Positions 1 to 28,660 of a stretch of DNA of 28,660 nucleotides are shown here, one piece after another (the first letter of the stretch is position 1; each line of letters opens with the position of its first letter). Where the stretch lies: positions 1 through 28,660 of IMG/VR virus record IMGVR_UViG_3300033571_008844; one strand, given 5' to 3'. Source of the DNA: a virus. Below the pieces are notes generated by a model. That model searched no databases. It was not told where the DNA came from and worked only from the letters and a program-made list of their open reading frames with translations. Position numbers and translations under genes: made by a program.

Positions 1-320
1 ATGCCCTCTTTCATTGACACCTCTATGTCAAAGAATAGAGTTACGTTTCCGGTGGACGGCGTATCGTCGTTTAAATACAAATCAGTAAGTACGCGAGTTT
101 CCATTGGAAGATCGCTTTCAAACACATTTGGACTTTCTCTGCGAAACATACGAGTCTTAGACACTCGCTTCCCGGTCATGGTTAGCCACTTACCCCGGGG
201 GTCCGGAGTGTATGCGTACTTAAATTCTGACAGGGGCAGCATAGCTAGTCCTTCTACGTCATCCCAAACATACACCGCAGGAGAATCTCCATACATATCT
301 ACATAGATATTTTGATACAT
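1..320 (-). CDS. Family B DNA polymerase, N-terminal part (runs off the window)
   Basis: Replicative DNA polymerase of the T4 gp43 type, cut by the window edge. The minus-strand frame is open from an ATG at 320 to base 1, giving 106 residues. The visible part is the N-terminal domain, which opens with MYQNIYVDMYGDS and ends in the first exonuclease motif: residues 96-101 read FFDIEV, where Asp98 and Glu100 match the metal-binding DxE (Exo I) of the family B 3'-5' proofreading domain. The preceding segment (RVLTDLYLNDDTPSTG) also resembles the stretch before Exo I in polymerases of marine T4-like phages. The palm and thumb lie outside the window. No strong Shine-Dalgarno precedes the ATG. It is the last gene of the dUTPase/reductase group, a sensible partner for dNTP-making enzymes. 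Family B is a confident call; polymerase activity cannot be judged from this fragment. Confidence 0.88.
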   Translation of the reverse strand, partial: MYQNIYVDMYGDSPAVYVWDDVEGLAMLPLSEFKYAYTPDPRGKWLTMTGKRVSKTRMFRRESPNVFESDLPMETRVLTDLYLNDDTPSTGNVTLFFDIEVSMKEG

Positions 321-370
321 AACAATTCAGTTAAAGTGTAACAGCAAAATACTACCGTGTACTGTAAAAA

Positions 371-781
371 TCAAGTGTCAACGTTGTCTATATTCGGCAA
401 GTGTTTTATATGCTCATGCATCGTCTTAACATCAATCGTTCCGATTTTATGTATAATACCAATCGAAGTGTTCACTGCCGCTGAAAATGTTTTTCTGTTG
501 TGAGGCATGCAGTCCAGATGTGCGGTTCCGTTAGCAAGGTCGTCAACAGGCACCGTTGCTATGTTAACAAACTGATTTGGCTTACAGTATAAAACGGTAG
601 CCATTCCTCTATCAACCGAAACACGCAGCAATAATAAATCGTTCCATTGCATACCTTTTGGGCTATTTGCGTTGTGTATAATTTCTCCAATCGTATACAT
701 GCGAAGGCTTTGCATTATACGCAAAATAATTTTATATATGGTAACCTTTACCTTAAATTTCAGGAAGCGCATTATATTCAT
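371..781 (-). CDS. Hypothetical protein, 136 aa
   Basis: I do not recognise this protein. The ATG at 781 is preferred because GGGA lies upstream at suitable distance (tctgggaaaatataat then ATG) and it follows the dUTPase stop with a one-base gap. Further upstream ATGs in the frame would overlap dUTPase. The first ~28 residues are basic and hydrophobic (MNIMRFLKFKVKVTIYKI), then a mixed alpha/beta-looking body follows with Cys, His and Met residues but no motif I can name. I see no signal peptide or obvious membrane segment. A later start at an internal Met (700 or 715) cannot be excluded, but neither has a ribosome binding site. It sits between dUTPase and DNA polymerase, so a replication or nucleotide-pool role is possible by context only. 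Confidence 0.6.
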   Translation of the reverse strand: MNIMRFLKFKVKVTIYKIILRIMQSLRMYTIGEIIHNANSPKGMQWNDLLLLRVSVDRGMATVLYCKPNQFVNIATVPVDDLANGTAHLDCMPHNRKTFSAAVNTSIGIIHKIGTIDVKTMHEHIKHLPNIDNVDT

Positions 782-782
782 A

Positions 783-1205
783 TTATATTTTCCCAGAAGA
801 CCCAAAACCATTATGTGATCTACCGTCGCTAGAGTGTATTTCATCAACTTCTTGTACTGGACATGTAACTACGGGTGTTAATATCATTTGCGCAATTTTG
901 TCTCCAATCGCGATTGCTTGGATATGTTCAGAAGCATTATGAATAGCAATTTTAATGGGGCCAGTGTATCCACTGTCAATGACACCAGACACAGTAAATA
1001 AGTGTCTCTTGGTTGCGACCGAAGATCTATCTTTAATGATCCCCCCGACCATATAGGGAAACTCAATTGCTATGTCGGTTTCAACCAGCCCAGTTTCTCC
1101 CGGATATAAAGTTAACGGGCGCGATGCGTATAAATCATATCCCAAGTCGCCTTCATGTGCTTTGGTTGGCAGCTTAGCTGTGAGCGCTAGTCTTTTTATT
1201 TTCAT
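783..1205 (-). CDS. dut: dUTPase (deoxyuridine 5'-triphosphate nucleotidohydrolase)
   Basis: Trimeric dUTPase, hydrolysing dUTP to dUMP and pyrophosphate; it keeps uracil out of phage DNA and feeds dTMP synthesis. The 140 residues hold all five family motifs in order: motif 1 EGDLGYDLYAS (18-28), motif 2 KDRSSV (59-63 region), motif 3 GVIDSGYTG (74-82) with the catalytic Asp77, motif 4 around IAIGDKIAQMIL (98-109), and the flexible C-terminal motif 5 DGRSHNGFGSSG (127-138). The length is normal for the family. The start is the ATG at 1205, which shares its A with the TGA stop of the upstream thioredoxin-like gene (TGATG), implying translational coupling. A TTG three bases upstream is possible but unnecessary. 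It belongs to the nucleotide-metabolism group with ribonucleotide reductase. Confidence 0.95.
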   Translation of the reverse strand: MKIKRLALTAKLPTKAHEGDLGYDLYASRPLTLYPGETGLVETDIAIEFPYMVGGIIKDRSSVATKRHLFTVSGVIDSGYTGPIKIAIHNASEHIQAIAIGDKIAQMILTPVVTCPVQEVDEIHSSDGRSHNGFGSSGKI

Positions 1206-1576
1206 CAAAGCTTTTCTCCATATTTGTTGAAGGTAAGGTCTACTACCTCGTGTAAAAATTGTATCATATATGATTCATCTCCCCCACCAACGCGCTCAGT
1301 CAACTGTACTCCGTTATGAAACGCCTTGAAATGTGGAACCCCGGAAATTCCCTTTGTATTACAAAAGTTTTTTTGTTCTTCTGGTTCCCATGCGTTTAGT
1401 TTAAAAAACTCCATTTTGCAATTTCTTGACAGAAAGAAGTTTGCAGCCGCCTCGTAATTTGGCATAGTAGCTTTGCATGGACCGCACGTAGGACCAAAAA
1501 ACATAATTACTTTGGCAGCTTGCATATTAGTAACAAGCATTGCATCAAACTCATTCATATTAATTTCGGTAACCAT
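1205..1576 (-). CDS. Thioredoxin-like protein with CGPC motif
   Basis: Small thioredoxin-fold oxidoreductase of 123 residues. The beta-strand and active site VIMFFGPTCGPCK (23-35) contain CGPC at 31-34, the classical thioredoxin dipeptide, and SGVPHF holds the expected cis-proline at Pro81. The usual Trp before the CxxC is replaced by Thr. A further cysteine pair-like position (Cys53, Cys72) is not part of the fold's core motif. The ATG at 1576 has a good ribosome binding site (agagggtaaac then ATG) and overlaps the end of the endonuclease gene by 17 bases. With the second thioredoxin at 1938-2207 it probably recycles the disulfide of the class II ribonucleotide reductase encoded upstream, but it could serve another partner. 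Confidence 0.82.
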   Translation of the reverse strand: MVTEINMNEFDAMLVTNMQAAKVIMFFGPTCGPCKATMPNYEAAANFFLSRNCKMEFFKLNAWEPEEQKNFCNTKGISGVPHFKAFHNGVQLTERVGGGDESYMIQFLHEVVDLTFNKYGEKL

Positions 1577-1928
1577 GTTTACCCTCTTTTATTAGTTTTT
1601 TTAGTTTTGCTTTTATTTTTTTAGGATTCTTTTTAATTTCTGATTCCCACAGAAATATAAAAGTATATCCCATACTTTCAAACAAACTCTTACGATGTAA
1701 ATCTCTTTCCCATATTTCCTTTGCAGTTTTTCTCTTTCCTTTATTGAAATAAGAAGGAGAGTATTTTTGCGGATTGCAGTGCCAAAAGTCACCATAGCAT
1801 TCTATTATGTACTTATCACCTATTAAAAAATCAACAGTATATTTGTCTATGGTGACTTGTGGCGTTGCATTTACTTTCATACTTTTCAGTATGTTAAATA
1901 CCGTTTGTTCTATTTTATTTAGCTGCAC
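1560..1928 (-). CDS. Vsr-like / EDxHD-type endonuclease, possible free-standing homing endonuclease
   Basis: A 122-residue nuclease of the very-short-patch-repair (Vsr) fold. Visible signatures are VDF (Asp33), IIECYGDFWHCNP with Glu43, Asp47 and His50, then WERD (Asp76) and a closing GYTFIFLWESE (Trp94, Glu95), matching the D...GxFWH...RD...GWxvlxxWE layout of Vsr and of phage EDxHD homing endonucleases such as I-Bth0305I. The DNA is richer in A/T and Lys/Asn/Ile codons than its neighbours, in keeping with an inserted element. The start is awkward: the only upstream candidate that keeps the conserved N-terminal helix is GTG at 1928, without a Shine-Dalgarno; the next ATG (1880) would drop 16 residues. 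It lies in the same frame as the upstream thioredoxin, separated from it by the TAA at 1938-1940. Nuclease fold is likely; homing activity is inference. Confidence 0.8.
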   Translation of the reverse strand: MQLNKIEQTVFNILKSMKVNATPQVTIDKYTVDFLIGDKYIIECYGDFWHCNPQKYSPSYFNKGKRKTAKEIWERDLHRKSLFESMGYTFIFLWESEIKKNPKKIKAKLKKLIKEGKHGYRN

Positions 1929-1937
1929 GACTAGACT

Positions 1938-2207
1938 TTATTCTACAGTTTTCAATTTTTCAATCGCCTCAATATACGTTTGTTTTGCCTGTAATCCAAC
2001 GAGTCTGTTTACTTCATTCTCTCCGTTCATAAATACGACCGTGGGTACGGTTCGGATGTTATACTTTTCAGTCAGCGTTGTATCTGTTTCAGCATCAATC
2101 ATTAAAAACTGTAGCTCCGCGTGTTCTTTCTTGAACGTATTAAATAACGGCGCGATTGCTCTGCACGGCATGCACCAGCTTGCCGAAAACTTAATTACGG
2201 TTTTCAT
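1938..2207 (-). CDS. Thioredoxin (WCMPC)
   Basis: A compact 89-residue thioredoxin. The sequence shows KFSASWCMPCRAIAPLF with the redox pair Cys12/Cys15 preceded by Trp11, and the cis-proline loop TVPTVVFMNG (Pro55). It is shorter than the cellular protein (about 105 residues), as phage thioredoxins often are. The ATG at 2207 overlaps the TGA of the ribonucleotide reductase gene as ATGA, so the two are translationally coupled. This is strong context for it being the physiological electron donor that re-reduces the reductase's C-terminal cysteine pair. Its stop is TAA at 1938-1940, after which the same frame stays open into the endonuclease. Confidence 0.9.
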   Translation of the reverse strand: MKTVIKFSASWCMPCRAIAPLFNTFKKEHAELQFLMIDAETDTTLTEKYNIRTVPTVVFMNGENEVNRLVGLQAKQTYIEAIEKLKTVE

Positions 2208-4054
2208 GTTACTTCACACCCCCCAGCAGCACACGCCGCTTCACCAGCCAAGTCGGTCGTGTCGTCTAGTTCAACCACTTGAGTTAGATCAATGTCATGT
2301 AAGTGCTTCACTAATTCATTGTACTTTTCTTCAGTAATGTCTTCGAAAGGTGCTTGGATATAATTGCCCCCATCGTGAGGTAGCACTGAAAGTGCGGTGA
2401 AGTTTTCTCTGTTTGACCACATCCATTCCCCAACACCTTCCCATTCATCTGGCTTAATGGACACAGTAACAGACACATTATTCTTGTTTTCTCCTTTTCG
2501 GTGCCCCGGCTTTACCCACTCATTCCAAACAATCTTCACGCGATTAAGTAAATCTAATGCGGATTCTTGTCTAGTAATCGCCCCCGCAGGAGCCCGTTGT
2601 GGGATAGAAATAACAGCCTGTTGGTGTGGCTTGAAGAATTCGTCCTCAACTAGCTCAGGATGATGAATTGCTAGGTGGGTATACAAACTTTCATTCTTTC
2701 CGATTCTAACTCTGCGAATATAGAAATCATTGTGCCACGCATGAATACCCGAAGACGTTCCTAGCACCAACGAAGTTGTTCCACTTGGCTTTACCGTGGT
2801 AGTACGTGCGGCCTTATTGATACCAATCAAGTCGGCAACGCGCTCGTTTTCAGCCTTAACAACATTCGCCGCTTCTTTCTGGTTAAGCTTCAATACAGCA
2901 GTAGACGCAATACCAGTCTTTCCAATACCGATCAACGCTTCTTTTTCCGTAGTACGCTTCCATACATCACGGAGATAGTGAAAGTCAGTATAACTTGCTT
3001 GTAGCGTTCCAATAAATGCCGCCGCCTTTGCGCGAGCATTGAAGTCGTCTTGATCAACCAAGTCTGATACGTTGATTTCACACAAATTACAAAACTGGAA
3101 CGGTCGCAGAGAAATTTCCGCACATGGATTTAGTCCCCAATTTGGATCATTGGTGAACATGAACCCCGGCTCTCCAGAGTTCGATAACTCAATCTTCTTC
3201 CACAGATTGAGAAATACATTCTTTTCAATCTTGTGACGAACGATTACCGCGCTATTATTTGCTCGACCACGTTGTGGATTCTCCTCCCACCAATTACCAA
3301 ACTTGCAAGTTAACATGTCATCGTCATCTAAATCAAAAAGCGCAATCATTGCCGACCGGCGAATGCCACCCGAAAGAACTGCGTCCGCGATATAACAAAA
3401 GATGTCATGTACTTCGATGGGCAAAAGTTGCTCACCGTTGCTCTTACGATCAAGAATCTTTTGAATATTGTGCAAGCAATCCTTCAACGGTTCAGGACCG
3501 GGTGCCTTTCCACCCGCAGTAACGAGCATTGCACCTTTAGGGCGAATGTCTCTGAAATCAAATACGGGTAAAGCCTTGCCTTTCATGTACGCGGATATCA
3601 ACACCTTCACCGCATCTGACCATCCTTCAATGCTATCCCCAACAAGATAGCGACGAGTTTTAGTTGGCTTGTGAATCTCCGGTAGCTTCTCTACGTGATG
3701 TCTCTGCACGGAGTAGCCAACCCCAACCCCGGACAATAGAAGGAACATGCCTTCACTAAAGGCGTCCGGATGATCTACTGGTAGGAAGCAGCAGTTATAT
3801 ATACGAGCGTTGTTTAATTCAATTGGCTTACCAGCAAACTGCATGGAGCGCATCGAAGGAAGAATTTTCTTAGCCCGAACAAACATATAGGCTTCTCTAA
3901 TTTGTTCGGTTAGGTGGGGAAATTTTGCGATATGCATATTTTCATTTCTGTCTACCAATTCGTCCCACGTTTCCCGGCGAAATTTTTCGGGAAGGAATTT
4001 GCTGTACTTAAGAAATGTGGTTATATCAGACAGAATTTTTGCTTCTAATAACAT
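2204..4054 (-). CDS. nrdJ: Adenosylcobalamin-dependent (class II) ribonucleotide reductase, monomeric type
   Basis: Reduces ribonucleotides to deoxyribonucleotides with a thiyl radical made from adenosylcobalamin, so it needs no small subunit; none is encoded nearby. The 616-residue chain has NCCF (Cys88/89) early, the finger-loop NPCAEISL (309-316) with the radical Cys311 and Glu313, a following cysteine pair (Cys322, Cys325), the ARTTTVKPSGTTS phosphate-binding segment (416-428), and a C-terminal swinging tail CAAGGC (Cys608, Cys613) that shuttles electrons from thioredoxin. The layout resembles the Lactobacillus RTPR branch but is shorter than that ~740-residue enzyme, and I see no N-terminal ATP cone. 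The ATG at 4054 follows an excellent site (ttggagattcagg). Coupled by ATGA to the thioredoxin downstream. The host must make or import B12 for it to work. Confidence 0.92.
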   Translation of the reverse strand: MLLEAKILSDITTFLKYSKFLPEKFRRETWDELVDRNENMHIAKFPHLTEQIREAYMFVRAKKILPSMRSMQFAGKPIELNNARIYNCCFLPVDHPDAFSEGMFLLLSGVGVGYSVQRHHVEKLPEIHKPTKTRRYLVGDSIEGWSDAVKVLISAYMKGKALPVFDFRDIRPKGAMLVTAGGKAPGPEPLKDCLHNIQKILDRKSNGEQLLPIEVHDIFCYIADAVLSGGIRRSAMIALFDLDDDDMLTCKFGNWWEENPQRGRANNSAVIVRHKIEKNVFLNLWKKIELSNSGEPGFMFTNDPNWGLNPCAEISLRPFQFCNLCEINVSDLVDQDDFNARAKAAAFIGTLQASYTDFHYLRDVWKRTTEKEALIGIGKTGIASTAVLKLNQKEAANVVKAENERVADLIGINKAARTTTVKPSGTTSLVLGTSSGIHAWHNDFYIRRVRIGKNESLYTHLAIHHPELVEDEFFKPHQQAVISIPQRAPAGAITRQESALDLLNRVKIVWNEWVKPGHRKGENKNNVSVTVSIKPDEWEGVGEWMWSNRENFTALSVLPHDGGNYIQAPFEDITEEKYNELVKHLHDIDLTQVVELDDTTDLAGEAACAAGGCEVT

Positions 4055-4103
4055 CCTGAATCTCCAAAATGGGTTGTTGTTGTAGGTTCATATAAGTATC
4101 GTT

Positions 4104-5489
4104 CTATTCATGTAAAGAATTACCATGTAATTCGTTGAACTTTTGCACTAAATTCTTCTTAAGTAGACTTTCTCCAGCTTGCATTTGTTTCTTAAGTAGT
4201 ATTCCGTGCGACGACGATTCGTCATAAATGTCAACTCTACCGATGCCTGTATTCATATACATCGGGAACGTTACACCGTCTGGCCCAAACCTATTTTTCA
4301 TAACGTGAGCCCGTCCGGTGTGATGCACCTTATCTTCTAACTTACGCGATATTGACATTACAAAATCAGCCGTCATAATTTTTGCATATGATTCTGCAAT
4401 CTTATCAGCTTCAATAATATCATCCTGTAGAGCGCTGCGTTGCGCTTGCGAGGCTGTCCAACACGGAACTTTAAATTCAGATGCTAATCCACGAAGCTCT
4501 TCGTAAATAAATCCCAGTTCTTGGTGCCTAGCATCTGCTCTGTCGGTGGATCTCATCAAATCAGCATAATCTACTATGAGAATGTCCGGTTTCAATTTGT
4601 TTGTGATCATACTATCTAAGTGAGCGTGGATAGTATGCACCGTAAAAGCTCTGGGTGGGTAGAATTTTACGATAATATCACCCGGAATTGTGCCTACGAG
4701 ATTTTTAATCTCATCTGGGTGGTTAATTATTTGTCCAGCCTCAATCCCAGAAAACACCGTATCGTATCGAAGACCAACGTAATTTTCATTTAGTTCAAAA
4801 GTGTAATGTGCCACAGTCTTTCCAAAACGGGCTGCGTTTGATCCAATGGTAGACAGAGCCCACGACTTGCCTATTCCTGACGGAGCTACAATAACACCTA
4901 ATTCACCCGCGCCTAACCCTCCACCGGTTAAGATGTCGATAGGCCCCCAACCAGTAGGGATGGGCAGACGAGTGTTTCCCGCAAGCCGTAATGAATAATC
5001 TTCTTTCCAATTATGCCCAATATTCTTTGGCTGTCCTGCTTTAAGTGCATTATCTACTAACGTTTTGATTTCATTATATTTTCCGAGTTGTAACAAATCT
5101 ACGGATTTTACAATCGCGGCCTTAAGTGCCTGATTTTTTGCAAATTCTAAAAAGCTATTTTGTACGTATGCCAAATCATCGTCTTGTTTTCTTTTATTGA
5201 TAGTTCTAAGTTGTTCTACAACAGCAACTTTTAATATATCGTCTGATACTTGTTTTAATTCTAACGCAAATACTTCGTTAGTAGGAAGCGTTTTATAGTC
5301 TAAATAATATGATATAGTTTTATTTACAATCCATTGACTTGCATCAGATTCAAAATAATTTGGGTTCAATACGTCAAGCGCTTGCTTTAAAAACTCAGGA
5401 AAAGCAATCAGACATGATAGTACTTTTGACTGAAACGTTGGTCCATACTTTGCTAAATTGTCTACACTAGTATCAAATTCTTGTGTCAT
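4104..5489 (-). CDS. Replicative DNA helicase, DnaB / T4 gp41 type
   Basis: Hexameric 5'-3' replicative helicase (461 residues). The N-terminal ~150 residues are helical, as in the DnaB/gp41 N-domain. The RecA-like motor follows: GWGPIDILTGGGLGAGELGV leads into Walker A APSGIGKS (202-209), Walker B DILIVDYAD (302-310), and the SQAQRSA sensor segment (347-353). The late ...KNRFGP segment (398-403) is the DnaB motif IV/arginine-finger region. The ATG at 5489 has AGG upstream and overlaps the preceding exonuclease gene by 17 bases. No primase is visible in this window. Its neighbours (exonuclease, RecA, ssDNA-binding protein) make a standard T4-like replication module. Helicase family is certain; assignment to gp41 rather than DnaB is a matter of phage context. 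Confidence 0.93.
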   Translation of the reverse strand: MTQEFDTSVDNLAKYGPTFQSKVLSCLIAFPEFLKQALDVLNPNYFESDASQWIVNKTISYYLDYKTLPTNEVFALELKQVSDDILKVAVVEQLRTINKRKQDDDLAYVQNSFLEFAKNQALKAAIVKSVDLLQLGKYNEIKTLVDNALKAGQPKNIGHNWKEDYSLRLAGNTRLPIPTGWGPIDILTGGGLGAGELGVIVAPSGIGKSWALSTIGSNAARFGKTVAHYTFELNENYVGLRYDTVFSGIEAGQIINHPDEIKNLVGTIPGDIIVKFYPPRAFTVHTIHAHLDSMITNKLKPDILIVDYADLMRSTDRADARHQELGFIYEELRGLASEFKVPCWTASQAQRSALQDDIIEADKIAESYAKIMTADFVMSISRKLEDKVHHTGRAHVMKNRFGPDGVTFPMYMNTGIGRVDIYDESSSHGILLKKQMQAGESLLKKNLVQKFNELHGNSLHE

Positions 5490-6558
5490 TGCGGAACCTG
5501 TTTAGGGGGCTGAACGTCTGTGCTATCCACGAATCATAGTTCGGAAAGGCACCTATTAATTTATCCTTCACGAGTAGCTTTGTCAAGGCATACTTATCGA
5601 ACTTAGGTAACGTTTTGTTAAACGCATCGGCAACGCGAATACGAGCGTCGGCAGACATGATGCCTTCGTGTAAATTCATCAGTGTAATGTTTCGTTCTAC
5701 GATATCACCGCTGTTTAGTATATTAGAAATAACTTTCGGAATCTTTTTTTGATCTTGGTATTTTTTCTTAATGAATTCTAAATTTATTTCTATTGAAGAG
5801 TCCGCGATTTCTGGGATATACTTTTTTATAGTTGCTTCCCCGACTCCTTTTATCCCATTAATGTTATCACTAACATCTCCATTTAATGCACGAAAAAAGT
5901 AAAAATGTTTTGGGTGAATACCATAATCTTCTAAAATAACCGTTTCACTGAACGTCTTCTTTTTTACCGGATTAAAAATTGTTACGGTGTCCGACGCAAG
6001 CTGAAAAAAATCTTTATCTGTGGAGTAAATTATACTCTTACCGCCTTGCTCAGTTACTAACTGAGACAAGTATGCAATAACATCATCAGCCTCTACATTA
6101 TCTATTGCAAATGTAGTAACTGGTAAATGATCTAATATTTCAATTAACTTTACCAACTGAAACTTCATGTTTTCCTTTTCTTGTTCATCGGTAGTCAAAT
6201 CATACGCCCGGTTCAATCGAACGGGCGGTTTTCTATTTTTTTTATAGTCAGGAAAAATCTTTCGTCTACGTTGACTACCTCCCTTCCCATCGAATATCAT
6301 TATCACACGGCTTGGTTTAAATTGACGTATTGCCGCACCCAGACTTTTTAATACGCCAATCATTCCGCCGATATGACGACCATTATCGTCCATCGAAGGG
6401 ACGGCTGCATAATTTCTTATAAATAAATTTGTGCTATCTACCAACAAGACACGGGAATTATATCCCGTGCCTTGGTAGTCTTCCTCGAATTTCATACTCT
6501 TAAACACATCTCGTGGATCAATCATGGAGCAGTTGCGGTTGTGGTTTAATGTCATCAT
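5473..6558 (-). CDS. 5'-3' exonuclease / flap endonuclease (T4 RNase H-like)
   Basis: FEN-family structure-specific nuclease that removes RNA primers and 5' flaps during lagging-strand maturation. In the 361 residues the acidic metal sites appear in order: LLVDSTNLF (Asp41), IMIFDGKGG (Asp90) followed by the basic RRRKIFPDYKKNRK arch, NVEADDV (Glu156, Asp158, Asp159), YSTDKDFFQL (Asp181, Asp183), and GDVSDNINGIKGVGEAT (228-243), the helix-3-turn-helix DNA-binding motif with Asp228/Asp231. The ATG pair at 6558/6555 follows GGAG at ideal spacing inside the end of recA, giving a 41-base overlap; an internal Met at 6525 has no ribosome binding site. The C-terminal ~60 residues beyond the H3TH region are not recognised. 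Confident family call. Confidence 0.92.
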   Translation of the reverse strand: MMTLNHNRNCSMIDPRDVFKSMKFEEDYQGTGYNSRVLLVDSTNLFIRNYAAVPSMDDNGRHIGGMIGVLKSLGAAIRQFKPSRVIMIFDGKGGSQRRRKIFPDYKKNRKPPVRLNRAYDLTTDEQEKENMKFQLVKLIEILDHLPVTTFAIDNVEADDVIAYLSQLVTEQGGKSIIYSTDKDFFQLASDTVTIFNPVKKKTFSETVILEDYGIHPKHFYFFRALNGDVSDNINGIKGVGEATIKKYIPEIADSSIEINLEFIKKKYQDQKKIPKVISNILNSGDIVERNITLMNLHEGIMSADARIRVADAFNKTLPKFDKYALTKLLVKDKLIGAFPNYDSWIAQTFSPLNRFRNDTRI

Positions 6559-7693
6559 CGTCTACTCCATCACTAAACGATACCTCGTCTGGGTCAAACT
6601 CTTCTTTGTACTTCATTATTAAAATGTCACAAATCTTTTGATATATACTCTCCTTTCGCTCAGGATTGGCGTCAAGAAACGCGGGAAAATCTTTTGATTG
6701 AAACTTTGTTTCTTCGCCCGTATCCGGATCAACGTAGGTATACCATGCACCGGCTTGTTTTACAAGCTTGTTGTCCTTCATAACATTTAACCAACTTGTA
6801 TAATCATCTATACCCCGGTTGAAATAAATTTCAAAGTCTGCCGTTCTGTGTGGAGGTCCGAGGCGATTCTTTTCTACCTTTGCCCTGACTTTGACCCCAA
6901 TAACATCGCCGTCTTTATTAGTAATCTTTCCCGTCTGAGATAGGCGAAGTCGTGTAGAAGCATGGAAGGCAATAGCCTTACCACCAGAAGTGGTCCACGG
7001 GTCACTAAAAGCCATCGCATTCATTTTCTGACGTAGTTGGTTAGTGAATACTAAAGCAATCTTTTGACGAGCGAGCATGCCCGTAATTTTACGCATGGCT
7101 TTACTAATGATGATAGCCTTATCCGTCGCATACCCGTCTTTACTAAAATCGGCCTCCAGTTCCTTTTTGGTAGACGCGGCTGCTACGGAGTCTACTACAA
7201 TCGTAACCATCTTCTTATCGTTAGCCGGATTCTTACGAATATGTTCAATCAAAAATACCATTCTATCAAACACATCTTCTACCGTATTCGCTTCAACCCA
7301 AACAAGCTTCTTTAAATCAAGCCCAATTGCGGTATAAAACTCTGGATTTACCGCCGTTTCTGTATCAATTAAAACAGCAACGCCACCCATCCTTTGAGTG
7401 GTGGCCATTAAATGAGCGCACACCAATGACTTACCAGAGCCTTCCAATCCAGTTACTTCGGTGATACGTCCTACCGCGATTCCTCCATGTGGACGATTGC
7501 TAATTGCAATGTCAAGCATTGTGGCACCGGTTGATACGAAATCAGTAAACTCGGTAGGAGAATTGTCAATTCCATCAAGAAAATAGGCAATTTTTTCACC
7601 GCCTTTATGAAATTGATTCAACGCATCCGCAATATTTTGTGCTAACTCATCTCTATCTGTATCAATTGTTTTCTTTTCTGCTTTAGTTCTCAT
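6518..7693 (-). CDS. RecA/UvsX-type recombinase
   Basis: Strand-exchange ATPase of 391 residues that coats ssDNA for recombination-dependent replication and repair. Motifs, numbered from the chosen start: Walker A GLEGSGKS (82-89), Walker B TIVVDSV (164-170), the FTNQLRQKM segment leading into loop L2, and TSGGKAIAFHASTRL, the counterpart of RecA's GGxALKFYAS region. An acidic tail (SFSDGVDDDD) ends the protein, as in RecA. The start is the ATG at 7693 because GGGG stands six bases upstream; a TTG at 7756 in the same frame falls in the promoter -35, and an ATG at 7705 lacks a site. It is preceded by the only strong promoter in the window, with a palindrome over it. It looks closer to bacterial RecA than to T4 UvsX, but I cannot settle that by eye. 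Confidence 0.93.
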   Translation of the reverse strand: MRTKAEKKTIDTDRDELAQNIADALNQFHKGGEKIAYFLDGIDNSPTEFTDFVSTGATMLDIAISNRPHGGIAVGRITEVTGLEGSGKSLVCAHLMATTQRMGGVAVLIDTETAVNPEFYTAIGLDLKKLVWVEANTVEDVFDRMVFLIEHIRKNPANDKKMVTIVVDSVAAASTKKELEADFSKDGYATDKAIIISKAMRKITGMLARQKIALVFTNQLRQKMNAMAFSDPWTTSGGKAIAFHASTRLRLSQTGKITNKDGDVIGVKVRAKVEKNRLGPPHRTADFEIYFNRGIDDYTSWLNVMKDNKLVKQAGAWYTYVDPDTGEETKFQSKDFPAFLDANPERKESIYQKICDILIMKYKEEFDPDEVSFSDGVDDDDIKPQPQLLHD

Positions 7694-7699
7694 ATAGAT

Positions 7700-7703
7700 C
7701 CCC
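7700..7703 (-). promoter_or_regulatory. Ribosome binding site deciding the recA start
   Basis: GGGG on the minus strand, six bases before the ATG at 7693 (ggggatctat then ATG). It selects this start over the upstream in-frame ATG at 7705, which overlaps the GGGG itself and has nothing comparable in front of it. Confidence 0.6.
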
Positions 7704-7709
7704 ATAAAT

Positions 7710-7747
7710 CTTAAGTGGTCCACGTTAAATATAGTGGACCACTTAAG
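7710..7747. promoter_or_regulatory. Perfect 14-bp inverted repeat over the recA promoter (candidate operator)
   Basis: Left arm cttaagtggtccac (7710-7723) and right arm gtggaccacttaag (7734-7747) are exact reverse complements, separated by a 10-base centre (7724-7733). The centre of symmetry, 7728.5, falls at the edge of the -10 box, so the arms cover the spacer and the start-site region. That is the position expected for a dimeric repressor's operator. In mRNA reading through from ssb it would also form a strong hairpin; no U-tract follows in the direction of transcription, so a rho-independent terminator is unlikely. Confidence 0.7.
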
Positions 7748-7756
7748 AAATGTCAA
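7728..7756 (-). promoter_or_regulatory. Sigma70-type promoter for recA
   Basis: On the minus strand a perfect -35 TTGACA (7756-7751) is followed by a 17-base spacer and the -10 TATATT (7733-7728, five of six matches to TATAAT). Transcription would begin near 7721, giving a leader of about 28 bases before the recA ATG at 7693. It lies in the 69-base gap between the ssb stop (7763) and recA. It lets recA and the downstream exonuclease, helicase and perhaps reductase genes be expressed separately from ssb using host RNA polymerase. It is the best sigma70 match I found in any gap. Confidence 0.75.
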
Positions 7757-7762
7757 CGGTTA

Positions 7763-8551
7763 TTAGTTAAAAATAGCGTCAAATTCGTCCGCGATGTCTT
7801 GATTCGTCTTACTCGCCTTAGTAGAAGCGGTAGAGGATTTTGTTGTTATTGACTGCGGCCCTTCATCGGCAGAAGAGGAGGGAGCTTCTGGTGGGGTGTT
7901 GTCCGGGTCTAAGAATTTCGCAAGAGCATTCTTTAATTCGTCGAAAGAAGGTTCCTTGAAAATAACCCGCAAGTCTGGTTGTTCATTCAAAAGCTTTTCG
8001 ATTAATCCACTATTAGTTGCTAGCGGAGTCATGTTTGGCTTAGCGCGAACCGTGGTCTTGGCAAACCCAGTGTCTGACTTTTCTTGGGGAATGTAATCTA
8101 CCACGATATCTCTTCCTGACTGTACATCGGTGATATCACCATAATCAGGGTCCGCGATGATTGAAAGTAGCTCAGTATACACGGTCTTACCAAAAGACAT
8201 AAACCGAACTCCCTTGTCTTCTTCACCGCGCACGATTATTGGGACGAAGGTGCGTAGTTTTGGGCGGAACGGGCGAGACTGTAACCAGTCTTCCTTTTTT
8301 CCACTAGAAGAAACTTCTTCTGCGAATTCTAAAATAGGATCGCGGTTGCCATTAGAAATCGGGGAAAGATATGTCTTGTTACCAAGATAGTGAAAGTGCA
8401 ACTCAATGAAAGGGTCTTCCCGATTTTCCTTCCACGGTACAATACGGATGATGTGACGGCCTTCGGTGGGCTTCCACAGCGCTTCAGTTTGATTACCCTG
8501 CTTGTTAAATTGGCTTAGTTTTTGTTTAAGTGCAGCGATGTTTAGGGTCAT
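7763..8551 (-). CDS. Single-stranded DNA-binding protein, T4 gp32-like
   Basis: Coats ssDNA at the phage replication fork and organises the helicase, polymerase and recombinase. The 262 residues follow the gp32 plan: a basic N-terminus (LKQKLSQFNKQ, residues 8-18) of the type that gives cooperativity, an OB-fold core beginning ALWKPTEGRHIIRIVPWK (24-41) with a conserved FIELHFHYLG (48-57), and a disordered Pro/Ser/Thr linker ending in an acidic, aromatic tip DIADEFDAIFN (252-262) that in gp32 binds partner proteins. The zinc-binding Cys/His set of T4 gp32 is absent; residues 58-75 replace it. The start at 8551 has a strong site (cgaggactaagt then ATG). The leader carries a stem-loop, which may matter for autoregulation as in T4. 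Good confidence from architecture and neighbours. Confidence 0.82.
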   Translation of the reverse strand: MTLNIAALKQKLSQFNKQGNQTEALWKPTEGRHIIRIVPWKENREDPFIELHFHYLGNKTYLSPISNGNRDPILEFAEEVSSSGKKEDWLQSRPFRPKLRTFVPIIVRGEEDKGVRFMSFGKTVYTELLSIIADPDYGDITDVQSGRDIVVDYIPQEKSDTGFAKTTVRAKPNMTPLATNSGLIEKLLNEQPDLRVIFKEPSFDELKNALAKFLDPDNTPPEAPSSSADEGPQSITTKSSTASTKASKTNQDIADEFDAIFN

Positions 8552-8588
8552 ACTTAGTCCTCGTTTAAAATGTTTAGGTGTTTAATAC

Positions 8589-8608
8589 ACTTGCTATCCT
8601 TAGCAAGT
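8589..8608. promoter_or_regulatory. Stem-loop in the ssb leader
   Basis: Perfect 8-bp stem acttgcta / tagcaagt closed by a four-base loop (8597-8600), lying 38-57 bases before the ssb start codon. Between it and the Shine-Dalgarno is A/U-rich, apparently unstructured RNA. T4 gene 32 has a leader structure (a pseudoknot) at about this distance that nucleates gp32 binding to its own mRNA. Here a CCU lies 3' of the stem that could pair with the AGG of the loop, but only over about three bases, so a pseudoknot is not shown. No U-run follows, so it is not a standard terminator. Confidence 0.45.
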
Positions 8609-8628
8609 ATTCGGTGAAAATCAAAAGA

Positions 8629-9024
8629 TTAGAAATTAATTATGTTAAGTAATTTAGTATTTACTATTTTTAGCTTTCCGTAGGCGGTTACTAATACTGT
8701 ATTCTTTAATTCTTCCCAATTGATTCTATAAGTTTTATCTAAAATTCCGTTATTATTGGCTTCAATTAATTTATTAATAGCGTTTATTGTGTAAATTGTA
8801 TTTGTCTGCTTTTTTCGGTGTACTGCAATAGTAGAAATAGGAGTAGCTTTGTCCAACACGTTTACAATATTATATGTCAATACAAGCTGAGCGTTATCGT
8901 TTACATTCTCTAATACATATAATTTATTAAAAGAAAGTTTGTATGCCTTTTTAATTTCGTCTACTGTATATGCAAGCTCGTCTGCCGCAGCAAACGTACA
9001 AAGCAATTGAGTTTGTTCAATCAT
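8629..9024 (-). CDS. Hypothetical protein, 131 aa
   Basis: I do not recognise this protein. It reads as a folded, mostly alpha/beta protein rich in Asn, Leu, Ile and Thr, with no cysteine pair, signal peptide or membrane segment. The segment TVDEIKKAYKLSFNKLYVLEN resembles a helical stretch; the C-terminus ends in KIVNTKLLNIINF. I chose the ATG at 9024 because GGA lies upstream at reasonable spacing (atggatgttacat then ATG); an ATG at 9033 has GG immediately adjacent and is less likely. It sits directly before ssb in the transcript, 77 bases away, where T4 relatives often carry small replication accessory proteins, but nothing in the sequence supports a specific one. Confidence 0.6.
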   Translation of the reverse strand: MIEQTQLLCTFAAADELAYTVDEIKKAYKLSFNKLYVLENVNDNAQLVLTYNIVNVLDKATPISTIAVHRKKQTNTIYTINAINKLIEANNNGILDKTYRINWEELKNTVLVTAYGKLKIVNTKLLNIINF

Positions 9025-9064
9025 ATGTAACATCCATTAAAAGTTCAAGAAAGAATCTTTTAAT

Positions 9065-9096
9065 AAATATTACATTATTCCCCCAAAGTAATATTT
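9065..9096. repeat. AT-rich 9-bp inverted repeat after the UDP-glucose dehydrogenase gene
   Basis: aaatattac (9065-9073) and gtaatattt (9088-9096) are perfect complements around a 14-base loop with a C5 run. On the minus strand it begins at the last stop-codon base of the dehydrogenase gene. The stem is almost all A-T and is not followed by a clear U-tract, so I do not call it a terminator; it could be a weak processing or pausing site. Confidence 0.35.
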
Positions 9097-9977
9097 TACT
9101 CTACTACTGCTCTACCCTTTAATTGTTCCCAATCACGTTCAGGACGATCTATTAAAACATTTCGGGCCTGTACGGCATTTATTAGAGGTATAGTTACTCC
9201 GTGGGCGTTTGCCACTTCGATCAATGCAGATATATCTTTTGGAAAGCACGATCCACCAAATCCTCGGTGTCCGTCTGGTCCGGGAACCTTCCAGTGAGTT
9301 TTGCCTAGTCTAGAATCGGACGTAAGTAGAAGTTGCAAATCATCCCAGTTCGCACCAACCGCATTGGCTACGTCAAACATTTCGTTTGCAAACGTTACTT
9401 TTGTTGCCAAAAATACATTCGCCATATACTTGAACATTTCCGCCGTAGTAGAAGAAACGACGATGTGTTTTTTAACATGGTCTAACACACTGGCTTGCTC
9501 TTCCAACACCGCGTTGGAAAGCACAAATGGAGTTCGTTCAGGCGCACCCAATATCAATAGATTTTGATCTAAATAATCGTTTAAATAATTTGCTTCAGTT
9601 AAAAATTCTGGACTGAAAAAAATATGATGACTAGGATATTTTGCTTGCAAGCGCTCCGTAGTCCCCGGTGGGACTGTAGATTTAATAATCAAGACACGAG
9701 GTGATGTGTGTTGAGTAAGCTGTTCAATAACACTTTCTACGATGCTTGTGTCACACTCACCCGATAACATCATCGGAGTCGGAACCGCTATATAAATCAA
9801 CTCAGCTTGGGCGGCTAATTCGTTCAATGAAGAGCACCGCACGGCGCTCCAGTGGGTTTTGGATGGATCGATGTCGTAAATATATACTTTGCCGGGTAGA
9901 GTTTTTCGACCATATGCGTTGCGTACGGCGGATCCTACGTATCCTAACCCAACTATACCAATTGAAGGTTTTTTCAT
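9096..9977 (-). CDS. UDP-glucose/GDP-mannose 6-dehydrogenase family protein, short form
   Basis: NAD-dependent nucleotide-sugar dehydrogenase; the UDP-glucose type makes UDP-glucuronate for surface polysaccharide or glycan synthesis. In the 293 residues: Rossmann motif GLGYVG (10-15), IYDIDPSK with the NAD-ribose Asp, STVPPGTT (100-107), SPEFLTEANYLND (122-134) with the family Glu, AEMFKYMANVFLATKVTFANE (179-199), and GFGGSCFPKD (239-248) with the nucleophile Cys244. It ends soon after, so the C-terminal nucleotide-sugar domain of the ~390-450-residue cellular enzymes is missing. The ATG at 9977 overlaps the TGA of the polymerase-like gene (ATGA). With the glycosyltransferase at the other end of the window it suggests sugar modification of virion or host surface. 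Substrate is not determined. Confidence 0.85.
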   Translation of the reverse strand: MKKPSIGIVGLGYVGSAVRNAYGRKTLPGKVYIYDIDPSKTHWSAVRCSSLNELAAQAELIYIAVPTPMMLSGECDTSIVESVIEQLTQHTSPRVLIIKSTVPPGTTERLQAKYPSHHIFFSPEFLTEANYLNDYLDQNLLILGAPERTPFVLSNAVLEEQASVLDHVKKHIVVSSTTAEMFKYMANVFLATKVTFANEMFDVANAVGANWDDLQLLLTSDSRLGKTHWKVPGPDGHRGFGGSCFPKDISALIEVANAHGVTIPLINAVQARNVLIDRPERDWEQLKGRAVVE

Positions 9978-11230
9978 AAACTAATCTCTTTAATGTTACC
10001 ATAAGTTGTTCCCGCGTAGACTCTCACGGGAAATTTTTTATCTTCTTCTAATACGTCTACTATATCTTTTATGAGTAATGTATCAAATTGTTCCACATCT
10101 AGTAATATACTATCATATGTGTACAATGTCAAGTGGCAACGGGTATCAAAAATCAAATCCAAAATTTTTTCTAATTTAGGAAGAGTTCGTACGGTCTCCA
10201 ATGACTGTACAAAGTAATTATATAATTTACTAGGCGACGGGTCAATCACATCTACGTTGTTTCCACTCGGTAATAAAATAGATGACTGACCTTGATATTT
10301 ATGGCGCAATTCATGAATTCGCTGAAATAGCTCAACGTTGTATGTATCTTGCGACATACCATACATAATCTCAAACGTTTTTTGTTTGCTCTGAGCGTAC
10401 ATCTCATCTGTTATGTGTTCGGTACCAAAGTATAGCTTAGCTAATTCCCTGTGTATAGACGTTGGCGGCAATGGTATCCCTAGCTCATTCGCAATCAACC
10501 GCAAATGATATGCTTCAAAGTCAATTTGAACTAAAGTTCCGTTTTCATACCTGCTAATAAAAGCATCGCGAGTCCCATCATGTTTATTTAGCGCAGAAAA
10601 ATTTATTCCGCCAAAATTATTACTTGGCCTACCGGTAATTGTATATGGATTATATTGAGAATATACGTAATTTGTAGGAAAATATTTATTAACTGTTTCA
10701 CCAAACCGCGCTATTAATTTATCTTTATCAACGTAAATGCCCGCGCTCTCTATTCTGCGCAAAACAGATAATAACTTTTTTGTGAAAATATATTTATTCG
10801 ACGTTAATTCTTTTTTATTATTGAGTAAAATATCGATTAATTTGTTGTTATATTTTTTAATTATAGACGACCAAACTGTTATGGGAATTATTCTGTTTAT
10901 GTCTTTTGATAAACCAAACGTGTTGTGAGTTTCTAGCACATATGGAGTAAAACTTAGTTCAGGAAACTGTGTATTAGTTACATATGCAAGTACGCGAATA
11001 TCTTCATGTGACATGATATTAGGTTTGCTAGGGATGTCGAACATACGCGCGTCTGAATGTGAGACTGATATGACGTATGTAGAATAATCTAAAAACGTAA
11101 TCCCGACACAAAGTAACTGATTTTCTACGGGATGGTAATGGACATCACGAAAAATCGGGGTGAGTATGCACTCCTCCCGATCTATACGCTCTAACAGAGA
11201 TTTATATTCATCGTAACCATTAATAATCAT
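9974..11230 (-). CDS. Divergent family A DNA polymerase-like protein
   Basis: A 418-residue relative of the DNA polymerase I palm. The sequence shows YTITGRPSNN (196-205), the counterpart of the TxTGRxSS segment; motif A LVQIDFEAYHLRLIANELG (233-251) with Asp237; motif B SKQKTFEIMYGMS (281-293) with Lys282, Phe286, Tyr290 and Gly291; and motif C LYTYDSILLDV (369-379) with Asp373. Both metal-binding aspartates remain, but the Arg four residues before the motif B Lys is Tyr278, and the Glu after the motif C Asp is Ser374. The N-terminal ~150 residues resemble a degenerate 3'-5' exonuclease without its acidic residues. Excellent ribosome site (gcggaggaataa then ATG). It is much shorter than Pol I and lies between tail and replication genes, while a family B polymerase is also encoded. 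Activity is uncertain. Confidence 0.78.
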   Translation of the reverse strand: MIINGYDEYKSLLERIDREECILTPIFRDVHYHPVENQLLCVGITFLDYSTYVISVSHSDARMFDIPSKPNIMSHEDIRVLAYVTNTQFPELSFTPYVLETHNTFGLSKDINRIIPITVWSSIIKKYNNKLIDILLNNKKELTSNKYIFTKKLLSVLRRIESAGIYVDKDKLIARFGETVNKYFPTNYVYSQYNPYTITGRPSNNFGGINFSALNKHDGTRDAFISRYENGTLVQIDFEAYHLRLIANELGIPLPPTSIHRELAKLYFGTEHITDEMYAQSKQKTFEIMYGMSQDTYNVELFQRIHELRHKYQGQSSILLPSGNNVDVIDPSPSKLYNYFVQSLETVRTLPKLEKILDLIFDTRCHLTLYTYDSILLDVEQFDTLLIKDIVDVLEEDKKFPVRVYAGTTYGNIKEISL

Positions 11231-11635
11231 TTATTCCTCCGCTATCCAAAACTCCAGATAGTCTGTAATATATCTACGAAGCCCCCCAAATGTCAAGTCC
11301 GCATCTGCAACTGCTATTCGGTTAGTATCGGATACCCCATACAAAGGAATGCCAGACAATAATGTTTGCGTTTCCTTTTTGCCTATTATTTTCCATTCGA
11401 GTTCAATTGTAATAAATCGAGGATTATTTTTAAAAGACTCGTACTGTTTTTTGTCGATTTCAATAGTAGAGTATAAATCATTTACCGATCTAACAAAATA
11501 CCTCGTTAAAAAGGTAGAACGCGCATCCGCTTGAGTTATAACAGGAATATGCTTAACAGGCTGCGCGGTTAATCCTTTTATAAAAGAAGTATCAGATTCT
11601 TTTTTTAATATAGAAAGTAATTCTTGATCTATCAT
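11231..11635 (-). CDS. Hypothetical protein, 134 aa, probably virion- or tail-related
   Basis: I do not recognise a family. The start is the ATG at 11635, which overlaps the TGA of the hub gene as ATGA and has AAGGG upstream; a longer version would reach into the hub gene without need. The protein is mixed alpha/beta with a conserved-looking centre (RYFVRSVNDLYSTIEIDKK, then NPRFITIELEWKIIG) and an acidic C-terminus (DYLEFWIAEE). No signal peptide, membrane segment or cysteine pair. Translational coupling to the hub gene suggests it works in baseplate or tail completion, but this is context only. One base separates its stop from the start of the polymerase-like gene. Confidence 0.65.
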   Translation of the reverse strand: MIDQELLSILKKESDTSFIKGLTAQPVKHIPVITQADARSTFLTRYFVRSVNDLYSTIEIDKKQYESFKNNPRFITIELEWKIIGKKETQTLLSGIPLYGVSDTNRIAVADADLTFGGLRRYITDYLEFWIAEE

Positions 11636-14600
11636 ACAGTACCCTTGTTTAAAATAGCTGCCATAGATTCTTTCCATGTTTTACCTAAATAGTTGAATCT
11701 AGCATGTATTTTTGTTCTCCATCCAGATATATCAATTACATCTTCTATGCTCATGACCTGAAATGCACCGAAAATTTTATAAAACGAAGGTATTCTATCT
11801 ATCCAGAACAATTCTCCTATTCTAATACCATTTATTCCCGGAAGCTCTATGTCTGCTGATATTGACAATGATCCGGGTGACGCTCCAAACGCATTAGAAA
11901 ATACACCATTAGCATTTCCTGTTATCGTAGAGACCATGAAGTCAGGGAACATTTCAATATATCGTAAAATATGTTGTAGACCGGAAAAGTTTCGTGTTAC
12001 ATTTTCATACGTTTGTTTAGCCGCAAGAATATCATTTATTTGAGGTATTATTTTCTTTGCTCTTGCACAGTCATTACAAAATTGTTTACCGATAGTAACA
12101 TCGTCCGGTGATGCAATACCAACCTTTGCTACTAAATATGGATTATCTGGTTGTTTATTTGCTCTTCCTAATGCAGCATACAACTCGTCGCATGATATTG
12201 TATTTGCGGTGGTTGCGACTGGGGTAACAGTCGGGAGCGGTAAATTGGTAGTAGTAACTAATGCAGCGGGAGAATTAACAGTAGGATTCAGCGCGCTATA
12301 GTATTTTTTACTATATAGCACCGTATCACCAGCCTTTCCCCTATTAATTGCATCGTATCCGCCTTCTCCTTTGGCTATAAACTCTTTAAGCGGCTGTACT
12401 GACTTTGTTTCCTTAGCTTGGCGCAGTGCGTTTTGATACCGCGTGATTGAATTTTGTGATGTATTTCCCGCCACACCAGAATAATAAGATTCTCCGGGTT
12501 CTACCCATTTACCCGGATCGTCTCTACCAGCGGTCTTTGGTGGCCGATATACTCTGAATGGAACTGGTATGGAAGCAAATTCAAGTGCTAATTGAAATTG
12601 TGCAGTTTCAATGCTTACAGACGGGTCTCCGTTTACGTATCGCGCAACTAACGGTCGCTTTTTTACGATTAGCCAATCGCCAAGTTGTTCTTGGGTTGTT
12701 GAATTAAACACCGTGTCAGGTGCGATTTTTTCTGATCGCACCCACGCATTAAAAGTAGCAGGTATAGCTTGGTACTTACCAACCGCCAATACAGTTCCGT
12801 TTGGTTTCTGTACAGCCTTTATTTCGGAAATCGTTAATTCTGATAGTTTTTTTCCTAATGGAGATATTGTGCTGGTAGTAGTGGTAGTAGTGGTCACGGA
12901 AGGAGTTACCGAAGGAGTCGGTGGTTTAGATGAAACGCACCGTTCACATTCACTGCACCCGGGGCGCTGTAAAATTTTATTTGCTTTATCTATTTCCTTT
13001 GTTAATTCTTCAGTGGATTTTTTGGAGAATTCAGCAGTAACAGCCGTTTTATCCGCTCGTTGTCCGTCGCCAGACGTTTGTGCCGTGGTTGTGGTATTAG
13101 TTGCTCCGCATGAACTTTGAGCCGCTAATAATGCAGTTCGTTCTGTTTTGGGCGGAATAGTTAAATCAGGGCCTTGTTCGTCATCTGAAGATGCGACTAA
13201 GCTAGTAGATATCTCAGCAAACAATTGACGAATTGTATCGTTTGGATCCGACAGTTTAGGAGAAACGTTTTCTGGTTCTCCGGGATTTGTACTATTTAAT
13301 TTTTTCAGATCCTCCGGCTGTACTAACCCAAGAGTTGCTATTTGAGAAAACAGTCGTTTTGGTAACGACAAATCTACCGCACATCCAATCAATTCTGACC
13401 CAAACAATTCACCGGAAGCTTGACTTTTTCTAGTTACTTTATTAAATGTATGAACATTTTTAATAAATCTTGCGGTCGCTGTAACAGAATTTTCTCTGTA
13501 GTTTGCATCCATTACTATATAATTGTACGAATGCGGCATTCCTGCTATTGGTTCAATTGTATCTAATGTTAATTGCCAATAATTTGAAGTAGCGGCATTC
13601 ATTCTATCTAATAAATTTATGATTCCCCGCATTAACGTATCGCCGCCGATCATACACTCTATTACGGCTTTGTGGTTTAACCAAACCCCGGCACTCAAAA
13701 AACCACCATCAATCTTATCTGGGTAGTATTGAAGCGCAGATCTATCAAATGAACCAAGCCCCGTTAGTTTAAATTTCTTTGAGTCGTCGGTTTCTCGAAA
13801 TATATCATCCGTTGCGTTGATAGATTGATATTGATTACTGCTTTTTGCGATTTCTACCGCCGATTCGTTTACTATTATCATAACAGATGGATCAACAGAC
13901 CGCAAGTATTCGTTCATGCCAACAAAACTTTCACACGGATCATTTATATATGACATAGAAGCAATTTCTGTATTAGTTCTATTTTCTCCGTGTGCATATG
14001 GAAGAAGCATGCCAACTTTTTGTAATTCCGAATCAACCAGCGCGTTCGCAAAAACCGCAGATTTTACGCTGTTTTGATTGCCATTCAGCACTTCGTTTAC
14101 GAAAAATCTCCAAGAAATGAAATACGCATCTTCCAAATCTCCAAACGATTTTTGGCTAGTGATAGGAGAGCTAGTTTCACTCGCGTCTTTTCCTTCCCTT
14201 TTGTTACCCTGTGCGAATTTTATTACATGATTTTTCCACGGAGAATTATTTTGCGGATTTAGTGTTTGATCTAGTTTTGTTTTGAAGTTTGGTCCAGTAA
14301 CAGTTTCGGTAAAATAACTGTATATACTGTTTGTTTTCGCTGAACAAAAATATGTTGTAGAGGCGTCTTTTGGTGGGACCACCGTATTTTTTGTACTGTA
14401 TGCCCACGAATCTTCGGACGGACCTACTATTTTTACGGTTGATTCAAATGACCCATCTGCATTAGATGTTATAGAAAAGTTTGCAACTCTACCAAACATC
14501 CACATGTACTGGCCTTGCGTAGGATACACGTAGTTTTGTATTATCTCAGATAGCCCAACATTATTATATCCCAATCGTTTTAAGAGTGGCATTAATTTAT

Positions 14601-15231
14601 TTCTGTCATGCCACGGAAAAACACTGTTTGTTAACGTTATGTCGTTTAATCCAAGCTCTCCGTATTGAGTATTAACTGGTTCTTGACCCTTCGCAAACTG
14701 CTGTCCCCACTCCAATATCATTCCAACGCCGGGAATTAAAAACGTTTTTTGCAAACTTTCTAATTGTAACAACGAAGGAATGGTTATATTAAGCTGAGCA
14801 GAGGCTAGCAATCCATTTCTATATCTTCCTATACTAACTTGAGTTATACCGGGAGGAGGAAGTCTATTTAAGTCGGTAATAGTAGAATGTATTTTCAATT
14901 CATTTACAAATAAGTCTAGGTTGAAGTCCCGTGCATATACTTTACGCGGGGCTCCATCGATACCATACGTGTATCCAATCAGCGGTAAATCGTTACTTTG
15001 TTCAGAAAACATAGATTCCCACTCTACATTCTCTGAAATACCATGTAGCCCTAACGTAAATCCTACATTGCCCTCTCCCAACATTTTATTTTTAAGGGTA
15101 GTAGTAGCCTTTACGAATGGCATAGCAAGCTGTATCGTATTATCCAATTTGGATCTAGTATTTAATACTTCTCGAATAACGGGGTCTATTGCTTTATAAT
15201 CAAATGAACCGTAATTGTGCGCTAACGCCAT
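11632..15231 (-). CDS. Baseplate hub protein with inserted muramidase domain
   Basis: An 1199-residue tail-tip protein. Residues ~1-640 form the N-terminal hub region. Residues ~1095-1185 look like the closing hub domain: ISADIELPGINGIRIGELFW then DRIPSFYKIFGAFQVMSIED and WRTKIHARFNYLG, a pattern typical of phage hub proteins. Between them, flanked by Thr/Pro/Ser linkers (770-791 and 988-1010) and cysteine clusters (CSECERC 759-765; CNDC 1052-1055), sits a peptidoglycan-degrading domain: LSELTISEIKAVQ (797-809), VGKYQAIPATF (817-827), KKRPLVARYVNG (857-868), EFASIPVP (884-891), GESYYSGVAGN (913-923), then EGGYDAINRGKAGDT (956-970) with the candidate catalytic Glu956. The usual order puts that last segment first. 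The domain would open the cell wall for tube passage. Start at 15231 has agaggtataatgtc upstream. Confidence 0.85.
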   Translation of the reverse strand: MALAHNYGSFDYKAIDPVIREVLNTRSKLDNTIQLAMPFVKATTTLKNKMLGEGNVGFTLGLHGISENVEWESMFSEQSNDLPLIGYTYGIDGAPRKVYARDFNLDLFVNELKIHSTITDLNRLPPPGITQVSIGRYRNGLLASAQLNITIPSLLQLESLQKTFLIPGVGMILEWGQQFAKGQEPVNTQYGELGLNDITLTNSVFPWHDRNKLMPLLKRLGYNNVGLSEIIQNYVYPTQGQYMWMFGRVANFSITSNADGSFESTVKIVGPSEDSWAYSTKNTVVPPKDASTTYFCSAKTNSIYSYFTETVTGPNFKTKLDQTLNPQNNSPWKNHVIKFAQGNKREGKDASETSSPITSQKSFGDLEDAYFISWRFFVNEVLNGNQNSVKSAVFANALVDSELQKVGMLLPYAHGENRTNTEIASMSYINDPCESFVGMNEYLRSVDPSVMIIVNESAVEIAKSSNQYQSINATDDIFRETDDSKKFKLTGLGSFDRSALQYYPDKIDGGFLSAGVWLNHKAVIECMIGGDTLMRGIINLLDRMNAATSNYWQLTLDTIEPIAGMPHSYNYIVMDANYRENSVTATARFIKNVHTFNKVTRKSQASGELFGSELIGCAVDLSLPKRLFSQIATLGLVQPEDLKKLNSTNPGEPENVSPKLSDPNDTIRQLFAEISTSLVASSDDEQGPDLTIPPKTERTALLAAQSSCGATNTTTTAQTSGDGQRADKTAVTAEFSKKSTEELTKEIDKANKILQRPGCSECERCVSSKPPTPSVTPSVTTTTTTTSTISPLGKKLSELTISEIKAVQKPNGTVLAVGKYQAIPATFNAWVRSEKIAPDTVFNSTTQEQLGDWLIVKKRPLVARYVNGDPSVSIETAQFQLALEFASIPVPFRVYRPPKTAGRDDPGKWVEPGESYYSGVAGNTSQNSITRYQNALRQAKETKSVQPLKEFIAKGEGGYDAINRGKAGDTVLYSKKYYSALNPTVNSPAALVTTTNLPLPTVTPVATTANTISCDELYAALGRANKQPDNPYLVAKVGIASPDDVTIGKQFCNDCARAKKIIPQINDILAAKQTYENVTRNFSGLQHILRYIEMFPDFMVSTITGNANGVFSNAFGASPGSLSISADIELPGINGIRIGELFWIDRIPSFYKIFGAFQVMSIEDVIDISGWRTKIHARFNYLGKTWKESMAAILNKGTV
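12322..12849 (-). other. Muramidase domain in permuted order within the hub gene
   Basis: Covers hub residues 795-970. In related phage tail muramidases the Glu-bearing ExGGYNxxNRGxAGD segment comes first and LTxxEI...VGKYQxIPxT follows. Here the EGGYDAINRG segment is found after the GESYYSGVAGN end of the domain, joined by a roughly 25-residue linker (929-953). The core signatures are intact, so an active enzyme with relocated termini is likely. Confidence 0.6.
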
Positions 15232-15235
15232 GACA

Positions 15236-15496
15236 TTATACCTCTGGAATAGTTATAACTGTACCGGGCTTTATGAACATTGATCCATTTGCTCCATTAT
15301 TTGCGCTAGCTAACACATACCAAAATTTAGCAGACCCCAAGTATTTATACGCCAATGTATCCCACCGATCACCCAAAACAGATACTACAGTGTAGTTTAT
15401 GTCGGCAAGACTCGGGACAACTGGTATTGCAGTGCTGTAATATCTAACACCGGAGTCAGTTTTTCTTATAGTTGGTTCAGATAAGTATTTTTGCAT
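15236..15496 (-). CDS. LysM-domain baseplate protein, gp53-like
   Basis: An 86-residue protein whose C-terminal half is a LysM-type fold: a DRWDTLAYKYLGSAKFWYVL segment (43-62) followed by ASANN and KPGTVITIPEV (76-86), matching the D-x-W/L-x-x-IA-x-K-hhG...W-x-h-hxxAN...L-x-PG-x-x-hxIP pattern. Small proteins of this kind sit in the baseplate of T4-like phages (gp53 has a LysM domain) and bind other baseplate parts rather than free peptidoglycan. The N-terminal 30 residues are likely an extended arm. Start at 15496 has tttaggaattttat upstream; the stop is followed four bases later by the hub ATG, so they are co-translated. gp53 equivalence is inference. Confidence 0.72.
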   Translation of the reverse strand: MQKYLSEPTIRKTDSGVRYYSTAIPVVPSLADINYTVVSVLGDRWDTLAYKYLGSAKFWYVLASANNGANGSMFIKPGTVITIPEV

Positions 15497-15510
15497 ATAA
15501 AATTCCTAAA

Positions 15511-17562
15511 TTAGAACGAAGTTCCGCCACCACCGCCGCTAAATCCGCCGCCCCCACCAAATCCTCTAAATCTATTTGAGGGGAATGGATTGGGTGGTAG
15601 AAATATTACCGAATCTCCTAATCCCGGGGTTCCTCTAAATTGTGACCGAGGGATGTTAGATAGAGTACTACCAGCAGGAGCTTCGTTTGTTTGATACGTA
15701 ACATCAGGTTGTTCACTAGATACTCTGGCAGTAAATCCTTCCATGCCTTCAGTAATACCATAAAACGGAGAATCTGCCACCTTTGTATTTTTCTCTATTA
15801 ACGTAAAGGATATGTCAGATGTTGCTGCTATGGGAACCTGTCTATCCAAATCCCACGTTTCTGACAATTCGTTAAAGTTCGTGGTAAGGCTGGTTAAGTA
15901 TCCCGGTTGATTGTCATAAATATCACCTATAGTTAATCTAACTATGTTTGGTTGATATATACCTCTAACATATCCATACGGAAAAACCAATCCCGTTAGG
16001 TAATTTAATCTTCGCCATACACCTTCAATCTCGTCCTTTGAATATGCAAGAATGCCCAGTTTAAATGAAATTTGGCGTTGTACGCTAGTATATGTTATGA
16101 ATTTTTCTATTCTACCGATATACTGATATGGCTTGTATTCAGGTGTTGCGGTTTGTGTTAGATCTGTTATATACGCTCTAAACGAAACGGGAGTGTTGTT
16201 TCCCATCGCAAAAGAAACATATATGGAATCATCAAATGTGTTGTTTATAAGAGCGTATGCGGGTTGTATATTCAATCCGTCAATAACTTCCAACGCCACG
16301 GTTTCGTTCGATGGATCCTTTATATATGATATTTTTTTGCTTTTATCCGTGCGGGTTTCTGCAATATACTTCGCGTTTGTTGTGTTTAAATTTTGAGGAT
16401 CAAATTGTGCTCCGTCAGTAATACTTTCTATATCTCCCGTAAAATACTTGAGATATGGCATTTGTTCCCCGTCGCTATTTGCTTCTTCTTGATACCATTT
16501 ACTTCGGTTAATTATCCCATAATCTATTCTATTGCTGTCTAGTAAAGACTTAACGCTAGACTCGTCGTATGTATTTTTTAAATCATTTTTTTCGGCTTCG
16601 GGAGATCTACGTATCAGACCAAATCTGGTTGATCTGGTTAAAAATGTAAAATGCGTAAAATCTTTTTTGTTGTTTGTTAAATCAAAATACGTAGTATACG
16701 TGCCCGCCAAAACACTTGGCCCAAACCGTGGAGTAAATTTGATTTCTTGGTTATTTTGCCACGTTTTATTTAGAGCATTTAACTGGCGTATCATTATATA
16801 ACCAGCGTCATACTGAGTCAAGATATCAGTTAACGTTGATCCCAAAATCGCACGTGACACTTGCGTAACGGCCCTCCCGAGAGGACTCGTATTTTTCAAA
16901 GGATTAGAGCTAGCAAGTTCGGGGCGGCTTTCTTTCCACCCATCACCCACTTCTCCCATGCTTCTTTTTGCGCTTGCCGCTGAAATGGTCGGTCCTATTA
17001 CAGGTATTTTAGTTAATAAAGATCGCCCCGCGCCATGTAACCCTGACTTCGGTGATAATTTATTGTATGTTTCTTGTTGCAGTTGAGCAATTCTTTTCAG
17101 AGAAGTGGTATCTGTTTTTTGAGCACCCGATCCAAATATTCTTCTAGAGAGTACGTTATCCCCCACTAAATTACGAAGTACCCCTCTCGCGGTGATAGGA
17201 ACGTCCAAACTTCTCTTTAAACGAACAAACGGCACCGCATTTCCAATCGTAAATAACGGATTGATTATTCGAGTTGATTCAAAGGTATTGCCGGTCTGAA
17301 GTATTTGCTGCTTTGCCAAAAACTTTATACCGCGAACACTTGTAGTAAATAAAGTTAGTCGTTTTACGTCTTGTGTAGCGCTGGATATGGGTGTGGAACG
17401 GCTTTCCGCAAAATTCCAATACCCATCTCCCGGTTTACGCACGATTAATGGATCATCGTTTCTTCCATTAGAAGGCGCTCCGTTATCAAATTTCAGGGTG
17501 GCCCCGGCATATAAACTTTTTACAGTTTCGTTATATCGCTGTTCTAAATTTTTAAACGACAT
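15511..17562 (-). CDS. Large baseplate / tail-tube-initiator-like structural protein
   Basis: A 683-residue protein lying between the tape-measure and LysM genes, the usual place for baseplate central-disk proteins. The best-defined part is near residues 480-590 (IGRIEKFITYTSVQRQISFKL, then AYSKDEIEGVWRRLNYLTGLVFP), which resembles a tail-tube-like domain of the kind used by tube-initiating baseplate proteins (T4 gp48/gp54 role). The N-terminal ~270 residues are of mixed composition with basic patches. The last ~20 residues are a Gly-rich tail (FRGFGGGGGFSGGGGG), probably flexible. The ATG at 17562 has atgagatttaata upstream and lies 12 bases after the tape-measure stop. Structural role is likely; the gp48/gp54 equivalence is a guess from position and one segment. 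Confidence 0.6.
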   Translation of the reverse strand: MSFKNLEQRYNETVKSLYAGATLKFDNGAPSNGRNDDPLIVRKPGDGYWNFAESRSTPISSATQDVKRLTLFTTSVRGIKFLAKQQILQTGNTFESTRIINPLFTIGNAVPFVRLKRSLDVPITARGVLRNLVGDNVLSRRIFGSGAQKTDTTSLKRIAQLQQETYNKLSPKSGLHGAGRSLLTKIPVIGPTISAASAKRSMGEVGDGWKESRPELASSNPLKNTSPLGRAVTQVSRAILGSTLTDILTQYDAGYIMIRQLNALNKTWQNNQEIKFTPRFGPSVLAGTYTTYFDLTNNKKDFTHFTFLTRSTRFGLIRRSPEAEKNDLKNTYDESSVKSLLDSNRIDYGIINRSKWYQEEANSDGEQMPYLKYFTGDIESITDGAQFDPQNLNTTNAKYIAETRTDKSKKISYIKDPSNETVALEVIDGLNIQPAYALINNTFDDSIYVSFAMGNNTPVSFRAYITDLTQTATPEYKPYQYIGRIEKFITYTSVQRQISFKLGILAYSKDEIEGVWRRLNYLTGLVFPYGYVRGIYQPNIVRLTIGDIYDNQPGYLTSLTTNFNELSETWDLDRQVPIAATSDISFTLIEKNTKVADSPFYGITEGMEGFTARVSSEQPDVTYQTNEAPAGSTLSNIPRSQFRGTPGLGDSVIFLPPNPFPSNRFRGFGGGGGFSGGGGGTSF

Positions 17563-17574
17563 TATTAAATCTCA

Positions 17575-20500
17575 TTAAAACGTTGCCTTTGCTTGGGTGC
17601 GGAATACACCTACCGAGGTAGAATCTGCGCTGTTTACCAATACCTTTCCTACTTTACTACCATCCATATATATTCCCATTCCTGCAATTGCAGTCACAAT
17701 TTTATCTAACTTGGATTCTAATGCACTTAAATCCACAGACGGTGGAGGTGAAGTTGACGTAGCCTTGGATGCGATTTCTCCCTTCGAAAGCATCTTTAGG
17801 CCCGTTTCTCGCGAAACCATATCATCGGCAAATGCTACGATATTATCCTTATCATTCAATGCAACCGTTGCGGTAGGCGTGACAAGTGCTCGCTTTCCAT
17901 AACCAGACTTAGAAATAACATCGTCTCCTGTCATAGCACCCAACACAGTTCCACCCAACCCAACCGCACCACCAAGCAATGCACCGGCAACCGCGCCGGG
18001 TAATCCTAAAAAGCTACCGTACATCGCTCCTGCACCGGCACCCGCACCGGCAGCGCCTAACGCCGCTAATAAACTCCACGCAAGGTTTCCTTCTTTTGCT
18101 GCATTATATGACCCAACTGTTGCAGTAGCAGCCGTTGTAGCCAATGCAGCTATAGGAAGCATTCTGCCGACACCGGCTCCAATTCCTCCCAATGGCCCAG
18201 CCATCAATCTACCAAACGCTCCCCCTATACCACCAACTGCTTTTCCTGATGCAATAAGCGCAGTGTTAAATTCAATACCGGCCAACAACAGCGAAATGGC
18301 TCCTGATAGGACACCAACCATTACACTCGTTACATTAAATATCTTTTCTAATGTATTTACTATACTAGATAGCGTACTGTTTGCCGCTTCTTGCAAGTTT
18401 TCCATCGTTTTTTCGCCAGAACCGGTCGTTTTTCCGGCAAGTCGTTGAATGTCTGCTATAGATAATCCAAACGCTTCGGATAATGCTAGTTGCTCTGACC
18501 GTCTTAGTCTGGTTATGTCTTTACCAGTAGCCGCTAATTGCGAACGAAGCTCGTTAAAAAGAGCCCCGGTATCGCCCATTTCGGCAAGTTCTGCCAATCG
18601 GTTTGTGTCTAAACCAAATCCCATAGCTCCTAATTCAGCGGAGCTTTCTAAGAATGATTCAAAGTTACCGATAATGTTGTCGCCAATTTGATCTACCTTA
18701 GATAAATCGACGCCTATCTTTTTAGCATCTATTGCGGCTCGCGCAAACGAAGTTTGAAAGCGAGTTCCGTTTCTTGCGAGCAAATCTGAATACGCGGCAA
18801 TAGCTTGCATTGCATCTTTTGCCGTTAAGTTTTTAGCTTCAAATTCTGCGATAAACTTATTTTCCGCGTCAATCGCGGCTTCTCTGTCTCCACCCGTCTG
18901 AGTTAAAAATACTCGTCTAGCAAGAGCTTGTTGAGCAGGAGTTATACCAAGACGAACACTTCTCTGTGCAATAGATGCAGCCGCCTCTCCAGTTAAGACT
19001 CCACCGAACTCTTCTTGAAAAACGCTAGCCGCTTCAAGTATTTGTTCTCGTGTTATAAACGGATTATTCGAACCGGAAAACAAACTTTTAAAGGATTCGA
19101 CAAAACTAGATGTTATTGATCTAACCGCAACGCCCGCATTTACACCAAACATTTGTTGGACTTTTCGTATTTCATTTGCTACGTCTAATAAGTTTTTTGA
19201 AATAGACGCAAATATCCCAACGATATAGTTTGCGAATTTACTAACCTTACCAATCGCTTCTCTATCGTCACGTTCTTGTTTTTCTTTTGCTCGCTTTCTT
19301 TGTTCAAATAAACTATCTTCAAAATACGCCTGCTCCAACATATGTTTCTTTCTTTGATCAAATAAGCTATTTTCAAAATACGCTTGTTCCAACATATGTT
19401 TCTTTCTTTGATCAAATAAGCTATTTTCAAAATACGCTTGCTCAAGCATATGCTTAGTCTGCTGGTCATGCAAATTATTTTCAAAATATGCTTGTTTGAG
19501 CATATGCGCTTGACGTTGGTTAAATAAATCATCTTGAAATTTCGCGTCTTCTAAGATTGCTTTTTGCCACCACGCATCATAATCTTCTTGTAGTTTTATA
19601 CGTCTATCAAGCGCATCGTTCATCATCTTTGCTTCATCACGCATGTGAGCAACGCGTTGATTGTGCAAATCATTCATGAAATTCGCTTCTACCTCAAGTT
19701 GCTTAGCTTGATTTTCTAAGTGCTTTCTGCGCTGTTCGTGAATATTATTCTCAAATATCGCTTCTGTTTCTATTTTCTTTTGTCGATCATCTAATGATTT
19801 TTGCCACCACTTATCATAATCTGCTTCTAACTTTTGTCGTCTAACACGAGTTGCTTCCATCTCTTTTGCTTCTAGCTCCAGATGTAGACGGCGCTGATTA
19901 ATTATTTCATTCAAAAACTTTGCATGAGTTTCCAGCGCAATTTGTATTTCTTTATACAGCTTTTCTGTGAATCTAGCTTCTTTTTCCGCCGCTTTTTTAT
20001 CATGAACTCTACCGGCGTTAATGTCCTTTGGTCCGGAGCGTTCTTCCGGAGGAGGCGGGGGAGAGGCAGCGGGGGCAGGAGTTGGTGGCTTTTTTCTTCC
20101 GCCACCACCACCAGACGATGTGGCAGTTGGTGCTGGACTTGGGGTCGTTGTTTTTTTACGTGTGCTCTTTGCCGATTCAGCAACCAAACTTGGCTCTATG
20201 GCAGGAGCCACTACGTCAGGCGTTGTAGGAGTGGACACCTGTTCTACTAAGCTTGGAGAAATGCTAGGTTCAGTAGCAGAAACGGTCGTTGGTGCTGGGG
20301 TAGGGGTAACCGCAGCAACGATAGATGGCGCAACATCTACTACTTTCGGTGCTTTGGGAGTTGTAGTTTTTTTAGATTTTTTAGCCGGTTTTTCTGGAGT
20401 GGCTGCCTTTTTCGCTATTTGTTCAAACAGAGTGGTATGCTTTTTTTCTAGCTCGTCTAGTTTTGCTTCCAACCCAGAAATTTCATCCTGTAGTCCTTTA

Positions 20501-20865
20501 TACTCCGTACCATCTACGATTTTTTGCAAGGCATCTTGGTTTCTTGTTATACTCGCGGCGTCGGATTTACCGGTGTCTAACATAGCCTTTCTTTCTTTGT
20601 TTATTTCGGAAATTCTAGATGATATTCTTGTTTTTTCTGTCTTCGACGCAGACTCAAACGCTTCTTTTAGTTTATTATATTCCGCAAGTAAAGTAGCGTC
20701 TTTGTTCTTTATTTCAGTAATTCGAGCAACAGCCGCCCGTACAGCACCCTTTAAGGTAACTACGGTCGTGCTCATTGACCTCCACTTTTCTCGCTTTCCT
20801 TCTAACTCTTCTCGCAGTGTTCTAATCTGAGAATATGTTTCTTCTAGTTGTTTTTCTATTTCCAT
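17575..20865 (-). CDS. Tail tape-measure protein
   Basis: A 1096-residue protein that sets tail length and is ejected ahead of the DNA. Regions: coiled coil 1-155; low-complexity Lys/Pro/Ala/Thr linker 155-280 with a Gly5 and a Pro6 run; long helical region 290-535 with repeats built on F-x-N-x-L-x-x-Q-R-x-x-H-M and two YD(K/A)WWQK segments (349, 429); a helical core 540-840; a hydrophobic stretch (848-863, VMVGVLSGAISLLLAG); a Gly/Ala-rich membrane-compatible region 870-980; and a C-terminal domain ending IYMDGSKVGKVLVNSA (1065-1080), a tail common in phage tape-measure proteins. The order upstream of it (gp26-like gene, frameshifted extension, small structural gene) is the standard place for a tape measure. 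Start at 20865 has ttgggataatat upstream. Confidence 0.82.
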   Translation of the reverse strand: MEIEKQLEETYSQIRTLREELEGKREKWRSMSTTVVTLKGAVRAAVARITEIKNKDATLLAEYNKLKEAFESASKTEKTRISSRISEINKERKAMLDTGKSDAASITRNQDALQKIVDGTEYKGLQDEISGLEAKLDELEKKHTTLFEQIAKKAATPEKPAKKSKKTTTPKAPKVVDVAPSIVAAVTPTPAPTTVSATEPSISPSLVEQVSTPTTPDVVAPAIEPSLVAESAKSTRKKTTTPSPAPTATSSGGGGGRKKPPTPAPAASPPPPPEERSGPKDINAGRVHDKKAAEKEARFTEKLYKEIQIALETHAKFLNEIINQRRLHLELEAKEMEATRVRRQKLEADYDKWWQKSLDDRQKKIETEAIFENNIHEQRRKHLENQAKQLEVEANFMNDLHNQRVAHMRDEAKMMNDALDRRIKLQEDYDAWWQKAILEDAKFQDDLFNQRQAHMLKQAYFENNLHDQQTKHMLEQAYFENSLFDQRKKHMLEQAYFENSLFDQRKKHMLEQAYFEDSLFEQRKRAKEKQERDDREAIGKVSKFANYIVGIFASISKNLLDVANEIRKVQQMFGVNAGVAVRSITSSFVESFKSLFSGSNNPFITREQILEAASVFQEEFGGVLTGEAAASIAQRSVRLGITPAQQALARRVFLTQTGGDREAAIDAENKFIAEFEAKNLTAKDAMQAIAAYSDLLARNGTRFQTSFARAAIDAKKIGVDLSKVDQIGDNIIGNFESFLESSAELGAMGFGLDTNRLAELAEMGDTGALFNELRSQLAATGKDITRLRRSEQLALSEAFGLSIADIQRLAGKTTGSGEKTMENLQEAANSTLSSIVNTLEKIFNVTSVMVGVLSGAISLLLAGIEFNTALIASGKAVGGIGGAFGRLMAGPLGGIGAGVGRMLPIAALATTAATATVGSYNAAKEGNLAWSLLAALGAAGAGAGAGAMYGSFLGLPGAVAGALLGGAVGLGGTVLGAMTGDDVISKSGYGKRALVTPTATVALNDKDNIVAFADDMVSRETGLKMLSKGEIASKATSTSPPPSVDLSALESKLDKIVTAIAGMGIYMDGSKVGKVLVNSADSTSVGVFRTQAKATF
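19270..19539 (-). repeat. Five tandem 54-bp (18-residue) repeats in the tape-measure gene
   Basis: Units of 18 residues at 443, 461, 479, 497 and 515, consensus FENSLFDQRKKHMLEQAY. The hexamer catatg recurs exactly every 54 bases (19339, 19393, 19447, 19501). The units at 19345-19398 and 19399-19452 differ only near one end, so the latest duplication is recent. Eighteen residues equal five helical turns, so added units extend one continuous helix. Confidence 0.9.
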
Positions 20866-20868
20866 ATA

Positions 20869-21240
20869 TTATCCCAACAACGCATGATACGTTGCGGCAA
20901 ATAAGGTTAGTATGTTTCCGCTAGGAACAGTAACCACAGGACTACCGGCTATATTAATTCCTTTATAAGATCGTGTTCTTTGAATCCTTGCTATAGGAAC
21001 TCCTGCAACATCAGACCCTAAGAAAATCAAATCCCCAACTAACGTAGCCAACGGATATCCAGATACCGCTATACCATTAAATAATTTATTGTTTTTAATA
21101 GTATATAAAGGACTGCCGGATATCGACAATCCTTTATACACTCGAAAATTATTTGTTACTGTGATAAGAGGGGAACCGCGCACGGCTATCCCGGTATATG
21201 CTCTGTCATGTTGAATTAACAGATCGTAAAGACGTATCAA
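20869..21240 (-). CDS. Small structural protein of five ~19-residue repeats, TTG start
   Basis: A 123-residue protein made almost wholly of five repeats beginning at Tyr15, Tyr35, Phe54, Phe73 and Tyr92, each following (Y/F)xGxx(V/I)xGxP(L/I)xx(I/V), for example YKGLSISGSPLYTI. The pattern suggests a repeated beta-hairpin or small beta-barrel/solenoid; I know no named family. It has no internal Met, and TTG at 21240 is the only start that fits, with GGAG six bases upstream. The gene lies between the gp26-like pair and the tape measure, and its stop is three bases from the tape-measure ATG, so it is probably a tail or baseplate component made at a controlled lower level by the weak start codon. 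Function otherwise unknown. Confidence 0.72.
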   Translation of the reverse strand: MIRLYDLLIQHDRAYTGIAVRGSPLITVTNNFRVYKGLSISGSPLYTIKNNKLFNGIAVSGYPLATLVGDLIFLGSDVAGVPIARIQRTRSYKGINIAGSPVVTVPSGNILTLFAATYHALLG

Positions 21241-21242
21241 AA

Positions 21243-21434
21243 TTATCTCCGCTTAGACGCTTTTTCTATTTCATCCGATTCTTTTCGTTTAAGTTCATTA
21301 AATTCTTTTATATAAAAATTTCTTAAATAAACTGGCATTTGGTACAATTCCATAACACTAAAGGCGCCCTTCGAGTAATGTGCTGCCGTGAGCATCGCTT
21401 TGTGCGTCTGTACCTTATATTCAGGCGTCAGGCC
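21243..21434 (-). CDS. Candidate +1 frameshift extension of the gp26-like protein (tail assembly chaperone C-terminal part)
   Basis: An open frame of 63 residues, +1 relative to the gp26-like gene, overlapping its end. Written from the slip site it begins GLTPEYKVQTHKAMLTAAHY, then carries ELYQMPVYLRNFYIKEF and a charged helical end (ELKRKESDEIEKASKRR). The MPV-LR-FY-KEF pattern resembles the small proteins found after gp26-like genes in related phages. It has no credible start of its own: the frame is closed by TAG just upstream of the slip site, and its first ATG (at 21391) would remove 13 residues and has no Shine-Dalgarno. Made through the frameshift, the fusion would be about 309 residues. 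If the 7-T run is a base-calling error, this is simply the C-terminus of one protein. Confidence 0.62.
   Translation of the reverse strand, partial: GLTPEYKVQTHKAMLTAAHYSKGAFSVMELYQMPVYLRNFYIKEFNELKRKESDEIEKASKRR
21247..21250 (-). promoter_or_regulatory. Ribosome binding site that fixes a TTG start
   Basis: GGAG on the minus strand followed by ataatt and the TTG at 21240. It overlaps the terminal codons of the upstream reading frame (stop TAA 21245-21243), so translation of the five-repeat protein is probably coupled to the end of the frameshifted product. Confidence 0.65.
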
Positions 21435-22173
21435 AAAAAAAGTTTTGCCCTATCGGCAACCTCACGGAAACAGGGTCGTCACCACATGTGCATGCAACTT
21501 TTATGGTCAAGTCAATGTCAGGCAATAGCTTTTTATACTGCTCCTTTATGAACCGAGAATCTCTAACTAACATATTTTCCACAAAGTTCCACACCGTTGA
21601 TCTGGAAGCGTCTCCGTTCACTGATACGATGATAGCCCGCAGTCTAGCGGTTGACTCGTTTGATACATCTAACGATGCCTTTTTAAGAGATTTTATTTCT
21701 TTGTCAACATCATGTTCGTCTTTTCTAGTCAATAGCTTAAGTTTAACTTCTGCCTTTGAGACCGGCAAAACAACCGTAAACTCTTTTTTCGTAGCTTCCG
21801 TTGGTTCGTTTTTTGTATTTAATTGCGTTAAATCTGCAACCTCTTCTATTTCACTTCCACAATTAGGACAAACAACAGTAACAGGATAGTCCTTTCCATA
21901 TGCTAAAATTCTTGTGGCGACCATCGCTGCATTTATATCCCCAACCAAAAGATCAGACGATTTTACTCCGGGTGTTAGTATAAGGCTGTCTAGCAACTTA
22001 TCTAACACAATATTTTTTTCAATTAAGTTTCTTGAACTTAAGATATCTTCTTCCTTTGCCGTCATATATTTCAACTCAATCTGGCCAGAACGAAGAGGAC
22101 TGTTTTCTGGATAGAATAACCCCTTTGAAGGCAAATCAATAACTTCGCTTGGATATAACTTTGTGTCACTCAT
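21421..22173 (-). CDS. T4 gp26-like baseplate/tail assembly protein
   Basis: A 250-residue protein of the T4 gp26/gp51-type family. Residues ~10-95 show the family pattern: IDLPSKGLFYPENSPLRSG, ELKYMTAKEEDILSSRNLI, DKLLDSLIL, and LLVGDINAAMVATRILAYG. A CPNCG pair (about 105-109) and a CTCG pair near residue 230 suggest a structural zinc ribbon. The C-terminus ends FFWPDA. Members assist assembly of the baseplate hub and tail tube; by position before the tape measure it corresponds to the tail assembly chaperone of other phages. It has the best ribosome site in the window (AGGAGG at 22185-22180). Its end overlaps a second frame that may be reached by +1 frameshifting. Family call is good; whether it is virion component or chaperone is not settled. 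Confidence 0.8.
   Translation of the reverse strand: MSDTKLYPSEVIDLPSKGLFYPENSPLRSGQIELKYMTAKEEDILSSRNLIEKNIVLDKLLDSLILTPGVKSSDLLVGDINAAMVATRILAYGKDYPVTVVCPNCGSEIEEVADLTQLNTKNEPTEATKKEFTVVLPVSKAEVKLKLLTRKDEHDVDKEIKSLKKASLDVSNESTARLRAIIVSVNGDASRSTVWNFVENMLVRDSRFIKEQYKKLLPDIDLTIKVACTCGDDPVSVRLPIGQNFFWPDA
21435..21441 (-). other. Seven-T slippery site
   Basis: On the minus strand the zero frame reads CAA AAC TTT TTT TGG. A tRNA-Phe on the second TTT can slip forward one base and re-pair perfectly with TTT, entering the GGC CTG ACG frame. The zero frame stops five codons later (TGA 21423-21421), as expected for a lambda G/G-T style arrangement. A -2 slip would reach the same frame. Confidence 0.55.
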
Positions 22174-22218
22174 GCATAACCTCCTAATAAATTATAATTG
22201 TATGCTCTTACATAAATA

Positions 22219-24102
22219 TTAAAAATCTTCAATTTCTTCGCTGAACGCTTGGTTTAAATTCTGATTAATTCGTCGTACGAATTCTTTAAACATTGATTTA
22301 TTTCTGTCAGGGGTGACTAACGAACCGTCAACAATTATATCGGCAATCGCTTGTTTTTCTTTCAAAATATCCCGCATATATTCGTCGATGGTTTCTTCGC
22401 ATATCATATAATATGCTTGTACTTGATTCTTTTGACCAATTCTATGCGTTCTATCTTCCGCTTGCTCGTGTTCGGCTGGTAACCAGCCCATGTCAAGAAA
22501 TACCACGGTATCCATGACATGTTGCAATCCATCAATTCCCATACCAGCCGCCCTGAGACTAAACAATCCCACTTTTGCTTTTTTGTTTACTAAATTATCA
22601 ATAGATTGCTGACGGTCTGTTCTATTCATTTCACCAGTTAAAATTGCCGCGTTGTCCCCGTAATGCTCTTTCAGTAGTTTAAGTGGAGTCAGATAACAAC
22701 TAAAAATCAAAATAGATCTATCATTGTCTAAGAATTCATCTATCATTTCTATAGCCCTAGGTAATTTCTTTTCGATTAAAAACCCCTGTAGCTTAGGCAT
22801 GTGTTGAACGGAAGGTTTACCTTCCAGTTTCCACTTACCAAACATTTCTTTTAGCAGTTGAGTATATTCTTTTCTTTCTTGCGGTGTTAGTTCTACATAT
22901 AAATCATTTCGTTGCTTTAGTGGCATTTCTTTGAATACATTTTCTTTCTTTCGTCTGATAACTAAATCTTTTGTGCGATCATGTAAATCTTGAAGGTTCA
23001 TTGGAGCTTGGCCTCTCCATCCACCATATCGCTGTACAAAATGATAGAAATTATTGAACCGCTCTTTGTCCAAGAAATTCAACAAAGAAAATGCTTCAAC
23101 TGGCCTAGACATTACCGGAGTTCCCGTCAAGAATATAACATATTTTGTTTTTATTCCGGGGTATTTTCTTCGCTCTTTCCAAGAACCCAAGATACTTTTT
23201 GCCCGTATTGTTTGACGGTTTTTAAGATAGGTTGCCTCGTCACACACAAGTAAATCAAATTTTTGGTCACGAAGCCAGTGATTATTTTTACCAACTGCAT
23301 CAAAATGACTAATATGAAATTGATTTCCGAGTTTACCGTCATATGATTTGCTGTCCCATATCGTGCTTTCCTTTCCGGTAAATTTTTTGATTTCACGTTT
23401 CCAATTAACTACAACCGACAATGGGCATACGATTAGCGTTTTTAGATTATGCAATTGTGCGTAAGCTATTGACTGTGCAGTTTTTCCCAACCCCGGAGCA
23501 TCTGCTATTAAACATCTTCCACCGGCTCTATCTACAAACTGCACTCCAATCTTTTGATATGGAAATAGATCAAGTTTTAACCCGGGAACTTTAAATTCGG
23601 TATCTTCTAGTTCTCTGATTTCATCCAATTCTTCTCTACGCTCAGTTAACTTAGATAATAACTGATCGGCCTTGTCTGAAAACGTTGCCCGTGGAAATAA
23701 TTTTTTAAGCTTGGGCAAATGAACTGCCGGAAATTCCCATCGTTTTTCATCACCGTCCCACTTTCTACCATCAATCTCATACTTAAATTGTTCCATTAAT
23801 GACTTATTATACGGCATAATAATAAACGCCGTTGATGTGGTTTTTAAATCAACGGTTATTGGGCCGATACGCTCATCATTCTTTTTTTGTGGGACGGTTG
23901 AAGTTTTTACTCGCGGAAGCGCTAAGTCGGATACATCGTCTCCCAGCAACGCTCGTTTAGATGCTTCTACCCACACCGCAGGTAAAGATGTCATGGTAGA
24001 GAGCCACTGTAAGTATTGAGGAGCCGTTCGTTTAACATTCCCCAACGTTTGTCCTTTATATTTTCCCCAAGTAAAAATTACTTGATCTAACGACGGATGC
24101 AT
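22219..24102 (-). CDS. SNF2-family DNA helicase/translocase with HARP-like region
   Basis: A 627-residue superfamily 2 ATPase of the SNF2 branch. N-terminal segment FTWGKYKGQTLGNV...YLQWL (10-34) looks like the small GKYKG module found at ends of some nucleases (DUF3820-like). Residues 92-137 (FIIMPYNKSLMEQFKYEI...WDGDEKRWEFPAVHLPKL) resemble the HARP domain of SMARCAL1-type annealing helicases. Motor motifs follow: Walker A DAPGLGKT (201-208), DEAT (288-291), LTGTP (325-329), and HRIGQ (553-557). In phages such enzymes may remodel forks or anneal strands, as T4 UvsW does. It sits, unusually, inside the tail gene block, between the small helical protein and the gp26-like gene. The ATG at 24102 follows the upstream stop by one base. 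Family is confident, role is inference. Confidence 0.88.
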   Translation of the reverse strand: MHPSLDQVIFTWGKYKGQTLGNVKRTAPQYLQWLSTMTSLPAVWVEASKRALLGDDVSDLALPRVKTSTVPQKKNDERIGPITVDLKTTSTAFIIMPYNKSLMEQFKYEIDGRKWDGDEKRWEFPAVHLPKLKKLFPRATFSDKADQLLSKLTERREELDEIRELEDTEFKVPGLKLDLFPYQKIGVQFVDRAGGRCLIADAPGLGKTAQSIAYAQLHNLKTLIVCPLSVVVNWKREIKKFTGKESTIWDSKSYDGKLGNQFHISHFDAVGKNNHWLRDQKFDLLVCDEATYLKNRQTIRAKSILGSWKERRKYPGIKTKYVIFLTGTPVMSRPVEAFSLLNFLDKERFNNFYHFVQRYGGWRGQAPMNLQDLHDRTKDLVIRRKKENVFKEMPLKQRNDLYVELTPQERKEYTQLLKEMFGKWKLEGKPSVQHMPKLQGFLIEKKLPRAIEMIDEFLDNDRSILIFSCYLTPLKLLKEHYGDNAAILTGEMNRTDRQQSIDNLVNKKAKVGLFSLRAAGMGIDGLQHVMDTVVFLDMGWLPAEHEQAEDRTHRIGQKNQVQAYYMICEETIDEYMRDILKEKQAIADIIVDGSLVTPDRNKSMFKEFVRRINQNLNQAFSEEIEDF

Positions 24103-24103
24103 A

Positions 24104-24343
24104 TTACATCTGAACGATGTCGTCTTCCGTTATAGGGCGGGTGTATACCATTCTATCCATATCAAGCCGCCATCCCGCGCTTGGGTGTAACTGCATGAGT
24201 TGCATTAAGTCGGCGTTTGCTTGTTGAATTTTTTCCATTAATTTTGTTTGATAGTTCTTCAATAGTTCATTGCTTGTTTTAATAAGCTGCTCCAGCGCAA
24301 GTGGAATCTGAACTGTTACTTCGGTAGGCAATTGTTCATTCAT
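24104..24343 (-). CDS. Small helical protein, 79 aa
   Basis: Not recognised. The ATG at 24343 has AAAGGAAAATGTT upstream, so I prefer it to a longer version that would run into the fibre gene. Residues ~15-52 are predicted helical and coiled-coil-like (ALEQLIKTSNELLKNYQTKL, then MEKIQQANADLMQLMQ), followed by a short ordered-looking tail containing GWRLDMDRMVYTRP. It could be a small virion accessory or assembly factor for the fibre genes before it, but nothing shows that. Confidence 0.6.
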   Translation of the reverse strand: MNEQLPTEVTVQIPLALEQLIKTSNELLKNYQTKLMEKIQQANADLMQLMQLHPSAGWRLDMDRMVYTRPITEDDIVQM

Positions 24344-24368
24344 AACATTTTCCTTTGTAGTGTGGTCA

Positions 24369-25853
24369 TTAAGCATTGCAATCAACGCATTGTGAATTAT
24401 TGGTGCAAGAAGTAAAGCATCCTCCAATTACGGGGCTGGTTCCGGATCCAATGTAAACAGGAGTTGCGGTACTACACACGAATTGTGAATTTCCTGACGG
24501 TGATAGGTCAGCCGTTCCTCCTCCTACCGGATAATATCTAACAACCCCCGTATCAAACGGTCCTACCGCATAGCATTCTCCCATTGGAGGAGAGTTTGTA
24601 GGGGTTATTGTAGGAGTTGGAGTGTTGGTCGGAGTAACTGTATTCGATGGAGTAACTGTATTAGAAGGCGTAACAGATGGTGTAGCAGTGTTGGATGGAG
24701 TGGCTGTATTAGAAGGCGTAACCGTATTAGATGGAGTAACTGTATTAGAAGGCGTAACAGAAGGTGTAACCGTATTCGATGGAGTAGGCGTAGGAGTTTG
24801 TGATGGACATGCCGTAGTTCCGGTTACATTTCCATTAACCACGGTATATAAAGTTCCACTTATTAAAATAACTCCCGTGAATAAAGAAACACACCCGGTT
24901 CCTAAAAAGATTCTACCACTACAATCTTCAGAAAAATTCTGTACGCTTGGTGACGAACAATATTCCGATAACGTGAATCCCCAATTAAACTGTCCTACAT
25001 TTGTACACGCACATATTGGAGAAGGAGTTACTGTTGGCGTTGGGGTGTTGGATGGCGTAACAGACGGAGTAACTGTATTAGATGGCGTGACTGTATTAGA
25101 TGGTGTTGGGGTGTTGGACGGTGTGACGGTATTTGATGGTGTAATAGACGGAGTAACAGTGTTAGATGGCGTAACAGTGTTAGAGGGAGTAATTGTGTTA
25201 GTTGGGGTATTAGACGGAGTTATTGTATTAGATGGAGTCGTCGATATCGACGGAGTTGCTGTTGGTGACGGGCTTGGAGATAACCCCGGGGTAACCGTGG
25301 CAGAGGGAGTTGCCGTTTTAGACGGAGTTACGGTATTAGACGGAGTTGGCGTGTTGGATGGGGTTGCTGTATTAGAAGGAGTCGCGGTAACAGATGGAGT
25401 AATAGTGGGAGTTACGGACGGTGTGGTTGTAGGTGTTACGGTATTTGATGGAGTTATAGATGGAGTGGCTGTCGGTGTAACGGATGGAGTTACAGTGTTA
25501 CTAGGAGTTATTGTTGGAGTTGCTGTATTACTAGGGGTTATACTTGGGGTTACGGTATTACTAGGTGTAACGCTTATGCTAGGCGTAGTAGTAGGAGAAG
25601 GAGATGGGATTGGAAAGCATAAAAAATAATCTCTCGCAGTAGGAGTTACCGGCGGATAAATTCCATTCGTTATCGTTGCGTCAGAGTATCCGGCTGGACA
25701 CCCGGGTAGCGGGGTTCCTCGTGGACCCTTGCTACCGGAAATTCCAATTATAGCCTGTGTTACTCGCGCAACAGATTGCATAGCATGTGCATAGCTTGCA
25801 GTGGCCGCGTACGAGCTTGTAGATGGTATACCTACTGGAAAAAACACGCTCAT
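24369..25853 (-). CDS. Thr-Pro-Ser-Asn repeat surface/tail fibre protein
   Basis: A 494-residue protein dominated by [12 protein letters not shown] repeats (82-279 and 352-420), the sort of extended, possibly glycosylated stalk seen in phage appendage proteins. The N-terminus is a short module [20 protein letters not shown] (10-29) followed by a collagen-like [12 protein letters not shown], shared with the two small proteins encoded just upstream. Two cysteine-rich globular parts lie after the stalks: 281-349 ([13 protein letters not shown]...) and 424-494 (ending [14 protein letters not shown]), likely disulfide-stabilised tips. No signal peptide. The start at 25853 has a strong site (ataggagtattat then ATG). 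Virion appendage is likely; receptor binding is inference. Confidence 0.75.
24594..24800 (-). repeat. TPSN-type repeat tract, C-terminal
   Basis: Encodes residues 352-420 of the fibre protein: imperfect units of 4-6 codons, mostly [18 protein letters not shown]. Third codon positions vary between units, so the protein pattern is being kept despite nucleotide drift. Confidence 0.85.
25017..25610 (-). repeat. TPSN-type repeat tract, N-terminal
   Basis: Encodes residues 82-279 of the fibre protein, about 200 residues of Thr/Pro/Ser with Asn, Val, Ile or Ala at the variable positions. Longer and less regular than the second tract. Confidence 0.85.
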
Positions 25854-25862
25854 ATAATACTC

Positions 25863-26045
25863 CTATGGCACCGTAGCAAAAACGGATATTCCCGGAGGAC
25901 CAACTGGACCAACGGAATCTATTACATATGCCGCAATAGACGCGGTATTCAATCTTATTACGGTAGACGCAGTTTCTGCCATAGATGCAGAAATTGCAAA
26001 CGAGCTAGATACGGGAACTCCTCCGGGAGTAAATATAAACGTCAT
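25863..26045 (-). CDS. Small Ala/Ser protein with collagen-like end, 60 aa
   Basis: Begins MTFIFTPGGVPVSSSFAISAS and continues with Ala/Ser/Thr-rich segments (MAETASTVI, NTASIAAYVI), then a short collagen-like GPVGPPG (46-52) before a hydrophobic end. The N-terminal PxGxPxSSSxAxxAS module matches that of the 494-residue fibre protein, so the three neighbours look like paralogues differing in what follows. It starts two codons after the upstream stop (TAA T ATG) with no Shine-Dalgarno, so it probably relies on reinitiation. Likely a small virion decoration or fibre-base protein; no specific function can be given. Confidence 0.6.
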   Translation of the reverse strand: MTFIFTPGGVPVSSSFAISASMAETASTVIRLNTASIAAYVIDSVGPVGPPGISVFATVP

Positions 26046-26046
26046 A

Positions 26047-26292
26047 TTAATAATAATTTGGTATTGTGCAGATTTCCATTTTATTCGCTGCCACCATGTC
26101 TTGGTATTGCTCAAACGTTAATAAACAGGCACTTTTTCCTCTACTTCCGGAAATAGGAAGGGCTAACATAGAAGTTGCAGTTGATGCGGTAGTTGCATAG
26201 TAAATAATCCGAGCCGTTCTAGCAACCGACGCAGACGCTGCATATGATGCCGTAAACAAACTTCCTTCTGCGTACGGATATACGGATAGCAT
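26047..26292 (-). CDS. Small Ala/Ser/Thr-rich protein, 81 aa
   Basis: Opens MLSVYPYAEGSLFTASYAASAS, the same kind of Ala/Ser/Tyr module as in its two downstream neighbours, then ARTARIIYYATTASTATS and GSRGKSACLL at 49-58, the position where the others have a collagen-like Gly-x-x. It closes with a more ordered segment (LTFEQYQDMVAANKMEICTI). Good ribosome site (ctagaggaataat then ATG) one base after the previous gene. Part of the appendage gene group; function unknown. Confidence 0.65.
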   Translation of the reverse strand: MLSVYPYAEGSLFTASYAASASVARTARIIYYATTASTATSMLALPISGSRGKSACLLTFEQYQDMVAANKMEICTIPNYY

Positions 26293-26293
26293 A

Positions 26294-27163
26294 TTATTCC
26301 TCTAGAGAAAATACGTGTAACGAAGCACTTATATCTGTTGGTCCACTAGAATCTACATTTTGTAATACATAGTACAAAGAAGATTCTCCTGCCAATAATG
26401 TAGGAGATTGTCTTAGTTTACCAATTTCCGGTGAAGTATAATCAATCGTTTGTAAGTTAGCTCCTACTATTTTGGGACTAAAGTAAACGGGCTGACTTCC
26501 GGTTATAATCATGTCCACGATTAAATCTTTCGCCACCGATTCGGTAGCAAACGATCTTGACACTTCTGACGCAACCGATAGAGATCCCGTAGTACTGTAC
26601 AACCTCAATCTAGCTTTGGCGGATGGATTGGTCAACGATGCGCTTACCAACAAGTATGTTCTTGGAACAGAATCATCGGACTTAATTCCACTGACTAACG
26701 CCCCCGCATTTAAACTTCCAGTAATATACTCAATCGTTCGTCGATTATCAATAGATATAGAAGAATTTTCTAACGTAAATATTGTAAGAGTTATGGTTGG
26801 ATACGTAGACGAAAATGTACCATTTACTCTATAATAACTTAAGTTACTGGTAGGATTGGCTATAACCCCATACAACACGGGGTCTATGGTATATACTCCC
26901 GCCGCGCTCATTGAAAAGTCGCCGGTCAATGCAATAGAGGGATTTGTATTTGTAGTAGAAAATAACCTAGAACTTTCGTTTGCGTCATTTCTACTAGAAA
27001 CGCTATCGTATAATCTAACCCTACACGGAAGATCGGTCTGTATTTTTAATAGCGCATATGCAGACCCCAAATTAATAGACCCAATTAATGACGGATCCAC
27101 CGTAAACGATACGGTATTTCTAACAAGAGAAACATTGCTGGAAAGATATTCGGATAGTCCCAT
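26294..27163 (-). CDS. Structural protein with duplicated beta-rich domain, 289 aa
   Basis: Not assigned to a named family. Rich in Ser, Thr, Val and Ile, as in virion beta-sandwich proteins. Two related halves are visible: CRVRLYDSVSSRNDANESSRLFST (47-70) and KARLRLYSTTGSLSVASEVSRSFAT (183-207), each followed by a similar beta-rich stretch and each half ending in a phrase of the type TIFTLE / HVFSLEE. This points to an internal duplication. No Shine-Dalgarno is evident before the ATG at 27163. The gene leads the small Ala/Ser genes and follows the glycosyltransferase, so it is probably an adhesin or appendage component, by context. Confidence 0.6.
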   Translation of the reverse strand: MGLSEYLSSNVSLVRNTVSFTVDPSLIGSINLGSAYALLKIQTDLPCRVRLYDSVSSRNDANESSRLFSTTNTNPSIALTGDFSMSAAGVYTIDPVLYGVIANPTSNLSYYRVNGTFSSTYPTITLTIFTLENSSISIDNRRTIEYITGSLNAGALVSGIKSDDSVPRTYLLVSASLTNPSAKARLRLYSTTGSLSVASEVSRSFATESVAKDLIVDMIITGSQPVYFSPKIVGANLQTIDYTSPEIGKLRQSPTLLAGESSLYYVLQNVDSSGPTDISASLHVFSLEE

Positions 27164-27201
27164 AGTGAATATAAAAGTGTACTATGATAAATAGTGGTTA
27201 A

Positions 27202-28660
27202 CTAATTTTCCTTTCTTTCGCTCGCTGGATAGTGAGCAAATCTATCGTGTGTTATGGGACTGGCTAGTAATATTCCCGGCTTAATATTTCCTTTCTTCGT
27301 CTCTTGGAAAATATGACTCATCCACGTTTGTTCAAACGGACGATTCCATTTTGTAGTAAGAAACATTTTCTTATTTCCTTCTCTGCTGACAATTTGAGGC
27401 CAGTTGCTATAGTAGATTTCCCCAGAAATATAAGAAACTTCGTTCAGTGTCTCAATCGTATCAAATTTTACTTTGGGTGCATTTGGATCTAACCCAATTT
27501 CAGGTAATGTATTGTAGGTTGGCCAGAATTCTTCTCTGACTGATTGAGGTACATTATACCACGCCCATTGTGTATTGTTTGTTCCATAAAATTCTGAAAA
27601 GGACATCTTGAGAAAGTCAAAATTTTCCTTTATCATTATATCAACTACTGTATTATATATTTCCGGAACATATCGAATAAGCCCAGACTTGCATTTAGAT
27701 GAAACGTCTTCTATAGAATTCACGGTCATATCATCTTCAAAAAACATATAAAAATCAGCAGAAGTGCTATCAAAATGCTCTGCTATATATTGTCTACCGC
27801 CGCATATACCAATATTATCTAAATGAATTTCTTCGAATGCATATCGTTCACACAGTTTATCGTATTTTTCAAATAAACTAATATCTGTAGAATTATTAAT
27901 TAATACTTTTTTTGTTTTATTTAATAGCCTAATATCGGCTTTTTCAAAGGACTGACATAACAATTCAAATTGATCCGGTGAGTTGTATCCTAGTACGTAT
28001 AAAATAACCTTGGCATTTTTTGATGTTATTTTTTGTGCCGGAATTTCTTTTACTAGACTATCAACTGCTTTTAATTTTTCAAAAAATGGCCACACTAGTC
28101 CGTCATCGTTCAATTCAAATCTAGTAATTAAGTCATCGTGTACATGGGATAACACAGTAAATATGCTTTCTTCTGTGCCCATCAAATTGGCGGACAGTGT
28201 ATTATTTAGTAGCTGATAGTAAATTCCGTTTAATTTATTTATATTTTCTTTTTTGCCGCCAAAAAATCCGCCTCTGCACACGTATTTTACGTTAGTTGTA
28301 TTGCAATAAGAATTTAGCTGTGCTCTAGGAAATCCATGTATTTCTGTACTTGATTCATACGGATAGGATAAAAATACAAATCCATTCGTAGCGTTTATAA
28401 ACTCGGGTAAATTATCAAACACCTTGTCGTGATAAAAATATCCAGAATGAACCGTGCTTGTTATACCAGCGTCAATCCAGAAAAAATAATCCGAATTAAA
28501 CACATTTATTAATGGAGCATCGTTCAAAAAAAACATTTTGCTCATAACCATAGGATTATAATATTCTAACTTAGCTTGTGGAGATTCCTCTAACCAACTA
28601 GCTTGAGTATACCAATTTGATTTAGATCGTATATGTTGCACGGTATCATAAAAAGGAAAC
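27202..28660 (-). CDS. Glycosyltransferase, HtrL/YibB-like plus GT-A-like part (5' end outside the window)
   Basis: The frame is open to the window edge (485 residues visible), so the true start lies beyond base 28660; a GTG at 28641 is not a convincing start because conserved-looking sequence continues upstream. The first ~200 residues resemble the HtrL/YibB family: LEYYNPMVMSKMFFLNDAPLINVF, FFWIDAG (59-65) and GGFFGGKKENI. The second part (from about residue 215) reads as a GT-A glycosyltransferase: VILYVLGYNSPDQFELL near its start and FYMFFEDDM (304-312) with an acidic DxD-like metal site. Likely modifies a virion or host surface glycan, perhaps with the UDP-sugar made by the dehydrogenase at 9096-9977. 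Sugar donor and acceptor are unknown. Confidence 0.72.
   Translation of the reverse strand, partial: FPFYDTVQHIRSKSNWYTQASWLEESPQAKLEYYNPMVMSKMFFLNDAPLINVFNSDYFFWIDAGITSTVHSGYFYHDKVFDNLPEFINATNGFVFLSYPYESSTEIHGFPRAQLNSYCNTTNVKYVCRGGFFGGKKENINKLNGIYYQLLNNTLSANLMGTEESIFTVLSHVHDDLITRFELNDDGLVWPFFEKLKAVDSLVKEIPAQKITSKNAKVILYVLGYNSPDQFELLCQSFEKADIRLLNKTKKVLINNSTDISLFEKYDKLCERYAFEEIHLDNIGICGGRQYIAEHFDSTSADFYMFFEDDMTVNSIEDVSSKCKSGLIRYVPEIYNTVVDIMIKENFDFLKMSFSEFYGTNNTQWAWYNVPQSVREEFWPTYNTLPEIGLDPNAPKVKFDTIETLNEVSYISGEIYYSNWPQIVSREGNKKMFLTTKWNRPFEQTWMSHIFQETKKGNIKPGILLASPITHDRFAHYPASERKEN

Follow-up and report, generated by a model that had tools for sequence, protein, structure and literature searches.

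The gene for a RecA/UvsX-like recombinase in this phage is preceded by a near-consensus promoter that overlaps a perfect inverted repeat, and the locus raises the question of whether that palindrome acts as DNA, as a site for a regulatory protein, or as RNA. The window, meaning the whole stretch of DNA analysed, is a 28.7-kb phage record (28,660 nucleotides). Its minus strand carries, in order of transcription, gp32, recA/uvsX, a 5′–3′ exonuclease gene and a DnaB-like helicase gene. The features at the gp32–recA junction are as follows.

8589–8608, minus strand: small hairpin in the gp32 leader, ACTTGCTAAGGATAGCAAGT
7763–8551, minus strand: gene for a gp32-like single-strand DNA-binding protein (Pfam PF08804, 1.5e-12; PHROG 1192)
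7765–7763, minus strand: gp32 stop codon
7751–7756, minus strand: −35 hexamer TTGACA (TTGAC invariant in the 19-row leader alignment)
7734–7748, minus strand: 5′ arm of the hairpin, TCTTAAGTGGTCCAC, within the promoter spacer
7724–7733, minus strand: 10-nt loop, TATATTTAAC, containing the −10
7728–7733, minus strand: −10 hexamer TATATT, the first six bases of the loop (TA.A.T invariant in 19 rows)
7709–7723, minus strand: 3′ arm of the hairpin, GTGGACCACTTAAGA, containing the predicted start of the recA mRNA
7721, minus strand: predicted transcription start, seventh base after the −10; RNA begun here lacks the 5′ arm
7700–7703, minus strand: Shine–Dalgarno-like GGGG, outside the stem
7693–7691, minus strand: recA ATG
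6518–7693, minus strand: recA/uvsX-like recombinase gene (Pfam PF00154, RecA, 3e-53; PHROG 97, UvsX-like, 6e-72)

The promoter proposed in the first-pass annotation holds up well. Its hexamers are separated by 17 nt and match the consensus at 11 of 12 positions, and with a TTGACA-like and a TATAAT-like hexamer 17 ± 1 nt apart, both conserved, it is of the sigma-70 type. The start at 7721 is a prediction from the rule of thumb that places it at the seventh base past the −10. The inverted repeat is real and perfect as first described; its length is 15 bp and not 14 (7709–7723 with 7734–7748, 100% complementary across a 10-nt gap). Its centre, 7728.5, is indeed the downstream edge of the −10, and the repeat occupies the same position relative to the promoter in related phages. 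With loops of 3 to 20 nt allowed, this is the longest perfect inverted repeat in the window; among 40 Markov sequences as long as the window, one reached 15 bp anywhere. Length by itself is thus only moderately unusual; the evidence lies in the position on the promoter and in conservation. We note that an in-frame ATG at 7703–7705 (minus strand), four codons 5′ of the recA start, overlaps the Shine–Dalgarno-like GGGG. Elsewhere in the window, 24369–25853 (minus strand) encodes a long, repeat-rich, low-complexity protein of TPS-type repeats (...TPSNTVTPS...).

Relatives were collected in three scans of viral contigs, which gave 193 loci with the same contigs partly repeated. Upstream sequences were examined at 80 recA loci (in part), at 33 gp32 loci and at 62 of the 80 loci of the third scan. 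All leaders of the close group (L153–L184, L213 and L217) have the TTGAC, the −10 and a hairpin around the −10; L185, whose match starts late in recA and whose site lies beyond the stretch, was left out of this reading. The −10 is TATATT, TAGATT or TATACT across the close group. Of 20 leaders measured, 19 have a spacer of 17 nt and one a spacer of 18 nt; within the close group its length is 18 nt in L183/L217. Across the 19 aligned rows the spacer drifts, whereas TTGAC and the T A. A. T of the −10 never change. On a recA tree of 42 rows, promoter and hairpin occur together in 18, including L184, the earliest branch of a well-supported clade of 30 rows. L211 and L212 retain the long hairpin without the promoter. 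The distant loci L027–L080, as far as they were read, carry no such element; at other distant gp32–recA junctions there are different hairpins (L096–L100) or a hairpin with a T-run of variable length behind it (L105–L110). A search of GTDB genomes with RecA found no relative, and no host is therefore inferred.

The arms of the hairpin change together. Across the 19-row alignment 88.0% of cells are paired and 11 of the 14 pairs have changed on both sides, with none of 500 shuffles scoring as high; structures slid along the same alignment are 29–45% paired. These figures retain L184, where the aligner shifts the stem by one base and most cells are counted as unpaired. A set of 11 representatives, hand-picked as one per close cluster and leaving L184 out, gives 92.9% of cells paired, both-side change in 12 of 14 pairs and again 0 of 500 shuffles as high, with slid controls at 31–43%. 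Since the relatives share ancestry, cell counts in either alignment are not independent events. RNAalifold recovers the helix unprompted. The Rfam covariance models gave no match up to an E value of 1 over positions 6000–9500.

Departures from Watson–Crick pairing are not symmetrical between the strands. Read as sense RNA, G:U cells outnumber A:C cells by 17 to 2 in the 11-row set (two-sided binomial p ~7e-4, shared ancestry ignored) and by 29 to 3 in the 19-row set. Other mismatches amount to 9 cells in 11 rows and 29 cells in 19 rows, with L184 and the outer pairs accounting for many of them. The minimum free energy of the sense strand lies below that of the antisense strand in all 21 leaders folded, a set in which L160 and L163 are the same stretch and L211 and L212 lack the promoter. 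A bias towards one strand points to an element that works at the RNA level, as a DNA operator or a cruciform offers no reason for it. As far as alignments can speak, these data establish that pairing of the hairpin in RNA is kept by selection and that its arms drift by compensatory change. The hairpin in read-through mRNA, which the first-pass annotation had raised only as an aside, is thereby borne out. The conservation of the palindrome in relatives with a conserved leader, which had been put forward as a test of the regulator reading, is also observed, though for an RNA reason.

The same layout recurs in this phage group. A strict pattern applied to 16 contigs gave 96 distinct intergenic promoters, 16 of which have a strong stem whose centre is no more than 5 nt from that of the −10, whereas the other 38 ten-base bins together hold 17 strong stems; the contigs are related and only identical duplicates were removed, so that these are not counts of independent events. 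Nine of the 16 centred stems belong to recA leaders and seven to other loci. With a looser −10 pattern the central bin holds 22 of 123 promoters, against a mean of 1.9 in the other bins. Promoters that could be scanned numbered 0 in Mel-JY01 (1–100 kb), 2 in G016 and 4 in G017, too few for controls. Comparison of the leaders establishes that, between gp32 and recA, TTGAC-17-TATATT and a strong sense-RNA hairpin are kept together, with the −10 in or at the loop.

The sites found with the looser −10 include the gp32 leader in several members, where a hairpin surrounds the −10 of TTGAC-17-TA...T (L143 6439, minus strand; L149 7177, minus; L237 11405, plus; L245 14366, minus; L248 12629, plus; L261 3813, plus). 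Between this hairpin and the ribosome-binding site of gp32 the sequence is rich in A and C and repeats CTAAACA, which recalls the translational operator of T4 gene 32. In the window the gp32 leader has a hairpin at this place (8589–8608) with poor promoter hexamers. An orthologous methyltransferase-like gene, named by eye, is preceded by nested hairpins of different sequence in L142 and L243, and one hairpin recurs beside different genes with compensatory change (L244 and L249/L261). A second register also exists, in which the hairpin is centred on the −35 and in most cases a T-run leads into the −10; it comprises four strict promoters. The hairpins centred on the −35 (L126 649, plus strand; L245 ~3198, minus; L253 ~15579, plus; L131 1913, minus) look like fusions of a terminator and a promoter. 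Separately, the first 40 kb of contig G007 (L115–L116) are dense in TTGAC-17-TATATT promoters with a common "acagtat" just past the −10; an ATG often lies about a dozen bases downstream, and these promoters possibly give very short or leaderless early mRNAs.

The best explanation of the locus, and in our judgement a probable one, is a nested promoter–hairpin junction element between gp32 and recA. It follows from the geometry that read-through RNA from gp32 would carry both arms and could fold, and that RNA begun at the nested promoter, if its predicted start is right, would begin inside the 3′ arm and could not. The hairpin in read-through RNA would form a 3′ boundary, as an exonuclease barrier, a processing mark or a weak terminator, and so may give gp32 a separate mRNA. 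The nested host-type promoter would restart transcription and supply a hairpin-free mRNA for recA and the genes behind it. Through the overlap, a single stretch of ~60 bp would serve both jobs. The −35 lies 4–9 nt from the gp32 stop codon in the relatives (counted by script), and the 5′ arm begins ~11–17 nt past that stop in leaders read by eye. We favour a role as 3′ boundary because the position of the hairpin follows the gp32 end and the promoter more closely than it follows the start of recA. We count against the junction element the sister group, where 10 sampled rows (L186–L210) have neither hairpin nor promoter, and the gp32–recA junctions of Mel-JY01 (an 8-nt gap) and of L101–L104, where no hairpin or promoter was found. 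In the sister group, several recA starts are flanked by short stretches that are complementary to each other (TCGGTA ... TACCGA).

The hairpin might instead lock translation in the T4 manner, the read-through fold blocking the recA ribosome site and leaving translation to RNA from the nested promoter. As described in the passages on T4 e, soc, 49 and I-TevI, the promoter lies inside a hairpin that folds only in read-through RNA, a principle that is established there and in others; the ribosome site is concealed by such hairpins, and their promoters are late ones (PMC3014915, PMC2988022). The recA junction shares this geometry, since its predicted start at 7721 falls within the 3′ arm and the promoter's own RNA would lack the 5′ arm; in the T4 late nested promoters of e, soc and 49, together with those of I-TevI and segB and of Aeh1 mobE, the overlap likewise leaves only read-through RNA able to fold. 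The Shine–Dalgarno sequence does lie within the 3′ arm at other loci of the group (L142, L243 and L240) and in T5, and in the window its predicted accessibility is slightly lower in read-through RNA (0.38, against 0.50). In the recA leaders, however, the Shine–Dalgarno sequence is outside the stem and neither it nor the AUG is held in the helix. Among 19 relatives, a set that omits the window-like L153 (where the upstream in-frame ATG was taken as the start), predicted Shine–Dalgarno accessibility in read-through RNA compared with the promoter's own RNA is higher in 13, equal in 1 and lower in 5, and is thus not lowered in 14 of 19. Over −14 to +6 of the window the predicted values are 0.48 for read-through and 0.49 for nested-promoter RNA. 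The distance from the stem to the recA ATG is also variable (~15–25 nt). A pairing of the Shine–Dalgarno sequence with the −35, seen in some folds, is weak and does not lower Shine–Dalgarno accessibility, and was rejected. The recA junction further differs from the T4 late promoters in that its hairpin ends before the Shine–Dalgarno sequence without clearly burying it, its 5′ arm starts just past the upstream stop codon, it serves a replication/recombination gene, and its promoter is of the sigma-70 type (TTGAC/TATATT), the site being TATATTTA with a conserved −35 and not the late TATAAATA. We regard a lock on recA translation as unlikely.

A weak intrinsic terminator or attenuator, in which the chief effect of the hairpin would be to stop transcription of gp32, with the promoter starting it again, also seems improbable to us. 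At other loci of the group some nested hairpins are indeed followed by real T-runs (L118, TTTTTT; L142, TTTTG), and at some distant gp32–recA junctions a hairpin precedes a T-run (L108, L109). The 19 recA leaders, on the other hand, have 2–5 T in the 8 bases past the stem, and the site is absent from the list given by a terminator scan. The stem is strong and the U-tract inconsistent, which differs from the GC-rich stem and U-tract of an intrinsic terminator; any termination would therefore be weak, and a normal terminator is unlikely.

The first-pass annotation had read the palindrome as an operator, at which a dimeric repressor or activator would control recA. The dyad symmetry centred on the −10 and an inner CCCAC/GTGGG part that is slow to change would suit such a site. 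This view finds no support in the comparison, and we consider an operator very unlikely: the outer arms covary by compensatory change with a G:U bias on one strand, the hairpin persists without a promoter in L211/L212, and the half-site does not recur as an operator at other places (7 near-matches where 3.9 are expected). No further copy of the 14-nt half-site within one mismatch was found in the window or in its near-identical 58-kb contig; with two mismatches there is one copy inside recA in each of the two, and with three mismatches one elsewhere in the 58-kb contig. The half-site of the relatives, AGTGGGTCA, was sought in 17 contigs and matched in 11. A regulon sharing this operator was rejected, as in the nine contigs displayed AGTGGGTCA occurs at promoters only in recA leaders and the other matches are coding-like. 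Nor does the site resemble a LexA-like operator, given the lack of recurrence at other promoters and the strand preference in its departures from symmetry. A DNA cruciform or single-strand DNA hairpin exposing the −10 as a loop, in the manner of the N4 virion RNA polymerase promoters, is extremely improbable: although the −10 does lie within a loop at several unrelated loci, in a cruciform both strands would have to fold and no strand bias would be expected, yet one is seen, and the −35 and −10 hexamers of the promoter are of the ordinary kind.

For the nested promoter–hairpin junction element, the nearest description is that of seg43(25) in Aeromonas phage 25, where, in the passage on this gene, a very stable hairpin sits just 5′ of the ribosome-binding site and leaves it uncovered (PMC2988022). 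The likeness is one of description: seg43(25) is a homing endonuclease gene, and the passage leaves the effect of its hairpin undetermined (PMC2988022). T5 (AY543070, 1–50 kb), included as a negative control, has three annotated promoters with the nested layout.

26722–26796, 28597–28671 and 46337–46411 of T5 (L288): nested promoters, annotated in AY543070

These share with the recA leaders a stem made by spacer and leader, here a long one, that holds the −10 in its loop; unlike in the recA leaders, the 3′ arm of the stem takes in the Shine–Dalgarno sequence. The likeness is one of layout, and we make no claim of common ancestry. Their presence in the control lowers the novelty of the arrangement. 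The passage on T4 gene 32 describes an RNase E site near the stop codon of a very stable mRNA (PMC3014915); what is described there is a cleavage site and not a promoter nested in a hairpin, and the parallel is an analogy only. Our literature search found no report of the promoter–hairpin layout in this phage group.

The element is, on the comparative evidence, real, conserved and RNA-level, and a variant of the nested-promoter principle of T4, which it would carry over from late genes to genes of replication under host-type promoters. Host-type promoters in the loops of junction hairpins may, more tentatively, be a general phage device that has been reached repeatedly, T5 included, with the fate of an mRNA set by where its transcription began. 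If so, neighbours in the replication cluster (gp32, recA and others) would have messages of their own without each needing its own terminator and promoter. Sequence alone has sufficed here to show that a palindrome lying over a promoter can be an RNA element rather than an operator, and the simple strand-bias test is applicable to other "operators" read from genomes. The compact promoter/insulator layout recurs across the whole phage group and is testable on plasmids.

What the first reader, a model, noticed from the sequence alone, without database searches (positions are those of the whole stretch)
21243..22173. Candidate +1 (or -2) programmed frameshift joining the gp26-like gene to a downstream tail-chaperone frame
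Seen: seven T's at the end of the gp26-like gene, a zero-frame stop five codons on, and a +1 frame that is open for 63 codons, lacks its own start, and encodes a conserved-looking helical sequence. Known: lambda G/G-T and many other phages make a frameshifted tail assembly chaperone just before the tape measure. Here the signal and gene order match, but the slip type (T-run, +1) and a T4 gp26-type partner are unusual as far as I know.
Basis: partly seen in the sequence, partly recalled or inferred. Interest (0 to 1): 0.75.

Follow-up and report, generated by a model that had tools for sequence, protein, structure and literature searches.

The report
+1 frameshifted T4-like tail chaperone gene
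A phage gene for a tail-building helper protein very probably makes a second, longer protein when some ribosomes skip one base near its end; hundreds of related phages keep the same trick, some slipping the other way, while phage T4 uses two separate genes instead.

Summary
On the minus strand the gp26-like gene (22173-21421; Pfam T4_baseplate, E 1e-15) ends AAC TTT TTT TGG CCT GAC GCC TGA. The +1 frame is then open for 63 codons without a plausible start of its own.

It is not an error or chance. I compared 252 relatives. All 245 with at least 100 nt beyond the gp26 stop have an alternate frame opening before that stop; inside gp26 bodies such open windows occur 1 in 2,289. The +1 product is conserved and under purifying selection. 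The +1 site is UUU_Y in almost every cluster, sometimes with only three or four T's, so it is ribosomal slippage rather than a homopolymer or polymerase effect. Cyanophages and jumbo phages carry a homologous extension in the -1 frame behind U_UUU_UUC; the cyanophages add a Shine-Dalgarno-like element and a stem-loop.

Function: a tail assembly chaperone made in short and long forms, encoded before the tape measure gene. T4 makes the same two forms from genes 26 and 51. That identification is published (Vladimirov, Gautam & Davidson 2022), as is frameshifting in T4-like phages. What seems new is the +1 direction in this large clade, and repeated flips of direction with mirror-image codon signatures. 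No experiment yet shows the long product.

The parts
21421..22173 (-). zero-frame gp26-like gene, the short tail assembly chaperone (TAC-N), 250 aa
   Evidence: PF12322 T4_baseplate E 1.1e-15, phrog_150 baseplate hub E 3.5e-16; 46 close relatives in IMG/VR
21433..21441 (-). +1 slip site TTT TTT TGG: P-site UUU re-pairs one base 3' on UUU, next codon read is GGC
   Evidence: UUU_Y in almost all of 117 non-redundant +1 clusters; UUU_Ynn stated to be especially +1-prone in PMC5009743
21421..21423 (-). zero-frame stop TGA that ends the short product
21243..21434 (-). +1-frame extension (TAC-C / gp51-like domain), 63 codons plus TAA; predicted three-helix hairpin
   Evidence: alignment A7 with invariant F, L, Y, P, R; AlphaFold2 pLDDT 91.6; homologous to cyanophage gp51
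20869..21240 (-). small gene starting 3 nt after the extension's stop (TTG start, upstream GGAG); repeat-built, weakly like 6-fold beta flower; in the four closest relatives only; neighbour, not part of the frameshift
   Evidence: (PF21786 E 4.5e-5, below cut-off)
17575..20865 (-). long coiled-coil ORF, probable tape measure protein, the presumed client of the chaperone
   Evidence: no Pfam or NCBIfam match; same position as the annotated tape measure gene in phages immuto, SP-15 and LIS04

Best explanation
This is a tail assembly chaperone gene of a T4-like contractile phage with a programmed +1 ribosomal frameshift. Most ribosomes stop at the TGA and make the short gp26-like chaperone. A fraction slip +1 with peptidyl-tRNA-Phe moving from UUU to the overlapping UUU at UUU_UGG, and make a 309-residue protein ending in a helical gp51-like domain. 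By analogy with lambda gpG and gpGT, the shared N-terminal part would bind the tape measure protein and the C-terminal domain would recruit the tail tube subunit. Shown here by comparison: the conserved gene, frame, slip site and extension, the gene order and the homologies. Inferred: that ribosomes slip here, the +1 rather than -2 step, the ratio of products, and the binding roles.
For: All 245 testable relatives keep an alternate frame open across the gp26 stop against 1 of 2,289 open windows as background. The +1 extension is recognisably homologous across the clade, and substitutions by +1 codon position 1/2/3 are 1804/1081/3103. In 117 +1 clusters the second Phe codon is TTT in 112, the next base is T or C in 116, and the base before FF is C or G in 103 and T in only 5, although T is about 39% of third positions. 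Sites with 3-4 T's (TTC TTT TGG, TTC TTT CGT, CTT TGG) keep the +1 frame. Gene order sheath - tube - gp26 - extension - tape measure in immuto, SP-15 and LIS04. The -1 lineages carry a homologous extension (hhalign E 2.8e-6), and T4 gp51 is a gp26-like domain plus this extension. Genomes with the frameshift layout have at most one detected PF12322 gene; T4, Konradin and CfP1 have two.
Against: No proteomic, ribosome-profiling or reporter data. No stimulator was identified for the +1 group: downstream folding is weak (mean z -0.4 to -0.7) and upstream SD-like matches (35 of 117) look largely codon-driven. T7 in the window alone cannot separate +1 from -2. One relative inside the clade (L118) uses the -1 frame at T TTC TTC TGG, which is unexplained. 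A few +1 relatives lack the FF site (L160, L163-165, L169, L170).
Confidence: 0.88

Rival explanations
1. Access to the +1 frame is by -2 slippage on the T-run, as in the tail chaperone genes of phage Mu, adding one extra Phe.
For: Seven T's permit -2 re-pairing in the window itself; -2 is used in decoding phage Mu (PMC5009743).
Against: Relatives with TTC TTT TGG, TTC TTT CGT or CTT TGG keep the +1 frame although -2 re-pairing there is mismatched. The base after UUU is a pyrimidine almost always, which matters for +1 and not for -2.
Confidence: 0.06
2. RNA polymerase slippage on the T-run makes a share of messages with six T's.
For: A homopolymer is present in the window and in most of the clade.
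Against: Seven is short for bacterial slippage (own knowledge), and related sites have only three or four T's in a row with the same open frame.
Confidence: 0.02
3. A sequencing or assembly error split one continuous gene.
For: The T7 site is a typical place for an indel, and the window is a metagenomic contig.
Against: The same offset is present in about 120 non-redundant +1 clusters and in isolate genomes (immuto, Mel-JY01, SP-15, LIS04, GXN1, RM378); a second contig, L002, is identical over 6,750 bases, though it may not be an independent sample.
Confidence: 0.01
4. The extension is translated as a separate protein by re-initiation or coupling at the gp26 stop.
For: In most -1 cyanophages an ATG lies 3 codons after the slip and is annotated as the start of gp51; in VP-1 and D531 an ATG overlaps the stop.
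Against: In the +1 clade only 1 of 117 clusters has a start within 12 codons preceded by an SD-like sequence, and the conserved GLTPEYK-type residues lie upstream of nearly all ATGs. In T4 the extension exists only fused to a gp26 domain.
Confidence: 0.03

Closest known systems
T4 gp26 / gp51, identified as TAC-N / TAC-NC by Vladimirov, Gautam & Davidson 2022 (Virology 566:9-15)
   Same: Same Pfam family (PF12322). The long form is gp26-like domain plus extension. The short/long two-gene solution in some T4-like phages is restated in PMC10885494, and poly-T -1 signals in T4-like TAC genes in PMC12846349.
   Different: T4 has two paralogous genes and no slip site (gp26 ends GAG TTC TTT GAG TTA); the window has one gene and a +1 site. 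The 2022 paper was not held, so whether it lists +1 cases is unknown.
Cyanophage P-SSM2-type gp26-gp51 (Kyanoviridae) and Schizotequatrovirus phi-Grn1
   Same: gp26 homologue ending in FF with a homologous C-terminal domain in another frame across the stop.
   Different: -1 frame, U_UUU_UUC; in the cyanophages also an upstream GAGGGA-like element and a downstream stem-loop.
Phage lambda gpG / gpGT and P2 gpE / gpE'
   Same: Chaperone gene between tail tube and tape measure genes, short and frameshifted long product.
   Different: -1 shifts; no sequence similarity was found to them in the family scans; weak, not significant fold similarity to HK97 tail chaperone 2OB9.
Haloarchaeal myovirus HSTV-2 tail chaperone
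   Same: Very likely +1 frameshift in the tail chaperone position (PMC5009743).
   Different: Different virus lineage; its site was not examined here.
E. coli prfB and argI-type +1 sites
   Same: P-site CUU_U / UUU_Y slip; immuto has CTT TGG exactly where others have TTT TGG.
   Different: No stop codon in the A site and no well-placed SD here.

Membership tests
Long-tailed-phage tail assembly chaperone with frameshift (lambda G/GT kind) | Gene lies between tail tube and tape measure genes | tested here: met
   immuto, SP-15, LIS04: sheath, tube, gp26, extension, tape measure. In the window a helicase-like gene lies upstream, but a long coiled-coil ORF follows.
Long-tailed-phage tail assembly chaperone with frameshift (lambda G/GT kind) | Second conserved domain in another frame, opening before the stop, at a slip-prone site | tested here: met
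Long-tailed-phage tail assembly chaperone with frameshift (lambda G/GT kind) | Both proteins made in a fixed ratio, absent from the virion, binding tape measure and tube proteins | not testable with these tools
   needs proteomics and binding assays; for T4, gp51 is required but not in the particle (PMC3004832)
Long-tailed-phage tail assembly chaperone with frameshift (lambda G/GT kind) | Fold similarity to solved tail chaperones | tested here: inconclusive
   HK97 chaperone 2OB9 is the top PDB hit but E 1.2, prob 0.18
T4 gp26/gp51 family (PF12322) | Score above Pfam cut-off | tested here: met
   58.4 bits against 24.5
T4 gp26/gp51 family (PF12322) | Long form carries the gp51 C-terminal extension | tested here: met
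   +1 tails vs -1 tails E 2.8e-6; -1 tails vs T4 gp51 tail E 2.6e-7; +1 tails vs T4 directly not significant
Canonical -1 frameshift site (X XXY YYZ, with stimulator) | T before TTT TTY, downstream stem-loop | tested here: not met
   Window has C before TTT TTT and the extension is in the +1 frame; the +1 group has no marked downstream structure
prfB-type +1 site | Slip codon followed by a stop, with an SD 3 nt upstream | tested here: not met
   A-site codon is mostly UGG or CGN; no SD enrichment at that spacing

The most novel reading that the evidence does not exclude
Within one orthologous chaperone gene, evolution has repeatedly flipped the direction of programmed frameshifting: UUU_Y +1 in a large clade spanning phages of Bacteroidota, Microcystis, Bacillus, Listeria, Streptococcus and Rhodothermus, and U_UUU_UUC -1 in cyanophages, schizo-T4 and jumbo phages. 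Synonymous choices at the same two Phe codons are mirror images, and the T4 lineage replaced the shift by one gene duplication. UUU_Y without a stop or obvious stimulator would be a widespread natural +1 class.
Probability: 0.6. Interest if true: 0.65.

Novelty: new variant of a known kind. Interest (0 to 1): 0.5.

Why it matters
The annotated +1 members looked at here are filed as 'baseplate hub' plus, at most, a short 'hypothetical protein', so the long chaperone is missing from their records. The family offers natural +1, -1, two-gene and possibly coupled versions of the same two products. That makes it testable which site features set the direction and level of frameshifting, and whether the short-to-long ratio matters for tail assembly.

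Tried and rejected
Homopolymer error, RNA polymerase slippage, -2 slippage and independent initiation were tested against relatives and set aside. SD stimulator for +1: SD-like 4-mers are enriched (35/117 against 6%) but sit mostly in conserved coding positions about 8 nt from the slip codon, so not claimed. Downstream structure for +1: none of note. PDB profile search with the extension: nothing. Fold search of gp26 against PDB: HK97 chaperone on top but not significant. I first took the T4 gp26/gp51 link as new; citing papers showed it is published, and the paper itself was not held. No paper found on +1 in this clade (and earlier searches), but coverage is limited to open-access text.

Full report
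What is there. The window is a 28,660-base IMG/VR virus record. On the minus strand, 22173-21421 encodes a 250-residue protein of the T4 gp26 family (PF12322, 58.4 bits, cut-off 24.5; phrog_150 baseplate hub). It ends AAC TTT TTT TGG CCT GAC GCC TGA. The +1 frame is open for 63 codons to a TAA at 21245-21243. Sequence library scans give this extension no significant hit on its own. A small repeat-built gene and then a 1,096-residue coiled-coil ORF, the probable tape measure protein, follow on the same strand.

More than chance. I collected 252 gp26-family loci with a readable stop from viral contigs, genome MAG contigs and named phages. All 245 with at least 100 nt beyond the stop have a +1 or -1 frame that is already open upstream of the gp26 stop and runs at least 100 nt beyond it; the other seven are cut by contig ends. 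Inside gp26 bodies a 55-codon open +1 window occurs 1 time in 2,289, and a -1 window 0 in 1,290. After clustering at 90% nucleotide identity there are 121 '+1' and 71 '-1' clusters. For a minority without a profile match the frame was assigned by openness alone. The +1 extension aligns as one family with invariant F, L, Y, P and R, and substitutions fall at +1 codon positions 1, 2 and 3 in the ratio 1804:1081:3103.

The slip site. In 117 +1 clusters with an FF-like motif, the second codon is TTT in 112 (CTT in 2), and the next base is T in 92, C in 24 and A in 1. The base before the motif is C or G in 103 and T in 5, although T makes up about 39% of third positions in these genes. In the 71 -1 clusters the base before is T in all, the second Phe codon is TTC in 69 (29% of Phe codons elsewhere) and the next base is G in 64. 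So the same two Phe codons carry mirror-image synonymous choices that fit UUU_Y +1 slippage and U_UUU_UUC -1 slippage respectively. UUU_Ynn is stated to be especially prone to +1 frameshifting, and CUU_U is the most efficient +1 site in one survey (PMC5009743). Phage immuto has CTT TGG at the site, and several relatives have TTC TTT with only three or four T's. These exclude polymerase slippage as a general account and disfavour -2.

The -1 branch is a useful control. In the cyanophage-type loci a GAGGGA-like element sits 10-16 nt upstream (SD-like in 65 of 71 -1 clusters, background 7.6%), and the 50 nt from 5 nt after the slip codons fold strongly (mean z -3.2, mononucleotide shuffles). One base pair of the stem is U-A, G-C or A-U in 27, 17 and 8 sequences, i.e. 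25 compensatory cells, and the structure keeps 90.6% of cells paired. That is the usual -1 cassette. The +1 group lacks it.

What it is. In phages immuto, SP-15 and LIS04 the order is sheath, tube, gp26, extension, tape measure, the place of the lambda G/GT and P2 E/E' tail assembly chaperones. The +1 and -1 extensions are homologous (hhalign E 2.8e-6), and the -1 extension matches the C-terminal end of T4 gp51 (E 2.6e-7). T4 gp26 and gp51 are both PF12322; gp51 is gp26-like plus the extension. T4, Konradin and CfP1 hold two PF12322 genes; of ten records with the single-gene layout, eight show one and two fell below the Pfam threshold although tblastn finds their single gene. A tree puts the two-gene copies in one clade (100/95), the window in the +1 clade, and -1 rows on both sides, needing at least three changes of direction. 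Some placements rest on long branches.

What is known. Gp26 and gp51 as the T4 short and long chaperones, and the two-gene solution, are published: Vladimirov, Gautam & Davidson 2022, seen here through citing papers. From memory, its abstract also says frameshifting is conserved in several T4-like groups. Atkins et al. 2016 note that tailed phages use -1, -2 or +1 for this purpose, with HSTV-2 very likely +1. Konradin's record already names gp26, gp51 and gp28 'tape measure protein assembly chaperone'. I found no description of +1 in this clade, and the records of immuto, SP-15, LIS04 and Mel-JY01 do not annotate a frameshift.

Limits. No experiment shows the long product. The window's own reads were not available; L002 is identical over 6,750 bases but may come from the same or a related sample. 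The AlphaFold models of gp26 (pLDDT 89.5) and the extension (91.6, three-helix hairpin) are confident. The top PDB hit of the gp26 model is the HK97 tail chaperone, at a non-significant E of 1.2. Unexplained: L118, which sits in the +1 clade but uses the -1 frame, and six relatives that lack the FF site.

Noticed in passing
window 20869-21240 (-): A 123-residue repeat-built protein (repeats like GIAVRGSPLITV), weakly like 6-fold beta flower, starts 3 nt after the extension's stop. Only the four closest relatives have it, and its role between chaperone and tape measure is unknown.
   Followed up: partly
window about 19290-19510 (-): The probable tape measure ORF contains tandem 54-nt repeats (YFENSLFDQRKKHMLEQA), seen as self-matches at 85% identity.
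   Followed up: no
window 24369-25853 (-): A 494-residue protein dominated by [15 protein letters not shown]-like repeats, next to other short Thr/Ser-rich structural-looking genes.
   Followed up: no
window 2204-4054 (-): Adenosylcobalamin-dependent ribonucleoside-triphosphate reductase-like gene (TIGR02505 E 2.7e-72, below cut-off) beside two thioredoxin-like genes.
   Followed up: no
L118:3220-3265: A +1-clade relative whose extension is in the -1 frame behind T TTC TTC TGG: either a real switch of direction or an indel.
   Followed up: partly
L160, L163-L165, L169, L170 near the gp26 stop: Relatives of the SP-15 group without the FF motif (TTA TTT AAT CCC AGT); the alternate frame is +1, possibly slipping at CCC_A.
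   Followed up: no
L266, L264 (Vibrio phages VP-1, D531): The extension lies in the -1 frame but without a clean heptamer; an ATG overlaps the gp26 stop, suggesting coupled re-initiation as another solution.
   Followed up: partly
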